A stretch of 58,845 bases of DNA from Planctomycetaceae bacterium (GTDB lineage Bacteria > Planctomycetota > Planctomycetia > Pirellulales > PALSA-1355), in contig PLYM01000136.1 in the NCBI GenBank assembly GCA_003153375.1, forward strand, positions 1 through 58,845. Direction: 5' to 3'. Both the position numbers and the translations under genes were made by a program. Position 1 is the stretch's first letter; every line of letters starts with the position of its first letter. The notes under the pieces were generated by a model. It was given only the letters and a program-made list of their open reading frames with translations, made no database searches and was not told the DNA's origin. Below, in pieces: positions 1 to 58,845 of this stretch.

Positions 1-588
1 AAGCAATTTCGGTGGTTGGTATTAGGAGAGCACGCGAAAAGTAGGTAGAGAGAGGACGAACCGCACCTTTGCAGAATTGGCTGCGTTTTAGCGGCGCGGC
101 ATAACCGGCGGCAGGAAGTCGCTCGCGCGATGGTCGGTCATCGAAACCTCCTTGTTCCAGCGGCGAGACAATCGGCGGGGGTGCGAGTGTAGGGGCAGGG
201 GCCGAAACGGCTCAAGTTTGATTCCCCAAACCCCCACGATTTTGCGTTTTCGCAAGCGCAAGAAACGCGGCGCCACCCATGGGCCGGCCTGGTATTGCAC
301 CGATACCGGTCCCCACCAACAGGTTGCAGAAGAAACCGCTATCGCCCGGTGAACCGTCGCGACCTTTTCCGCGTCTAAGGATTGGCAGCGGAGTAGATGG
401 AAGTGATTGGAGCGGGGGTTGGCGATATGTTGCGAGCGCTGTGGACGGCCATCTGTGATTGGATTGGTTGGCAGCGCGAGCCCCCGGCCGTCGCTGCCTT
501 GCCCGCACAGCGGCAGGTACGGAATTTGGCGCCCGGCTTTGCCGTCCATGTGCTGGCATCGAACCCGCGGCGCGAAGGGAGGATGACG
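1..588. other. Leading non-coding stretch
   Basis: Apart from one possible 17-codon reading frame on the minus strand at its left end, I see no convincing gene before base 589. Longer open frames here on either strand have arginine- and histidine-rich compositions typical of frames opposite or beside real high-GC genes, and none shows family motifs. A small TTGCG/CGCAA hairpin lies near 242-255. The stretch probably contains the promoter of the gene at 589, but no clear -35/-10 pair stands out. Confidence 0.5.
88..141 (-). CDS. Possible 17-residue small ORF with a strong ribosome binding site
   Basis: The frame reads MTDHRASDFLPPVMPRR and ends in TAA. On the minus strand AAGGAGG (147-153) sits 5 bases before the ATG at 141, a near-ideal spacing and the main reason for listing it. 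There is no membrane segment, and no leader-peptide signature such as a run of one amino acid. Nothing downstream on this strand lies inside the window, so it could be a leader, an independent small protein, or chance. I do not recognise it. Confidence 0.3.
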   Translation of the reverse strand: MTDHRASDFLPPVMPRR

Positions 589-1080
589 ATGAATGCGGCG
601 TATGAAAAACTGATTCAGCACCTGGAAGAGCAGAACATCGGCTTTTGGGCTCGCAACGACGATCAGGCGGTCTACGCCGATTTCCGCGGCGCGGTCGGCA
701 CCTATCGCCTCTTCGCCCGCGTCGATGCCGAGGATAGCTTGTTCCAGGTCTTTGGACACTCGCCGGTGCGCGTGCCTGTGGGCTGCCGCGCGGCCATCGC
801 CGAGACCGTCACGCGGGCCAACTGCGGGTTGAAGGTGGGCAAGTTTGAGATGGACTGCGACGAAGGCGATTTGCGTTTTCAGACCTCGCAGATCCTCTCG
901 GACGACAATCTGGACGACGCCACGATTCGACGCATGTTGGGCACGACCATGGCGATGCTCGACCTGTATCTGCCGGCGATCCTGTCGGTGATCTATGGCA
1001 ACGAGTTGCCGAGCGATGCGATTCGTCACGTCGAGCCGGCCCGCAAGGCGGACGACGCCGAACCGGACGCCGACGCCTGA
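589..1080 (+). CDS. YbjN-domain protein
   Basis: Cytosolic protein of about 163 residues, resembling the YbjN / type III secretion chaperone-like fold family. The core runs from AYEKLIQHLEE through a strand-rich middle (YADFRGAVGTYRLFARVD) to a helical end containing LDLYLPAILSVIYG. The frame opens further upstream, but the 5' part looks non-coding. The ATG at 589 has AGGGAGG at 575-582 about six bases before it, whereas the in-frame ATG at 583 is too close to that site. The tail is acidic (DDAEPDADA). YbjN members are small proteins of uncertain role, often described as regulators or chaperone-like. A strong intrinsic terminator follows within 50 bases, so the gene is probably monocistronic. 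Confidence 0.65.
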   Translation: MNAAYEKLIQHLEEQNIGFWARNDDQAVYADFRGAVGTYRLFARVDAEDSLFQVFGHSPVRVPVGCRAAIAETVTRANCGLKVGKFEMDCDEGDLRFQTSQILSDDNLDDATIRRMLGTTMAMLDLYLPAILSVIYGNELPSDAIRHVEPARKADDAEPDADA

Positions 1081-1126
1081 CGGGTGCCGGGGCTGTCAGG
1101 CTCGCGGGGTGCGGAATACGATGGAG

Positions 1127-1160
1127 AGGCCCGGCCGGCACCAACGGCCGGGCCTTTTTT
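1127..1160 (+). terminator. Rho-independent terminator after the YbjN gene
   Basis: An 11-bp perfect GC-rich stem (1127-1137 pairing with 1145-1155) closes a 7-base loop and runs into six Ts at 1155-1160. It lies 47 bases after the stop codon of the gene ending at 1080. Confidence 0.9.
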
Positions 1161-1208
1161 GTTGTTTGTCCGGTTTTACTGTTTGTCCGGCCGTGAGCCC
1201 GCCGCGTG

Positions 1209-2480
1209 ATGTCACCCGAACCGCCGCCCTTGGAGCCATCCGTTTGGGATGCGGTCATCGTCGGTGCCGGGGCTGCCGGCTTGATGGCCGCGGCCGAGGC
1301 CGCCATCTGCGGCGCGCGGACGCTGCTGGTCGAAAAGAATCGCAAGCCGGGCGTCAAAATCCTGATGTCGGGCGGCACGCGCTGCAATATCACGCAGGCC
1401 ACGGACAATCGGGGTATCGTGGCCGCCTTCGGCGCCGCGGGCCGCTTTTTGCACTCGCCGCTGGCGGCCCTGAGCGTGGCCGAGACGATCGAGTTGTTTC
1501 ACTCCGAGGGCGTGCTGACCAAGGTCGAGCCCACCGGCAAGATCTTCCCGGCCAGCGACAAGGCGGTCGACGTGCAGGCCGCGCTGGTGCGGCGCGTCGA
1601 GCGCAGCGGCGCCACGCTGGCGTTGGGCGAAGGGGTGTTGGAAGTGCAGCGCGAGGACGAGGGCTTCCGCCTGACCACCACGCGGCGGATCGTGTTGGCG
1701 CGCAAGCTGCTGATCACGACCGGCGGCCAGTCCTATCCCGGCTGCGGCACCATCGGCGAGGGCTATCGCTGGGCAGCCCAGTTCGGCCATACGATCGTGG
1801 CCCCGCGGCCGGCGCTGGTGCCGATCACGACGCCTTCGACCTGGGTGCGGGCGCTGGGGGGGATCACGATTCCCGACGTGCTGGTTCGTGTTCGCGACGA
1901 GGCGGGCCGGGCGCTGGCCGAGCGGCGCGGATCGCTGTTGTTCGCCCATTTCGGTCTCTCGGGTCCCGTGATTCTCGACGTCAGCCGCGTCGTCAGCGGT
2001 CATCCGCAGCCGCGCTCGCTCAGCCTGGAGTGCAATTTTCTGCCCGCGCTCGACGTCGAACAACTCGTGGCCAGTTGGCGCGCGCAGGCGCAGGTCGCGG
2101 GCAAGAAGCAACTGCTGAGTGTCGTTGCCGAGCAGTTGCCACAACGATTGTGCGAAGCCCTGCTGGCCACGGCCCAGCTTTCGCCGCAGATGAAAGTGGC
2201 CGAGCTCTCGCAACGAGCCTGGCACGAAGCGGCGGCGGCGCTGCTCAAACAGTCGATTCCGATCGAGGGCACGCTTGGATTCAAGAAGGCCGAAGTCACG
2301 GCCGGGGGCGTGGCGCTCGGTGAAGTGAACTCGAGCACCATGCAGAGCAAGCTCGTGCCCAACCTGTTCCTGGCCGGCGAGGTGCTCGATCTCGATGGCC
2401 CGATCGGCGGCTACAACTTTCAAGCCGCCTGGAGCACCGGCACGCTTGCCGGGCGGAAGATGGCCGAGGATTGGGCCTGA
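1209..2480 (+). CDS. NAD(P)/FAD-dependent oxidoreductase, BaiN/HI0933 (YhiN) family
   Basis: Flavoprotein of about 423 residues. The N-terminal dinucleotide-binding motif VIVGAGAAGLMAA is followed by a conserved acidic segment (LLVEKN) and the family signature KILMSGGTRCNIT. The central region has TTGGQSYPGCGTIGEGY, and the C-terminus carries LGFKKAEVTAGGVALGEV and the FAD-closing FLAGEVLDLDGPIGGYNFQ. Length and motif order fit a complete HI0933-type enzyme. Members are flavin-dependent reductases; BaiN acts on bile acids, but the natural substrate of most homologues is unknown. GTG at 1206 directly precedes ATG at 1209; I chose the ATG, and the difference is one residue. It stands alone between the terminator and a convergent gene. 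Confidence 0.88.
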   Translation: MSPEPPPLEPSVWDAVIVGAGAAGLMAAAEAAICGARTLLVEKNRKPGVKILMSGGTRCNITQATDNRGIVAAFGAAGRFLHSPLAALSVAETIELFHSEGVLTKVEPTGKIFPASDKAVDVQAALVRRVERSGATLALGEGVLEVQREDEGFRLTTTRRIVLARKLLITTGGQSYPGCGTIGEGYRWAAQFGHTIVAPRPALVPITTPSTWVRALGGITIPDVLVRVRDEAGRALAERRGSLLFAHFGLSGPVILDVSRVVSGHPQPRSLSLECNFLPALDVEQLVASWRAQAQVAGKKQLLSVVAEQLPQRLCEALLATAQLSPQMKVAELSQRAWHEAAAALLKQSIPIEGTLGFKKAEVTAGGVALGEVNSSTMQSKLVPNLFLAGEVLDLDGPIGGYNFQAAWSTGTLAGRKMAEDWA

Positions 2481-2493
2481 CGGGGCGTGCCGC

Positions 2494-3765
2494 TCAGCTT
2501 TGCCAGTGCGTGCTCTGCGCGGGCGGCTGATAACGAACCGCCAGGTGCGGCGTTTCAAGCCGCTTTTGTCCCGTGCCCAGCGAGCGCATGGCGGCTTCGA
2601 CCAGGCCCGAGGTCAGCAACGTGCGTTCGATGGGGTACGGAGTCTTCCCGGTGAGGAACGTCTCTTCGGCTTTCGACATCAGCGCGGCCGAGTAAACCAC
2701 GTTCGGGTTCGGTGGCAGATAGAACAGCGTCGAGAGCGGCTCGCGCTCGCCTTTCAACCGCGCGGCAAACGTGAAATCGCTCACCAGGCCGTTCATCAGC
2801 AGCATCGTAGACCGGGTGCCGTCGACGTACTCGAAGCGGTAAGCGACCGGATCCTTGACCCACTCGCGAATCTGCGCGGGCGTAGGATAGCGATGGCTGT
2901 ACGTCTCGGGCTGGGCCAGCGTCTGGCTGCGCGACAAGCACGCTTCGAACAGCCGCGGATCCCAGCCGCCGCTGGTCCAGCCGCCGGCCTCCATCGCCCG
3001 CCACACCGCGTCGCCGCGCAGGGCTTGCATCGTGGCCACGCCGGTTTCGCCTCCGCGGCGACGCTCGGCCATGCACTGAATCACTTCCAAGGCGTGAAAA
3101 TCGTAACTGTCCAAGCCGCCGATGGCCACGCACAGCATCTCCTCGACCTCGGCGCCCAGCGTCAGTTCCACGTCGGGCATGCGCCAGGTAACCGGCAACG
3201 ACGAACCGGCCAGAAATGGAAACTTCAACTCGCGCGAGATGTCGACCATCTCCTTGGCCCACTCCCACTTCCACGACAGGTGCTTGTCGTTGAACACCGG
3301 AACCGCGCGGCCATCATGGCGAAAGACGTCGGTCACCTGCTTGAAGAACTCGTAGCGTGGGTACTTTTTCTGGCCAAACTCGTTGTTCGGATAATCGCCG
3401 TGCTCGCCGATGACGAGCACCGCATCGACGGCCAGCTTGTCGCCGCCGGCTCGCAACGCCTCGGCAATCGTCGGGTAGATCGGAAAGCCAAACTCCTGCG
3501 ACCGCTGGCGGCTGAGATCGTTCTCGGGCGTCTGATCGACAAAGGCCGCCACCACGTCGAACGGCGGATGGTGCCAGGCTCCGCGGATCGGATAGCCGAC
3601 GAGAAATCGCTCGCCCATGTGCCAGGCGTGCGAGTGATAGCGCCATTCGGTCGTGACGATCGCCAGCCGCTTGCGTCGTTCGCCCGCCGGTTCGGCGCCC
3701 CACAGCAGAGTCCCGCCGACGAGTCCCGCGCCGACGCCTCCCAAAAAGTTTCTTCGTGTCAGCAT
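2494..3765 (-). CDS. Tat-exported conserved protein of unknown function
   Basis: 423 residues. The N-terminus MLTRRNFLGGVGAGLVGGTLLWG is a twin-arginine signal, so the folded protein is exported. The mature part starts with a strand (RLAIVTTEWRY) and a His-rich segment (HSHAWHMGERF), and includes AVLVIGEHGDYP and VPVFNDKHLSWKWEW, suggesting a Rossmann-like fold. I recognise it as a type common in planctomycetes but know no function. ATG at 3765 has TGGAGG six bases upstream; a longer upstream extension of the frame lies inside the sirtuin gene and is not coding. The start overlaps the end of the sirtuin gene by 7 bases (3759-3765), implying translational coupling. Confidence 0.75.
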   Translation of the reverse strand: MLTRRNFLGGVGAGLVGGTLLWGAEPAGERRKRLAIVTTEWRYHSHAWHMGERFLVGYPIRGAWHHPPFDVVAAFVDQTPENDLSRQRSQEFGFPIYPTIAEALRAGGDKLAVDAVLVIGEHGDYPNNEFGQKKYPRYEFFKQVTDVFRHDGRAVPVFNDKHLSWKWEWAKEMVDISRELKFPFLAGSSLPVTWRMPDVELTLGAEVEEMLCVAIGGLDSYDFHALEVIQCMAERRRGGETGVATMQALRGDAVWRAMEAGGWTSGGWDPRLFEACLSRSQTLAQPETYSHRYPTPAQIREWVKDPVAYRFEYVDGTRSTMLLMNGLVSDFTFAARLKGEREPLSTLFYLPPNPNVVYSAALMSKAEETFLTGKTPYPIERTLLTSGLVEAAMRSLGTGQKRLETPHLAVRYQPPAQSTHWQS

Positions 3766-4556
3766 GTTGGGCCTCCAGGAACGCGCATCGCGCGATCGAT
3801 TTCTCTGAGGGTGACGCCGATCGGTTCGTGCAACACGGCGTCGGCCGTGGCGTCCTGATCGGTCGGGTCGCGGTTGATGATGACCAGCTTGGCGCCCGCG
3901 CGGCGCGCGATCTCGGGCAAGCCGGCCGCGGGATGCACGACCAGCGACGAGCCGATCGCCAGGAACAGGTCGCTCTGTTCGGCCAGCGCGATCGATTCTT
4001 CGAGCACTTCGGTAGGCAGCGACTGGCCGAACGAGACCGTGGCGCTCTTCAATCGACCACCGCACGCGGGGCACTCGGGCGTCGCCTGCCGCTGGCGATA
4101 GGCTTCGATGATCGGCATCGGTTCATAGCGCTCGTCGCAATCGACGCAAATCACCCAGCGCGTCGTGCCGTGCAGCTCGAGCACCCGCCGGCTGCCCGCG
4201 CGTTGGTGCAGGTCGTCGATGTTCTGCGTGATCACGGCAACGATTCGGCCGGCCTGCTCCCAACGGGCAATCGTCAAATGGCCCGCATTGGGCTCGGCCC
4301 GGACAAAGTCGTCGGCCGCCGCCGATTTCTGCCGCCAGTATTCATTGCGGGCGTCGGCCGAGGCTAGAAACTGATCGTAGTAGACCGGCTGGCTCTTGGA
4401 CCAGACCCCGCCCGGCGAGCGAAAATCGGGAATGCCGCTCTCGGTGCTCATGCCGGCGCCGGTGAAGACCACGGCCTGCCGCGCCTCGGCTAGCCACTGG
4501 GCCACGCGTTGAATGTTCGAAGCCACGACCTGTGCCATGCTGGCTTGTGCCTCCAT
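3759..4556 (-). CDS. cobB: NAD-dependent protein deacylase, Sir2 family
   Basis: 265-residue sirtuin, probably cytosolic. It removes acyl groups from lysine using NAD, releasing nicotinamide. Motifs appear in canonical order: NAD loop GAGMSTESGIPDFRSP (about residues 33-48), TQNIDDLHQRAG, the catalytic His in LELHG, a Cys4 zinc site (CVDC and CPAC), ATVSFGQSLP, GSSLVVHPAAGLP and INRDPT. All catalytic features are intact and the length is typical of bacterial sirtuins. The symbol is by family; the subgroup was not resolved. An alternative start is the Met at residue 7. It is the upstream partner in a 7-base overlap with a Tat-exported protein, an unusual pairing. Confidence 0.93.
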   Translation of the reverse strand: MEAQASMAQVVASNIQRVAQWLAEARQAVVFTGAGMSTESGIPDFRSPGGVWSKSQPVYYDQFLASADARNEYWRQKSAAADDFVRAEPNAGHLTIARWEQAGRIVAVITQNIDDLHQRAGSRRVLELHGTTRWVICVDCDERYEPMPIIEAYRQRQATPECPACGGRLKSATVSFGQSLPTEVLEESIALAEQSDLFLAIGSSLVVHPAAGLPEIARRAGAKLVIINRDPTDQDATADAVLHEPIGVTLREIDRAMRVPGGPTC

Positions 4557-4657
4557 ACGGGTGCGAAAGTCCGCAGCTGCAGCGTCGTGGTATTATAGTC
4601 GTCGCTTTCGCCGTTTGCCGAGGAACGGGCCGGCGTGTCGCCAGTGCAATGCCAGGA

Positions 4658-4676
4658 CACGGGCAAAATGCCCGTG
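4658..4676. repeat. Short hairpin repeat, probably an interspersed planctomycete element
   Basis: CACGGGCA, loop AAA, then TGCCCGTG forms a perfect 8-bp stem with a 3-base loop in the 155-base gap between the cupin and sirtuin genes. One frame across it reads TGILPVSW, a string I recall as recurring in tiny spurious proteins annotated in planctomycetes, which suggests a dispersed palindromic repeat. No T-run follows, so it is not a standard terminator. I saw no second copy in the window. Confidence 0.5.
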
Positions 4677-4711
4677 GCACCCGACACGTTGGCGTAGTCA
4701 GTCCACGACGC

Positions 4712-5212
4712 CTACGGCCAGCGGACTTCCTCGTTGACGCCGACGCCATCGGTGCCGGTCCAATTTTCGAGCGAGCCGGCTTTGGCCTGGATGACGATGT
4801 AGAACATCGCTTCGTCCGAGGTGTTGCGGCAGCAGCGGACGCCGTCGGGGGCGACGCGGACGGCGGTCCCCTCGCTGATCGGCATCACCTGGTCATCGAC
4901 GCGAAACTGGCCCGCGCCGCTGAGAATCAGATAGACCTCCTCGTTCTGCCGGTGCTTGTGATAGAAGGGGATCGACTTGTGGGGTGGGATCAGGCCGAAC
5001 GAGATCTCCATGGCCGTCAGGTCGAGCACCTGCTTGAGGAACACCTTGCCCGCGCTCGGGCCCGACATGCGTGGGTGGTGGATGGCATAACGCGTCAACT
5101 CGTGCGCGGCGCCCACGTGGGCCAGGGAGAAGTTTGGCCCCGAGAGCCACTCGTGAACTTCGGTCTGCTGGGGAAAGTCGGCGACGGGTTTCTGCGCGAC
5201 GGCTTCGCTCAT
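4712..5212 (-). CDS. Cupin-domain protein
   Basis: 166 residues with a single cupin barrel. Motif 1 is visible as PFYHKHRQNEEVYLILSGAGQF and motif 2 as GTAVRVAPDGVRCCRNTSDEAMFYIVIQ. The His pair and Glu of motif 1 fit metal binding, while motif 2 lacks the usual His (RCCRN), so the metal site may be altered. No signal peptide. The start ATG overlaps the stop of the TetR gene by 4 bases (ATGA), so the two are co-translated. Small single-domain cupins next to a regulator often act on or sense small metabolites, but the substrate cannot be read from sequence. Confidence 0.8.
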   Translation of the reverse strand: MSEAVAQKPVADFPQQTEVHEWLSGPNFSLAHVGAAHELTRYAIHHPRMSGPSAGKVFLKQVLDLTAMEISFGLIPPHKSIPFYHKHRQNEEVYLILSGAGQFRVDDQVMPISEGTAVRVAPDGVRCCRNTSDEAMFYIVIQAKAGSLENWTGTDGVGVNEEVRWP

Positions 5213-5883
5213 GTTTTCAGCCTGCCTTTCTTGCGGTGGGAGGACGAACGGGGTTTGTCGCGCCGTTTGGTGCGAGGCGCCGGCGAGGGAGAGTTCAGCG
5301 ATTGATCGACCAGGTGCCGGCAGGCCGCCAGGATGCGATCGGCCAGCGCTTCGTCCGCCACGGCGCGCGATAACGACAAACCGCCGATCATCAGGGCCAG
5401 CAGCGCCAAGGCCTGATCCGATCGCTCGGCCGACCTGTCGCCGGGCAGATGCTCGGCCAGCGCGGCGACGATTTCCCGGGCGACGTCTTCAAAGGCCCGC
5501 CGCGTGGCCGGGCTTTGCCGTGTCAGCTCCGAAACCAACGGCGGCATGGGGCAACCTTGGTCGACCAGCCGGCGGTGCGCCGGGCTCAAGTACTTTCCGG
5601 CGATCGATCGAACGCGGGCCGGACCGGTCAGTTGATCGTCCTGCGGGTTGTCAGTGCCGCGAAGAACGCGGCCTTGGCGCAAGGTTTCGACCAGGGCCGC
5701 GGCGAACAAGGCATCCTTGGATTTGAAGTGTGCATAAAAGCCGCCGGCCGTCAGCCCCGCCTCGGCCATCACGTCGTCGACGCTGCCGGCCTGAAATCCC
5801 CGGCGGCGAAACACCCGGGCTGCGGCCGCCAAAATGCGCTGGCGCGTCTGCGGTTTGTGATCGGCTGCGTATCGCATGGCCAT
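5209..5883 (-). CDS. TetR/AcrR-family transcriptional regulator
   Basis: 224 residues. The N-terminal DNA-binding domain has TRQRILAAAARVFRRRGFQ followed by the helix-turn-helix VDDVMAEAGLTAGGFYAHFKSKDALFAAA (about residues 14-60), the classic TetR pattern. The C-terminal ligand domain is helical and not assignable to a ligand. The extreme C-terminus is very basic. Two candidate starts, ATG at 5883 and ATG at 5877, lie just after a perfect palindrome at 5889-5902, which strongly suggests autoregulation. It overlaps the downstream cupin gene by 4 bases, making a two-gene operon. Confidence 0.92.
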   Translation of the reverse strand: MAMRYAADHKPQTRQRILAAAARVFRRRGFQAGSVDDVMAEAGLTAGGFYAHFKSKDALFAAALVETLRQGRVLRGTDNPQDDQLTGPARVRSIAGKYLSPAHRRLVDQGCPMPPLVSELTRQSPATRRAFEDVAREIVAALAEHLPGDRSAERSDQALALLALMIGGLSLSRAVADEALADRILAACRHLVDQSLNSPSPAPRTKRRDKPRSSSHRKKGRLKT

Positions 5884-5888
5884 TTTAT

Positions 5889-5902
5889 ATTACGATCGTA
5901 AT
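5889..5902. promoter_or_regulatory. Perfect 14-bp palindrome, likely operator of the TetR regulator
   Basis: ATTACGATCGTAAT is a perfect inverted repeat ending 6 bases before the ATG at 5883. Its AT-rich arms stand out from the GC-rich surroundings. TetR-family repressors usually bind such short palindromes in their own promoters. The surrounding ATAATATAAA-like bases could form the -10 element, so bound repressor would block transcription or initiation directly. Confidence 0.7.
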
Positions 5903-5954
5903 TCTATGTCAATGCGGTTTTCTTCCGTAAACGGCCATCGCGTTCGGGAGCTTG

Positions 5955-8000
5955 CTAGCCGATCAGAATGCGGGGCTGCCGGGCCGTATCGGGCATGGCC
6001 TTGCGAATCAATTCGCGGACCATCCAGGGAACGTTGCCCTCGCCCAACAGCAGAAAGTGCAGGTTGGCCGCCAGCGGCGGCTCGTTCGACCAACCGAAGA
6101 TGATCTCGGGCGGCTCGCCGCCGTCGCGGCACAGCACCAGGCAGATCGCCGCCAGCACGTGCGAGACGCTGACGCAGCGCGAGACGCGAATCACTTCGAA
6201 CCCGGCCTCGTGCTCGATCTTCATCAGCGGCTTCTGATAGAAATTGCTGGGATCTCCCAGCTCGACTTCGATGAAGATGATGGGCGTGGCGGGATCGAGG
6301 CGATAGTCGCGGTGCAGCACCCGGCTTTTCTCGGTCAGCGACACCAAGCCCGGCCGGTGCGGCGCGAGCACCTTGGCGCCCGAGTGGCAGAGATCTTGCC
6401 AGCGCGTGCGGGCGGCGTGATCGGCGAAATCAAACCCTTCGAAGCGCAATTCCGTGCTGCGAATCCAGCGCGAAACGAACGAGCTGGCCACGATGGCTGC
6501 GACGAAGGCCAGCGCGATCGTCAGGCCCGAGTGGTTGATCAGCACCGTCAGCCCGGTCATCACCAAAAAGAATCCGCCGGCGGCGGCCGACAGGGTGACC
6601 AGCACGAGCCGCCGCCGTCCGCGATGGGCCAGATGCGCCAGGTCCTTCGAAGCCGCCAGCGCCGCGCCCGCCAGCAACACCAACACGCTGGTGGCATAGG
6701 CCCATTGCTGCGACGAGGGACTGGCGCGGAACACCACGGTAACCAGCAGCACGATCACGTTGAGCAGATAGAGGATCAGTCCGACCTTGCCGGCCCAGCT
6801 CACTTCCATGCCCAAGCGATTCAAGTAGTGCGGCAAGAGGTTCTTTAATCCCAATGTCACGCTGGCGCCGGCCAGACAGAGAATGACCGCGCTGCCGATG
6901 TCGAACACGTCGCCAAAACGATGTCCGAAGAACGGGGCCAGCATCGCATCATGCGATGTGCCCGAAAGCGGTGAGCCGTGGGCGAGGTAGGCCAGCGCCC
7001 GATGCTCGGCCTCGCCGCCGGGTTGCAGTTGATGCCAGGGCACCACCAGCGTGGTGACCGTGACGGCGCTGAGCAGGTAGACCGCCATGATCGCCGCGGC
7101 CCAGCACATCAGCTTGCGGGCGTTGCGCGCCCGGCCGGCGAGGATGTCGGGATGTCCGTGGCCCGCGCCGCGAATCTGCGGCACGACGTTCATCACCATT
7201 TCGAAGCCGCTCAGGCCCAGCGCCATCTGCGGAAAGGACCACAGGGCAATACCCAGCCAGGCCCAGACCCAACCGTGCGGCGCGTCGCCTGGCGCCGCGT
7301 CGTCGGTGGGGTGGACGAGGAAAATCGCGTCCTGCCAGGCTTGCCAGATTTCAGGATGCCCGACCAGATAGATCACACCAGCGACGATCACGATGGCCGA
7401 CAGCGCCAGGTACGTGGTCACGGCCCCGGCCGCCACCAGCAGAATCTTTCGCGTCACGCCCCGTTTGAGCACTTGCCAGACGACGAACGAGAGAATCGAC
7501 AGGCCGATCGTCACTGCCACTTGCGGATCGCAAACTCGCCGCAGCAGCGATTCGAGCGGCGGCCACCAGATGTGGTCCTCGATATACAGGTTTTCGGGCA
7601 GGTGCGCCAGCAGGCGCTGGCCGTGCGGGTTGTGCAACAGATGAACGGCCGCGACGGCCACGGACAAGCTGCGCGTGATGACGAAATCGGCGGCGGCAAA
7701 ACCCAGCATCGTCAGCACGACCAGCTTGCCACGCCAACCGGGAATGCGGTCTTCGAGCACGCCGGTTGCGCCCCGACCATCGTGCGAGCGACCCACCAGA
7801 TACCAGTAGACCGGCAATGCCAGCAGGAACGTGACCAGCATCACCGCCGCGGCGGCCACCGGCGCCAAGGGGCCAGCGGCGGCCACGGCGATCGAGGGCA
7901 GATAGGCCAAAGTGCTGAAATAGTCGACGCCAACCAGGCACAGCACGAGCGGCCACGGATTGGTGGTCGGGTGCGGACCGCTGCGGAGGGTTTCAGACAT
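5955..8000 (-). CDS. APC-superfamily permease with large C-terminal soluble domain
   Basis: 681 residues. About the first 450 form roughly 12 hydrophobic segments, beginning LVLCLVGVDYFSTLAYLPSIA, resembling the amino acid-polyamine-organocation superfamily. The segment LGIALWSFPQMALGLSGFEMVMNVVPQIRG matches the conserved helix pattern around helix 6 in this fold. The last 200 residues are soluble and include PIIFIEVELGDPSNFYQKP and ends with RKAMPDTARQPRILIG. The substrate is unknown. The gene starts 63 bases after the stop of the membrane protein gene at 8064-8921, so the two probably form an operon. Confidence 0.72.
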   Translation of the reverse strand: MSETLRSGPHPTTNPWPLVLCLVGVDYFSTLAYLPSIAVAAAGPLAPVAAAAVMLVTFLLALPVYWYLVGRSHDGRGATGVLEDRIPGWRGKLVVLTMLGFAAADFVITRSLSVAVAAVHLLHNPHGQRLLAHLPENLYIEDHIWWPPLESLLRRVCDPQVAVTIGLSILSFVVWQVLKRGVTRKILLVAAGAVTTYLALSAIVIVAGVIYLVGHPEIWQAWQDAIFLVHPTDDAAPGDAPHGWVWAWLGIALWSFPQMALGLSGFEMVMNVVPQIRGAGHGHPDILAGRARNARKLMCWAAAIMAVYLLSAVTVTTLVVPWHQLQPGGEAEHRALAYLAHGSPLSGTSHDAMLAPFFGHRFGDVFDIGSAVILCLAGASVTLGLKNLLPHYLNRLGMEVSWAGKVGLILYLLNVIVLLVTVVFRASPSSQQWAYATSVLVLLAGAALAASKDLAHLAHRGRRRLVLVTLSAAAGGFFLVMTGLTVLINHSGLTIALAFVAAIVASSFVSRWIRSTELRFEGFDFADHAARTRWQDLCHSGAKVLAPHRPGLVSLTEKSRVLHRDYRLDPATPIIFIEVELGDPSNFYQKPLMKIEHEAGFEVIRVSRCVSVSHVLAAICLVLCRDGGEPPEIIFGWSNEPPLAANLHFLLLGEGNVPWMVRELIRKAMPDTARQPRILIG

Positions 8001-8063
8001 GGGGCTTGCCGGGCGAGTGGAACGAGACGTGCCGAAGCGTCATGATCCGCTGGGCGCCGGCCG

Positions 8064-8921
8064 TCAATGCTCGGTCGCCTTCTCGCGCTCTTCGTCGCTG
8101 GTATCCATCACGGCCGCCCGCTGGTGCAGCACGCGATCCAGATCATTCCAGAGAAAGAATAGGCCGACGATGTTATCCCAACGCTTGATGACGTTCTGGT
8201 GGTTGTCGACCGCCAGCAGGTCGCCGCCGCCCAAGGTGAGGATCGTCTCCAGCACGTCGCGATACTTGGTGCGAAACCGCAAGCCGGCGCGGTCGGTCAG
8301 TTCGCTGCCCTCGCCAAAGTGAAACTCGCCGATTTCGTTGGGAGTGAATCGCTTGCGGCCGTTCAAGGCCATGTCAAACAGCGAGCCAAACCAAGGGAGC
8401 AGCAGCAGCCAACTGAGAACCGTGGCCGTGCCGACGTCCAACTTGGGTTGCAGGCTGGCCAGATAGCCGAACACCGTGCTCAACACCGCCACGTTCTTGA
8501 TGTCCTCGACATACTTCGATGCCAGCCAGATGAGCGCGAAGATCAACACCCACAGGCCCAGCTTGCGGGCACTGAAGTCGTAGAGCAGCGTGACGATGAA
8601 ATAGAGCATCACCCAGACGTAGAGCCAGCCGAAAAAGCCGGCCCAATCCGGCGCGTCGGCCACGATTGCCGCCGAGATAAAGCCGACCAAGATCGGCAGC
8701 CAAAGAAAGAAGCTCGGATGCGCCGAATAGACGGTCACCTCGTCAATGTTGCCCCGCCGGCCGCGCACCAACAACACCGGCAGCGTGACCACGAAGCGGA
8801 CGAACTGATAGATCGCCTTGGCCGCCGGCCGCACGATCTGGCGACGCGGACCCCCGCCTTCGTGATCACCGAGGTGATGTTGTCCTCCCCGTTCCCCCGT
8901 CTCATCCAGGGACTTGCCCAT
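8064..8921 (-). CDS. Conserved multi-pass membrane protein of unknown function
   Basis: 285 residues. The N-terminus is Gly/His-rich and soluble, then hydrophobic segments follow: FVVTLPVLLV, FFLWLPILVGFISAAIVA, WLYVWVMLYFIVTLLY, LGLWVLIFALIWLA and VLSWLLLLPWFGSLF. The C-terminal 90 residues are soluble (RKRFTPNEIGEFHFGEGSE onward). ATG at 8921 has AGGAGG five bases upstream, a strong site. It is the first gene of the pair with the APC-type permease. No family assignment is possible by eye. Confidence 0.65.
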   Translation of the reverse strand: MGKSLDETGERGGQHHLGDHEGGGPRRQIVRPAAKAIYQFVRFVVTLPVLLVRGRRGNIDEVTVYSAHPSFFLWLPILVGFISAAIVADAPDWAGFFGWLYVWVMLYFIVTLLYDFSARKLGLWVLIFALIWLASKYVEDIKNVAVLSTVFGYLASLQPKLDVGTATVLSWLLLLPWFGSLFDMALNGRKRFTPNEIGEFHFGEGSELTDRAGLRFRTKYRDVLETILTLGGGDLLAVDNHQNVIKRWDNIVGLFFLWNDLDRVLHQRAAVMDTSDEEREKATEH

Positions 8922-9132
8922 GAAAACCTCCTGAGAGCTCCTGCCAACGCTGGCGACATTTTACCGGGCGTTCCAACGATTAGCCAGCGCGGCCGAACCG
9001 TTGAGTTACACGGTGAGCCGATTGGTGGCCGAGAAACCGTGAAGCGGTCATCGGACCAGCATGCGCCAGAGCAACTTCGCGACGGACGGAGAACTTGTTC
9101 GGTCTCACTTGCCGCGCCAGCCAGTTCGACGA

Positions 9133-12100
9133 TCAGGGGATCGTGACTTCATCGGCCAACGACCGCAGGGCTGTCGATGTCCAGTCGTCGGTCACCGCAA
9201 ACACCGTGTCGCGCGGCTGGGGTTGAACGGGCAGGGGAGTCGCGAGGGGAAGCGCATCAGCGACGGTTGGATTGCTGGCGGGCGTCAGAGACGGCGAAGT
9301 CGGCGCGATAGTCGTGGGAACAAGCGTTGGACCGGTCGACCAGATCGCGTCGATGGTGCTAAGGGGTGCTGCGATCTGTGCTGTCGCAACGGGCGTCGCG
9401 CCGAGTGGCGCGCCAGCGACTGGCGCGGCTGTTGCCAGAGCATGCACCGCTGGCGGCGCGATGGTCGTCGTCGCGGTCGTTCGCAGGGCGCTAATTTCCA
9501 ACAGCAGGTCCGCCGGCGAGACCATGCCGTCGTGGTTCGTGTCGAACGTGCCCTGCGCGTCGTTCGAAAGTTGCCGCAGCACGCTATCTTGCACGCGGTG
9601 TACGCCTGGGTGCAGCCGCATATCGTCGAGCATGCTCAATAAGTCGAGGGGCGACACGTGCCCGTCGCGATTGATGTCGAGATTAGGGGCCACGGTCGAC
9701 GAGACGGCCGCGTCGGAGACGAAATGAAAATTCGAGTCGACCAGCCGCACCGTGCCGTCGCTGGCTACCTGGTACAGCGAATCGCCGGCCGTGGTGCGGA
9801 GCACGAACTTCGCGCCGATCGCACTGTCGTCGCCGGCGGAACCTGGCGGCGCTTCGACTGAAACCAGCAGCGCGCTTTCGCCCGCGACGTGCAGCCGGGC
9901 AGCCAAGTCGGCCCGCGCGGTTTGTACGTAGGAGTCGATCGTCGGCGGATTGGCCACGGTGGCTGCCGGCGCGGTCGTGACCCAATTGTTGGTGCTGAAA
10001 ATGGGTTGCCCGAACATAACGGGCCACACATCGATCGGGGGAACGACCGGGGGAATTGTCCACAAGACGCCGCCGGTCGAGGTGCCGGGATTCGCCACCG
10101 ACGAGGCAATGATCTGGCCGTCGCCGATCGCGTAGAGCGTGTTGCCGATGAATGCGCCGCGCAGGGCCGCCGCCTGCATGTCGATCGTGCCTGCCGGTCG
10201 CACGCCGGGTCCCAAGCCGCCGGGCGTGGTCTGAATTTGGAAGTACTGCACTTCGTCAGCATGGACCAATGTCGTCGTCTCGCGATAGCCGTCGCCATCC
10301 AGATCCTGCTGCTCGCTGTAGCTGCGGGCAATCGGCAGGGCCAGGATGCCCAACTCCGGAAACCAACCGAAGGCGTGATGATCGTCCTGAGCCATGCTGG
10401 TCGAGAATCGCGGCAGCGTGTATTGGTCCATCAAGTGCGGGTGCGTGAAATCGGTGACATCGAACAAAGAGACTTGCAGTGGGAGCGACGAGGCCTGCGA
10501 GCCCGAGCTGGGGGCGTTGACGCCCACGGTCAGCACGTGCGTATCGTCGATGAACTGCATGTATTGATTGAAGCCGGGCAGCGTCAGTTCGCCGACGAAC
10601 CGTGGCTGTGTTGGGGTCGAAAGGTCAATGCAGTACACCGGGTCGAAGCCGACACCCGCGGTCGGAAACGTCGTGATCACGGCCCGATCGGCCAGAAACC
10701 GCACCGAGCGAATCGATTCGCCGTGGGCCAGGTTTTGCAGGCTGCCGACGAGCTCCAGCAAGCTGCCGTCCTGCGCCAGCACCCAAACGTCGTTCTCCGA
10801 GACGCCCGTCCAGTTGTCGCCGCCTGAGTTCGACACGGTGGTGGCGATTCGCAGATTGCCGCCGCTCTCGTCGACCGAGAACTGATCGAGAACGTTGCCG
10901 GGCACTTGTCCGTGCGCGGCCGGAGTGACAGTGCCCGTGGTTTCGTCGAGCGAGAACTTCCAAACGCCCGTCTGCGGGCCATCGACCGTGTAGACCGATT
11001 GCAACAGATACAGGCTGTCGTGATTCATGTACAACGTGGCCCCATAACTCGTCAGCACGCCGGTCGACGCCACGATGCCCGGCGCGGTCGAGGCGGTGTC
11101 GATGGTGACGACCGTGTCGAGCGACGTGAACGAGGAATCGCTGGGCAGGCCGATTTCCTCGGGCGTGACGATCAGGCCACTGCGCACCAGCGAGCCGTCG
11201 GGACCATAACTGCTGAAATGCGGCAGAATCGAATCGAGCAAGTCGCCAAAGTTGGCCCGCACGCGGGCGACGTACTCGGCCTCGGTCTCATAGCGGCTGG
11301 TCGCTACCGGCGAACCGCCGGACGCCGGCGTGGAGGTGGTCGACAGGTCGACCAAATTCGGCCCGGGCAGCGCGAAACCATTGCTCGAGTGACTGAGCAC
11401 CAGGTACAGCAGGTTGCCGATTTCGCGCGAGTCGACGTTCGCGCCGTCGAACACCGTCTTTTGCACCAGCAGCGGATGGCTGCGATCGGTGACGTTGAAA
11501 ACCGTGACGATCGTTTGCGAATTGTTCGAGTAAATTGGCGACCAACGGAGAGGAATGATGGGGCCGCCGCCATATCCGGAGTTCTGCGAGACCACGGTCA
11601 GTCGATCGCCCGAGAGATACATACCCACCGCCGTGCCATCGAACGCGGTCTGGGAAACCAGCGTCAGCGGCGTGGCCGACTGGGCCTGGGTAATGATCAG
11701 CTTGCCGCCGGAGAGCACGTAGAGATAGTTGGCGTCGGCCTCGGTCACATCGGCTTCGTCGACGCCCTGGACTTGAACGTTGGTCTGCGAGTAATCGAGG
11801 AAGTTGTCAGCGACCGTTCCGTCAAAGTTGCTGATTCCGGTTAGTCCGTATATTGTCCCCTGATAGTAGGGCAGGGTGGTGCCAAACTGCGAACCATACC
11901 GCTGGATTGCATTAGCCAGCAGCCAATCCTCGAGCGCCGCCAGATTGGCAAACCGCGGGTAGGCGCTGTCGGCCGCCGCGGCGACGGTGATCGCGACGGT
12001 TGCTTTCAAATGGCCGTCGACGGTGTAGGTGACGCTGTCGGCACCGGCGTAGCCCGCGGTCGGCGTGTAAACCAGACTGTGGCCATCGGAAGAAATGGTC

Positions 12101-14274
12101 GCCGTGCCGTGCGCGGCCGTGCCGACTTGCGTGATGCGTCCTATTCCCGTGTACCCGGCTCCCAGTTGATCGTTCAATTCCACGGGAAAGATGTTGCCGT
12201 GGCTGTCGGCTGTGACGCGGTCCTGATCGTCACGCACGCGGCGGATGACTTGCACGGTTGCCGAGCCCAGTTCATGTCCGTCGACGAGGTACTCGAACGT
12301 GTCCTGTCCCGAGAAGTCATCGTTCGAGCGATAGATCACGGTCTTGCCGTCGGGCGATACGCTGACCGTGCCGTGCTGCGCGCCGAAGGCGGCCGTGATC
12401 AGCCGCGCGCCTTGGTAGGGGGGAAACAACGAGTCGTACATCAGCGGTCCGTTCTCGAACGCATTGGCCAGTACATTGACCGGCGTGGCCAGATTCTGAT
12501 CGACGACGGCGTTGGTCCACCCCAAATAATTCGACCAGCGAAACGAGACGAAAACGTTCGCCGTGTATTTGCCGTCGATCGTGTAGGAGATCGTGAGGGG
12601 CTGATAGTCGCCCCCCGTGATCAGAGCGCCGGTGCCGTCGGGCGAGATCGCGACCGTCGCATTGCCCGAAACGACCGACACGGCGGTCACCAGACCCGGG
12701 CCCGAGTAGCCCACGAACCCGCGCAGGCCGGGCGACAGATCGACGCGATAGGACTGTTCCTGATTGGGGTCGAACACCTGGCTGATGTCGGCGGCCGGCG
12801 ATTGCACGTTCACCGTGACATTTGCCGTGTATTGCCCGTCGACGGTGTAGAAAAACTGCTCGTTGCCGATGAAGCCCGGCTTGGGCGAATAGATCAATCG
12901 CTGGCCATCGGAGCTGATCGTCACGGTTCCGCCCGAGTCCGCCGGGCCGACTTTGGTAATCGTGTGCGATCCGATGCGATGAAAATCGTTCGCCAGCACA
13001 TCGAGCACGTTGCCGCGCGAATCGGCGACGATGCGGCTGCCGGCGCCCGGAAAGAAGTCATCGTGGCCGGGGCGCGAGACGTCGACGCTGACCGTGGTCG
13101 TGTATTTGCCGTTGGCCTGATAAGTGAACGTTTCGCTGCCGATGAAGTTCGCTGCCGGCGTGTAGAGCAACGAGGTGCCGTTGTCCACGATCGACGCCTG
13201 CCCGCCGTGATCGGGCTGCGTCACGTTCGTGATCAGATTCGCCAGGTGCGTGCCGGAATCCGACGATCCCGAATAATAAAGATCGTTAGCCAAGACGTCG
13301 AGCGGGGTGCCTGGATCATTCACGTCGACGGCATAGCTGTCGGCAGCGACCACCGGGCCGACGTTGATCGTGATAGTCGACGAGAACTTGCCGTCGATCA
13401 CATAAGTGACGGTGTCCGTTCCCAGAAAGTCTCGCGGCGGCTGATAGGTAAACGAGCGGCCGTCGGGCGCCATGGAAATCTGATCGCCGGCCACGGAGCC
13501 AAAAGCCTTCGTCACCAGTTTCGCGCCCGTGTAACCCGGCCATTGGTCAAAGCCGGCCGTGGGAGCGAACACCACGGGATCGCTGTTCTGCGGCAGCTCG
13601 CGTTGCGAAGGCGAGATGGGGTCGAACAGCGTGACGGCCACGTCTGCCGTGTACTTGCCGTCGACGATGTAGGAAAAGTGATCGATTTCACCCAAGCTAG
13701 CCAGGCGGGCGGGGGCCGAATAGATCACGCTCTTGCCGTCGGGCCCGATCGATACCGTGCCGCCGAGCGTCGTGGCCGACAGCCACGAGATCTGTCGCGC
13801 GGCGGTATAGCCCGACCAGAACGGGTCGTTGGCCAGCACGTCGAGCGTTTGCGGCTTGCCATCCGGATAGACCGTGGCGGTGTCGTCGGCCAGCGGCGAG
13901 ACAACCTGGACCGTGACCTGGGCCGTGAACTGGTCGTCGACTACGTAGCTGAAGGTGTCGCTGCCCGAGAAATCTGCGCCGGGACGAAACACCACGTGTT
14001 TGCCGTCGCTGGCAATATCGGCCGTGCCGCCCGCGGTGGGAAAGCTGAGCGCGGTGATGCGCCCCGGGCCGGTGTAGCCGGCGAAGACGTCATTGGCCAG
14101 CACGGCCAGCGTGGCCGGATCATCGTTGGTGTGTACGGTAAAGGTGTCGGCCGCGAGTTGGGGCAGGGCGCCGTCCATGAGACAGCGTGCCTCGACGTGC
14201 TCCGGCCCCGATAGCCGGCGATAGCCGCCTTGTTGCGCGGTTCGCCAGGATGCTTTGCGGCTCGTTCGTCTCAT
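9133..14274 (-). CDS. Giant exported protein: eight Ig-like modules, secreted beta-propeller, dockerin-like repeats
   Basis: 1,713 residues. The basic N-terminus contains RRLSGPEHVEARCLMDGA, a variant of the planctomycete LEPRxLL-type export motif. Residues about 40-770 hold eight tandem modules of about 90 residues with recurring VLAND, GYTG, ISxDGKxVIY, GxDTFxYxVDGKYTA and VTVxV, like cadherin/Big_9 Ig-like domains. Residues about 770-1430 look like the secreted beta-propeller family (NVQVQGVDEADVTEADANYLYV). Near 1531 and 1576 are calcium loops LDINRDGHVSPLDLL and FDTNHDGMVSPADLL, as in type I dockerins. A Pro/Thr/Ala-rich tail follows. A TTG start at 14292 is possible; I prefer ATG 14274. 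Likely a surface or matrix protein binding a partner through the dockerin-like pair. Confidence 0.85.
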   Translation of the reverse strand: MRRTSRKASWRTAQQGGYRRLSGPEHVEARCLMDGALPQLAADTFTVHTNDDPATLAVLANDVFAGYTGPGRITALSFPTAGGTADIASDGKHVVFRPGADFSGSDTFSYVVDDQFTAQVTVQVVSPLADDTATVYPDGKPQTLDVLANDPFWSGYTAARQISWLSATTLGGTVSIGPDGKSVIYSAPARLASLGEIDHFSYIVDGKYTADVAVTLFDPISPSQRELPQNSDPVVFAPTAGFDQWPGYTGAKLVTKAFGSVAGDQISMAPDGRSFTYQPPRDFLGTDTVTYVIDGKFSSTITINVGPVVAADSYAVDVNDPGTPLDVLANDLYYSGSSDSGTHLANLITNVTQPDHGGQASIVDNGTSLLYTPAANFIGSETFTYQANGKYTTTVSVDVSRPGHDDFFPGAGSRIVADSRGNVLDVLANDFHRIGSHTITKVGPADSGGTVTISSDGQRLIYSPKPGFIGNEQFFYTVDGQYTANVTVNVQSPAADISQVFDPNQEQSYRVDLSPGLRGFVGYSGPGLVTAVSVVSGNATVAISPDGTGALITGGDYQPLTISYTIDGKYTANVFVSFRWSNYLGWTNAVVDQNLATPVNVLANAFENGPLMYDSLFPPYQGARLITAAFGAQHGTVSVSPDGKTVIYRSNDDFSGQDTFEYLVDGHELGSATVQVIRRVRDDQDRVTADSHGNIFPVELNDQLGAGYTGIGRITQVGTAAHGTATISSDGHSLVYTPTAGYAGADSVTYTVDGHLKATVAITVAAAADSAYPRFANLAALEDWLLANAIQRYGSQFGTTLPYYQGTIYGLTGISNFDGTVADNFLDYSQTNVQVQGVDEADVTEADANYLYVLSGGKLIITQAQSATPLTLVSQTAFDGTAVGMYLSGDRLTVVSQNSGYGGGPIIPLRWSPIYSNNSQTIVTVFNVTDRSHPLLVQKTVFDGANVDSREIGNLLYLVLSHSSNGFALPGPNLVDLSTTSTPASGGSPVATSRYETEAEYVARVRANFGDLLDSILPHFSSYGPDGSLVRSGLIVTPEEIGLPSDSSFTSLDTVVTIDTASTAPGIVASTGVLTSYGATLYMNHDSLYLLQSVYTVDGPQTGVWKFSLDETTGTVTPAAHGQVPGNVLDQFSVDESGGNLRIATTVSNSGGDNWTGVSENDVWVLAQDGSLLELVGSLQNLAHGESIRSVRFLADRAVITTFPTAGVGFDPVYCIDLSTPTQPRFVGELTLPGFNQYMQFIDDTHVLTVGVNAPSSGSQASSLPLQVSLFDVTDFTHPHLMDQYTLPRFSTSMAQDDHHAFGWFPELGILALPIARSYSEQQDLDGDGYRETTTLVHADEVQYFQIQTTPGGLGPGVRPAGTIDMQAAALRGAFIGNTLYAIGDGQIIASSVANPGTSTGGVLWTIPPVVPPIDVWPVMFGQPIFSTNNWVTTAPAATVANPPTIDSYVQTARADLAARLHVAGESALLVSVEAPPGSAGDDSAIGAKFVLRTTAGDSLYQVASDGTVRLVDSNFHFVSDAAVSSTVAPNLDINRDGHVSPLDLLSMLDDMRLHPGVHRVQDSVLRQLSNDAQGTFDTNHDGMVSPADLLLEISALRTTATTTIAPPAVHALATAAPVAGAPLGATPVATAQIAAPLSTIDAIWSTGPTLVPTTIAPTSPSLTPASNPTVADALPLATPLPVQPQPRDTVFAVTDDWTSTALRSLADEVTIP

Positions 14275-14292
14275 GGCGGCGCCTGGACCCAA

Positions 14293-14609
14293 CAGGAAAT
14301 GCGACTTCCATCTACCATGTAAGGCCGATTACGGGGGCAAGTGTCACGCGTCGTGGATGGATAAAGCCTGGATAGGGCCTTTCGAGGCGTGTCGCTTACG
14401 GTTCCTAACTTGCTGTAAGAGTTGGTCTTAAGTCGCTTGCGCTACCCGCTAGCATGAACGTTCTCGTTTTCCTGGCGCCGTATCGCGTGACAATCGGCGG
14501 CGGAAATCGGCCTTCTAACATAGTGACTGCCGTCCGGGCGGCCTGTTCGCTGGTGTCTCCTCGGTTCAAGGGACGCCAACGCCTATACTGACTTCGCGGA
14601 TTACCAACC
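14293..14609. promoter_or_regulatory. Divergent intergenic region
   Basis: About 317 bases separate the giant exported protein (minus) from the first ECF sigma factor (plus) and must hold both promoters. The stretch is less GC-rich than its surroundings (for example GTTCCTAACTTGCTGTAAG near 14400). I see no confident operator or -35/-10 pair. Confidence 0.4.
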
Positions 14610-15257
14610 TTGATCGCTCGAGCACCGCAGACCGTGTCCGATCGTTCCGCAGCCCAATTGTTGCAAATGGCCAAGCGCACGCCCGAGGGCGCGCTGGGGT
14701 CGCTGCTGGAGTTGTACCGCAATTATTTACGAATACTAGCGCGCTCGCAATTGAATGCCGATCTGTTGCAACGGGCCACGCCGTCGGACGTGGTGCAAGA
14801 CACGTTTCTCGACGCCTACCGCGACTTCGTTCAGTTTCGCGGCAACACGCCGGCCGAGTTCCTGGCCTGGCTGCGGCGCATTCTGGTGCGCAACATCGCC
14901 ACGCTGGTCGAGCATCACCTGGTCACGCAGAAGCGCGACGTGCGTCGAGAAGTCTCGCTCGATTCGATCGCCCAGGCGTTTGACCACTCGACCTGCCGGC
15001 TCGACCAGGTGCTAGCGGCGGCCGTTTCGTCGCAGTCGGATCAGGCTCAATCCTCGGAGCGGGCCGCCCTGGTGGCCGATCACCTGGCCCAACTGCCGTC
15101 GCAATATCGCGAAGTGCTGGTGTTGCGTCATCTGGAGGAATTGCCGTTCGAGCAAGTCGCCACGCGGATGGGCCGCACGGCCGCCGCCACCCGCATGCTG
15201 TGGGTGCGTGCGATCGATCGCCTGCGAAAATCGCTCGCCGCCGAGGGCCTTTCGTGA
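14610..15257 (+). CDS. ECF sigma factor, kinase-associated planctomycete type
   Basis: Up to 215 residues. Region 2 has LQRATPSDVVQDTFLDAYRDF and FLAWLRRILVRNIA; region 4 ends with LPSQYREVLVLRHLEELPFEQVATRMGRTAAATRMLWVRAIDRL, a complete ECF helix-turn-helix. The start is uncertain: the frame begins with TTG at 14610, GTG 14634 and ATG 14667 are alternatives, and none has a strong ribosome site. The stop overlaps the GTG start of the kinase gene by 4 bases (GTGA), so both are made together. There is no separate anti-sigma gene; in planctomycetes a linked kinase is the usual partner. Confidence 0.9.
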   Translation: MIARAPQTVSDRSAAQLLQMAKRTPEGALGSLLELYRNYLRILARSQLNADLLQRATPSDVVQDTFLDAYRDFVQFRGNTPAEFLAWLRRILVRNIATLVEHHLVTQKRDVRREVSLDSIAQAFDHSTCRLDQVLAAAVSSQSDQAQSSERAALVADHLAQLPSQYREVLVLRHLEELPFEQVATRMGRTAAATRMLWVRAIDRLRKSLAAEGLS

Positions 15258-17950
15258 ACACCGAGCGCTGGTCGCCGAAAAACCCATTCTTGGACAGCGA
15301 GCCCCCGGTCGATTCCGAGTTGGCGGCGATTCTCGAGTCGTATCTCACCGCGCTCGAAAGCGGCATGCCGTTGGACCGGGCGACGTTTTTGGCCCAGCAC
15401 CCGGCCTATGCCGCGCGGCTGGCCGAATATTTGCCCTGGGTCGAATTGCTCTGTCAGGCCGGGCCGCGCGAAGGCGTGCCGGGCGCGAATCCGCCGATGC
15501 CCGCGCGACTGGGCGATTTTCGCGTGCTCGGCGAGATTGGCCGCGGCGGCATGGGCATCGTCTACGAAGCCGAGCAAATCTCGCTGGAGCGGCGCGTGGC
15601 CCTCAAAGTGCTGCCGTTTGCCTCGATGCTCGACGAGCGGCAGTTGACCCGTTTCAAGCACGAGGCCCTGGCTGCTGCCCAGTTGCACCATCCGAGCATT
15701 GTGCCGGTGTTCGCGGTGGGCTGCGAGCAAGGGCTGCACTTCTACGTGATGCAACTGATCGAAGGGCACTCGCTCGACGAGATCATTCGCCCCGTGCAGA
15801 ACGCGGCGGTCCGCGAATCGACGGTTCCGCTTGGCGCGGCCAAGACGCGCGCGTGCTCGGACGCCGCGATCAACCGTTTGCGCACCGCGGCCCGCTGGTT
15901 CGTGCAGGCAGCCGAAGCCCTCGATCATGCCCACAACCAGGGCATCGTGCATCGCGACATCAAGCCCTCGAACCTGATGATCAGCGGGGCCGGCGACCTG
16001 TGGGTCACCGATTTTGGCCTGGCCCGCACGTGTCGCGATGCGTCGATGACCGCCACCGGCGAGTTGGTCGGCACGTTGCGCTACATGAGTCCCGAGCAGA
16101 TGCGCAGCAAGCCGGGAATCGTGGACCATCGCACCGACATCTATTCGCTGGGACTGACGCTCTATGAGTTGATCTCGGGCCGGCCGGCGTTCACCGGTCA
16201 GACGCAAACCGAGTTGACGTGGCAAATCGAGCACGACGATCCGCCGTCGCTGGTGCGGCTCGATCCGCGCGTGCCGCGCGACCTGGACAGCATCGTGGCC
16301 AAGGCGATCGCCCGTTCGCCCGAGGGACGCTATCCTTCGGCACGCGACATGGCCGACGATTTGCGGGCCTTTCTGGCTGGCCGCCCGACCGTGGCGCGTC
16401 CGCCGAGCTGGCGCGATCGGGGCGAAAAATGGCTGCGCCGTCACTCGCGGCTGGCGGCTTCGGCGGCGGTCGCGCTGGCCATCATCGTGGTCTGCGCCGT
16501 GGCCAGCACGGTGCTGGTCTGGCGAGCGCAGTCGGAAACGCAACGGGCGCTCGAGCTGGCTAGCGACAATCACCGCCAGTCCGAAGAGCACTTTCAAGAT
16601 GCTCGCCAGGCCGTCGACGAATTGTTCACCGGCGTGGCGACCGACCTGGCCGATTTGCCAGGAGCCGAAAGCGTGCGCCATCGACTGCTGACACAGGCCA
16701 GGGCTTACTATCAGAAGTTCGCCGCCCGGGCCGGGTCGAATCCCGCGGTGCGTGCCGAGACGGCGGCCGCCTATTACCGCAGCGGCCAGATCAGCGAACT
16801 GCTGGGCGACGACGACGCGGCGCGCGCGGCCTATGTCGAAGCCCGCCGTGTCTGGTCGGCATTGCGCGCCGAACTGACCGGCGGCGAAAACCTGCGACCA
16901 CTGGCCCTCTGCGAAAACAACCTGGGCCTGATCGCATTGCGGGCCGGCCGGCTGGCCGAAGCCGAGTCGCATTTGCGAGCCGCCCTCGAACTGGGAACGC
17001 AGCGGGTGAAGGGAAACAACGCGGATGCCGAAGCGACGAGCGACCTGGCGTTGAATTTTGCGAACCTGGGCATGACGCTGGGCCAGGCGGGACGTCCTGA
17101 AGAAGCACTGACTTGCTTGCAATCGGCTCTGGAGATGCAACTTGCCGCCGAGTCGCCTTCGTCGTTGGCGCGGGGCGATCTTGCGGCGACATACAATCAA
17201 CTGGGCTACGTTCACAGTCTCTCTTCGCCCGCGGCAGCCGAAGCCGATTTTCGTCGCGCGGCCGAGGAATTCGAGCGGCTCGCCGCGGCCGAACCGCACG
17301 TGATGCGCTGGCAAGCGCAACTGGCCACGGCGCTCAACAATTTGGCCGCGCTGGCCGCTACGACCGGTCGGCCCGACGAGGCCGAAGCCGCCTACCGCCG
17401 CGCGATCGACATTCAGTCGCGGCTCAGCCAACAAGCGCCGCAGGTCGTGGGCTATCTTCGCGACCTGGCGGTCTCGCGGAACAATTTTGGCTTCCTGCTT
17501 TCGCAACAGCACCGAGCCGCCGCGGCGATCGAACAATTCGATCACGCCCGCGCTGATCTGACTCGATTGACCGAAGCCCACCCTGGCTCGGCCGAGTACG
17601 CCAGTCGGTTGGGCGCTGTCTGCAACAACCTGGGGCTGGCCTGCGAACAGCACCAGGCGACCGAGCGCTCGCAGGACGCTTATCGCGAGGCAATCGCCTG
17701 GCAGCAACAGGCGCTGAAGCTGTCGCCCAATTGGCGGCAGGCACAATCGTATCTCGAAGCCCACACGGCGAACCTGGCTCGGTTGTTGCGTGTCGTTGAG
17801 CCGCGCGAAGTGGCCGACGAGTTGGCCCAGGAGCCTTTAGAGTCGGCCGGCGGAGCCGTGGAATTGACGGGCGCAACTCCGCAGTTGGGCCATCCGCGGG
17901 ATTTGCCGGTTGGCCCGCCGGCGAACGCCCCGCCTCGATTATCGGATTAG
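15254..17950 (+). CDS. Ser/Thr protein kinase with TPR-rich sensor domain
   Basis: 898 residues. Kinase domain about residues 85-370: glycine loop GEIGRGGMGIVYEA, lysine in VALKVLP, catalytic loop HRDIKPSN (from residue 233), DFGLAR (253) and GTLRYMSPEQM, so it should be active. An N-terminal 80-residue helical region precedes it. One membrane segment near residues 400-423 (AASAAVALAIIVVCAVASTV) is followed by coiled coil and at least five TPR-like repeats (for example ALCENNLGLIALRAGRLAEAE). The start is the GTG overlapping the sigma stop; upstream codons in the same frame lie inside the sigma gene. Its TPR side probably faces away from the kinase side across the membrane. Confidence 0.92.
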   Translation: MNTERWSPKNPFLDSEPPVDSELAAILESYLTALESGMPLDRATFLAQHPAYAARLAEYLPWVELLCQAGPREGVPGANPPMPARLGDFRVLGEIGRGGMGIVYEAEQISLERRVALKVLPFASMLDERQLTRFKHEALAAAQLHHPSIVPVFAVGCEQGLHFYVMQLIEGHSLDEIIRPVQNAAVRESTVPLGAAKTRACSDAAINRLRTAARWFVQAAEALDHAHNQGIVHRDIKPSNLMISGAGDLWVTDFGLARTCRDASMTATGELVGTLRYMSPEQMRSKPGIVDHRTDIYSLGLTLYELISGRPAFTGQTQTELTWQIEHDDPPSLVRLDPRVPRDLDSIVAKAIARSPEGRYPSARDMADDLRAFLAGRPTVARPPSWRDRGEKWLRRHSRLAASAAVALAIIVVCAVASTVLVWRAQSETQRALELASDNHRQSEEHFQDARQAVDELFTGVATDLADLPGAESVRHRLLTQARAYYQKFAARAGSNPAVRAETAAAYYRSGQISELLGDDDAARAAYVEARRVWSALRAELTGGENLRPLALCENNLGLIALRAGRLAEAESHLRAALELGTQRVKGNNADAEATSDLALNFANLGMTLGQAGRPEEALTCLQSALEMQLAAESPSSLARGDLAATYNQLGYVHSLSSPAAAEADFRRAAEEFERLAAAEPHVMRWQAQLATALNNLAALAATTGRPDEAEAAYRRAIDIQSRLSQQAPQVVGYLRDLAVSRNNFGFLLSQQHRAAAAIEQFDHARADLTRLTEAHPGSAEYASRLGAVCNNLGLACEQHQATERSQDAYREAIAWQQQALKLSPNWRQAQSYLEAHTANLARLLRVVEPREVADELAQEPLESAGGAVELTGATPQLGHPRDLPVGPPANAPPRLSD

Positions 17951-18016
17951 GTCGTGCGCGTGCTGTTGGTATCGACGGGAAACTAGAAGCCTGATTTCGA
18001 ATACGGCGAATAACGA

Positions 18017-19201
18017 ATGCGAACGAAACCCGCGACCCACCCGCTACGACGTCGCTTCGCCCTGGAAGCCTACGAGCCGCGGCAAATGCTCAGCGCCGCG
18101 CCAACTGTTGATGTGTCGGTGGCGATGGTTGGTCAGCCGCAAGTGGCGGGCACATTAACAGAAGCGACGATTCAGATTCAGCAGGTGACCTCGACCGACC
18201 AATGGTCTTTGGGCGAGACGTCAATTCTGGTTTTGCCGGCGGTGGTGACGAACGCTGCCGGGGGGTCGGTCACCCTTGATTATGTGTTGGGCGATAATGC
18301 TTGGGACGAGAGCGTGAGGTTAAGAGCGCAAGGAGAGCCGGCCGGATCGGGGGGGTGGCAACTTGGTCAGCCGCCGCGTCTTGATCCCGTCGGGCCGCAC
18401 CTTGGCTCGACGGCGCCACCAGGCCCCGTGATCGGCCCGCAGCCGCCCGCCGGGCCGGAGCCCGTGTCGGTGTCCAATCCGGGAAACGCGCCCGTGGGCG
18501 CGGCGCCTGGTCTCGCCTCGCCTGCTCCACCGACTGTCGCCGCGCCGACTGGTCGCTCGGTCAGCGACAACGGTTCGCGCTGGCTTTCGGCGTCGTTCTC
18601 GCCTGCGGAAACGCATTGCTTGGATACGGTCAGCCAACCAGTCGACCAGCAAGTAACCTTGCCGCCGCGTGATGCGCAGACACGATCCTCGTTGCAACCG
18701 ACCCGCCTCACCTCGCAGACGTTTTGCGTGGTCACGGAAGTTCCTTCCGTCGCGCGTGGCGACGAGGCCCCGCACGTTCTCGATGCCAGGGGACCGCTGA
18801 TCGGCACGCAAGCCGCGCCCACGGCGCCCCGATCATTGGATCGTGCCAGCGCCGAACCATCCCAGGATGCCAGGCCGGGGGCCGCGCACGACGCGGCAAT
18901 TGCCAGTTGGATCGCCGGACCACGGCTGGCCGAAGCGCTCGTGCGATCGCTCACGGCCGGCCGCGCGTCGTCGTCCGCTCGCGAAGAACTGTTGCTCGAG
19001 GAGGACGCCGAATCGGTTGACGAGGTCGCCGACTCGTGGATCCGCAGCGAGCGATGGTTTGGCGACGAGCGGCATTGGGTTGGCGCGGCGCTGGCGGTCA
19101 TTGCGCTCAAGTCACTGCACTCGCTCGACCGCGGCCAGCCGGCCGAGACGGCGCGACCACGCCTGCTGCGCAAGTCGCAATCAACAGGCACGTCACGTTA
19201 G
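18017..19201 (+). CDS. LEPR-motif exported protein, function unknown
   Basis: 394 residues. The N-terminus RRRFALEAYEPRQMLSAAP is a clear form of the planctomycete LEPRxLLSA motif found at the start of many exported proteins. The next 90 residues look strand-rich (VDVSVAMVGQPQVAGTLTEATIQIQ). The middle is Pro/Ala/Gly-rich and low complexity, and a short hydrophobic stretch HWVGAALAVIALKSL lies near the C-terminus. No enzyme motif is visible. It follows the TPR kinase gene by 66 bases in the same direction, so it could be a target or partner of that signalling unit. Alternatives for the role are open. Confidence 0.7.
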   Translation: MRTKPATHPLRRRFALEAYEPRQMLSAAPTVDVSVAMVGQPQVAGTLTEATIQIQQVTSTDQWSLGETSILVLPAVVTNAAGGSVTLDYVLGDNAWDESVRLRAQGEPAGSGGWQLGQPPRLDPVGPHLGSTAPPGPVIGPQPPAGPEPVSVSNPGNAPVGAAPGLASPAPPTVAAPTGRSVSDNGSRWLSASFSPAETHCLDTVSQPVDQQVTLPPRDAQTRSSLQPTRLTSQTFCVVTEVPSVARGDEAPHVLDARGPLIGTQAAPTAPRSLDRASAEPSQDARPGAAHDAAIASWIAGPRLAEALVRSLTAGRASSSAREELLLEEDAESVDEVADSWIRSERWFGDERHWVGAALAVIALKSLHSLDRGQPAETARPRLLRKSQSTGTSR

Positions 19202-19272
19202 CCGCATCGGAGTGGCGAGGCCCGATCGCCGCACGCCTTCAAGACGGCCCCCGGTGCCGTGGCGACATTCTT

Positions 19273-19297
19273 GCGCCGATCGGACGCGCCTTTTTTT
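19273..19297 (+). terminator. Weak candidate terminator
   Basis: A short GCGC stem (19273-19276 with 19286-19289) is followed by seven Ts at 19291-19297, 72 bases after the LEPR-motif gene stops. The stem is short, so this is only a candidate. Confidence 0.35.
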
Positions 19298-19448
19298 ACC
19301 CGAGAATCGCGGCAATTTCGCGACAATCCCAAACATTTTTTGATCGCCCCAAAGCGAGTATACTAAATCAGCCGCTGGCGCTTTTGAGTCTACATTTTGT
19401 TGATAATCCAGCCGTTTGGGCAATCCGCGTTGCCCGGAGATCAGGTTT

Positions 19449-20072
19449 TTGGCCTTTTCTGAAGACAATCTGGATATCTCGTGCACGGAGTTCCCGTTGT
19501 CGATCGCCTTGGCCCGGCGTGGTTCGGCCGCGGCGCTCGGTCAATTGCTCGATCACTACCGCGACTATTTGCTGCGCGTGGCCAGCCAGGAGCTGAACTC
19601 GGAGCTCGTGCCCAAGGTGGCTCACTCGGATCTGGTGCAGGAAACGTTTCTACAAGCGGCCCGCGACTTTCCAGGTTTCTCAGGTCAGACCGAGGATGAG
19701 TTGCGGTCCTGGTTGCGGACGATTCTGCTCAACAATTTGCGCGACGTGGCCAAGCGCTATTACGCCACGCAGAAACGCGCGCTGAAGTCGGAGATCCCTC
19801 TTGACGATGGTCCTGCCGCCTTGCATCCCCAAGCCCCAGGCCCCACGGCCAGCGCGCGGTTGGTTTCGGGAGAGGATCGCGACGCCGTGCTGGCTGCCAT
19901 CCGGCGGTTGCCCGCGAATTATCAGCGGGTGATCGAACTGCGAAGCCTCGAGGGCTTGCCATTCGAGCAGATTGGCGTCGTGCTCGATCGCTCGGCCGAC
20001 GCCACCAGGAAGTTATGGTCGCGGGCCATCGAGCAACTTGCCAACGAAATGGTGAGGCATGAGGGACGCTGA
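19449..20072 (+). CDS. ECF sigma factor, second kinase-linked copy
   Basis: About 207 residues from the TTG at 19449, or 218 from TTG 19416. Region 2 is HSDLVQETFLQAARDFPGF and LRSWLRTILLNNLRDVAKRYYATQKR; region 4 is LPANYQRVIELRSLEGLPFEQIGVVLDRSADATRKLWSRAIEQL. No ATG fits the start: the coding pattern begins around LAFSEDNLDIS, and the bases GGAG and CAGG lie just upstream of the 19449 TTG. The 3' end overlaps the following kinase by 14 bases. It is homologous to the factor at 14610 (shared layout and region 4 pattern), suggesting an old tandem duplication of the sigma/kinase pair. Confidence 0.9.
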   Translation: MAFSEDNLDISCTEFPLSIALARRGSAAALGQLLDHYRDYLLRVASQELNSELVPKVAHSDLVQETFLQAARDFPGFSGQTEDELRSWLRTILLNNLRDVAKRYYATQKRALKSEIPLDDGPAALHPQAPGPTASARLVSGEDRDAVLAAIRRLPANYQRVIELRSLEGLPFEQIGVVLDRSADATRKLWSRAIEQLANEMVRHEGR

Positions 20073-23000
20073 GGATCGCTCGCACGATGACCTGGTCACC
20101 GAGGAACTGGTGGCCTACGAACAGCGGCTGGCCAAGGGCACGGTTGTGGACGGGCCAACGGAACCCGCCACGGAGGTTCCCCTCGAGGTCGCGGATCGCG
20201 TGCTGCGGGCCAAAGCGTGTCTCGATCTGTTGGCGGCCCTCAAGCCGGCATGGCCTGAGCACGATTCGGCCATTCGCCTGCGCGTGGCTTTCGACGCCCC
20301 GATCGAAGGATCGACGTCGCGGCGGCGCATCGGGCGTTATGAAATCCTGGCCGAGTTGGGCAGCGGTGGATTCGGAATTGTCTATCAGGCCTGGGATCCC
20401 CGCGTCGAGCGCACCGTCGCGCTCAAGGTGCCGCGTCCCGAGTCGCTTGCCTCGCCCGAATTGCAAAGGCGCTTTGAGCAAGAGGCCCGCGCGGCCGCCA
20501 AGCTGGATCATCCGCATATCGTCGCAGTGCTGGAGGCCGGGCAGGCGGATCTGCTGCCCTACATTGCCTCGGCCTACCACGAGGGCGAAACGCTGGCCGC
20601 CTGGTTGAAGTCGCACCGGCAGCCGATCGAGCCGCGCACGGCCGCCCGGCTGGTGCGCAAACTGGCCGACGCGGTTGCCCATGCTCATGCCCGTGGCGTG
20701 TTGCATCGCGACATCAAGCCCAGCAACGTGCTGTTGGTGCGCGGCCCGGGCTCGCTCGGCGAGGCGGACCTCGACAGCTACTCGCCGCGGATCATGGACT
20801 TTGGGCTGGCCAAGATTGCCGGCGCGGCCGGCGAAATGACGCAGACCGGCGCCGTGCTGGGCACGATCCGCTATATGTCACCCGAACAGGCGGCTGGTCA
20901 TACGCATGACATTGGTCCGGGGGCGGACATTTACGGCCTCGGCGCCGTGCTCTACGAATTGCTCACCGGGCAACCGCCGTTCGCCACCGAGTCGGACCTC
21001 GAGGTCTTGCTCCGCATTCAAACCAACGAACCCACGCGCATCCGCCGCGCGCGGGCCAGCGTGCCCAGAGACCTCGAAACGATCGGCTTGAAGTGTCTGG
21101 AGAAGGAGCCGAGTCGGCGCTATCCGTCGGCCCAAGCACTCGTCGACGACCTGGATCGTTTTCTCCAGGGGTTGACCATTGCGGCCCGGCCGAGCACGCC
21201 GCTGGAGCACTTTCGCAAGTGGGTCCGTCGCCGGCCCGAGCTGGCGGCATTTCTGGGCATCGCGTTCGCCTCGGCCGTCATCGTGATCGCTTTGCTGGCC
21301 CGATCGAACGAAAAACTGTCGGTCGCTGTCGAAGCGGCTCGCGAATACGCCTACGCCAGCGACATGCGCCTGGCCCAGGAGTCGTGGGAAAGTTCGATGG
21401 TCGCCGAGGCTCGCTCGCTGCTGGAGAAATACATTCCCCAGCGAGGCGAGCGCGATCTGCGCCGCTTCGAGTGGCATTATCTGTGGAATAACATGCACGA
21501 CTCGACCGAGGTCGTGGCCCGACAGCAGGGGTCGGTCTGGTCGTTGGCGGTTGCCCCGGACCAAAAGACGTTCGCGACGGGCGATCGTGGCGGCGTCGTC
21601 CGGCTGGGGTCGCTGGATTCCAAGAGTCCTCTTCGTGAGCTCAAAGGTCACGCCCAGGGAGACATCGACGCCGTGGCCTTCACTCCCAACGGCGAGCTTT
21701 TGGCCAGCGCTAGCAACGATGGCACCATCCGGTTATGGAATGTGGCCAGCGGCGAGTGCGCGAAGGTCTTGTCGGCTCACAAGGACTGGGTGGGAGGTAT
21801 GGCGATCTCGCCCGACGGACAGTTCCTGGCCAGCGGCGATGGCGAAGGCCGCGTCTTGCTCTGGCAGTTGCCGGAAGGGAATCTCCGCGGGGAGTTGTAC
21901 CAGCAGATCGGAGCCGTGCGCTGGATCGTTTTCCATCCGTCTCGCCCCTTGATCATCTCGGCTTGCGAGGGGGGGGAAGTCAGAATTTGGGATTATCTGG
22001 AGAACCATGGCCCACCCGAGGCCCCGGAAGGTCGCACCGAGTCGCCGTTGGACCCCTCCTGGCGAAATGCCATGTTTGACACGGACGGATCGCAGTTGTG
22101 GGCGCCGCATAGCAGTCGTTTGGTGCGCTGGAACTTTCAGGATACAAACAATTGGAAAGTAATTGGACAAGAGTACGAAACCGACCAGACCATCCTCGCC
22201 GTGGCGATTCTGAGCCGCCAAAGATGGATTGCCACGGCTCACGATACCGATTTCATCATCGCGCTGCGAAATTCACTTGTACCTCTTCGCATCGAGCAGC
22301 TTCTGCGAGGGCACACCGACCGTGTTCGTTGCCTCTCTGTGCTCGGCCCGGCCGACCAACTGCTGAGCGGCTCGGAGGACGGTACGGTGCGCCGCTGGCA
22401 AGTCGGACTCAGTGATACCGCGATGAGTCGCGTTCCACTGCCCGACGAAGCCAACATCGTGGCCTGGACGCCGCGCGGTGACGCCGTGGCGGTTGGGATG
22501 CGGAGCGGGCACCTCGCGGTCATCCAGGATCTTGAGCAACCCAACGCGACCTTAATCGGCAGCATGCCAAGTCGAGTCAATGCGCTCGCGTGCTCGTCCG
22601 ATGGCCAACACATCTATGCGGCCGACATCGAAGGTCATGTCCACTGTCTTGCCGTGGCAACGGGCGCATTGACTTCGCAGTTTCAGGCGCGGGAGGAAAT
22701 TCATCGGATGGCGCTATCGCCATCGGATGAATGGCTAGCCTACGCGGAGGAAAAAGACCTATTCCTGGTCGATCCCGCCACCGGCCACGAGCACTGGCGA
22801 TTCCACCATCCTCAGCACGTCTGGGGAATCGAGTTTCTGAATCCGACTGAATTGGTCACCTGCTGCACTGATGGCTATGTTCGCTGCTTTGACGTGCGAA
22901 CGGGGCAAGTGAAGCGCCAAACCGAGAAACAACGGCACGACGTGCGATCGTTCGACTTGTCGACGAGCGGAAAGTTGCTTGTCACCGGCTCCACGGAAAA

Positions 23001-23295
23001 AACCATTCGTGTGTTTGACGCCCAAACGTTCGAGGAACTTCATCGCTTCACGCAATCGGGCGGAGTTGGGCGAGTATATTTCATTGACGATGATCGCCGC
23101 CTGCTCGGGTGCGTTGAGCATCGGCTCGTCGTATTGGATCCCGTGACCGGGCAGACCGTACTGAAGCTGCCGCAATTGTTTGAAGACGGCCCCTCCTCCC
23201 TGAATCGCGCAGGCACCGTGCTGGCGGCACCCTTGGCCAAGACGCTTATGCTCTGGCGAATTCAGGCCCAGCCACGATCCGGATCGCGCCAGTAA
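20059..23295 (+). CDS. Ser/Thr protein kinase with WD40 propeller
   Basis: 1,078 residues. Kinase domain about residues 90-350: AELGSGGFGIVYQA, VALKVPRP, HRDIKPSN (from residue 216), DFGLAK (247) and GTIRYMSPEQAA, all intact. A membrane segment lies near residues 394-414 (LAAFLGIAFASAVIVIALLA). Residues about 480-1070 form repeated WD40 blades, for example IDAVAFTPNGELLASASNDGTIRLWN and VRCLSVLGPADQLLSGSEDGTVRRW. The 14-base overlap with the sigma gene indicates coupled translation. The propeller presumably senses or scaffolds a protein partner; the ligand is unknown. Confidence 0.93.
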   Translation: MRDAEDRSHDDLVTEELVAYEQRLAKGTVVDGPTEPATEVPLEVADRVLRAKACLDLLAALKPAWPEHDSAIRLRVAFDAPIEGSTSRRRIGRYEILAELGSGGFGIVYQAWDPRVERTVALKVPRPESLASPELQRRFEQEARAAAKLDHPHIVAVLEAGQADLLPYIASAYHEGETLAAWLKSHRQPIEPRTAARLVRKLADAVAHAHARGVLHRDIKPSNVLLVRGPGSLGEADLDSYSPRIMDFGLAKIAGAAGEMTQTGAVLGTIRYMSPEQAAGHTHDIGPGADIYGLGAVLYELLTGQPPFATESDLEVLLRIQTNEPTRIRRARASVPRDLETIGLKCLEKEPSRRYPSAQALVDDLDRFLQGLTIAARPSTPLEHFRKWVRRRPELAAFLGIAFASAVIVIALLARSNEKLSVAVEAAREYAYASDMRLAQESWESSMVAEARSLLEKYIPQRGERDLRRFEWHYLWNNMHDSTEVVARQQGSVWSLAVAPDQKTFATGDRGGVVRLGSLDSKSPLRELKGHAQGDIDAVAFTPNGELLASASNDGTIRLWNVASGECAKVLSAHKDWVGGMAISPDGQFLASGDGEGRVLLWQLPEGNLRGELYQQIGAVRWIVFHPSRPLIISACEGGEVRIWDYLENHGPPEAPEGRTESPLDPSWRNAMFDTDGSQLWAPHSSRLVRWNFQDTNNWKVIGQEYETDQTILAVAILSRQRWIATAHDTDFIIALRNSLVPLRIEQLLRGHTDRVRCLSVLGPADQLLSGSEDGTVRRWQVGLSDTAMSRVPLPDEANIVAWTPRGDAVAVGMRSGHLAVIQDLEQPNATLIGSMPSRVNALACSSDGQHIYAADIEGHVHCLAVATGALTSQFQAREEIHRMALSPSDEWLAYAEEKDLFLVDPATGHEHWRFHHPQHVWGIEFLNPTELVTCCTDGYVRCFDVRTGQVKRQTEKQRHDVRSFDLSTSGKLLVTGSTEKTIRVFDAQTFEELHRFTQSGGVGRVYFIDDDRRLLGCVEHRLVVLDPVTGQTVLKLPQLFEDGPSSLNRAGTVLAAPLAKTLMLWRIQAQPRSGSRQ

Positions 23296-23318
23296 ACCAT
23301 CGTGCGAAAGTTCGGTGT

Positions 23319-23831
23319 TCAGGCCGCAGGAGAAGCAGGGGGCCTCGTGCGTCGCAAGTTGACGATCAAATAGATCACCACCGCGACGTTCACCACGAGC
23401 AGAACGGCTTTGGCCGCGGTGGGATGCCGCAGCAACTCGTGGACTTCCACTGGAATCATCAGCCCGATGGCGATCGAGGTGAGATACTCGGCCCACCGCT
23501 TGCCGCGCCACAGCCCAAAGCCTTCGATCAGCTTCAGCCCGCCGTAGATGAACGAGCCGGCGCTGATCTCCTCGAGCTGTTGATCGCTCAAAAGTCCCAG
23601 CCGGGCGAGCAGTGCGTGCAGGTATTCGTTGTGCGGGTCGATGCGCACGGCCGCCGACCAGGCCGCCACGGTCGCCGCCACGTCGTGGTGTACCAGGCGC
23701 AACACGCCGATCGCCACGGCCAGCACCAGCATGCCCTCCACCAGCCGCAGCGCACCGATCAACTCGAGCAGGCAGTTTTTCTTGGGCGCCGGCGCGTGCG
23801 GTGAGGGGGTGCCGTCGGTCGTGTCGGTCAT
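23319..23831 (-). CDS. DUF2127-type membrane protein
   Basis: 170 residues from ATG 23831. The pattern LLELIGALRLVEGMLVLAVAIGVLRL, then EISAGSFIYGGLKLIEGFGLWRGKRWAEYLTSIAIGLMIPVEVHELL and a last helix AVLLVVNVAVVIYLIVNLR matches DUF2127, small integral membrane proteins of unknown role. The start overlaps the stop of the rhombosortase gene by 4 bases (ATGA); an upstream extension of the frame runs inside that gene and is not used. It is the last gene of the VIT/VWA, rhombosortase, DUF2127 operon. Confidence 0.8.
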   Translation of the reverse strand: MTDTTDGTPSPHAPAPKKNCLLELIGALRLVEGMLVLAVAIGVLRLVHHDVAATVAAWSAAVRIDPHNEYLHALLARLGLLSDQQLEEISAGSFIYGGLKLIEGFGLWRGKRWAEYLTSIAIGLMIPVEVHELLRHPTAAKAVLLVVNVAVVIYLIVNLRRTRPPASPAA

Positions 23832-24553
23832 GGGTTGCAGATCAGGGTCGCCTGCGAATCGGTCCGCCGATCGGTTTGGCACCGGTCGTGCCCCGATTCT
23901 AGCGAAACCAAGCGCGGCTGGCGCGTGAGCAGCTTCCCCGACCATGCCACCAGCACGCCGGCGCCGACGCCGACGGCGTGTACCAGCGGCAACGGCGTGA
24001 AACCCGCGGACGACGAATCGACGAACAGGGTTGCGCCCGTGGCGACTTCATATCCCAACTTGGCCAGCAACCCAACGAGCAAGGCGACCAGCGCTCCTCG
24101 GACGAGCAGTCGCCGCCCCCCGCGGGCTTCGTCCCACAGTTCGAGCGCTGCCAGGGTGAAGAGCGCCGTGTCGATTCCGCTCAATCCCCGATAGAGCACG
24201 ACCGTGGGTTCGACGAACCACAACGTCGCGGAGATCGCCGCCGTCGAGAGAATTAGCACGGAGACCAGCGCTCTGCGTCCGCGGCTTTCCAGCATCGTTC
24301 CTAACAGGGCGAACATCAGCACGTCCCAAACCAAATGGTCGGCGTTCCAATGGGTGAGGTGACCCGTCGCGAGTCGCCACACCTGACCGGCCGCGATGCT
24401 GCCGCGGTCGTAGGCCAGACCGCCGCCCCAGTCGGCCGCAGCCAGCAACATCGCGATCGTGGCCACCGTCCAGGTGATGAACGGGCGTTGAGAACCCCGG
24501 GCACGGGCAGGGGCGCGGGATGCGTTTGCCAAGGTCTGACAGTTCTTGAACAT
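23828..24553 (-). CDS. rrtA: Rhombosortase (rhomboid-family GlyGly-CTERM protease)
   Basis: 241 residues with about six membrane helices. The segment GHLTHWNADHLVWDVLMFALLG holds the His-x4-His helix of rhomboids, with Asp where classical rhomboids often have Asn. The nucleophile is Ser125 in YRGLSGIDTALF and the partner is probably His192 in PLPLVHAVGVGAG. This short layout is that of rhombosortases, which cleave C-terminal Gly-Gly, hydrophobic, basic sorting tails in the membrane. ATG 24553 has GAGG about nine bases upstream; the longer upstream frame lacks a site and crosses a hairpin. The gene directly upstream encodes a protein with just such a tail. Confidence 0.87.
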   Translation of the reverse strand: MFKNCQTLANASRAPARARGSQRPFITWTVATIAMLLAAADWGGGLAYDRGSIAAGQVWRLATGHLTHWNADHLVWDVLMFALLGTMLESRGRRALVSVLILSTAAISATLWFVEPTVVLYRGLSGIDTALFTLAALELWDEARGGRRLLVRGALVALLVGLLAKLGYEVATGATLFVDSSSAGFTPLPLVHAVGVGAGVLVAWSGKLLTRQPRLVSLESGHDRCQTDRRTDSQATLICNP

Positions 24554-24588
24554 CCGAAAATTCCTCAGAGCATGGTTCGGTGAAAGTG

Positions 24589-24628
24589 AAAAAGCAGACC
24601 CGCGGGCCACCTTCCTGGCAGCCCGCGG
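24589..24628 (-). terminator. Hairpin with T-run between substrate and protease genes
   Basis: On the minus strand an 8-bp stem CCGCGGGC / GCCCGCGG (24621-24628 with 24600-24607) around a 13-base loop is followed by GTCTGC and five Ts (24589-24593). It lies between the stop of the VIT/VWA gene and the start of the rhombosortase gene, so it may act as a partial terminator giving more substrate than protease. Confidence 0.55.
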
Positions 24629-24651
24629 ATCGCTCCCCTCTCGCATTCGCG

Positions 24652-26880
24652 TTAGCAAGACCAGTGGGCGCCGCGGCGTCCTGGTTTACGCCGGCTGGCC
24701 CAACCAAGTCCCGCCAGACCGGCGGCGATCAATCCCGTCAGCGGATCGATTGCACCACCACCACGGCCCGAGCGGGCATGGCGTCCGGACGTCACCTGCG
24801 GAGCAAAGGCATCGACCGGAGGGGTGTTGTCGGTCGTTGGCGCTTGCGAAGTTGACGGCGTTTGCGCGGCCGGCGGTGCCTGCACGGCCGGCTGCTGGTT
24901 CGGATCGACCGCGGCGACCTGGGTCGGCGCGGTTTCGGTCCTGGAGCGCCCCGTCCGTTTGGCCTGCTGCTTGAGCGACTCGGACGCTTGGGGTCCGACT
25001 TGCTGGGCCGTTTGTCGCCGCAGCTCCTCGAGTCGTTCGTGAACGGCCAGTTGCGCCTGGCGATCGCGACCGACACGCGTGGCGTTGCGGCGGTCGATCT
25101 TCCAGCGTTGATACTCGGCATCGTTTTCCAACACGATGAACGAGGCAAACTCGCTGGCGATCGAGTAGCCCTCGCACAGCCGCACGATCTCATCGACCGC
25201 GCCGGGCGTGCCCTCGCGGCGGCCGTCGCCCATCAGGCGCTCCACGCGGTGCAGGGCCCACATCCGCTCGATCTCCGGGTTGTCCTGGTCTTCGGAGGGC
25301 AGATTGATGGCCACGGCTTGTTGCGTGGGACAGCCCAGCAGGTCGGCCTTGAGCTGCACTTTCGCCGGACCATTCTTCTTGTACCGGCCATAGAGCCGGA
25401 CCGGCTGGCCGAAGTACAGGTTCGGCAATTGCTGCGGTTCGAGATCGTAGACTTCGGCGCCCTCGAAGCTGAGCTGCACGTTCGTGGCGGCCGGGTGCGT
25501 CAGCTTGCGGCGAAATGCGCCGGCTTGCTGCTCGAAGTTATCGCCCGAAGACATGAAGGCGGCCAATCCGCCGGTCTCCGTGGCCAGTTGCGACAGCAAC
25601 GGACGATTCACCTCGTTGCCCACGCCGATGCAGAAGACGCTCGAGCCGGTGGGTCGCTGCTTGATCAGTTGCAACAGCTCGCGCTGTTCGCGCTGCTCGG
25701 TCATGCCGTCGGACAGCACCACGACGTTGAGCTGCCGATCGGCGTTGTAGTAGCGATAGGCCGCTTCGATCGCCGGGTGCAGCACGGTGCCGCCCAGCGG
25801 TTTTTGCGAGCGCAGGAATTCGGCCGCCCGCTGCTTGTTCTCCGCGTTGACGCTCGTCATCGTGCTAAACAGCGGCGTGGAGGCGATGTTGAACGTGATC
25901 AACTCGAATCGGTCCTCCTCGTCCAGCGACTGCACGAAGGCGTTGACCAGATCCCGTGACAAGCCGAGCTTGCCGTCGTGTACCATGCTGCCCGAGATGT
26001 CGATCACGAACACATAGTCACTTCCTTTCAGCTTGCCTTCCAGCTCCTTGCCGGCGGTCATGGTGAGTTGAAAGTAGCCATCCTCGCCGCCGGTCTTCGA
26101 GGTGATCAGGTCGATGCCAGTGCGGGGCCGTTCGAGTTGATAGTCGAGCACCAGGTCGCGGGTCAGATCCGCGGCTTGGGTTTCAAGGCTGGCTTGCCAG
26201 TAGTTGGGGTTCGCGTTCTTGACCACGACGAACTGATCGGCGTGCGACAGGCTCTTCAGCTCGACGATCGGCACTTCGCTCTTCACGTCCAGGGCGAACG
26301 AAAACCGGCCCGATGTTTTCTGATCGGCCTTGGCCTGCGTGACCGTGGCCAGCGGATAGGTGTAGCTGGCCCGGTCGTGATCGAAATCCAACTCCTGATA
26401 GTACGTCACGCGCACGCGCTGCTCGCCGCGGGCGGCGATCGGAAAGATGCGCATTTCGAACCGCTTGTAGTCGACCTGTTCGAGCAGGCCCGGATCGCGG
26501 CGCACTTTCTTGTAGCTTTCGTAGATCTGGCGGGCTTTCTCTTTCTCGACGACTTCGCCGATCATCTCCTTGCCGCCAATCCACATGCTGAAGTTCGAGA
26601 TCGAAGCCTGCTTGGGCACCGGGAAAGTGTAGAGGGCCTCGACCACCCGGTTTTCGGTGTTCTCGAACACCTGCTCCACTTCGCTCACGGCCACGCCGTT
26701 GTTGATCGTGACGCGCACGTCGTGGCTCTTGATCTGCAACTGACCGCCGAAGCCGCGGTCGGACACCAACATTCCGGCGCCGTGCGCCGCTGTTGACCAG
26801 CAGCAGACCAGCGCCAGCGGGGCCAGGGCCACGAGAGCCGCTCGGACAGCGAGGCGGCGTTTTGCACACTTCCACATCAT
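24652..26880 (-). CDS. VIT and VWA domain protein with GlyGly-CTERM-like sorting tail
   Basis: 742 residues. A signal peptide (AALVALAPLALVCCWSTAAHGA) leads to a VIT domain (about residues 33-165, including VEQVFENTENRVVEALYTFP). The VWA domain (about 290-460) has an intact metal site: DISGS, the Thr of LGGTVLHP and the Asp of VVLSDGM. A Gln/Pro/Thr-rich linker precedes the last 35 residues: SGRGGGAID, a hydrophobic stretch (LIAAGLAGLGW) and a basic end (ASRRKPGRRG), the plan of a GlyGly-CTERM signal. ATG 26880 has AAGGAGA six bases upstream. The same domain pair is found in proteins that are sortase targets elsewhere. Here the likely processing enzyme is the next gene. Confidence 0.88.
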   Translation of the reverse strand: MMWKCAKRRLAVRAALVALAPLALVCCWSTAAHGAGMLVSDRGFGGQLQIKSHDVRVTINNGVAVSEVEQVFENTENRVVEALYTFPVPKQASISNFSMWIGGKEMIGEVVEKEKARQIYESYKKVRRDPGLLEQVDYKRFEMRIFPIAARGEQRVRVTYYQELDFDHDRASYTYPLATVTQAKADQKTSGRFSFALDVKSEVPIVELKSLSHADQFVVVKNANPNYWQASLETQAADLTRDLVLDYQLERPRTGIDLITSKTGGEDGYFQLTMTAGKELEGKLKGSDYVFVIDISGSMVHDGKLGLSRDLVNAFVQSLDEEDRFELITFNIASTPLFSTMTSVNAENKQRAAEFLRSQKPLGGTVLHPAIEAAYRYYNADRQLNVVVLSDGMTEQREQRELLQLIKQRPTGSSVFCIGVGNEVNRPLLSQLATETGGLAAFMSSGDNFEQQAGAFRRKLTHPAATNVQLSFEGAEVYDLEPQQLPNLYFGQPVRLYGRYKKNGPAKVQLKADLLGCPTQQAVAINLPSEDQDNPEIERMWALHRVERLMGDGRREGTPGAVDEIVRLCEGYSIASEFASFIVLENDAEYQRWKIDRRNATRVGRDRQAQLAVHERLEELRRQTAQQVGPQASESLKQQAKRTGRSRTETAPTQVAAVDPNQQPAVQAPPAAQTPSTSQAPTTDNTPPVDAFAPQVTSGRHARSGRGGGAIDPLTGLIAAGLAGLGWASRRKPGRRGAHWSC

Positions 26881-26943
26881 GACGAGTCTCCTTATCGAGG
26901 GGTGAAATCTCGCGGCCAACCAGGTCGCGTCGATCCGTCCTAA

Positions 26944-26960
26944 GTCACTTCTTGTGCCAA
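26944..26960 (-). promoter_or_regulatory. Candidate sigma-54 promoter of the VIT/VWA operon
   Basis: On the minus strand TTGGCAC (26954-26960) is followed after five bases by GTGA. The -24 box matches the sigma-54 consensus exactly, but the -12 box has A where C is expected, which weakens the call. It lies about 75 bases before ATG 26880 and next to a divergent sigma-54 activator gene. Confidence 0.4.
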
Positions 26961-27067
26961 GAATGATCGGCGTTTTGTAAATGCTTGTTGGCCAGGGCAT
27001 TAGGTGTCTTGTTGTCTGGCCGGGTGCGGTTGGTGATTGGTCTCGGATGTGCAATGGATGTCTGGTC

Positions 27068-27088
27068 GACGTACATTGGATGTACGTC
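27068..27088. promoter_or_regulatory. Inverted repeat, possible activator binding site
   Basis: GACGTACAT and ATGTACGTC form perfect 9-bp arms around TGG. It lies 41 bases before the sigma-54 activator gene and about 120 bases upstream of the -24 box of the VIT/VWA promoter candidate, a normal place for an enhancer site. A related half-site (TGGATGTCTGG) lies just before it. Confidence 0.55.
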
Positions 27089-27128
27089 CAGTGATGCTCA
27101 CGTGACCCCCGAACCGAGGGCCCGAAAC

Positions 27129-28691
27129 ATGGCGGATCGCAAGGCACTGTTCACTGCCACGGAGCGGAAATTTGCCGAAGCGGTTGCGCAGTTGGCGCAC
27201 TGCAATCCGTTTCTGCCGGAGCGCATCGCCTGCGAGCGAGCCGCATTGGGCGACGAGTTCGACGAGCATCTGGCCGATTGGAACGTCAGGCCCGACGCCG
27301 AGAGCGATCATCCCAACTTGCTGCGACTGCTCGCGCGCTGTGAAGCGACGTTGCAAGGCGCTCGCGAGCACGTTCGCCAGGCGAGTAGCCCGCGCGAGCG
27401 GGCTCTTTATGAAGACTTGCTGCTGATGACGCTTTATCACCGTCATCGGAAAGCGCTGGACGAATTGATTCGCGAGGGCTCAGCCCGGCCCGGCGGGCAA
27501 CGGCCGGGCAGCCTCTACCGGGCGCTGAAGCGCGACGCCGAGCACTTTCTGGGCGCAGCGCCCTCGTCGTTCGTCGAGCAGTTGCCGCACCTGTTCGCGG
27601 GCTTCTTTCAAATTCGCCGCGCCTTCGAAAACATCTTCCGCTTGATTCACGGCGTGTCGCGGCCGGCCATCCAATTGCGCGCCGCCGTCTGGGAGTCGAT
27701 CTTCACCCACGACATGCGCCGCTATCGCCGCGTGCTCTACGAACGCATGGCGGACTACACCACCTTGGTCACCGGCCCTTCGGGCACCGGCAAGGAATTG
27801 GTCGCCCAGGCGATCGGCCTGTCGCGCTATATTCCGTTCGACGCGGGGGCGGGCAAGTTTCGCGAGGACTTTGCCTGCTCGTTCTACGCGGTCAACTTAA
27901 GCGCGCTCAGCCCGACGCTGATCGAGTCGGAACTGTTCGGCCACAGGCGGGGCGCATTTACCGGCGCGATCGCCGACCGGCAGGGCTGGCTCGAGGTCTG
28001 TCCCAGCCTGGGAACCGTGTTCCTCGACGAGATCGGCGAGCTCGACGCGAGCATTCAGGTCAAGTTGCTGCGCGTGTTGCAGTCGCGGGCCTTCAGTCCC
28101 TTGGGCGAGACGGCGGTCCGCGAGTTTCGCGGCAAGATCATCGCCGCCACGAACCGCAACCTGTTCGAGGAGATGCAGGCCGGCCGCTTTCGCCAGGACT
28201 TCTATTACCGGCTCTGCTCGGACATGGTCGAAGTGCCCAGCCTGCAAACGCGGATTCAGGATAACGCCGAGGAGTTGCCGCACCTGGTGACGCATCTCGC
28301 CCAGCGAGCGGTGGGGGCCGAGGCGCCCGAGCTGGCCGAGGAGGTCGTGCAATGGGTCGACCGCCAACTGGGCCGCGATTATCCGTGGCCGGGCAACATT
28401 CGCGAGCTCGAGCAATGCTTGCGCAACGTCCTGATCCGCCGGGCCTACACGCCACCGCGAGAGAGCGGCAACAAGCCGGCCACCGACACGCACCAGGAAC
28501 TCCTGAGGGCCATTCTCGGCGGGGAACTGACCGCCGACGAGCTGTTGCGGCGCTATTGCACGCTCGTCTATCGCGCCACGGGCAGTTACGAAGCCACGGC
28601 ACGACGGTTGCAAATCGACCGCCGCACCGTGCGTGCAAAAGTGGATGCCGAGGTGCTCGATCGCATTCAGCATGCGCCGCGAGCCGAATGA
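27129..28691 (+). CDS. Sigma-54-dependent transcriptional activator
   Basis: 520 residues. The AAA+ domain has Walker A GPSGTGKE (from residue 216), the sigma-54 contact loop GAFTGA (residue 275), Walker [10 protein letters not shown], then the arginine-finger region [15 protein letters not shown] and [20 protein letters not shown]-terminal helix-turn-helix is seen as [21 protein letters not shown]. The 170-residue N-terminus is helical and is not a receiver, GAF or PAS domain that I recognise, so the signal is unknown. ATG 27129 has GAGGG about eight bases upstream; a longer frame opens upstream but contains the inverted repeat. It is divergent from the VIT/VWA operon and its stop faces the hydrogenase maturation genes. 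Confidence 0.9.
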
Positions 28692-28712
28692 TGCGATAAA
28701 AAGTGTTCGCAA

Positions 28713-29216
28713 TCAGGCGCTCGATGCGGGCAGGTCGCGGTGCAGCAGGCGCCCGACGAGTGTTTCCACCAGTTCAACCGCCGGATCGACGGCGGCAAGG
28801 ACGCTGGGGCTCATGCCGCTTGACATGTCTTCCGAGACCATTCGGTCAGGCTCGCAACCGACAACCGTCAGTTGCGGCGGTTTGCCGCCCATCATCGCCA
28901 CGTAGCGCAGCACTTGCACCGGATCCATCTCGTGCACGTGTGGCGGCGCGGACACGGACGCTGCCTCGTCGAGTTCCGGTTCGATCACATAGAGCGTGCC
29001 CGGCGCTTGGCCTCCGGGCACCGCGTCGATCAGAATCGCATGCTCGTAGCCGTCCATCAGGGCATGGGCCAGGTCGAGACCGCGGATGCCAAAGTCGATG
29101 AGTCTGACGTCCTCGGAAACGGGACGCCCGGCCAGTCGATAGACCGCTTCGACGCCGAACGCATCGTCGCCCATGAAAATGTTGCCGATGCCGCCCACGA
29201 GAATGCGAGGTGTCAT
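28713..29216 (-). CDS. Hydrogenase maturation endopeptidase, HyaD/HybD family (M52)
   Basis: 167 residues, cytosolic. ILVGGIGNIFMGDDAFGVEAV at the N-terminus is the family signature, where the Glu/Asp residues bind the nickel of the large subunit. LIDFGIRGLDLAHALMDGYEHAILIDAV follows, and HVHEMDPVQVL supplies the usual conserved His. This enzyme trims the C-terminus of a [NiFe] hydrogenase large subunit after nickel insertion. No structural hydrogenase gene is in the window. It follows hypA by 109 bases on the same strand, so the two are probably one operon. The 3' end is 21 bases from the stop of the convergent sigma-54 activator. Confidence 0.88.
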   Translation of the reverse strand: MTPRILVGGIGNIFMGDDAFGVEAVYRLAGRPVSEDVRLIDFGIRGLDLAHALMDGYEHAILIDAVPGGQAPGTLYVIEPELDEAASVSAPPHVHEMDPVQVLRYVAMMGGKPPQLTVVGCEPDRMVSEDMSSGMSPSVLAAVDPAVELVETLVGRLLHRDLPASSA

Positions 29217-29325
29217 GCTTCTTGTTGCCGCGCGTCGGGATCGCCGAGCAGTTCGACCTCCATGGGTGCAAAGAAGAAGCGGTGCCCCACCTGTCGCAGC
29301 TATTGTGCCATCCGAATGGGGATTT

Positions 29326-29691
29326 TTAGTGCGGGGCCTCGGCGGCCTCGGCCACCTCGATCGAGACGAGGTCCAACTCGCGCCCCGTGAGTACTTCCGG
29401 CGTCGGCGTCCCGCAAGTCGGACAAGAGAATTGATAGATGCTCGGCAGCGTTTGCTGCGCCTGGCAATGCGGGCACATGACGGTTAGCGGCACGTCCTCA
29501 ATCGCTAGCACCGCGCCGGCACAGGCCGTGTCTTCCGCGGCCAAATTGAAGGAAAGCAGGAGCGACTCCTTCACCACCCCCGATAGTGCGCCGACGCGTA
29601 CCGACAATCGGATCACCCGAACGGCCCCTTCGCGCTGGGCGGTTTCGCAGGCCAGGGCGATCAAGCTTTGAGCAATCGACAATTCGTGCAT
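29326..29691 (-). CDS. hypA: Hydrogenase nickel incorporation protein HypA
   Basis: 121 residues. MHELSIAQSLIALA holds the nickel-binding MHE motif, whose His2 is essential. The C-terminal zinc site is two Cys pairs, CPHC and CPTC. ATG 29691 has AGGAG five bases upstream; the frame is open further upstream, but that part is non-coding. HypA, usually with HypB, delivers nickel to the hydrogenase large subunit. HypB is not encoded in this window. A TTGGCACG box lies about 170 bases upstream on the same strand. Confidence 0.93.
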   Translation of the reverse strand: MHELSIAQSLIALACETAQREGAVRVIRLSVRVGALSGVVKESLLLSFNLAAEDTACAGAVLAIEDVPLTVMCPHCQAQQTLPSIYQFSCPTCGTPTPEVLTGRELDLVSIEVAEAAEAPH

Positions 29692-29854
29692 CTGCACTCC
29701 TGCTTGAACGCGGCCGGGATGCGCTGTCCGCCAGGACGCCCCTCGATTGATCGGTTTCGGTGAGCCTAAGTCGACCACATAGGCTATTAAGTTGCCAGTC
29801 TCAGCGGCCCATACGAATCCATTCGTTGGCCGCGAGCCGACGGAGCCACGCCGA

Positions 29855-29870
29855 TCAACTCGCGTGCCAA
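29855..29870 (-). promoter_or_regulatory. Candidate sigma-54 promoter upstream of hypA
   Basis: On the minus strand TTGGCACG, four bases, then TTGA (29870 down to 29855). The -24 half is a perfect consensus with correct spacing; the -12 half has A where C is expected, exactly as in the candidate at 26944-26960. The 372-base gap between hypA and hypE also holds a CCCACC/GGTGGG inverted repeat; I found no matching sigma-54 site for hypE. Confidence 0.42.
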
Positions 29871-30064
29871 GCAATCTGCATTCTCGGGAGCCCGCACCCA
29901 CCCTCGGTGGGGAATGAATTTTGCAGTGGCTCGCCATCTGTTTCCTATGCACTGCCGGGGACGAATCTTACCGCCCGAGGGGGCCTGCGCTGCCCACTTC
30001 AAGTATCGAGCAGTAGAACCTGTCGAACTTCCCGTCATCCAAGGATTAGGAAAATCCCTCGTTC

Positions 30065-31108
30065 ATGGCCATCGCAACTCCCCGACCCATTCAGTTCCAC
30101 AATAAACCGATTGCGATGGCCCACGGCGCCGGTGGTGAGGCCACCCGACAACTGGTCGAGGGCTTGTTCCTGCCGGCGTTTGCCAATTCGCTGCTCGATT
30201 CGCTCGCGGACGCGGCGACCCTGCTGCCGCCGCCGGGCCGGCTGGCAATCACGACCGATAGTTTTGTCGTCCACCCCTTGCGCTTTCCGGGCGGTTCGAT
30301 CGGCGAGTTGGCCGTCAACGGCACGGTCAACGATCTGGCCGTGTCGGGCGCGACGCCGTTGGCTTTGACAACCGCGTTCATCCTCGAAGCAGGCACGCCA
30401 TCGGAAATTCTGCGGGCCGAGGTTTGCGCGATGGCCGCTGCCGCCCGGCGCGTGGGCGTGCCGATCGCCAGCGGCGATACGAAGGTCGTCGAGCACGGCC
30501 GGGCCGACGGCATGTACATCGTGACCACGGGACTAGGCGTGGTCGATGCTCGGGCCAATTTGAGCGTGGCCCGTGTCGAGGCGGGCGATTGCATTCTGCT
30601 TTCCGGACCGATTGGCAATCATGGCATGGCGATCATGTTGGCACGCGCCGAACTCGACATCGAAGCCGACATTCGTTCCGATACCCGGCCGCTGGTCGAA
30701 CTGACCTTGGCACTGGTCACTCGGCTTGGCGACAGCCTCAAGTGGATGCGCGATGCCACGCGAGGCGGCGTGGCCACGGTGCTCAACGAACTGGCCCGCG
30801 ACGCCGATCTGCTGGTCATGATCGAGGAAGAAGCCGTGCCGGTCGACGACGCGGTGCGCGGAGCGTGCGAACTGTTGGGGCTCGATCCGTTGCAAGTCGC
30901 CAACGAAGGACAGTTCGTGGCGGTCGTGGCGGCCGATATGGTCGATGCGGCGCTCGCTGCGCTGCGCGCCGTGCCGGGAGGCGAGCGAGCTTGTCTGTTG
31001 GGCGAAGTGAGTCGCGGTGCCCACTCGCGGGTCGCGGCCCGAGCGGCCTACGGCGGCATGCGGGTGGTCGACATGTTGATTGGCGATCCGTTGCCGCGCA
31101 TCTGCTGA
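30065..31108 (+). CDS. hypE: Hydrogenase maturation protein HypE
   Basis: 347 residues. AHGAGGEATRQLV starts the AIR-synthase-like ATP-binding domain, ITTDSFVVHPLRFPGGSIG and VNGTVNDLAVSGA form the active-site region, and DATRGGVATVLNEL is also present. The last four residues are PRIC, with the C-terminal Cys that HypF carbamoylates and HypE dehydrates to a thiocyanate for the iron ligand, so it should be functional. The start ATG 30065 follows an AGGATTAGGA-rich leader. It is the first gene of a plus-strand group with hypF, divergent from hypA. Confidence 0.94.
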   Translation: MAIATPRPIQFHNKPIAMAHGAGGEATRQLVEGLFLPAFANSLLDSLADAATLLPPPGRLAITTDSFVVHPLRFPGGSIGELAVNGTVNDLAVSGATPLALTTAFILEAGTPSEILRAEVCAMAAAARRVGVPIASGDTKVVEHGRADGMYIVTTGLGVVDARANLSVARVEAGDCILLSGPIGNHGMAIMLARAELDIEADIRSDTRPLVELTLALVTRLGDSLKWMRDATRGGVATVLNELARDADLLVMIEEEAVPVDDAVRGACELLGLDPLQVANEGQFVAVVAADMVDAALAALRAVPGGERACLLGEVSRGAHSRVAARAAYGGMRVVDMLIGDPLPRIC

Positions 31109-31166
31109 AATGATGCCGAACCGATGCCTGCCGTTGCCGATCTGACGTCGTTCGTGCAGTCGCAGT

Positions 31167-31355
31167 TTGCCTTGCGAAACCCGCAAGCGCGGCATGTTGA
31201 CCGCGGCGCTGTTGGGCTATGATGGCGGCGACATCGTGCGCCAGGGGCTTGCCGACCACACGTTTGTCGTGCCCTCGGACTACATCCCGCGGATCCAGGA
31301 AGTGCAAGCTTCGATCTATCACGTGCTGCGGCTGGCGCTGGCCGCGCTCGATTAA
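31167..31355 (+). pseudogene. C-terminal remnant of a SIS-domain (GmhA-like) isomerase
   Basis: The frame reads MLTAALLGYDGGDIVRQGLA, then FVVPSDYIPRIQEVQASIYHVLRL, which matches the last 60 residues of sedoheptulose-7-phosphate isomerase-like SIS proteins. A full protein would need about 130 more residues. Upstream the frame stops at 31143, and hypE ends at 31108, so no room is left. SIS genes do occur inside hyp clusters of other bacteria, so this looks like a deletion relic between hypE and hypF rather than a real small gene. Confidence 0.72.
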
Positions 31356-31395
31356 CCACGTCTGGGAAGATCGCCGCCGGGCGATCGAAATCGAC

Positions 31396-33690
31396 ATGTC
31401 CACCGAGCTGCCTGATCAGCCGCGCACCGCGTGTCGCGTGACGATCCGCGGTATCGTGCAGGGCGTGGGGCTGCGGCCGTTCGTGTTTCGCGCGGCCCAG
31501 CACCACCAGGTGGCCGGCTGGGTGCAAAACGACGCGGCCGGTGTCGAGGTGCACGCCGAAGCCACGCCGCGGGCGATTCAGGCGTTTGTCGACGAGCTGC
31601 GCGCCGATTGTCCGCCGGCGGCCCGCATTGCCGAGTTCGCCATGCGCAGCGTCGCCGCCGAGGGTATCGCCGACTTTCAGATTCGCGCCAGCCGCCGCGA
31701 AGGCCCTCCCACGGTCCGCGTCACGCCCGACTTGTGCATCTGTCCGGACTGTCTGGCCGAGCTGTTCGATCCGGCCGACCGGCATTTTCACTATCCCTAC
31801 ATCAACTGCACGAACTGTGGACCGCGCTACTCGATCGTCCAGCGTCTGCCCTACGATCGGGCGAACACCACGATGGTCGGCTGGCCGATGTGTTCGAGCT
31901 GCCGCGCCGAGTATGACAATCGGCTCGACCGCCGTTACCATGCCCAGCCGGTTGCTTGCCCGGCCTGCGGCCCCGCCTATCGATTGCTCGAGGGCGAAGT
32001 GACCGTCGACGACTCGAGTCGCGCCATCGAGCGAGCCGCCGCGATGATCAAGGCGGGACGGATCGTGGCGATCAAGGGAATCGGCGGCTATCACCTGGCC
32101 TGCGATGCGCGCCGGCCGGCGGCGGTCGAGTCGCTGCGCAGTCGCAAGTATCGTAAGGAAAAGCCCTTCGCCGTCATGGTGCGCAATCTCGACGAAGCCC
32201 GCGAGCTCGCCGAGTTGTCGGCCGAGCACGAACGCTTGCTCGAAGACGTGGCCCGGCCCATTGTCCTGGCTCCTCGCAGAGTGGAGCTGCCGGGCGTCGC
32301 GCCTGACAACGTTCTGCTGGGCATCATGCTTCCCTACACGCCGCTGCACCACCTGCTGTTTGCCGCCGGAGCGCCCAGCCCGCTGGTCCTGACCAGCGCC
32401 AACCGCTCCAGCGAGCCGATCGCCTTCCGCGATGCCGACGCGCTCGAGGCACTCTCGGGCATTGCCGATGCGTTTCTGATGGGCGAGCGGCCGATCGCGC
32501 GGCGGGTCGACGATTCGGTGGTGGCCGTGCGCGGGAGTCGCACGCAGATGATTCGCCGCTCGCGCGGCTATACGCCGACGGTCGTCGGCCACCTGGCAAT
32601 CGACGAGCCGCTGCTCGCGGTGGGCGCCGATCTGAAGAATACGATCGCGCTGGTCGTCCACGGTGACGTCCTTGTCAGCCAGCACATCGGCGACTTGGGC
32701 GATCTGGAGACGGACCGCTCGTTCGCCGACACCGTGGGCGACTTGCTGGCGATGTACGAGATTGATCCGCGCGACCTGGTGATTGCGCACGACCGTCATC
32801 CCGAGTTCGTCTCCACCCGGTTCGCGCTCTCGCTGCCGGCCCGGATGCACGTGGCCGTGCAACATCATCACGCGCACGTGGCCAGCGTGATGGCCGAGCA
32901 CGAACTGCTCGAGGAGCCGGTCGTGGGCGTGGCTTTCGATGGAACTGGCTACGGCAACGACGGCGCGATTTGGGGCGGCGAGTTTTTCGTCGGCAGCGTG
33001 CGCTCTGGCTTCACGCGCGAGGACTCGCTGCGCCCCGTGCAGATGCCCGGTGGCGATGCGGCGGCGCGTTTCCCCGTGCAAGCGGCCGCGGGGTTCCTGG
33101 CCGAACTGGACGACCTGCCTGACATGACGGCTGAGCCGTTTGGCTTTCCGGCGCGGTTCCATCAAGCGCGGCAACTGGTCGAGCGGCGCGTGCGCTGCTT
33201 CACGTCGACGTCGGCTGGCCGGCTGTTCGACGCCGTGGCGGCGCTCGTCGGGTTCACGCGCGAATCGACCTTCGAGGGGCAGGCCGCGATGTGGCTCGAA
33301 TTTCAGGCCCGGGCATCCGCGCCGCGGTCGCCCTATCCCTGCGACGGACTCGATGCCCGCCCGCTATTGCGCGCGATCATCCGCGATCGGCTGGCGGGAC
33401 GTCCGATCGGTGAGATCGCCGCGGCTTTTCACGCGACGCTGGCCGCGACGGTCGTCGAGCAGATGGCCTTGCTCGCGGGTCGGCACGGCCTGCGATTCGC
33501 CGCCCTGTCGGGCGGAGTGTTTCAAAACGAACTGCTCGTCGAGTCGATCGACCGCGAAGTGAGCGCCCGGGGTTTGCCGATCAAGTTGTTGTTCAACAGC
33601 AGCGTGCCGGCCAACGACGGCGGGATTGCGCTGGGACAGGCCGCGCTGGCGAGCATGGTGTTATCGCTGGGCGGCGAGCTGCTACGATGA
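31396..33690 (+). CDS. hypF: Carbamoyltransferase HypF
   Basis: 764 residues, full length. Order: acylphosphatase domain with RGIVQGVGLRPFVFR (about residues 15-100), zinc fingers with CICPDCL, CTNCGPRYS, CSSCRAEY and CPACGP, a YrdC-like domain (AIKGIGGYHLACDA, KPFAVMV, LTSANRSSEP), and a C-terminal Kae1-like domain with HHHAHVASVMAEH, VAFDGTGYGNDG and LSGGVFQNELL. It uses carbamoyl phosphate and ATP to supply the carbamoyl group to HypE. ATG 31396 is chosen because the acylphosphatase domain starts 15 residues later; the open frame upstream overlaps the SIS remnant. Confidence 0.94.
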   Translation: MSTELPDQPRTACRVTIRGIVQGVGLRPFVFRAAQHHQVAGWVQNDAAGVEVHAEATPRAIQAFVDELRADCPPAARIAEFAMRSVAAEGIADFQIRASRREGPPTVRVTPDLCICPDCLAELFDPADRHFHYPYINCTNCGPRYSIVQRLPYDRANTTMVGWPMCSSCRAEYDNRLDRRYHAQPVACPACGPAYRLLEGEVTVDDSSRAIERAAAMIKAGRIVAIKGIGGYHLACDARRPAAVESLRSRKYRKEKPFAVMVRNLDEARELAELSAEHERLLEDVARPIVLAPRRVELPGVAPDNVLLGIMLPYTPLHHLLFAAGAPSPLVLTSANRSSEPIAFRDADALEALSGIADAFLMGERPIARRVDDSVVAVRGSRTQMIRRSRGYTPTVVGHLAIDEPLLAVGADLKNTIALVVHGDVLVSQHIGDLGDLETDRSFADTVGDLLAMYEIDPRDLVIAHDRHPEFVSTRFALSLPARMHVAVQHHHAHVASVMAEHELLEEPVVGVAFDGTGYGNDGAIWGGEFFVGSVRSGFTREDSLRPVQMPGGDAAARFPVQAAAGFLAELDDLPDMTAEPFGFPARFHQARQLVERRVRCFTSTSAGRLFDAVAALVGFTRESTFEGQAAMWLEFQARASAPRSPYPCDGLDARPLLRAIIRDRLAGRPIGEIAAAFHATLAATVVEQMALLAGRHGLRFAALSGGVFQNELLVESIDREVSARGLPIKLLFNSSVPANDGGIALGQAALASMVLSLGGELLR

Positions 33691-33760
33691 ATCGTCAGGA
33701 ACGAGATTTTCATTCGCGAGTTGAACGCGATGGCCGCCTATCGCTGTGGGGAAATGCTCC

Positions 33761-34747
33761 ATGAGCCGTCGCGTCGTTCGCTCGCTGCCGGCGCAGCCGC
33801 TGAGCTCGTTGCGCTTGGGACTCTGTTGTCAGTTTGCTGAGCACCCCGTGCGATTTCGCACGACCACGGCGACGTCCCTGCTCAAGCTCGAGCGGCCGGC
33901 GCGGCTCCACAAACTGTCGGAGTTGTGCCGGGCGAATGCAGCGTCCCTGCTGGCGGCGCTCACGTTTTGCCACGAGCATGGCATCGGTTGCTTTCGCGTG
34001 AGCAGCAAGATCTGGCCGCTGAAGACGCATCCGGACGTCGGGTATGAAATCGCCGATTTGCCCGAGGCCGAGGAAATCGCCGCCGCGTTCCGGCGCTGCG
34101 GAGCGTTCGCCGTCTGTCATGGCCTGCGCGTTTGTTTTCACCCCGATCAGTTCGTGGTGCTCAACTCGCCGCGCGAGGACGTGGTTCGCAAGTCCTTGGC
34201 CGAGCTCGAGTATCAGGCCGAGGTGGCGGCCTGGATTGGGGCCGACGTTATCAATATTCATGCTGGTGGCGGCTATGGCGATAAAGTGGCGGCCTTGGCG
34301 ACGTTTGAGCGCAGTCTCGACCGGCTGTCCGACGCGGTTCGCACCCGGTTGACGTTGGAGAATGACGACACGGTCTATACGCCTGCCGATTTGCTGCCGA
34401 TTTGTCACGCGGCTGGCCTGCCGTTGGTCTACGACGTGCATCATCATCGCTGCTTGCGCGACGCGATGACGGTCGAGGAGGCGACCGCCGCGGCCTTCGC
34501 CACCTGGGCGCGCGAGCCGCTGTTTCACATCTCGAGCCCGATCGAGGGCTGGCAGGGCGCGTGGCCCAGGCGGCACCATGACTATATTGATCTGGCGGAC
34601 TTTCCCGACGCCTGGCGGCAATTGCCGATGACCATCGAGGTCGAGGCCAAGGCCAAGGAACTGGCCGTGCTGCGGCTGCGCAAGGAATTGACCGGTTCGC
34701 CCGCCAGGGCTTCCGGCCCAAGTTCCGGCCGGGCCGCGAAGCGGTGA
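33761..34747 (+). CDS. uvsE: UV damage DNA endonuclease UvsE/UvdE
   Basis: 328 residues, TIM-barrel enzyme that nicks 5' to UV photoproducts. Visible motifs: RLGLCCQF at the start, FRVSSKIWPL, VCFHPDQFVVLNSP, VINIHAGGGYGDK, LTLENDDTVYTPADLL, YDVHHHRC, HISSP and IEVEAKAKELAV, which provide the metal-binding His, Glu and Asp residues. The length fits the family. GTG 33746 is a possible earlier start; ATG 33761 fits the conserved N-terminus better. It follows hypF by 70 bases, but I see no functional link. Confidence 0.92.
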   Translation: MSRRVVRSLPAQPLSSLRLGLCCQFAEHPVRFRTTTATSLLKLERPARLHKLSELCRANAASLLAALTFCHEHGIGCFRVSSKIWPLKTHPDVGYEIADLPEAEEIAAAFRRCGAFAVCHGLRVCFHPDQFVVLNSPREDVVRKSLAELEYQAEVAAWIGADVINIHAGGGYGDKVAALATFERSLDRLSDAVRTRLTLENDDTVYTPADLLPICHAAGLPLVYDVHHHRCLRDAMTVEEATAAAFATWAREPLFHISSPIEGWQGAWPRRHHDYIDLADFPDAWRQLPMTIEVEAKAKELAVLRLRKELTGSPARASGPSSGRAAKR

Positions 34748-34864
34748 ATGGCCCGTCGCCCTGCCCGCTTTCGGCGGAATAGAATTTTATTTGTATTTCT
34801 TTACGCTCGGTTTCCCGCTATCCTAAACGCTGGTCCGATCTTCGACCGTCTGGGGGAATTTGCC

Positions 34865-36289
34865 ATGACCGCCCGCATTGTTTCGACCGCCCGCAACTTC
34901 GTGCTTGTGTCGGCGATGACTGTTTTCGCGGGCATGGGCTTGGCGTCGGTCGCTTTCGGCGGCGATAAGACACCCACGGACATGTTCCTGGGTCTTACGC
35001 CCGATGCCGCCAAGGGCTATGAGATCATGATGCACGAGCCGATGGCCACGGCGATCATGAAGGTGGCCGATCTTGATCGGCTGTGGATCGTGTGGGAGGA
35101 AGACGAAAAGGCCAAGGCCGAGAAGGCCGATTCGGTCGAGCGGAGGCGGATGACGTTTGAGCGCTATGGCTGGGCCAAGCGTCCGGGCGATTCCGTGCCC
35201 AACCTGCCGCTCGACTACACCGAGGACGGCAAGGGCAACCTGGTCACCAACTGCTTCTCGTGCCACGGCGGCAAAGTGGCGGGCCAGACGATTCCCGGAG
35301 CCGGCAACACCCACGTCGACCTGACAACGTTGGCCACGGACGTGTCGCGGCTGCGAGCGCTCGAAGGCGGCAACGACCCGGCGCAAGTGGCCGAAGCGAT
35401 CGCGCCGTTCAAAACCCCGCTCAACTATCACAAGGGCGTGACCAACGCGGTCATCTTTGCCCCGATGTTCATTGCTCTGCGCGATCCGGTGCTCGCCCGC
35501 GAGTTCAACAAGCATCCCGAGTTGCTGTTGCACCACGACATGAACCCGCCGCCCTGGTGGAACTTCAAAAAGAAGACGCGGATTTATACTGACGCTTTCG
35601 CGCCCAAGACGCCGCGGCAGTTGATGCCGTTTGCCATGTCGCCGCTGTTCTCCGACGCGAAGTTCCGCTCGTTCGAACCGAATTTCGTACACATCTACCA
35701 ATACATCGAAGAGCTGGAGTCGCCGAAGTACCCGTTTGCCGTCAAAGCCGAGTTGGCCGACCGCGGCAAGGTGCTGTTTGAGCAGACCTGCGCCGAGTGC
35801 CACGGCACCTACGGCCCCGGCGGCAAGTTTCCGAACCGCGTGGTCGACATCGACGAGATCGGCACCGACAGCCGCCGCTTCCACGCAATCTACAAGGAAC
35901 GCCGCGAGGAGACGAACAAGGGCTGGCTGCAATACTACGGCGAGCATCCGATCGATCTCGAATCGAAGGGCTACCTGGCCCAGCCGCTGGATGGCGTGTG
36001 GGCTTCGGCTCCCTACTTCCACAACGGCTCGGCGCCGACGCTGTGGGCCGTGATGAATCCGACCAAGCGGCCCAAGGTTTGGAAGCGGACCGAGGACGGC
36101 TATGACCAGGCCAAGGTCGGTCTCGAAGTCGAAACTCTCGACGCCGTGCCCGAGGGCCTGAGCTCGCGGCAGCGCCGCATGTACTACGACACCACGCACA
36201 TCGGCAACAGCGCCGCGGGGCACACGTTTCCCGACGCGCTCGAGGACGACGAAAAGCTGGCGGTGATCGAGTATCTGAAGACGCTCTAG
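34865..36289 (+). CDS. Di-haem-motif c-type cytochrome
   Basis: 474 residues. A signal peptide (FVLVSAMTVFAGMGLASVAFG) directs export. Two haem c sites are visible, CFSCH (Cys130-Cys133-His134) and CAECH (Cys309-Cys312-His313). FPDALEDDEKLAVIEYLKTL at the end is the usual cytochrome c C-terminal helix. YFHNGSAPTLWAVMNP resembles the haem-ligand loop of peroxidase-like and large planctomycete cytochromes. ATG 34865 has GGGGGAA upstream. The redox partner is unknown. Its stop TAG shares the CTAG palindrome with the stop of the convergent gene. Confidence 0.83.
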   Translation: MTARIVSTARNFVLVSAMTVFAGMGLASVAFGGDKTPTDMFLGLTPDAAKGYEIMMHEPMATAIMKVADLDRLWIVWEEDEKAKAEKADSVERRRMTFERYGWAKRPGDSVPNLPLDYTEDGKGNLVTNCFSCHGGKVAGQTIPGAGNTHVDLTTLATDVSRLRALEGGNDPAQVAEAIAPFKTPLNYHKGVTNAVIFAPMFIALRDPVLAREFNKHPELLLHHDMNPPPWWNFKKKTRIYTDAFAPKTPRQLMPFAMSPLFSDAKFRSFEPNFVHIYQYIEELESPKYPFAVKAELADRGKVLFEQTCAECHGTYGPGGKFPNRVVDIDEIGTDSRRFHAIYKERREETNKGWLQYYGEHPIDLESKGYLAQPLDGVWASAPYFHNGSAPTLWAVMNPTKRPKVWKRTEDGYDQAKVGLEVETLDAVPEGLSSRQRRMYYDTTHIGNSAAGHTFPDALEDDEKLAVIEYLKTL

Positions 36290-36828
36290 GCAAGCGCGCG
36301 AGCCAGGGCCTGCAGAGCCTCGACGGTGCGCCAGTTGCGCACGGTCATGTCGATTCCCGAGGCTCGTTCCATGCCGGCGGCGAATTTCGAGCGGCCGAAG
36401 CCGTCGGGGGCGTGGAGATAGAGGATTCCCTTGGCAACGGTGAATTGCTCGGGCCCGCCGGTCTTGGTGAGCAGTTCGCGAAGTTGCTTCTCGTTGGGCG
36501 CGGCATCGCAGAACGCCGCATGGACCTTGGTCGGATCCTGGGAGGCCGCTTTTCCGTAGGGATTGCCGGCGACGAGCTTTTCCCAATCCGCGGCCGTGCG
36601 GACCAGGAGTTTCGCGGCGAAGCCGAACTCGGTTGCAAAAGCCGCCGCGAGGTCGCGAGCGATGCCGGCCGCCGAGCCCTGGGCGCGAAACACGACATTG
36701 CCGCTCTGCACGTACGTCTGGACGTCCGCGTGCCCTAGTCCCGCGTGCAGGGTGCGCAATGCCTCCATTTTCACCGGGTGGTGCCCGCCGACGTTGATCC
36801 CTCGATAGAGGGCGATGAAGGTTTTCAT
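36286..36828 (-). CDS. DUF1697-family protein
   Basis: 180 residues. IALYRGINVGGHHPVKMEALR, QTYVQSGNVVFRA, and MTVRNWRTVEALQALA at the end are the DUF1697 signature order. Function unknown, cytosolic. ATG 36828 is chosen because the family starts a few residues before ALYRGINV; sequence upstream in the same frame belongs to the neighbouring gene region. It is convergent with the cytochrome gene: TAG of each gene is read from opposite strands of CTAG at 36286-36289. Confidence 0.88.
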   Translation of the reverse strand: MKTFIALYRGINVGGHHPVKMEALRTLHAGLGHADVQTYVQSGNVVFRAQGSAAGIARDLAAAFATEFGFAAKLLVRTAADWEKLVAGNPYGKAASQDPTKVHAAFCDAAPNEKQLRELLTKTGGPEQFTVAKGILYLHAPDGFGRSKFAAGMERASGIDMTVRNWRTVEALQALARALA

Positions 36829-36877
36829 GGTTGCCAATTTCGTTCCCTCGGCCACTGCGCGGATTCCCGCGACGGCG

Positions 36878-37399
36878 TCATGCCGCGCCGCGGATGTAGG
36901 CTTCGACTTGTTTCCATTGCCGGCGACGGTAGATGGCGATCGCGGCTGACGTGGCCAACAGGCCGATGCCCATAGCGAAGGACTCGTAGTTGATGGGGAC
37001 CGCGTCACCCACCGCCGAGACCGTCGGATCGTTGGGAAGAAAGGTCACGGTCGCCTCGCCGGCCTGCACGGCCTGGTTGTAAACCGCCTCGGGAACCACG
37101 AACTGTTTGCGATACACCGTCGCGCCTTCGGCGGGCGTGTAATCGAGCGTGAGGTGGTGGGCTTTGCGGCCCTTGCCGGTGTTCATGATCTGGGATTCGT
37201 GAACCTTGCCCTTCACGCGCTGGCCGTGATCGCGCAGTTCGACGGCGCCAAGATACTCATAGACGCCGCCGCCGAGCATGCCGATGCCGCCCACCAAGGC
37301 CAGCCACATCACGATCCAAAGTCGCCGATTGAGTTGCGGATAAACGCGCGGCGGCCGCGCGCCCCCAGCCGAGTCACTTGGTACAGATTCAGCGGACAT
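36878..37399 (-). CDS. DUF3592-like membrane protein
   Basis: 173 residues with two membrane helices, IVMWLALVGGIGMLGGGVYEYL near the N-terminus and SFAMGIGLLATSAAIAIY near the C-terminus. Between them lies a strand-rich domain (VKGKVHESQIMNT, HHLTLDYTPAEGATVYRKQF, VTFLPNDPTVSAV). That layout matches DUF3592. Function unknown. It sits just upstream of the DUF1697 gene on the same strand with a 49-base gap. Confidence 0.7.
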   Translation of the reverse strand: MSAESVPSDSAGGARPPRVYPQLNRRLWIVMWLALVGGIGMLGGGVYEYLGAVELRDHGQRVKGKVHESQIMNTGKGRKAHHLTLDYTPAEGATVYRKQFVVPEAVYNQAVQAGEATVTFLPNDPTVSAVGDAVPINYESFAMGIGLLATSAAIAIYRRRQWKQVEAYIRGAA

Positions 37400-37709
37400 G
37401 TGTCTACCTGCTAGCTATCTGGAACGTGTCATGAAGCCCGTGGCAGGCGGCCACTGCGGCCAAACAATTTGGAAAGCACGAATGTTTGCACATCCAAAAC
37501 GATGATGCAACGGTTGGCCCGCCCGCGTGCGATTCTGGCCGGCCCTGGGAGTTGCCCTCGGGAGTCGAAGCCGTCCGCCGACCGACGCATGGGACGGTGT
37601 CGCTGCCCCGCAGCAGAATCGCCCATTCCGTGGAGTCCGCCCCATCGGCTTGCTACAATGGTCGACGACGTGAGATAGACCGGCGGAAGGTTTAACCAGC
37701 ACCTACACC
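37400..37709. other. Non-coding gap before the DUF1501 gene
   Basis: About 310 bases between divergent genes. The open frames here lack family motifs and have shadow-like composition. It must contain promoters for both directions, but I see no confident element. Confidence 0.4.
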
Positions 37710-39155
37710 ATGTCGCAATCCCGACACAACTATTCGAATGCGGTCGACGAGATTTCGCGCCGCTCCGTGCTCAGGATGGGGGTCGGCGGACTCGGGTTGA
37801 GTCTGACGGGATTGCTGCAAGCACGGGCCAGCGCGCGAGCTGCCGAAATCACGGGGTTGCCACCGCTCAAGGCTTGCGTGATCGTGTTCTACTACGGCGG
37901 GCCGAGCCACTTGGACACCTACGACCTGAAGCCGGACGCTCCGGCCGAAGTGCGCGGCGAGTTCAAGCCGATTTCGACCTCGGTGCCCGGCCTCTTCGTC
38001 TGCGAGCATTTGCCCAAGATGGCTCGCTGCATGCACAAGGTGGCCCTCGTTCGCAGCATGCACCATCGCAACCGCTTGCACGACTCGGCCTCAACCGAGG
38101 CGCTGACCGGCCGGCAAGCGCCGACCGGAGATCGCGAGGAGTTTGCCCCGATCAAGCAGGTGTTCCCATCCTATGGCGCCTCGCTGAGCTACTTGCGACG
38201 CGAACTGCAGCTCGACGTGCCCCATGCCGCGCTGCCGTTCGTCTTTCACAACGTCATCGACGTGCCCTGCCAGGGTGGCGGCTTTCTGGGGTCGACGTAC
38301 GACCCACTGCAAATCAACGTCAACCCAGAGAATCGGGTTTATAGCGCCGGAGCCCTCGCGCTGCCCACGGGACAGTCGGGCAAATCGCTCCAGGATCGAC
38401 GTCGGTTGCTCACGTCGCTGCAAGAGCAGTCGATTGCCGCCGCGCAATCGTTGTCGATGGGCCGCTGGCAGCTCTCTACCGACAAGGCATTTCAGTTGCT
38501 GGGGTCGGAGTCGCTGCGCGAGGCCCTCGATCTGTCGCGCGAGTCGCCTCAAACGCGCGAACGCTATGGATTCGATAAGGCGCCCGTGGCCGTTGGTTCG
38601 GGCGGCGGCGGAGGCAACGGGGCCGAGATGGGATTTGCGCGCCAGATGCGCGGGCAGAATCTGCTAGTGGCCAGGCGGTTGGTCGAGGCCGGCATTCCGT
38701 TCGTCAACGTGTTTGATTTTCGGCAGCAAGGGCAGAACTGGGATGCGCACCACCAGAACTTCTCGCAACATAAGAATCACCTGCTGCCCGTGGCCGATCA
38801 GTCGCTCTCGGCGCTGATCGAAGATCTCGACGCGCGGGGATTGCTCGACACGACCTTGGTCGTGGCGATGGGAGAGTTCGGTCGTACGCCCACGATCAAC
38901 CAGAACGGCGGCCGCGACCATTGGCCCGATTGTTACAGCGTGCTGCTCGCCGGCGGCGGCGTACACGGCGGCGCGATCTTTGGAGCGAGCGATCGAACGG
39001 GCGCGTATCCCGACAAGGATCCGGTGACACCGGCCGATCTCGCGGCCACCATTTTTTGGCGATTCGGCATCGACCCCTCGTCCGAGATTCACGATCTCAC
39101 CGGCCGTCCCTGGCGCGTCGCCGACGGCCAGCCTCTGCGATCGCTGTTCGTCTGA
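37710..39155 (+). CDS. DUF1501 Tat-exported protein
   Basis: 481 residues. A twin-arginine signal near the N-terminus (SRRSVLRMGVGGLGLSLTG) is followed by family motifs VIVFYYGGPSHLDTYDLKPDAP, FVCEHLPKMARCMHKVALVRSMHH, VNVFDFRQQGQNWDAHHQN and TLVVAMGEFGRTPTINQNGGRDHWP. The fold is related to the alkaline phosphatase/sulfatase superfamily, with metal-binding Asp and His residues in these motifs. In planctomycetes DUF1501 genes usually pair with a DUF1549/cytochrome gene; here no such partner is adjacent. Substrate unknown. Confidence 0.92.
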   Translation: MSQSRHNYSNAVDEISRRSVLRMGVGGLGLSLTGLLQARASARAAEITGLPPLKACVIVFYYGGPSHLDTYDLKPDAPAEVRGEFKPISTSVPGLFVCEHLPKMARCMHKVALVRSMHHRNRLHDSASTEALTGRQAPTGDREEFAPIKQVFPSYGASLSYLRRELQLDVPHAALPFVFHNVIDVPCQGGGFLGSTYDPLQINVNPENRVYSAGALALPTGQSGKSLQDRRRLLTSLQEQSIAAAQSLSMGRWQLSTDKAFQLLGSESLREALDLSRESPQTRERYGFDKAPVAVGSGGGGGNGAEMGFARQMRGQNLLVARRLVEAGIPFVNVFDFRQQGQNWDAHHQNFSQHKNHLLPVADQSLSALIEDLDARGLLDTTLVVAMGEFGRTPTINQNGGRDHWPDCYSVLLAGGGVHGGAIFGASDRTGAYPDKDPVTPADLAATIFWRFGIDPSSEIHDLTGRPWRVADGQPLRSLFV

Positions 39156-39270
39156 CCGCGGGCGCAATGACACGCAGGCGGCAAGGTTTCCTGTCCGCGG
39201 CAGATGCAACCGTCTCATCAGGTGCCTGTGTTCTTTGGCGCGGTCAATTGCGAGGAGCGGCCCTGCACAT

Positions 39271-40077
39271 TCAGCAACTCGGCGCGCGCGAACATCGCCC
39301 ACGCAGGAACTCCATCGCCGAACTCGCCGCTTCATCCCACGACACCTGGCGATAAATCTTGACCGAGACGTACTTGTCGTAGCCCACTTCATCCAGCGCG
39401 GCCAGCACGGCTGGGAAATCGATGTGGCCGCTGCCCAGCGGCCCGCCATTCGACTCGCACAAATGGAAGTGGCCGATTCGCTGGCCATATTGGCGGATCG
39501 TGTCGAGCAGCGAGCGCTCCTCGATGTTCATGTGGATCGTGTCGAGCATCAAGGTGACGGCGGGCGAACCTATGCGATCGACCAACTCGGCCACTTCCTT
39601 GGCGGTGTGATTGAAGCCCACCTGGAGATGGTTCACCGGCTCGATGACGATCGGCACCTGCCGACTTTCCGCCACCCGGGCGACCCGAGCCAGCGCGGCC
39701 ACGATCCGCTCGTTCGCCACCACGGGGTCGGGCTCATCGCTACGGAGTCCTTGCAGCAAGCCAACTACGACGAGCGACCCGAGTCGGGCGGCCAGCTCGA
39801 CATAGTCGATCAGCCGCGAGACCGCACGGTCGCGGATCGCTGCATCGCGACTCGCCAGGCAAATCGATTCGTTCGCATACGACCAGCCCGAGAGCAACGA
39901 AACGACCGGCAGGCGCGCTCGCTGCGCGGCCGTCGCCACTTCCTCGATAGGGAAGCCCAAAGGATGGGTGGCCACCAACTCGATGCCGTCATATCCCAGG
40001 GCCGCGACACGCTGTATGCGGTCGGTAAGCGTCGCCAGGTCAGGCGCTGGATCGCAGAGGATGTAGCTAAACTTCAT
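39271..40077 (-). CDS. Sugar phosphate isomerase/epimerase, TIM-barrel (AP endonuclease 2 fold)
   Basis: 268 residues. ALGYDGIELVATHP, VVSLLSGW, YVELAARLGSLVVV, VPIVIEPVNHLQVG, VTLMLDTIHMNIEE, IGHFHLCESNGGPLGSGHIDF and VSVKIYRQVSWDE give the metal-binding Glu, Asp and His of the xylose-isomerase-like barrel. No signal peptide. ATG 40077 fits the family start; the open frame before it is not coding. The exact sugar cannot be named. It is convergent with the DUF1501 gene, with 115 bases between their stops. Confidence 0.85.
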   Translation of the reverse strand: MKFSYILCDPAPDLATLTDRIQRVAALGYDGIELVATHPLGFPIEEVATAAQRARLPVVSLLSGWSYANESICLASRDAAIRDRAVSRLIDYVELAARLGSLVVVGLLQGLRSDEPDPVVANERIVAALARVARVAESRQVPIVIEPVNHLQVGFNHTAKEVAELVDRIGSPAVTLMLDTIHMNIEERSLLDTIRQYGQRIGHFHLCESNGGPLGSGHIDFPAVLAALDEVGYDKYVSVKIYRQVSWDEAASSAMEFLRGRCSRAPSC

Positions 40078-40327
40078 CGCATGGCACCATCGTTTGGGGG
40101 CGGTTAAGGTCGCGGAGTGAGCGACCCGAGACGGACCGATTCCTACCATACCACTGGCCAAGCGCGGTGCAAATCCGGGAAACGTTTAAGGAGTTTCCGC
40201 TATTTCGATGTGCGGTCCCGGGCCGCGGCGCGTCGCGCGCGCGTCACGGATCAACCGATCGGCGCGGCGAGGCACGGCCGCAAGGCGCGGGGCAACGCCA
40301 CGTTCAAAAAGCCGCGTCACCTCGGCG

Positions 40328-40822
40328 TCACTTCGCGGCGTGACTCGGCGCGCACGCTTCGTTCATGGCGGCCTGCATCTGGCTGGGCGTGAGATCCTTC
40401 AAGCGTGTCGCGAAGGACCACTTGTGTCCGAACGGATCGGTCACGATTCCATAACGGTCTCCCCAAAACATGTCGGCCGGGGGCATGGTGACCGTGGCCC
40501 CGGCCTTTTGGGCCCGTTCGATCGCGGCGTCGCAATTCGTGACGTAATGGTGCAACGTCACCGGCGTGCCTTTCAGGGCCTTGGGCGACATCGACTGGCC
40601 ATCGCAAGCCTCGGGGAAATCGTCATTCAAAAACACGATGCTGTTGCCGATGCGGATGGCCGCGTGCATGATCCGCTGGCCGCCTGGTTCTATCATGCGG
40701 TGGGCCTCTTCGGCTCCAAACGCCTGCTTGTAAAACTCAATCGCCGCGGCGCACGGATCGCAGACTAGGTGCGGAATCAAACCTTCGTGCTGCGGCGGAA
40801 TCGGTTGCGTGGCTTTAGTCAT
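40328..40822 (-). CDS. VOC-family protein, PhnB-like glyoxalase fold
   Basis: 164 residues. LIPHLVCDPCAAAIEFYKQAFGAEE starts the fold, RIGNSIVFLNDDFPE is central, and GDRYGIVTDPFGHKWSFATR is the closing VOC motif. Members bind a metal with paired His/Glu residues, and PhnB-like ones have no settled reaction. It follows another VOC gene by 70 bases on the same strand, so the two probably form an operon. A 250-base gap with no visible gene separates it from the TIM-barrel gene. Confidence 0.88.
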   Translation of the reverse strand: MTKATQPIPPQHEGLIPHLVCDPCAAAIEFYKQAFGAEEAHRMIEPGGQRIMHAAIRIGNSIVFLNDDFPEACDGQSMSPKALKGTPVTLHHYVTNCDAAIERAQKAGATVTMPPADMFWGDRYGIVTDPFGHKWSFATRLKDLTPSQMQAAMNEACAPSHAAK

Positions 40823-40892
40823 GGTTAGCTCCTTCCGAAAAAATGTACGAATCGAAGCAATGTGAGAGTTGTCCTCGGAAAACGGCCGGCGA

Positions 40893-41372
40893 TTAAACGT
40901 TGTGGTAGGCCTGTTCGAGTCCGCGGATGTCGATTTTCTTCATGGTCATCATGGCCTTCATCACCCGGCCCGCCTTCACGGGATCGGGATCGCTCAATAA
41001 CTTGGGCAGGGCGGTCGGCACGATTTGCCACGACAGGCCGAACTGATCTTTCAGCCAGCCGCATTGGACCTCGGATCCGCCGGCCGAGAGTTTTTCCCAG
41101 TACCGGTCGACTTCCTCCTGCGTCTCGCAATTCACGACAAACGAGATCGCCTCGGTGAACTTGAAATGCGGTCCGCCGTTGAGCCCCACGAACTTCTGTC
41201 CCTGCAGCTCAAACTCCACGGTCATCGCCGATCCGGCCGGACCAGGGCCCGCTTCGCCATAGCGGACGACCTTGATCACCTTCGAGTCCGGAAAGATCGA
41301 CGCATAAAAGTTCGCCGCTTCTTCCGCCTGATGATCGAACCATAAAAAAGGCGTGATCTTTTGGTTAGGCAC
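40893..41372 (-). CDS. VOC-family protein, PhnB/3-demethylubiquinone methyltransferase-like
   Basis: 159 residues. ITPFLWFDHQAEEAANFYASIFPDSKV, GQKFVGLNGGPHFKFTEAISFVV and CGWLKDQFGLSWQIVP match the PhnB-like glyoxalase group often misnamed 3-demethylubiquinone-9 3-methyltransferase. The methyltransferase fold itself is absent, so the enzymatic name should not be used. Upstream gene of the two-gene VOC cluster. Confidence 0.9.
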   Translation of the reverse strand: MPNQKITPFLWFDHQAEEAANFYASIFPDSKVIKVVRYGEAGPGPAGSAMTVEFELQGQKFVGLNGGPHFKFTEAISFVVNCETQEEVDRYWEKLSAGGSEVQCGWLKDQFGLSWQIVPTALPKLLSDPDPVKAGRVMKAMMTMKKIDIRGLEQAYHNV

Positions 41373-41644
41373 GTTGTTCTCCTTCTCTCAAAACCTCCGG
41401 GGAATGAATCCCCTCACTCTATCCCTTAGTCGAACGAGCAAAAGTCAAATCGACAGGCATCCGCAAAAAAAAGAAAGTTCGAGCGATCGCGCGCAAACCG
41501 GCCCGGTTGCCGAGGTAGCCTCGAAACGACAGCAAACCGGGGAGCGACCAGACGGAGGGAAGGCGGCGGCTGCTTCTTCACCCGGGGCGCGGAGGTGATT
41601 CTGCTTGCCCAATCGGGCGGCAGAGATTCTTATGCTACTGCTGC

Positions 41645-43213
41645 ATGGACACCCGTTCCGGAGTATCTCCGTTGACCCTGCCGAAGTTTTTGCGCGCGTC
41701 GATTGCCCTGGGGGTTGGCTGGCTGCTGCTGGTCGCTGCCGCAACCGCCGCCGAGCCGTCCCGGCCGAATGTCATCGTGATTCTGGCGGATGACGTAGGC
41801 TACGGAGATCTGGGCTGCTACGGTGCGACCAAGATCAAGACGCCGCATCTGGACGCGCTCGCCGAAGGAGGCCTGCGCTTCACCGACGCGCATAGTCCCG
41901 CGGCCGTTTGCACGCCCACGCGGTACGCCTTGCTGACCGGTCAATATGCGTTTCGACATCCGCCTGGCTCGCGCATTTTGTCGGGCGTCGCTCCGCTGGG
42001 CATTCCGCTGGATCGGCCCACGCTGCCCAAGTTGCTCGGCGACGCCGGCTATGCGACGGGCGCCGTCGGCAAATGGCACCTGGGCTTGGGAGACCGAGAG
42101 ACGAACTACAATGCCGAAATCAACCCCGGTCCGCGGGAGGTGGGCTTTCAATACTCGTTTCTGATTCCCGCCACCGGCGATCGCACGCCGTGTGTTTACG
42201 TCGAAAATGGCCGCGTCGTGGGCTACGATCCGCACGATCCGATTCGGGTCGATTATCAGCAGAAAGTCGGTGACGATCCGACGGGCTTGGAAAATCCCGA
42301 GCTGCTGACGAATCAGAAGCCGAGCCACGGCCACAACAATACGATCGTCAACGGCATCAGCCGCATCGGTTGGATGAGCGGCGGCCAGGCAGCCCGCTGG
42401 AAAGACGAGGAGATGGCCGACACCATCACCCAAAAAGCCGTGAGGTTCATTGATGACCAAGCGGCGCAGCCATTCTTTCTCTATTTTGCTACCCACGACG
42501 CCCATGTCCCTCGCTGTCCACACCCCCGATTCCGAGGGCAGAGCGAACACGGTTTGCGCGGCGATGCGATTGTCGAGCTGGACTGGTGCGTCGGAGAAAT
42601 CCTGACGGCCCTGGCTCGCCACAAGCTGACCGACAACACGCTTGTGATGTTCACTAGCGACAACGGCGGAGTCATGGACGACGGCTATCTCGACGGCACG
42701 CAGCACGACGCGTCGGGTCACCGCTGCAACGGCGCTCTGCGTGGCTTTAAGGGTGGGTTGTACGAGGGTGGGCACCGGGTGCCGCTGATCGTCCGCTGGC
42801 CGCGAAAAGTGCCGGCCGGCAAAACGTCGGCAGAGCTGATCTCGCATGTCGACCTGTTCGCGACCCTGGCCGCCGTGGTGGGTCAAACCCTGCCCGAGGG
42901 CGGTGCACCGGACAGCTTCGATTGTTCGGCGGCGCTATTCAGCCAGCGGCCGGCCCGACCGTGCCGCGAGTCGCTCCTGCACCAGGCCGGGAATCCGAAC
43001 TGGCTGGCGGTTCGCCAGCGAAACTGGAAGTACATTCCGCCAGCGCCGGGAAATGGCAGGACCTCGGCCGGCCCGGAGCTCTACGATCTCTCAGTCGATC
43101 CCGCGGAAACCAAGAACGTGGCGCAGAATCACCCCGAGACGGTCCAGGAGCTGACCACGCTGCTCAGCCAGTTGCGGCAAGCCGCTCGCACGCGCCCTAT
43201 TCCATCTGAATAA
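41645..43213 (+). CDS. Sulfatase, arylsulfatase A-like, formylglycine type
   Basis: 522 residues. A signal peptide (IALGVGWLLLVAAATAA) precedes NVIVILADDVGYGDLGCYG, the first metal site. The catalytic motif is CTPTRYALLTG (Cys89), the CxPxR signature in which Cys becomes formylglycine by a sulfatase-activating enzyme not seen in this window. VGKWHLG and MFTSDNGG, typical later motifs, are present, and the C-terminus LYDLSVDPAETKNVA is standard. Probably exported and acting on a sulfated glycan, as many planctomycete sulfatases do; the glycan is unknown. Confidence 0.94.
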   Translation: MDTRSGVSPLTLPKFLRASIALGVGWLLLVAAATAAEPSRPNVIVILADDVGYGDLGCYGATKIKTPHLDALAEGGLRFTDAHSPAAVCTPTRYALLTGQYAFRHPPGSRILSGVAPLGIPLDRPTLPKLLGDAGYATGAVGKWHLGLGDRETNYNAEINPGPREVGFQYSFLIPATGDRTPCVYVENGRVVGYDPHDPIRVDYQQKVGDDPTGLENPELLTNQKPSHGHNNTIVNGISRIGWMSGGQAARWKDEEMADTITQKAVRFIDDQAAQPFFLYFATHDAHVPRCPHPRFRGQSEHGLRGDAIVELDWCVGEILTALARHKLTDNTLVMFTSDNGGVMDDGYLDGTQHDASGHRCNGALRGFKGGLYEGGHRVPLIVRWPRKVPAGKTSAELISHVDLFATLAAVVGQTLPEGGAPDSFDCSAALFSQRPARPCRESLLHQAGNPNWLAVRQRNWKYIPPAPGNGRTSAGPELYDLSVDPAETKNVAQNHPETVQELTTLLSQLRQAARTRPIPSE

Positions 43214-43261
43214 AAGCGCGCAGGAAGCCGGCCCAACGCATCTCTTTTTGCCGCACGACCG

Positions 43262-45472
43262 TCACTCGATCTTCCAGACTCTCACGGCGCCATCGCGGCC
43301 GCCCGCGCCCAGCAGCGATCCGTCGCGATTGAAAGCCACGGCGTGAACGCCGGTCTTGTGTGCCAGATAGGTCGCCAGCGGCTTGCCGCTCTCGGCATCC
43401 CACAACTTCACGGTGCCATCGGTTCCGCCGCTCGCCAGCTGCTTGCCATCGGGCGAATAGGCGATGGCCCAGATATCGCCGTCATGGCCTGGCCACGACT
43501 TGACGACCTGCCCGTTGCCGGTGTCCCAGACGCGGATCGTCTTGTCCCAGCCGGCGGATGCCAGCCGGTGGCCGTCATGGTCAAACGACACGCCATACAC
43601 CGGGCCGGAGTGGCCTTCCAAGGGCAGTTTTTGGGTGAGCGATTTCGCGTTCCAGAGTCGCACGACCTTGTCGCTGCCTCCCGTGGCCAGCGTCTCTCCG
43701 CCCGGCGAGACGGCAACGGCGTAGACGGCCCCCGGCTGCTGAGTTTCGGCCAACGGTGTCGCCGATTCCAGCGACCAGACGCGCAGCCCGCCCTCGCGGT
43801 CGCCCGCGAACAGCGTCTGGCCGTCGGGGGCGAACGTAAGTCCGCGCACCGCGTTGCGATGCTCGAAAGTTCGAATCGCCTCGGGTTCGGAGGTCTTCCA
43901 AAGTTTGATCAGGCCATCGTCTCCGGCGGTCGCCAGCAACTGGCCGTCGGGCGAGTAGCGTGCCGACCAGATATTGCCACGATGCGCATTGATCGTGGTT
44001 CTGATGCTCTGTGTCGGCAAATCCCAAAGTCGGATCGAGCCGTCCTCGACCGCCATCGCCACGGTTTCACTCGTCGGGTCAAAGGCCACGGACCACACCG
44101 CGCCGGCATTCGCACCCAGCACGGCCAGGGGTGCCGCGGCCGACACGCCTTCGGCACCCGAGCCGCGGCGACCGGCCAGGAACATTCCGCCCAGCAACCC
44201 GAAACCAAGAAAGACCGCGCCGACGGCCGCGGCAATCCACCGATTGCGCCGAGCGCGTTTCCGGGCCTCGATCTTGCAGACGGTCGGCACGTCCTCCGAT
44301 GTCGTTTTCATCAAGGCCCATTGAAATTCCAACAGTTCCGCGAGATGGGCCGATGATTGGATGCGATCGGCCGGCTTCTTGGCCAACAGCCGATCGATCG
44401 TCCCGGCCAGCCACTCGGGCACCGCCGGATTCAACTCGCGCAGCGGGCGGTGCTTGACTTCGACGATTTGCTTGAGAATCGCCAGCGACGAGTTGCCCGG
44501 GAACGGCGGCTGCCCCGCGCACATCTCGTACAACACGGCGCCCAGACTGAAAATGTCGGAGCGATGATCGGTCGCTTCCCCCATCGCTTGCTCGGGCGCC
44601 ATATAGAGCGGCGTGCCCGGCACGAAACCGGTGTGCGTCAGCTTGACGTCTTCCATTACGCGGGCCAGGCCGAAATCGGTCAGCTTCACGCGATCGTGCG
44701 GCGACTCGAGCAGAATGTTGCCGGGCTTGATGTCGCGATGAATCAGGTTTTGCGCGTGCGCCGCCGCGAGACCATGAGCGGCCTGCATGCCGATGCGGAC
44801 GATCTCGCGGATCGGCAACTTCTTTTCCCGCGACAGGCGCTCCTCGAGCGACTCGCCCACGACCACTTGCATAACCAGATAAGGCAACCCCTCTTCGCCG
44901 GCCTTCTCGACCTAGTGTACGGCGACCACATTCTCGTGGGTGATCGACGCGGCCGCCCGTGCCTCGCGGCAGAACCTCTTCCGCGAAGTCTCATCGCCCA
45001 CCAGCTCGGGATCCAGCACCTTGAGGGCCACGTTGCGCTGCAGCCGCGAATCGAAGGCTTCGAGCACGACCCCCATGCCACCGCGACCCAACACCCGCAT
45101 CACGTCGAAGTGTGCCAGCCGCCCTAGATAGGCGGCGTCGGTCGAAGGTTGCAGGAAAGCGAGCGATAGTTCGCGCCGTCGCACGGGCGCCGCCGGGACC
45201 GCGGCTTGCTGCGCGACGGCTTGCTGCTCGCCGGGTTGCAAGGCGTTAAACGCGGGCCAGTAGGCCGACGTGGGCAGCGGCTGATCGTCGCCCACCTGCC
45301 GAATGATTTCCGTCAGGTCCGATCCGCCGGTGGCGATGTCTTCCAGCCGCGACTGGCAGCAGCCGCAGGTGTCCATGTGCTCGGTACACTCGGTCAATCG
45401 CTCGCTGGGCAGCGACCCTTCGAGCAGTTGGCGAAGTTCGTCGGGTTGAGGGCAGGGGATGTTGTGTGTCAT
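43262..45472 (-). pseudogene. WD40 Ser/Thr kinase interrupted by one in-frame TAG
   Basis: Reading one frame throughout gives about 736 residues with a single stop, TAG at 44912-44914 (minus strand), inside the kinase between ENVVAVH and VEKAGEEGLPYLVMQ. N-terminal HMDTCGCC fits the zinc anti-sigma motif His-x3-Cys-x2-Cys. Kinase motifs: [47 protein letters not shown] membrane helix (WIAAAVGAVFLGFGLLGGMFL) and seven WD40-like blades (for example LLATAGDDGLIKLW) follow. The stop is one base from CAG (Gln). A true nonsense mutation or a sequencing error are both possible. It is 18 bases after the ECF sigma gene. Confidence 0.85.
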
Positions 45473-45490
45473 GTTCTCACTCGCCTGGTC

Positions 45491-46099
45491 TTACTCGTCT
45501 TCTTGCCGGCGCATCTGATCCACTTCGTCCTTGAGCCGGGCGAGCACCCGACTCTTGGCGACGTAGATGGCGCCGGGCGACATGCCCAGTTGTTGAGCCA
45601 CGTCGGCGACCGCGACTCCGTCGACCGCCGTGAGCCAGAAGGCCCGCCACGTGTTGGCTTGAAATTCGCCCTTGATGCGCTCCATCGCCAATGCCGCGAG
45701 CCGCCGCTGGTACTCGACTTCCCAATCGTCGGAGCCTTCGCTGGCGTCCGGATGCGAGGCCAGCAATCGATTCGTCGTCGTATCGCCCGAGCCCTGCGGG
45801 CGGATGCGGCGCGCCGCGAGAAAATTGAAGATCTTGTTGCGCGTGATCGTGAACAGCCAGCCCCGAAACGTTCCCCGACTGCGATCGTAGTCCAAATGGC
45901 CGATCGCCGCGGACACGGAACGCAGCACGTCCTGCATCAAGTCGGCCGCGTCGGCATCCTGCAAGCCGCGCTTGCGGGCAAACCCATAGATGACCGGGCC
46001 ATACAGACTCGTGAACTCGCGCCACGCGCCGTCGTTGGCCCCCTCGCGCAACTGGATGAGCAGGCTGGCTCGGGTCAGCGGTGAATCGTCCGTGGACAT
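45491..46099 (-). CDS. ECF sigma factor, third kinase-linked copy
   Basis: 202 residues from ATG 46099, which has AGGTG six bases upstream; an earlier ATG 46120 is possible. Region 2 is LQDADAADLMQDVLRSVSAAIGHLDYDRSRG and FRGWLFTITRNKIFNFL, and region 4 is TWRAFWLTAVDGVAVADVAQQLGMSPGAIYVAKSRVLARLK. It belongs to a different ECF subtype from the two earlier copies (shorter region 4 loop, GAIYVAKSRV). The gene 18 bases downstream encodes a kinase with a zinc anti-sigma-like N-terminus that could bind and restrain this factor. Confidence 0.92.
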   Translation of the reverse strand: MSTDDSPLTRASLLIQLREGANDGAWREFTSLYGPVIYGFARKRGLQDADAADLMQDVLRSVSAAIGHLDYDRSRGTFRGWLFTITRNKIFNFLAARRIRPQGSGDTTTNRLLASHPDASEGSDDWEVEYQRRLAALAMERIKGEFQANTWRAFWLTAVDGVAVADVAQQLGMSPGAIYVAKSRVLARLKDEVDQMRRQEDE

Positions 46100-46320
46100 G
46101 ATCGCACCTGAATGTTCCATTCGCAGCCGCCGGTCTTCCTGCGGTCCGCCACGCCCGCATCGCCTTCCATGATATGCCGCGAGGGGCGTACGGACGAGGG
46201 TACGGGAGCGACAAATGGACGAAACAGTTACGAAACATGGCTCGCTTCTCAGACAAAACGATCGTGCTGAGGAAAATACAGAGCACGCACAAATGGAGGT
46301 ATTGCTAAGGAAAAAAGGTG

Positions 46321-47766
46321 TCACTGCTGGGCGACTTTTCGAACCGGTTCGCCGGCCTCGCTAATCCGCACCTGAGCGCCCCGGTTGAGGTCGTCGGCGG
46401 GATTGATCACTAACCGCTCGTCACCCCGGATTCCGTCAATGGCCACCACGCGGGTGCCCATATCCCGTCCCAGGTTCACGCGCTTGATTTCGATTTCGTT
46501 CTGGTCGTTCACCACCGCCACGTGAGGGCCTTCCACTCGCATCTGCACCGTATTGGTCGGGATGGTCCAGGAGCCGGAGTTTTGCGTCTTCAACGTCACT
46601 TGAGCGTAGCTGCCGGGTCGGAAGCGATTCTCGGTGTTGTCGAGCTCCACTTCGGCCAGCATGGTTCGGCTCGTCACATCGACCGATTCCGAAATCCGCG
46701 TGATGGCCGCTTCGATCGGCGGCAGCGAGGACTCGGGCAGTCGGACGCTCGCTGCGGCGCCAGTACGGGTCTGCACGGCGTAGGTCTGCGGGACGTTGAG
46801 CTGCACGCGCACGCGGCTCATGTCTTCGACCACGAACAGCGATTGCTCGCCGGCCGTGACCAGCATGCCGACTTCCGCCGCTCGGCGGGTAATGACGCCG
46901 TCGAACGGCGCGACGATCCGCTTGAAGATTTGCAGTTCCTTCAGGCGCTCGACGCTCGATTGGCGGCTCTTTGCCGTAGCCTCGCGGGCCTGAATGATGG
47001 CGGCCCGCGTTTTCAGGTTCGTGCGCCGGCGGGCAAGATCGGCTTCGGCCGCCGCCACGTCCGCATTGCGCACGGCCAGATCGCGGAGGAAATTGTCGTG
47101 CTCTTCCTGCGAGATGGCGCCCCGCTCCAACAGTTTCTCGCGGCGGGCGAATTGCGTCTTGGCCAATTCGACTTCCGCGCGAACGCGAACCAGTTGAGCG
47201 TCGGCCACGCGCAGATCCGCCTCGGCCTCGACGCGCTCGGCCCTGGCTTGAATCGCGGCCGCAACCGCTTCGTGCGCTAGCGCCACACCCTGGGCCAACT
47301 CTTGATCGAGCTCGGGCGTGTCAATCTCGGCCAGCAGCTCGCCCGCCTTGACTTGCGTGCCGAGATCGCGGTGCCAGGCGGCCAGGAAACCGCTGACCCG
47401 CGCGTGCAGCGTGGCGGTCTGCCACGGGCGGACCGTGGCCGGCAACACGACGGTCGACGTTCCCGTTGTGGTGGGCCGATCGATCGTCACGCTTCTCGGG
47501 GCCTCGAGCGAGTGGCCAGTAGTGGTGTCCGGCCGATGGGCTAGCGAATCCCAGGGCCGGAGATAGGCCGTCAATCCGATCGCGGCCAAAACGACCGCCA
47601 AGGCCCACTTCCAATGGTTGCCCGCCCGGTGCGGCGCTGGCCCCACGGCGAGGGCCGGCTTGATGCGGGAATCTGTCGCCAGAAGCTTCGATTCTCGCGT
47701 CAATCCGCGGGGATCGGCTGCTCGGTCGAGGTGATTGGGAGCCAGGATGAGCGTGTTGGTCGACAT
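46321..47766 (-). CDS. RND efflux periplasmic adaptor (membrane fusion protein)
   Basis: 481 residues. The N-terminal anchor WALAVVLAAIGLTAYL is followed by VLPATVRPWQTATLHARVSGFLAAWHRDLGTQVKAGELLAEIDTPELDQEL, the biotinyl-lipoyl-like part. A long helical hairpin follows (about residues 165-275, Ala/Glu/Arg-rich), then RIVAPFDGVITRRAAEVGMLV and a beta-barrel domain (VRVQLNVPQTYAVQTRTGAAASVRLPE). It links an inner-membrane pump with an outer-membrane channel. Its start is 69 bases from the RND gene stop, same strand, so one operon; no outer-membrane factor is nearby. Confidence 0.9.
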   Translation of the reverse strand: MSTNTLILAPNHLDRAADPRGLTRESKLLATDSRIKPALAVGPAPHRAGNHWKWALAVVLAAIGLTAYLRPWDSLAHRPDTTTGHSLEAPRSVTIDRPTTTGTSTVVLPATVRPWQTATLHARVSGFLAAWHRDLGTQVKAGELLAEIDTPELDQELAQGVALAHEAVAAAIQARAERVEAEADLRVADAQLVRVRAEVELAKTQFARREKLLERGAISQEEHDNFLRDLAVRNADVAAAEADLARRRTNLKTRAAIIQAREATAKSRQSSVERLKELQIFKRIVAPFDGVITRRAAEVGMLVTAGEQSLFVVEDMSRVRVQLNVPQTYAVQTRTGAAASVRLPESSLPPIEAAITRISESVDVTSRTMLAEVELDNTENRFRPGSYAQVTLKTQNSGSWTIPTNTVQMRVEGPHVAVVNDQNEIEIKRVNLGRDMGTRVVAIDGIRGDERLVINPADDLNRGAQVRISEAGEPVRKVAQQ

Positions 47767-47835
47767 GATTTGGTTCCTCGTCGCGGCTTGTTTTCTGCTG
47801 TCCTCATTAGGGAATACCGGCCAGCCGGGCGAGTC

Positions 47836-50800
47836 TTACACGGTCGGCGAGATTTCTTGCTTGGGCCCGGTCGGCTCGCTGTTTCCCCGCCGCAGCAGGC
47901 TGTAAACCACCGGCACGAACAGCAAGGTGGTCACCGTGGCTGCTAGCAGCCCGCCGATCACGGCCCGGCCCAGCGGGGCGTTCTGTTCGCCCCCTTCGCC
48001 CAGCCCCAGCGACATCGGCAACATGCCGATGATCATGGCCGCCGCCGTCATCAGCACCGGCCGCATCCGGGTCCGGCCGGCTTCCAGGGCGGCGTCGAAG
48101 GCCGATTTTCCTTCGACCTGTTGCCCATTTGCGAAGGTCACCACCAGGATGCTGTTGGCCGTCGCCACGCCAATCGACATGATGGCTCCCATCAGGGCGG
48201 GCACGCTGAACGTGGTGTTCCACAGGATCAGCGACCAGATGATGCCGACAAACGCCCCGGGCAGTGCCGTGATAATGATGAAGGGGTCGAGCCAGCTCTG
48301 GAAGTTGACGACCATCAGCAAGTAGACCAGCACCGCGGCGAAAACCAGCCCCAGACCCAGCCGGAAAAACGCCGACTCCATGCTCTCGACCTGTCCACGC
48401 ATCGCGATCGTGTTGCCCGGCGCGAGTTTGGCCTGATACTCCGCCAGCAGACGATTGATCTCGCCGGCCACGCTGCCCAGGTCGCGTCCCTGCACGTTGG
48501 CATAGACGTCGAAGCTGGGCTGAACGTTGACATGATTCGCCACCTCGGGCGTGACGCTGCGCTCGATCTTGGCCACATTGGCCAGCAGTTGCACGCCGGG
48601 CTCCGTGCGCGAAGTGAGCGGCAGGGCGTTGATCGCGTCGACGTTGTCGAGCTTGTACGTCGGCGTTCGCGTTTCGACCAGATAGGAAATGCCCATGTTC
48701 GGGTCGACCCAATAGTTGGGTTGCACCTGCCCACTGCCCGAGAGCGACACGAGCAGGCTATTGGCGACGTCTTCCTGCGTCAGGCCCAACTCGCGGGCCC
48801 GCGTCTGGTCGACTTCGACGTGCAGCTTGGGCACGTTCTTCACCTGGTGCAGATGGACGTCCTGCACTCCGCGAATCCGCTTGACCCGCTCGGCAATGTC
48901 GGCCGCCATTTCATAGTTTTCCTGGCGGTTCAAGCCCGCGATCTGGATATCGATGGGAGCCGGCAGGCCGAAATTCAAGATCTGGCTGACGATGTCGGCC
49001 GGTTGAAAGAAGAACGTCAAGTTGGGAAACCGGCCTGGCAGCTCGCGCCGCAAGGTGGCCATATACTCGGGCGTGGAGTGGGAGCGATGGTGAGCGAGGG
49101 CGACCAGGATTTCGCCGTCGGCCATGCCGGTCGTGGCGCTGTCGCCAAAGGCCATCGCGTAGGTGCGGTTCGGCAGGCCGATGTTGTCGAGCACCAACTC
49201 CACTTCGTGCTCGGGAATGATTTCTCGAATCGCGCTTTCGACCTGACTGAAATAGCGCTCGGTTTGCTCGACGCGGGTGCCCGCGGGCGCCCGGACGTGT
49301 AGGCGGAACTGTCCGGTGTCCACGGTGGGGAAGAAGTCGCGTCCCACCCAAGGCAGCACCAGCAGGCCGCTGACGACGACCGCCGCCAGAATCAGGAACA
49401 CCGTCTTGGCGTGCCGCAGATTCCAGTGCAACAACGCTACATAGGCATCGCGCAACTGCTCGAATCGCCGCTCAAAACCGGCGTGCAGGCGGGCAAACCA
49501 GCCGCTCCGCCCGCCGTGTTCCTGGGCCAACTCGGCCGGCAGCAGATAGTCGACCATGGTCGGAACGATCGTGCGCGAGAGAAGGTACGACGCCAGCATT
49601 GCGAACGCCACGGCTAATGCCAGCGGCGTAAAGAGATATTTCGGCGGACCGTCGAGGAACAGGACCGAGACGAAGACGATGCTGATCGTGAGTGTCGAGA
49701 CGAACGTCGGCCCCGCGATTTGCATGGCCCCGTCGAGAATCGCCTGCCGCAACGGCTTTTTCATCGCCAGGTTGCGGTGAATGTTCTCGATCTCGACCGT
49801 TGCATCGTCGACCAGGATGCCCACCGCCAAGGCCAAGCCGCCCAAGGTCATCACGTTCAGCGAATGCCCCAAAAGAAATAGCATCGCGATTGAAGACAGG
49901 ATCGCCAGCGGAATCGACACGGCCACGATCAGCGTGCTGCGCCAACTGCCGAGAAACACCAGAATCATCGTGGCGGTGAGCAGCCCGGCGATCACGCTCT
50001 CGGTGACCACGCCGCCGATGGCCGCCGTGACGAACAGCGATTGATCGAACAACAGATCGATCCGCAGCCCCGGCGGCGCGGCGGCCTGAATCTGGGGCAT
50101 GATGTGCTTGACCTGGTTGACGATGTCGAGCGTCGACGCGTTGCCGTTCTTGAGCAGCGTTACCAACGCCCCGCGACTGCCGTTGCGGCGCACGATCGTT
50201 GTCTGCGACGTGCTGCCGTCACGCACCTGGGCCACGTCGCGCATGTAGACGGTCGCGCCGCCGATGACTTTTACCGGAATGTTGTTGAAGCTGTCGGACG
50301 TGAGCGGCGTGTTGTTGAGCGTGACGGGATATTCGTGCGTATCGATGCGCGCCACACCGGTCGGAAAGGCCAGGTTGTAGGCATTGATGGCATCGGCCAC
50401 GTCCTTGGGCGAGAGGCCCTTGGCTTGCAGGAGCTGCGGGTCGATGTCGACCATCACCTGCCGTTCGCGCCCGCCATAAGGCGTGGGCATCGTCAGCCCT
50501 TGCACCGTCGAGAGCTGGGTGCGCAGGACGTACAGGCCATAGTCGTACACTTCTTCCTCAGACATGGTTTCACTGCTCAGCCCGATCTGCAGAATCGGCA
50601 CGCTCGAGGCGTTGAAGCGCACGACCACCGGCGGCTGAATGCCCGGCGGCATCAGGGCGCGGATCGCTTGCACGACGGCGGTCACTTGCGACAAGGCCGT
50701 GCCGATGTCGACGCCGGGGTGGAAGTGAATCTTGATCACGGCCACGCCATTGAGCGTCTGCGACTCGACCCGCTTGATGTCGTTGACGTTCGAGGTGATC

Positions 50801-51009
50801 GCATACTCCGAGTAAGTCGTGATGCGTCGTTCGACCTCGCTGGTTTCCATCCCCTTATAGGTCCAAATCACGGTGACCACGGGGATATCGATCTCGGGAA
50901 AGATGTCGGTCCGCATCTGGTTGATCGCGGTCACGCCCAGCACGACGATCAGAATGGCCATCACCACGAAGGTGTAGCGGCGTTTTAGGGCAAGTTGCAC
51001 GATCCACAT
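47836..51009 (-). CDS. RND-family efflux permease, AcrB-like
   Basis: 1,057 residues from ATG 51009, which has GGAG eight bases upstream. The N-terminal helix is VVMAILIVVLGVTAINQMRTDIFPEIDIPVV, typical of the hydrophobe/amphiphile RND group. The proton-relay helix has ALAVGILVDDATVEIENIHRNLA, with the paired Asp residues intact. Two large periplasmic loops and about 12 membrane helices are present, including VFLILAAVVVSGLLVLPWVGRDFFP for helix 7. The frame can be read 225 codons further upstream without a start of similar quality. Drug or metal specificity cannot be read by eye. Confidence 0.93.
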   Translation of the reverse strand: MWIVQLALKRRYTFVVMAILIVVLGVTAINQMRTDIFPEIDIPVVTVIWTYKGMETSEVERRITTYSEYAITSNVNDIKRVESQTLNGVAVIKIHFHPGVDIGTALSQVTAVVQAIRALMPPGIQPPVVVRFNASSVPILQIGLSSETMSEEEVYDYGLYVLRTQLSTVQGLTMPTPYGGRERQVMVDIDPQLLQAKGLSPKDVADAINAYNLAFPTGVARIDTHEYPVTLNNTPLTSDSFNNIPVKVIGGATVYMRDVAQVRDGSTSQTTIVRRNGSRGALVTLLKNGNASTLDIVNQVKHIMPQIQAAAPPGLRIDLLFDQSLFVTAAIGGVVTESVIAGLLTATMILVFLGSWRSTLIVAVSIPLAILSSIAMLFLLGHSLNVMTLGGLALAVGILVDDATVEIENIHRNLAMKKPLRQAILDGAMQIAGPTFVSTLTISIVFVSVLFLDGPPKYLFTPLALAVAFAMLASYLLSRTIVPTMVDYLLPAELAQEHGGRSGWFARLHAGFERRFEQLRDAYVALLHWNLRHAKTVFLILAAVVVSGLLVLPWVGRDFFPTVDTGQFRLHVRAPAGTRVEQTERYFSQVESAIREIIPEHEVELVLDNIGLPNRTYAMAFGDSATTGMADGEILVALAHHRSHSTPEYMATLRRELPGRFPNLTFFFQPADIVSQILNFGLPAPIDIQIAGLNRQENYEMAADIAERVKRIRGVQDVHLHQVKNVPKLHVEVDQTRARELGLTQEDVANSLLVSLSGSGQVQPNYWVDPNMGISYLVETRTPTYKLDNVDAINALPLTSRTEPGVQLLANVAKIERSVTPEVANHVNVQPSFDVYANVQGRDLGSVAGEINRLLAEYQAKLAPGNTIAMRGQVESMESAFFRLGLGLVFAAVLVYLLMVVNFQSWLDPFIIITALPGAFVGIIWSLILWNTTFSVPALMGAIMSIGVATANSILVVTFANGQQVEGKSAFDAALEAGRTRMRPVLMTAAAMIIGMLPMSLGLGEGGEQNAPLGRAVIGGLLAATVTTLLFVPVVYSLLRRGNSEPTGPKQEISPTV

Positions 51010-51237
51010 GGCTGGTTCTCCGTTGCGATAGGCCGAATTCCACAGCAAGATACCGGCGAGCTGGCACAACCTTACACGTGCCGGCCAGATCGCCCCCAAA
51101 CGGGCCTTCTTATCGGCCCCAAGCTTGCAGTCTCGTTCTCGGGGACGAAGGAGGCCTTCATCGGCTATGATGATCGAGAGGATCAAACCCTGGCCGACGC
51201 GCACGTGGCGCCGAGGCAGCTGTGAGCGAGACCTGAA

Positions 51238-52848
51238 ATGCCCGATGTCGAAGGTATACCTGCCGCGGGGCCGCCAGCCCCGCCGCCACGACGTCGCAAG
51301 TGGCTGAAGCGACTGGTGATGTTGGTGCTCGCGCTGGTCGTCCTGGCGGGTGCGGCGCCCTATATTGTGTCGCGAGCGCCGTTTCGCGATTGGTTGCTGG
51401 CCGCGGCCCTGGCGCATCTCGAGGGGACCGTTCATTCGAGCGGGGCGACGTTCGACTGGTTTCAGCCCGTGGCGCTCTACGATCTCGAGATCACGGATCG
51501 CGACGGGAACACCGTTTTGACCGTCCCCAGCGTGGCGGGCGATACGCCGCTGTGGCGCCTGATCGCCGATCGCTCGAACCTGGGCGTTTTTCGCATCGAG
51601 CGGCCCCACGTTGAGATCATTCTGCGTGATGGCGGCAGCAACCTCGGCGACGTGCTGGCGAAAGTGAAAAAAGACCAGCCGCAAAAAATCGACAATGACC
51701 GCGTCAACCGCCTGGCCGGAGGCGCTGCGGTTGGCGTCGATTTGGTGTCCGCCACCGTCGTCGTGCGCCGCAAGGATTCGCCCCGCTTTTGGGACGCCAA
51801 GAACGTTCAGTTCTCAGCACGCATCGAGCCATCACGGCCGGGAGAGGAACGCCAACTGACTGTCGCCCCGGGCCGGCTGCTCGATCACGTGGCCATCACG
51901 CCCGAGGTTTGCGAGGACTTGCTGCAGTTTGTCGCGCCCACGCTGGCCAAGGTGACGCGCGCCGGGGGTTCGTTCTCGCTTGACCTGACCGCCTGTCGTG
52001 TGCCGCTGGTGCAGCCACGACGCGGCGACGTGGCGGGCGCGTTCACCATGCACGACCTGACGGCCGGTCCCGGCCCGATGGTCGAAAGCGTTGCCACGAG
52101 TTTCGGCATTGCCGACACCAACCAGTTGGCGCACGAGCAAGTGATTCGCTTTCAGCTCCAGGACGAGAAGGTCTCTCACCAGGGGTTCGCACTCAACGTC
52201 GGACCGATGGGCATCGCGACGCAGGGCACGGTGGTGCTGGCCGATCGGTCGCTCGACATCGAACTGACGGTCCGCCTGCCAGAATTTCAAAACAAGACCG
52301 CGCCACTCCGGGGCGCGCTCAGCGGCAGTTCGCTCTCGCTGCCCATTCGCGGCACGCTCGGAAAGCCACAGATCGACCCGCGAGCGATCCGCGACACGGG
52401 CCTGGGCGTCCTCTCCGGTGTGCTCGACGCGCTCAAAGGCGGCGGCAAGATCACCCCCGAGACGTTGCAGAAAGGCCTCAGCCAAGGCGGACTGTTGAAG
52501 CCCGCAGTGCCGGGCGCGGCCGACGCGATCCCGCCGACGGACGCCAGCGCTCAGCCCGACGATGGATCGAAGGCTGCTGCCGCGGTCGGCTTTCCGATTC
52601 TCGAACAGCTTTTGCGAAGTCGAGCCACGCTGCGCGAGCCGCGCCCTGCCGACGCCGAGGCTGCAGCCCAGTCCAGCGTAGCGCCCGAGCCGTCCAACGC
52701 GGCACCATCCCCGATCGCTCCGCTCTCTGGCGATCGGCCGGTACTGCGCCGCGCTCGGAAACTGCTCGATACCCTCAAACCGCCCACCACCACGCCGCCG
52801 CCAGCGGGCAGCCCCACTCCCAATCGCACGGGACCGAAGCAATTCTGA
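51238..52848 (+). CDS. AsmA-like membrane-anchored protein, function unknown
   Basis: 536 residues. An N-terminal cytosolic Pro/Arg-rich stretch precedes one helix (LVMLVLALVVLAGAAPYIVS), then a long strand-rich exported domain (TVHSSGATFDWFQPVALYDLEITDRDGNTVLTVPSV). This resembles AsmA/TamB-like bridge proteins but is shorter. The repeated pattern GALSGSSLSLPIRGTLGKPQIDPRAI is common near the end of such proteins, and the C-terminal 120 residues are low complexity (Pro/Ala-rich). Divergent from the RND operon; no specific partner seen. Confidence 0.55.
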   Translation: MPDVEGIPAAGPPAPPPRRRKWLKRLVMLVLALVVLAGAAPYIVSRAPFRDWLLAAALAHLEGTVHSSGATFDWFQPVALYDLEITDRDGNTVLTVPSVAGDTPLWRLIADRSNLGVFRIERPHVEIILRDGGSNLGDVLAKVKKDQPQKIDNDRVNRLAGGAAVGVDLVSATVVVRRKDSPRFWDAKNVQFSARIEPSRPGEERQLTVAPGRLLDHVAITPEVCEDLLQFVAPTLAKVTRAGGSFSLDLTACRVPLVQPRRGDVAGAFTMHDLTAGPGPMVESVATSFGIADTNQLAHEQVIRFQLQDEKVSHQGFALNVGPMGIATQGTVVLADRSLDIELTVRLPEFQNKTAPLRGALSGSSLSLPIRGTLGKPQIDPRAIRDTGLGVLSGVLDALKGGGKITPETLQKGLSQGGLLKPAVPGAADAIPPTDASAQPDDGSKAAAAVGFPILEQLLRSRATLREPRPADAEAAAQSSVAPEPSNAAPSPIAPLSGDRPVLRRARKLLDTLKPPTTTPPPAGSPTPNRTGPKQF

Positions 52849-52946
52849 GGCAGCCGCGCTGCCTACCCGGGCACGACCTCTCGTTTGGTGTCGCGGTCGA
52901 CGATTTTCTTTTCTGAATCAGCAGCCAAGGGGATCAACAACGCGAT

Positions 52947-53813
52947 ATGGCCAAGCCCTCGACCCAGGCGACGTCCGATGTTCAACTCTCACCGTCGCCA
53001 CGGACGACATCGCCCGGCCAGCAAGTCAGCAAAACGCCGGATCTCGACGTGCTAGAACTTGTCCGCCTGCGGGCAGTGATTCAGCCCGCCCGGCAGGCTC
53101 TGTTGGACCACCCGATTTACCGGCGGATTCGGGGGCTGGATCGCTTGCGGCGATTCATGGAGCAACATGTTTTCGCGGTCTGGGATTTCATGTCGTTGCT
53201 CAAGGCCCTGCAGCAGCGGCTCTGTTGCGTGCAGGTGCCCTGGATTCCCAGCAGCAGTTCGTTCGCCTGCCGCCTGATCAACGAGATCGTGCTGGGCGAA
53301 GAAAGCGACGAGGACGGCACGGGCCAGTTCGCCAGCCACTTTGAGCTTTATCACGCCGCCATGCGACAGTGCGGCGCCAGCACCGTGGCGATCGATGGAT
53401 TCCTAAGTGCCATTCGGCAGGGGAGTCCGGTGTCCTCGGCCTTCGAGGTCGCGCACGTCAGCCCGCCGGTCCGCCAATTCGTGACCCAGACCTTCGAGAC
53501 CATTGAATCGAATGATCTCGCAGCACTGGCCTCGGCCTTCACGTTTGGCCGCGAGGATTTGCTGCCCAGCGTGTTTCGCAAGATCGTCGAAGAGCTGAAC
53601 GCCGAAACTCACGGCCAGCTCGACCCGTTCCGCTACTACTTGAACCGGCACATCCTCGTCGACGACGACATGCACGGCCCCATGGCCGAAAAACTCGTCG
53701 CCCACCTCTGCGGTTCGGATCCCATCAAGTGGAAGTCAGCCGAGGACGCAGCGCAACGGTCGCTGCAAGCCCGGCTGGAGTTGTGGGACAGCGTGAGCGA
53801 GATGTTGGCTTAG
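52947..53813 (+). CDS. DUF3050 (haem-oxygenase-like fold) protein
   Basis: 288 residues. After a Ser/Pro-rich N-terminus, the core has VIQPARQALLDHPIYRRIRGLDRLRRFMEQHVFAVWDFMSLLKALQ, FACRLINEIVLGEESDEDGTG, SHFELYHAAMRQCG and LNRHILVDDDMHGPMAEKLVAHLCG, matching DUF3050. The family shares the all-helical fold of haem oxygenases and di-iron oxidases; the conserved His and Glu residues may bind metal. Function unknown. AAGGGGA lies 13 bases before ATG 52947. Confidence 0.82.
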   Translation: MAKPSTQATSDVQLSPSPRTTSPGQQVSKTPDLDVLELVRLRAVIQPARQALLDHPIYRRIRGLDRLRRFMEQHVFAVWDFMSLLKALQQRLCCVQVPWIPSSSSFACRLINEIVLGEESDEDGTGQFASHFELYHAAMRQCGASTVAIDGFLSAIRQGSPVSSAFEVAHVSPPVRQFVTQTFETIESNDLAALASAFTFGREDLLPSVFRKIVEELNAETHGQLDPFRYYLNRHILVDDDMHGPMAEKLVAHLCGSDPIKWKSAEDAAQRSLQARLELWDSVSEMLA

Positions 53814-53891
53814 GGGCTCGGCAAGTGCGGCGGCCGCACGGGATTTGCACCTGTTCTTTGCGGCTTGGTGTGGTCTCTTTTCCTATGCCGT

Positions 53892-54404
53892 TCAAGTACA
53901 GACTGCGAGCCGTTCGAAAAATGCGTCGACTCGCTCATGCGAAAAGGCCCACGCCGAAGGGATTGCGTCTGTGCATCCTTGACGCTTACCAGATTTCCAA
54001 GTCTTTTCGACGTGAAGAACGGTATCTCCCCGGCCGCCGCCACTTTGGCGCAAATGATCGGCAACCTCTTGGGCAGTCGCAAGGTAGACCTTGGGCATTT
54101 CATTAATCGTCGTTTGATAGAATTGAACAAAACAGAAAACGATTGTTGCTGAATGAATCGCAAGCCAATCATCAACCGCCTTTATGTAATTCGCATCTTT
54201 GAGGCGGGATTGAGTCAGCCCCCACGCATTGTCTTGACTGCCTTTGACTGAAACCAAAATGGATTGACGGTTCTTTTCAGCAATCAAATCATAGCCAGGC
54301 TGATTCGCTCCGTATTGCACAGAAACGTGACAACCCGCACTCGCGAATAGGGCGGCCGCGAAACTCTCAGCGGCAACTGCGACCTGATATTGGCTCATCT
54401 TCAT
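53892..54404 (-). CDS. Putative PD-(D/E)XK-type nuclease-like protein
   Basis: 170 residues. The N-terminus ESFAAALFASAGCHVSVQYGANQPGYDLIAEKN followed by SILVSVKGSQDNAW has the layout of a PD-(D/E)XK core: Asp in YDLIAE, and a strand ending in a Lys (VSVKGS), though the second acid is replaced by Ser. It could therefore be inactive or a DNA/RNA-binding relative. Function unknown. It lies in accessory DNA between core genes and the recombinase element, and its codon and residue mix is less arginine-rich than its neighbours. Confidence 0.6.
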   Translation of the reverse strand: MKMSQYQVAVAAESFAAALFASAGCHVSVQYGANQPGYDLIAEKNRQSILVSVKGSQDNAWGLTQSRLKDANYIKAVDDWLAIHSATIVFCFVQFYQTTINEMPKVYLATAQEVADHLRQSGGGRGDTVLHVEKTWKSGKRQGCTDAIPSAWAFSHERVDAFFERLAVCT

Positions 54405-55164
54405 TTGCAGTTGCCTTTCTTGCCGCTACTCGATTTTGCTCCAAAGATCGAGACGCGTGCCGAGCACGCCTTTGGCAACGACGGCCTGAGCCAATTGTTG
54501 CGCCAACTCGGCCAGGTCTTTCTGGTGGGGCGCCGGAGCAAAACCGGGATCGGTTGGAGCGGCGTGCGGTGCTTGCGAGACGACCAGAGTTGCCAGATCG
54601 TACACGCCGTACATTGCGAGAGAGGCTGCGGCAGGCCGAAGTGATTATCGATACGTGCGGTGTTCGCCCCACCGCTCGCCGGCCACGGACCATCGGGGCT
54701 GAATTGGGCCGCCTGGGCACTCTCGTGGTCGCAAGACTCCACAAGTTCCGCGCGCCATCGAAGCACCCCGCTGGTCCACAGACCTGGGTTTTGCGGTCGC
54801 TCCGTTCGGCCCGCGCCCAAGGTAGCCCCTCAGGGCCTCGCTCTGCTGGGCGCGTTAAGTTGTCAAAGAGCAATTGTTGACTATCTGTTGGAGACGGCGA
54901 TCCAGGGCCAGCCTGGTTTGCAGGCCCGCTTGAGCCGGGCGACCATGCCATTGTTGTTCACTGCAAGCTGAATCAATAGCGATCTAGCTTTCCAGGCACC
55001 TTTTATCATGCGATCAACAAAGGTCAGCAAGCGTGCCGCCGTCAACTCGTCCGGGTTGCTCTGCCGGGCGCGTGAGTGCTAGCGCCCGGTCGCATTGCTT
55101 GAACAACTGTTCGTGTTCCTCCGCACGTTCGGCGTTCTGCCCGCCCATTCTCCTACGCTGGGTT
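54405..55164. other. Accessory stretch with no intact recognisable gene
   Basis: About 760 bases between the nuclease-like gene and an unrecognised gene. Two minus-strand pieces have protein-like composition but different frames, suggesting a frameshifted relic (listed separately), and a possible small frame overlaps the right end at 55014-55184. No RNA gene or insertion sequence end was recognised. Confidence 0.45.
54426..54820 (-). pseudogene. Possible frameshifted gene relic, unrecognised
   Basis: Minus strand. One frame ends as natural-looking protein (SPDGPWPASGGANTARIDNHF, then GLPQPLSQ), and near 54614 a second frame takes over with MYGVYDLATLVVSQ and a helical tail (DLAELAQQLAQAVVAKGVLG) ending at 54426, 21 bases before the nuclease-like gene. 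A frameshift near 54614 would explain the pair, or the second piece alone may be a 62-residue gene. I do not recognise the family. Confidence 0.3.
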
Positions 55165-55184
55165 TCAAGGGCGTCGTCTGCTCC
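55014..55184 (-). CDS. Possible small ORF downstream of an unrecognised gene
   Basis: About 56 residues from the ATG at 55184, overlapping the end of the gene at 55165-56055. Composition is polar and charged (QRRRMGGQNAERAEEHEQLF). GAGG lies close before the ATG. No family recognised, and it may be chance. Confidence 0.25.
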   Translation of the reverse strand, partial: GADDALETQRRRMGGQNAERAEEHEQLFKQCDRALALTRPAEQPGRVDGGTLADLC

Positions 55185-56055
55185 CATATCCTCTCGCGAC
55201 GGCCTCTTGGTACGACGCGGCCGGATCACACCACTCGTCCGCCCAGCTCTCGTGCATGGCTGTTGCGGTGTGCTGCGCGTCGCCGTACTTCAAGCAATAG
55301 TCAAATTGCGCGAGCTCGCCGGGGGTGGGCTTCCAAGTGCGCACGTCGTCGAACTGGACTTCGAGGTGCTCGGCGAGGTTTTGCAAGTGCGCCACCACGT
55401 CTTTGTACGCTGGCTGCACTGTGACTGCGAACTCCGACACTGTCCAGGCAACCAAGACCAAAGCGACCGGCTCCGGTCGGCAAAACCTGCCGGAGCACGA
55501 TTGCTCGCTGACGGTGCGCCCGTCCCTGCGGACGGCACGCACCCTCAAGCCCAGCGCGATGCAAAATTCTCTCAGGTCTCCTCCACCCAAATGCTCCAAC
55601 CCGCTGCCCAGCACAACCGGAAAACCAAAGCTGCTCAGAATTGCCACATCTCTCATTGAGAAAGCGATCAGCAGCTCTTGGAGTCGGCGCTCTTTTTCTG
55701 CCAGGCGATAGTCGTCCAACATCGCCAACGCCGGCAGCTGGTTTTGCAAGGTGCCTCCGTCGACGACAAGGTCGAAGGGGTCGAGGGTCTCACCGCGGCG
55801 TGCAGCGAACAGCAGGGCGTTTTCCTGCGCCAAGGCCGGCACCAGCTCAAGGCTGCCGGCCGGGTTGGTGATCACGACGCCCGACGCCAGGAGTTCCTCC
55901 GCATTGAACTCCGCTTGAAGATCAACCAGCAGTTGGGCGCGGTCGAGCTGCGGGCGAAAAACACTATTTTCGCCACAGTGGTTCGCCCAAGGCCCGGGCG
56001 GTGCAAAGGGTTGTTTGTTCGCCGCGATTCGTTGGTAGATTTTGTTTTCGGACAT
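55165..56055 (-). CDS. Unrecognised protein in the accessory region
   Basis: 296 residues from ATG 56055, with GGAGG upstream at a longish spacing. Polar cytosolic protein with no signal or membrane segment; visible stretches include FNAEELLASGVVITNPAGSLELVPAL, FAARRGETLDPFDLVVDGG and a C-terminal acidic/aromatic part (SWADEWCDPAASYQEAVARGY). I do not recognise the family. It sits downstream of the truncated recombinases on the same strand and may be cargo of, or a gene invaded by, that element. Confidence 0.55.
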   Translation of the reverse strand: MSENKIYQRIAANKQPFAPPGPWANHCGENSVFRPQLDRAQLLVDLQAEFNAEELLASGVVITNPAGSLELVPALAQENALLFAARRGETLDPFDLVVDGGTLQNQLPALAMLDDYRLAEKERRLQELLIAFSMRDVAILSSFGFPVVLGSGLEHLGGGDLREFCIALGLRVRAVRRDGRTVSEQSCSGRFCRPEPVALVLVAWTVSEFAVTVQPAYKDVVAHLQNLAEHLEVQFDDVRTWKPTPGELAQFDYCLKYGDAQHTATAMHESWADEWCDPAASYQEAVARGYGSRRRP

Positions 56056-56072
56056 AAAGTTCGACCTCCGTG

Positions 56073-56309
56073 TCAAAGGGCAGCGACCGCAGCGACCTGT
56101 CTTCCATTCAAGCGGTCCACGGCAAGTTGTTCAAAACTCTGATCGACATTCCATAGCAGTTCGTCACCAGCGACCGATTCCGACGGCTCATCTTCCAGGT
56201 CTGCGAGGACTCGAGCAGGGGCCAGTTCGGCCGGCTCGCTTTGCACTGCCGCGGCGTCAGCGGCCGCCCTCGCCACGGGGGAAGGAGTCGCCCATCGCAG
56301 CCCAGCCAA
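56073..56309 (-). pseudogene. Fragment fused at the recombinase truncation point
   Basis: The minus-strand frame has protein-like composition (ELAPARVLADLEDEPSES, DELLWNVDQSFEQLAVDRL) and ends 17 bases before the gene at 56055. It begins inside the end of the truncated third recombinase in another frame, so it looks like the surviving tail of a gene cut by the event that truncated the recombinase. It might also be a short gene of its own starting at GTG. Confidence 0.35.
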
Positions 56310-57003
56310 GCCCGCCGACGGCAGACGGGATAGGGAACAAAGCAGCGTCTTCGCCGGGAGCGATCTCCTTCAGCCACTCCGCGAGCAAGGCGGCTGTCGC
56401 ATTCCAGAGCGGCATGCATCGATCCTTCCGGCCTTTCCCATGGATACGAGCGGAAGCGGTCGATCCGAACTGAATATCTTTGCGGTGGAGACCAATCGCC
56501 TCTGACACTCTCGCGCCGGTGTTATACATGACCGTGAACAACGCCCGGTCGCGGCGTCCACTCCAGACGTCTCGGTCGGAGGCATGGAGCACAGCTTCGA
56601 TTTCGGCACGAGTCAGGTAGCCCAACAGAGGCCGGTTGAATCGCTTTCGCGGGATGGCCAACACCCGCTGAGTCAGCGGCAACGTGGTCGGATCGCAAGC
56701 ACTGACGTAGTTGAAGAACGCCCGGATAGCGGCCAGGCGAGCGTTTCGAGTGCGCACCGAATTGCCCCGCCGCGCTTCCAAGTCGTCCAGGAAGGCCAGC
56801 ACGGTCGGGGCGTCGATGTCATCGAGATCCAACTGCGCTGGAGACACGCGACGCCGCTGCTTCAGGAATGCAAGTAGCAGCCGGAACGTGTCCCGATAGG
56901 CGGCCACCGTATGGGCGCTGACGTTCTGTTGGTTCTGCAACCGCTTGCAGAAGAAGTCCCGGACCAGGGTGGCGAAGCCCGGTGGTTGGCAGGATTGATT
57001 CAT
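56257..57003 (-). pseudogene. Third tyrosine recombinase of the trio, C-terminally truncated
   Basis: 248 residues. The N-terminal core-binding domain is intact (DFFCKRLQNQQNVSAHTVAAYRDTFRLLLAF), and the catalytic domain begins with LTRAEIEAVL, YNTGARVSEAIGL (first catalytic Arg) and IHGKGRKDRCMPL (Lys). It then ends after ALFPIPSAVGG with an unrelated short tail, so the His-x2-Arg, second His and Tyr nucleophile are missing. A complete copy would be about 330 residues. The start overlaps the stop of the second recombinase by 4 bases (ATGA), the arrangement seen in recombinase-in-trio elements. Confidence 0.82.
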
Positions 57004-57439
57004 GAACCAGCCTCCTCTCGTGTCTTTTGGCCTGCGAACGACTCGAACCGCTGAGCGGCACGGGCCATCAAGCCTGGAGTGGCGGTCAGATACCAGTAGG
57101 TGTCACTCACCTTGACATGTACGGCGCCGTCCGCCGGTGGGCCGGACCGAGCATCCCGCGCGGAGGCACCTGCGTGTTTGGTTCGGTCACGGCCAAATGA
57201 CGGGCAAAACAGCGAACCACTTCCAGCCGCCGTGCGCAGTACAGTCGATCGCAGCCTTCGGGCAGCCGTGCCCACTGTAAGGCCAATTCGATAGTCAGCG
57301 GACCGCGCTGCGCGGCGGCATCGGCGAACGCGGCAAACTGCAGTAGCAATTGCCCCTCGATTCGCAGCCGATAGCCGAGCCCACGGCGGAACACGAGATA
57401 CTGTTCGACCTTTGCCAACATGCTGTTCGTGGACTTCAT
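57000..57439 (-). pseudogene. Second tyrosine recombinase of the trio, internally deleted
   Basis: From ATG 57439 the first 110 residues are a normal N-terminal domain (KVEQYLVFRRGLGYRLRIEG, RGMLGPAHRRTAPY), then the frame hits a stop at 57107. In another frame, from about 57120 to 57000, the typical end of such proteins follows (VHVKVSDTYWYLTATPGLMA). About 190 residues holding the catalytic domain are gone, with a frameshift at the junction near TACATGTCAAG. It overlaps the first recombinase stop by 4 bases and the third recombinase start by 4 bases. Confidence 0.82.
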
Positions 57440-58680
57440 GACCGCACCTCCTCGCACCCCGGCCACGATAGCGCGACATCAGCCAGCCGAACGAGATCCA
57501 CCTTGGTGTAGATCATGGTCGTGTCGATGCTGCGGTGACCGAGGATGTCAGCCACGCGCTTCAAGTCCGCTCCGGCTCGATGTAGTCGAGTGGCCGCCGT
57601 GTGACGCAAGACGTGCGTTCCAGTCCATTCCTCGCATCCTCCGACCGCAGCGTAGGCCCGCCGCATTACGCCGCGGACCAGTTCGCGAGAGACGGGGGCT
57701 CCGACCGGGACGCGATGCCGGACGAACACATGTCGGTCGGTCGTCTCGGGGCGGTGTCGGTGGAGGTAGTCGACGACCGCCCGCCGCACCCGATGCGGCA
57801 TCGGCAACACGCGATCCCGCCGCGACTTTCCGGCTGTCAGCCGGAGTGTTCCGGCGTCATCGTTCAGATCGTCGAGTGTCAGGTCCGCGACCTCAGCAGC
57901 CCGGAGACCAAGATCGACCATGCAAAGCGCAATCGCGTGATCCCGACGACCGCTGGATCGGGCCTGATCGAAGGAGGCGAGGAATGTCTCCAACTGGAGG
58001 TCGGTCATGACGGTCGGCAGTCCCGCTAGACGCCACTGCGGAAGCCGCGGGACGGCCCCGATCAGTCCAGGTCTGATCCTGCCTTGAAACTGCAACCAAC
58101 GCAGGAAGCTGCGCAGCGATCCGGCCGCAGTCCGCGCAGCAGCCAACAGGCCTTCGTGGCCATACCGAACGATGAACGACTGAACGTGATCAGGCCGGAG
58201 AGCCTTCCAGCAGATCCGGCCAGAGCCGAACACGAATTGAATGAACTCGCGGGCATAGCGTCGCCGATACAGCCGCGTCGCAGTGGTCAAGCCGCAAGTG
58301 CTGTGGAGGTAGGCACCGTACTCGACAACAATCCTCTCGATGGCGGGTCTGCTCGCTGGTGGTCGAGAACAAACCACCCCGGTATCTCTGAGATGGCGAA
58401 GCAGATGTCGCAGGGCTGCATGGACGTTGGCTCGCGGACGGTCTCCACATGGACGACGACAGGCGAAGGCTCTGGCGGTCGCTTCGTCGAGGGAGTCGAT
58501 GGCCTGGCGGCGTCTGCGGAGCCATTGAAGGAACACTTCCGCAGCGCAAAGGTAATTCTGGATCGTGTTGCGTGAATGGCCCCGACGGTGGAGACGGGCG
58601 AGAAATTCTTCGAGCATCGCAGCATGGGCGCCGGACCGAAGCCGACGGACGACCCGCGGACAGAAATAGTTGTCGAACAT
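57436..58680 (-). CDS. First tyrosine recombinase of a RIT-type trio, intact
   Basis: 414 residues from ATG 58680, which has AGGAG seven bases upstream. The catalytic set is complete: Arg260 (LGLRAAEVADL), Lys285, His356-x2-Arg359 (HVLRHTAATRLH), His382 (ILGHRS) and Tyr391 (TTMIYTKV). It is the first and longest of three tandem recombinase genes joined by ATGA overlaps, the gene order of recombinase-in-trio elements. The longer open frame upstream runs into the terminal repeats and is not coding. It may still bind or cut the repeats even though its two partners are broken. Confidence 0.9.
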   Translation of the reverse strand: MFDNYFCPRVVRRLRSGAHAAMLEEFLARLHRRGHSRNTIQNYLCAAEVFLQWLRRRRQAIDSLDEATARAFACRRPCGDRPRANVHAALRHLLRHLRDTGVVCSRPPASRPAIERIVVEYGAYLHSTCGLTTATRLYRRRYAREFIQFVFGSGRICWKALRPDHVQSFIVRYGHEGLLAAARTAAGSLRSFLRWLQFQGRIRPGLIGAVPRLPQWRLAGLPTVMTDLQLETFLASFDQARSSGRRDHAIALCMVDLGLRAAEVADLTLDDLNDDAGTLRLTAGKSRRDRVLPMPHRVRRAVVDYLHRHRPETTDRHVFVRHRVPVGAPVSRELVRGVMRRAYAAVGGCEEWTGTHVLRHTAATRLHRAGADLKRVADILGHRSIDTTMIYTKVDLVRLADVALSWPGCEEVRS

Positions 58681-58724
58681 AAAGGCTCTCCTGATGGTGG
58701 AACGGAACCAGGGAGCCTTCAGAA

Positions 58725-58845
58725 TTATGCGGAGTTCACCCGCCGCGATAGAGCCTTCAACCCCGCATGAATCGGCCGATCCGCCCGCAACTCCGCATAA
58801 CGCGGGACTCTGCATAATTGCGGTTATGCGGAGCTCCGCATAACC
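58725..58845. repeat. Nested inverted repeats at the outer end of the recombinase element
   Basis: The 10-mer TTATGCGGAG or its complement CTCCGCATAA occurs four times: 58725-58734, 58791-58800, 58824-58833 and 58834-58843. The first two extend to a 12-bp inverted pair (58725-58736 with 58789-58800), and the last two form a perfect 24-bp palindrome at 58822-58845, ending at the last base. They lie upstream of the first recombinase, where the crossover and binding sites of such elements are expected. Confidence 0.85.

Follow-up and report, generated by a model that had tools for sequence, protein, structure and literature searches.

A predicted phased enhancer between a sigma-54 activator gene and a VIT/VWA–rhombosortase operon in a planctomycete

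PspF of Escherichia coli is encoded divergently from the sigma-54-dependent psp operon that it regulates, an arrangement it has in common with the activator described here, and it lacks an N-terminal regulatory domain. The site of NifA has the form TGT-N10-ACA. According to PMC7229158, PspF feeds back negatively on its expression and makes use of IHF. In Desulfovibrio vulgaris, 6 of the 13 one-component sigma-54 activators (bEBPs) are reported as divergent from a sigma-54 promoter, bEBP motifs hold TGT and ACA 9, 11 or 12 bp apart, and two of the proteins have N-terminal regions of unknown kind (PMC4641369). Rhombosortases form dedicated pairs with GlyGly-CTERM proteins (Haft and others 2011, PMC3237569), among which are VWA/inter-alpha-trypsin-type targets and an adjacent pair in Rhodopirellula baltica; transcriptional control is not treated in that paper, where ‘transcription’ and ‘sigma’ both have 0 occurrences. 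Planctomycetota are covered by a 2025 survey of sigma-54 promoters (PMC12316311), the main text of which does not contain ‘VWA’, ‘von Willebrand’ or ‘rhombo’. In the literature searched, no regulator of VIT/VWA–rhombosortase operons is described.

The locus analysed here looks like an enhancer design of a known kind, with a regulator, a sensor part and a site for which the literature searched gave no description. As in PspF–pspA, the enhancer would lie in a shared intergenic region and the predicted targets are membrane-related, and PspA/IM30 is itself the divergent gene in one Myxococcota relative of the activator; unlike PspF, the activator has a 200-residue helical N-terminal domain. The sequence TGTACATTNNATGTACA is a TGT-N11-ACA site, resembling the D. 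vulgaris bEBP motifs reported in PMC4641369, from which it differs in having a self-complementary hexamer as half-site, of which up to four copies follow one another at 11-bp intervals. The rhombosortase stands next to a single target, as in the dedicated pairs of PMC3237569.

The intergenic region and its neighbours

The window, which is the whole stretch of 58,845 nucleotides that was analysed, contains an intergenic stretch (26881–27128) between a minus-strand VIT/VWA gene (ATG at 26880) and a plus-strand sigma-54 activator gene (ATG at 27129). Its features are as follows.

23828–24658, minus strand: rhombosortase, second gene of the predicted operon (TIGR03902, 112.1 bits, cut-off 84)
24652–26880, minus strand: VIT/VWA protein, the predicted target (PF08487, 9.5e-31; PF13768, 1.8e-20)
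26943–26948, minus strand: −12 region GTGACT, off consensus (TTGCW)
26954–26960, minus strand: TTGGCAC, the −24 element (perfect consensus) of the sigma-54 promoter predicted for the VIT/VWA operon
27046–27066: GATGTGCAA-TGG-ATGTCTGGT, a second, degenerate site at an offset of 22 bp from the palindrome, on the same helix face
27048–27086: four TGTACA-like half-sites in 11-bp steps, read from their letters and from the periodicity in relatives
27068–27088: GACGTACAT-TGG-ATGTACGTC, the palindrome and strong dimer-type site in the predicted enhancer
27129–28691, plus strand: sigma-54 activator (PF00158, 3.7e-45; AlphaFold2 model, pLDDT 91.7)

The rhombosortase scores above the model cut-off and adjoins the VIT/VWA gene, whose translation ends in a Gly-rich, hydrophobic and basic tail; the NCBIfam hits include no GlyGly-CTERM model for it. 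As listed, the minus-strand frame of a DUF2127 protein (23319–23945) overlaps the rhombosortase frame by 118 bases, and its true start probably lies further downstream. On the other side of the activator gene are hydrogenase maturation genes (28713–33690; HycI-like protease, HypA, HypE-like and HypF), which have no match in the loci of the 13 relatives compared. A second sigma-54-like site, TGGCACGCGAGTTGAT, occupies 29854–29869 of the minus strand, 163 bases upstream of hypA (start at 29691), and its −12 element also reads TTGA, not TTGC. A perfect palindrome at 58822–58845 stops exactly where both window and contig stop, and is possibly an assembly artefact.

In the AlphaFold2 model, the activator is composed of a helical N-terminal domain (residues 1–201), an AAA+ domain with GAFTGA (208–437) and a helical, helix-turn-helix-like C-terminal region. 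Its Pfam matches are confined to the AAA+ part (208–436), and its best PDB matches are FleQ, NtrC1 and ZraR. Across 47 orthologues, G275 and A280 of the GAFTGA region are invariant, and F277, T278 and G279 are at least 90% conserved. The protein falls well below the cut-offs of the PspF family model (TIGR02974, 140.4 bits against 443.55) and the RtcR family model (NF038308, 198.8 bits against 650). The N-terminal domain alone, modelled at pLDDT 91.4, has no Foldseek match in the PDB at E ≤ 0.001 and no Pfam family at E ≤ 0.01. Its best VIA-align match is a 14-3-3 protein (Z 5.4, r.m.s.d. 5.1, 110 aligned residues); no fold was concluded because a Z of 5.4 is within the range of common helical arrangements. 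HTH_8 (Fis-type helix-turn-helix) gives weak matches in 10 of 47 family members at E ≤ 0.1 (best E 0.011); the window activator is absent from the listed hits, and its model shows a helical C-terminal region. No description of the activator, its sensor part or its site was found in the literature searched. Studholme and Dixon (2004), a work cited in PMC12316311 that reportedly dealt with Pirellula bEBPs, may already list the activator or the promoter.

The first-pass annotation had described a perfect 9-bp inverted repeat with a 3-base loop about 120 bases from a −24 box, and both the repeat (27068–27088) and the spacing are borne out, with 107 bases between the two elements and 121 from centre to centre. 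The repeat belongs to a larger unit: 16 bases at 27046 recur 81% alike at 27068, an offset of exactly 22 bp, and the half-sites read TGTGCA (27048), TGTCTG (27059), CGTACA (27070) and TGTACG (27081). Since TGTACA is its own reverse complement, two neighbouring half-sites 11 bp apart form a palindrome. The array lies 41–83 bp upstream of the activator’s own start codon. A match to the palindrome with three or fewer mismatches occurs once in the window (0.01 expected), and a perfect 9-bp arm with a loop of up to 8 bases arose in 3 of 400 dinucleotide shuffles of 26881–27128; by itself the palindrome is thus unusual but not overwhelming, and conservation is the deciding evidence. In the 6.7-Mb genome the core GTACAT-N3-ATGTAC occurs exactly only here, with one other place at 1 mismatch. 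A reversed-pattern control matches equally often, so the core is no genome-wide repeat, and the single 1-mismatch match, which does not rise above that control, is all that the search for further array targets in this genome returned.

Conservation of the array and the predicted divergent promoter

Of the order's 396 genomes, 48 have orthologues of the activator (E ≤ 1e-80). One genome has two, giving 49 matches; one match, L099, is cut at its start and was left out, resulting in 48 upstream regions including that of the window, and the orthologues are related by descent, so that counts over these regions are non-independent. The comparison across relatives that the first-pass annotation had proposed as a check was run, and both elements recur: 26 of the 48 regions hold the core with two or fewer mismatches, whereas 100 shuffled sets average 0.28 such regions and never exceed 2, and 35 carry a sigma-54 site on the divergent strand. 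Of the regions beyond these 26, 9 hold the core at 3 mismatches and 13 at 4 or 5. Among 180 arms composed of the same letters, the GTACAT-type arm is found in 26 of the 48 regions and the next best in 6, the mean of the other 179 being 0.5. The core is absent from all 15 evaluable loci of other sigma-54 activators (16 loci, with start codons set crudely).

The periodicity extends beyond the palindrome. Hexamers within one mismatch of TGTACA form 20 pairs at a spacing of 11 bp (0.2 expected), 17 at 21–23 bp (0.4 expected) and 13 at 32–34 bp (0.4 expected), and 25 of 26 sites have T in column +6, a position that the search pattern left free. These are repeated dyad sites in helical phase, as in sigma-54 enhancers. 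The leading enriched 6- and 7-mers of the upstream regions are the array and the sigma-54 boxes, and no informative columns of a conserved −10/−35 promoter for the activator appear around the array. Both the activator (at E ≤ 1e-80) and the VIT gene (at E ≤ 1e-60) are missing from the three genomes sampled within the same genus and family as the window.

The TTGGCAC box placed by the first-pass annotation on the strand of the VIT/VWA operon is indeed present (minus strand, 26960–26954). The window promoter has 3 mismatches overall, with a perfect −24 and GTGAC instead of TTGCW at −12. With two or fewer mismatches, YTGGCACRNNNNTTGCW is found on the divergent strand in 35 of the 48 regions and on the activator’s strand in 3, against 1.56 in shuffles. 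A matrix built from the 35 sites, with the window left out of training, scores the window at 16.5 against 7.7 for the best of 40 shuffles. The closest relative, L032, also outside the training set, has a perfect palindrome and a weak promoter (7.8 against 6.9 for the best shuffle); L033, with TTGGCAC-N5-TTGAT, scores 19.5 but was part of the training set; and L037 has a perfect palindrome and no promoter better than 4 mismatches. The window, L032 and L033 share a TGA at −12, with A for C. Such a TTGA may be tolerated in the window’s genome, because TGGCAC-N5-TTG[C/A]W has 31 matches there (21 with C, 10 with A) compared with 10 for the reversed pattern. The genome encodes RpoN (PF00309, 1.8e-15, above cut-off).

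The distance from palindrome centre to −24 in the 19 loci with a good palindrome and a good promoter, the window among them, is 92–97 bp in ten and 115–119 bp in five, two clusters about two helical turns apart, and 73, 87, 129 and 141 bp in the other four; in the window it is 118 bp. In most relatives measured, dimer-type TGTACA-like sites thus lie on one helix face approximately 90–120 bp upstream of a predicted divergent sigma-54 promoter, and this array–promoter layout, as read from sequence, is conserved along with the activator gene. Of the first-pass proposal that the palindrome and the −24 box have the normal geometry of a sigma-54 activator site, the enhancer reading is supported, while the unit is an array of four half-sites and the −12 of the window is off consensus. 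An IHF site between enhancer and promoter was considered and rejected, as the IHF consensus matches only 3 of the 48 regions, in contrast to the use of IHF by PspF.

Unlinked candidate targets, other divergent partners and other phyla

VIT orthologues (E ≤ 1e-120) are found in 31 of the 396 genomes, 19 of which also have the activator. Their upstream regions were scored for a promoter with three or fewer mismatches together with either a palindrome with three or fewer mismatches or phased hexamers. Array and promoter occur together at 9 of the 13 VIT genes beside the activator (leaving out L102, in which a gene termed g33 intervenes), at 2 of the 6 whose activator is on another contig or far off (in genomes G053 and G089, the other four missing the thresholds), and at none of the 10 evaluable VIT genes of activator-less genomes. 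Two of these ten, L123 and L126, passed the loose promoter threshold alone; outside the ten, L129 is cut, and L140, in which the contig ends inside the region and a promoter and one half-site are kept, was set apart. The difference between genomes with and without the activator (11 of 19 against 0 of 10) has a Fisher p of 0.0035; for the unlinked loci alone against the activator-less ones, p is 0.125. The palindrome-to-−24 spacings in G053 and G089, 117 and 94 bp, fall inside the two clusters, and a third unlinked locus (L134, in G118) has a promoter with 3 mismatches and, 116 bp away, a palindrome with 4, which is below threshold. Approximately 1.5 kb beyond the rhombosortase gene of G089 is another sigma-54 AAA+ gene (L136:813–1415; 40% identity over 220 residues), whose product might act as regulator of that VIT locus; no such gene was seen around the VIT gene in G053 (L138). 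The g33 gene also lies between activator and VIT genes in L033, beyond the rhombosortase gene in L038 (367 residues) and divergent to an activator homologue in L231, where no Pfam match was found for it.

In one activator clade, comprising 19 loci, the divergent partner is a multi-pass membrane protein, mtm (954 residues in L040, L040:9412–12273; multi-pass as read from the sequence), for which no Pfam family was found at E ≤ 0.01. Matches to mtm occur in 50 of the 396 genomes, and 30 loci were returned. Array and promoter accompany mtm at 11 of 15 loci beside the activator, regions already counted among the 48, and at 0 of 14 where the activator was not found (rows read by hand); L161, in which the activator is elsewhere, passed the loose promoter threshold alone. 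The activators paired with mtm group in a single clade (100/99) of the 47-member activator tree, on which pairing with VIT requires 5 changes.

A further 71 loci (15 in-order, 56 from named genomes) have neither VIT nor mtm. Of these, 42 were inspected for a divergent frame, and 20 frames picked by eye were scanned with Pfam, with membrane- or lipid-related matches in 7:

L246: acyltransferase
L258 and L267: MFS–acyltransferase–AMP-binding fusions
L270: CDP-alcohol phosphatidyltransferase
L264:3122–3871: PspA/IM30, divergent from the activator homologue of a Myxococcota MAG
L244: DUF2157 membrane protein
L204: BamE match, below cut-off

The other scanned partners are three radical SAM proteins (two below cut-off), two hydrolases, a peptidase, an aminotransferase, an EVE protein, an FG-GAP protein and four without a match. 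The envelope theme among the partners is a lead, not a result, and from these partners one might guess that the N-terminal domain of the activator senses the state of the membrane.

Across the phylum, 31 of the 294 genomes searched have the N-terminal domain. Loci were obtained for 18 of 29 matches outside the order; the palindrome with two or fewer mismatches is found in 11 of them (0.02 expected), a VIT match in the fetched locus in 8, and a promoter with two or fewer mismatches in 4 on the divergent strand and 1 on the other. A scan of named genomes returned 243 relatives, of which 80 were kept, nearly all of them MAGs, labelled Planctomycetota, Verrucomicrobia, Lentisphaerae, Kiritimatiellota, Acidobacteria, Methylomirabilota/NC10, Deltaproteobacteria, Myxococcota, Sumerlaeota and Nitrospinota. 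The palindrome occurs in 36 of the 80 (0.3 expected); 9 of the 80 are in the in-order set and 11 among the 18 loci, and 24 of the other 60 have it. A divergent VIT gene adjoins the activator in 22 of the 80, followed by a rhombosortase match in 21 of the 22 (hand count).

Predicted mechanism and competing explanations

We consider it very probable (roughly 85%) that the activator encoded by the adjoining gene uses the palindrome as the strong half of its enhancer (UAS), and that this enhancer drives the divergent sigma-54-dependent VIT/VWA operon. The activator would bind the array as two adjacent dimers through its C-terminal region; a signal to the helical N-terminal domain would allow the AAA+ ring to assemble, and looping of the DNA would bring it into contact with sigma-54 RNA polymerase waiting at 26960–26943, firing the VIT/VWA–rhombosortase operon. 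Binding to the array would probably also limit expression of the activator itself, because the array lies so close upstream of its start codon. The autoregulation suggested by the first-pass annotation is possible, and is more likely to be repression, because a sigma-54 site is on the activator’s strand in only 3 of the 48 regions.

The same position would suit an array that serves purely as an operator, through which the activator gene is repressed by its own product or by another protein while the VIT operon is driven otherwise. In some relatives the array is within 10–30 bp of the activator’s start codon, and outside the order it is better kept than the promoter (11 against 4 of 18 loci). 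This reading is nevertheless improbable, given that in G053 and G089 array and promoter accompany VIT genes lying on a different contig from the activator, and that the promoter is on the divergent strand in 35 of the 48 regions. The site could also belong to a different DNA-binding protein, with the activator a mere neighbour: binding by the activator is a prediction from sequence, and TGT/ACA half-sites are common to several Desulfovibrio activators. We regard this as very unlikely, since the core recurs with the activator family across phyla and is missing at the 15 loci of other sigma-54 activators, and in genomes for which the search did not turn up the activator, neither the VIT genes (0 of 10) nor the membrane-protein genes (0 of 14) have core and promoter together.

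That the inverted repeat might act as an RNA hairpin or terminator in the activator’s leader is suggested by its perfect 9-bp stem and 3-base loop, which start 61 bases before the start codon. No T-run follows the repeat, many relatives have spaced half-sites with an 11-bp periodicity rather than a perfect stem, and two VIT genes unlinked to the activator also have the array upstream of their promoter, all of which makes such a role barely credible.

On a broader scale, and with somewhat less than even odds, the cross-phylum one-component sigma-54 activators with this undescribed helical sensor domain could constitute a second PspF-like envelope-stress switch, in which one phased TGTACA enhancer has been kept over deep time while the divergent target was exchanged (VIT/VWA–rhombosortase, a multi-pass membrane protein, phospholipid enzymes or PspA). 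For an activator family found in MAGs and genomes that carry the labels Planctomycetota, Verrucomicrobiota, Acidobacteriota, Methylomirabilota and others, the result provides a precise predicted operator, and it supplies a predicted promoter for VIT/VWA–rhombosortase operons. The array would be usable as a marker for finding targets in the genomes of relatives, and through it a system of surface proteins is linked to an activator that has some membrane and lipid genes among its other partners.
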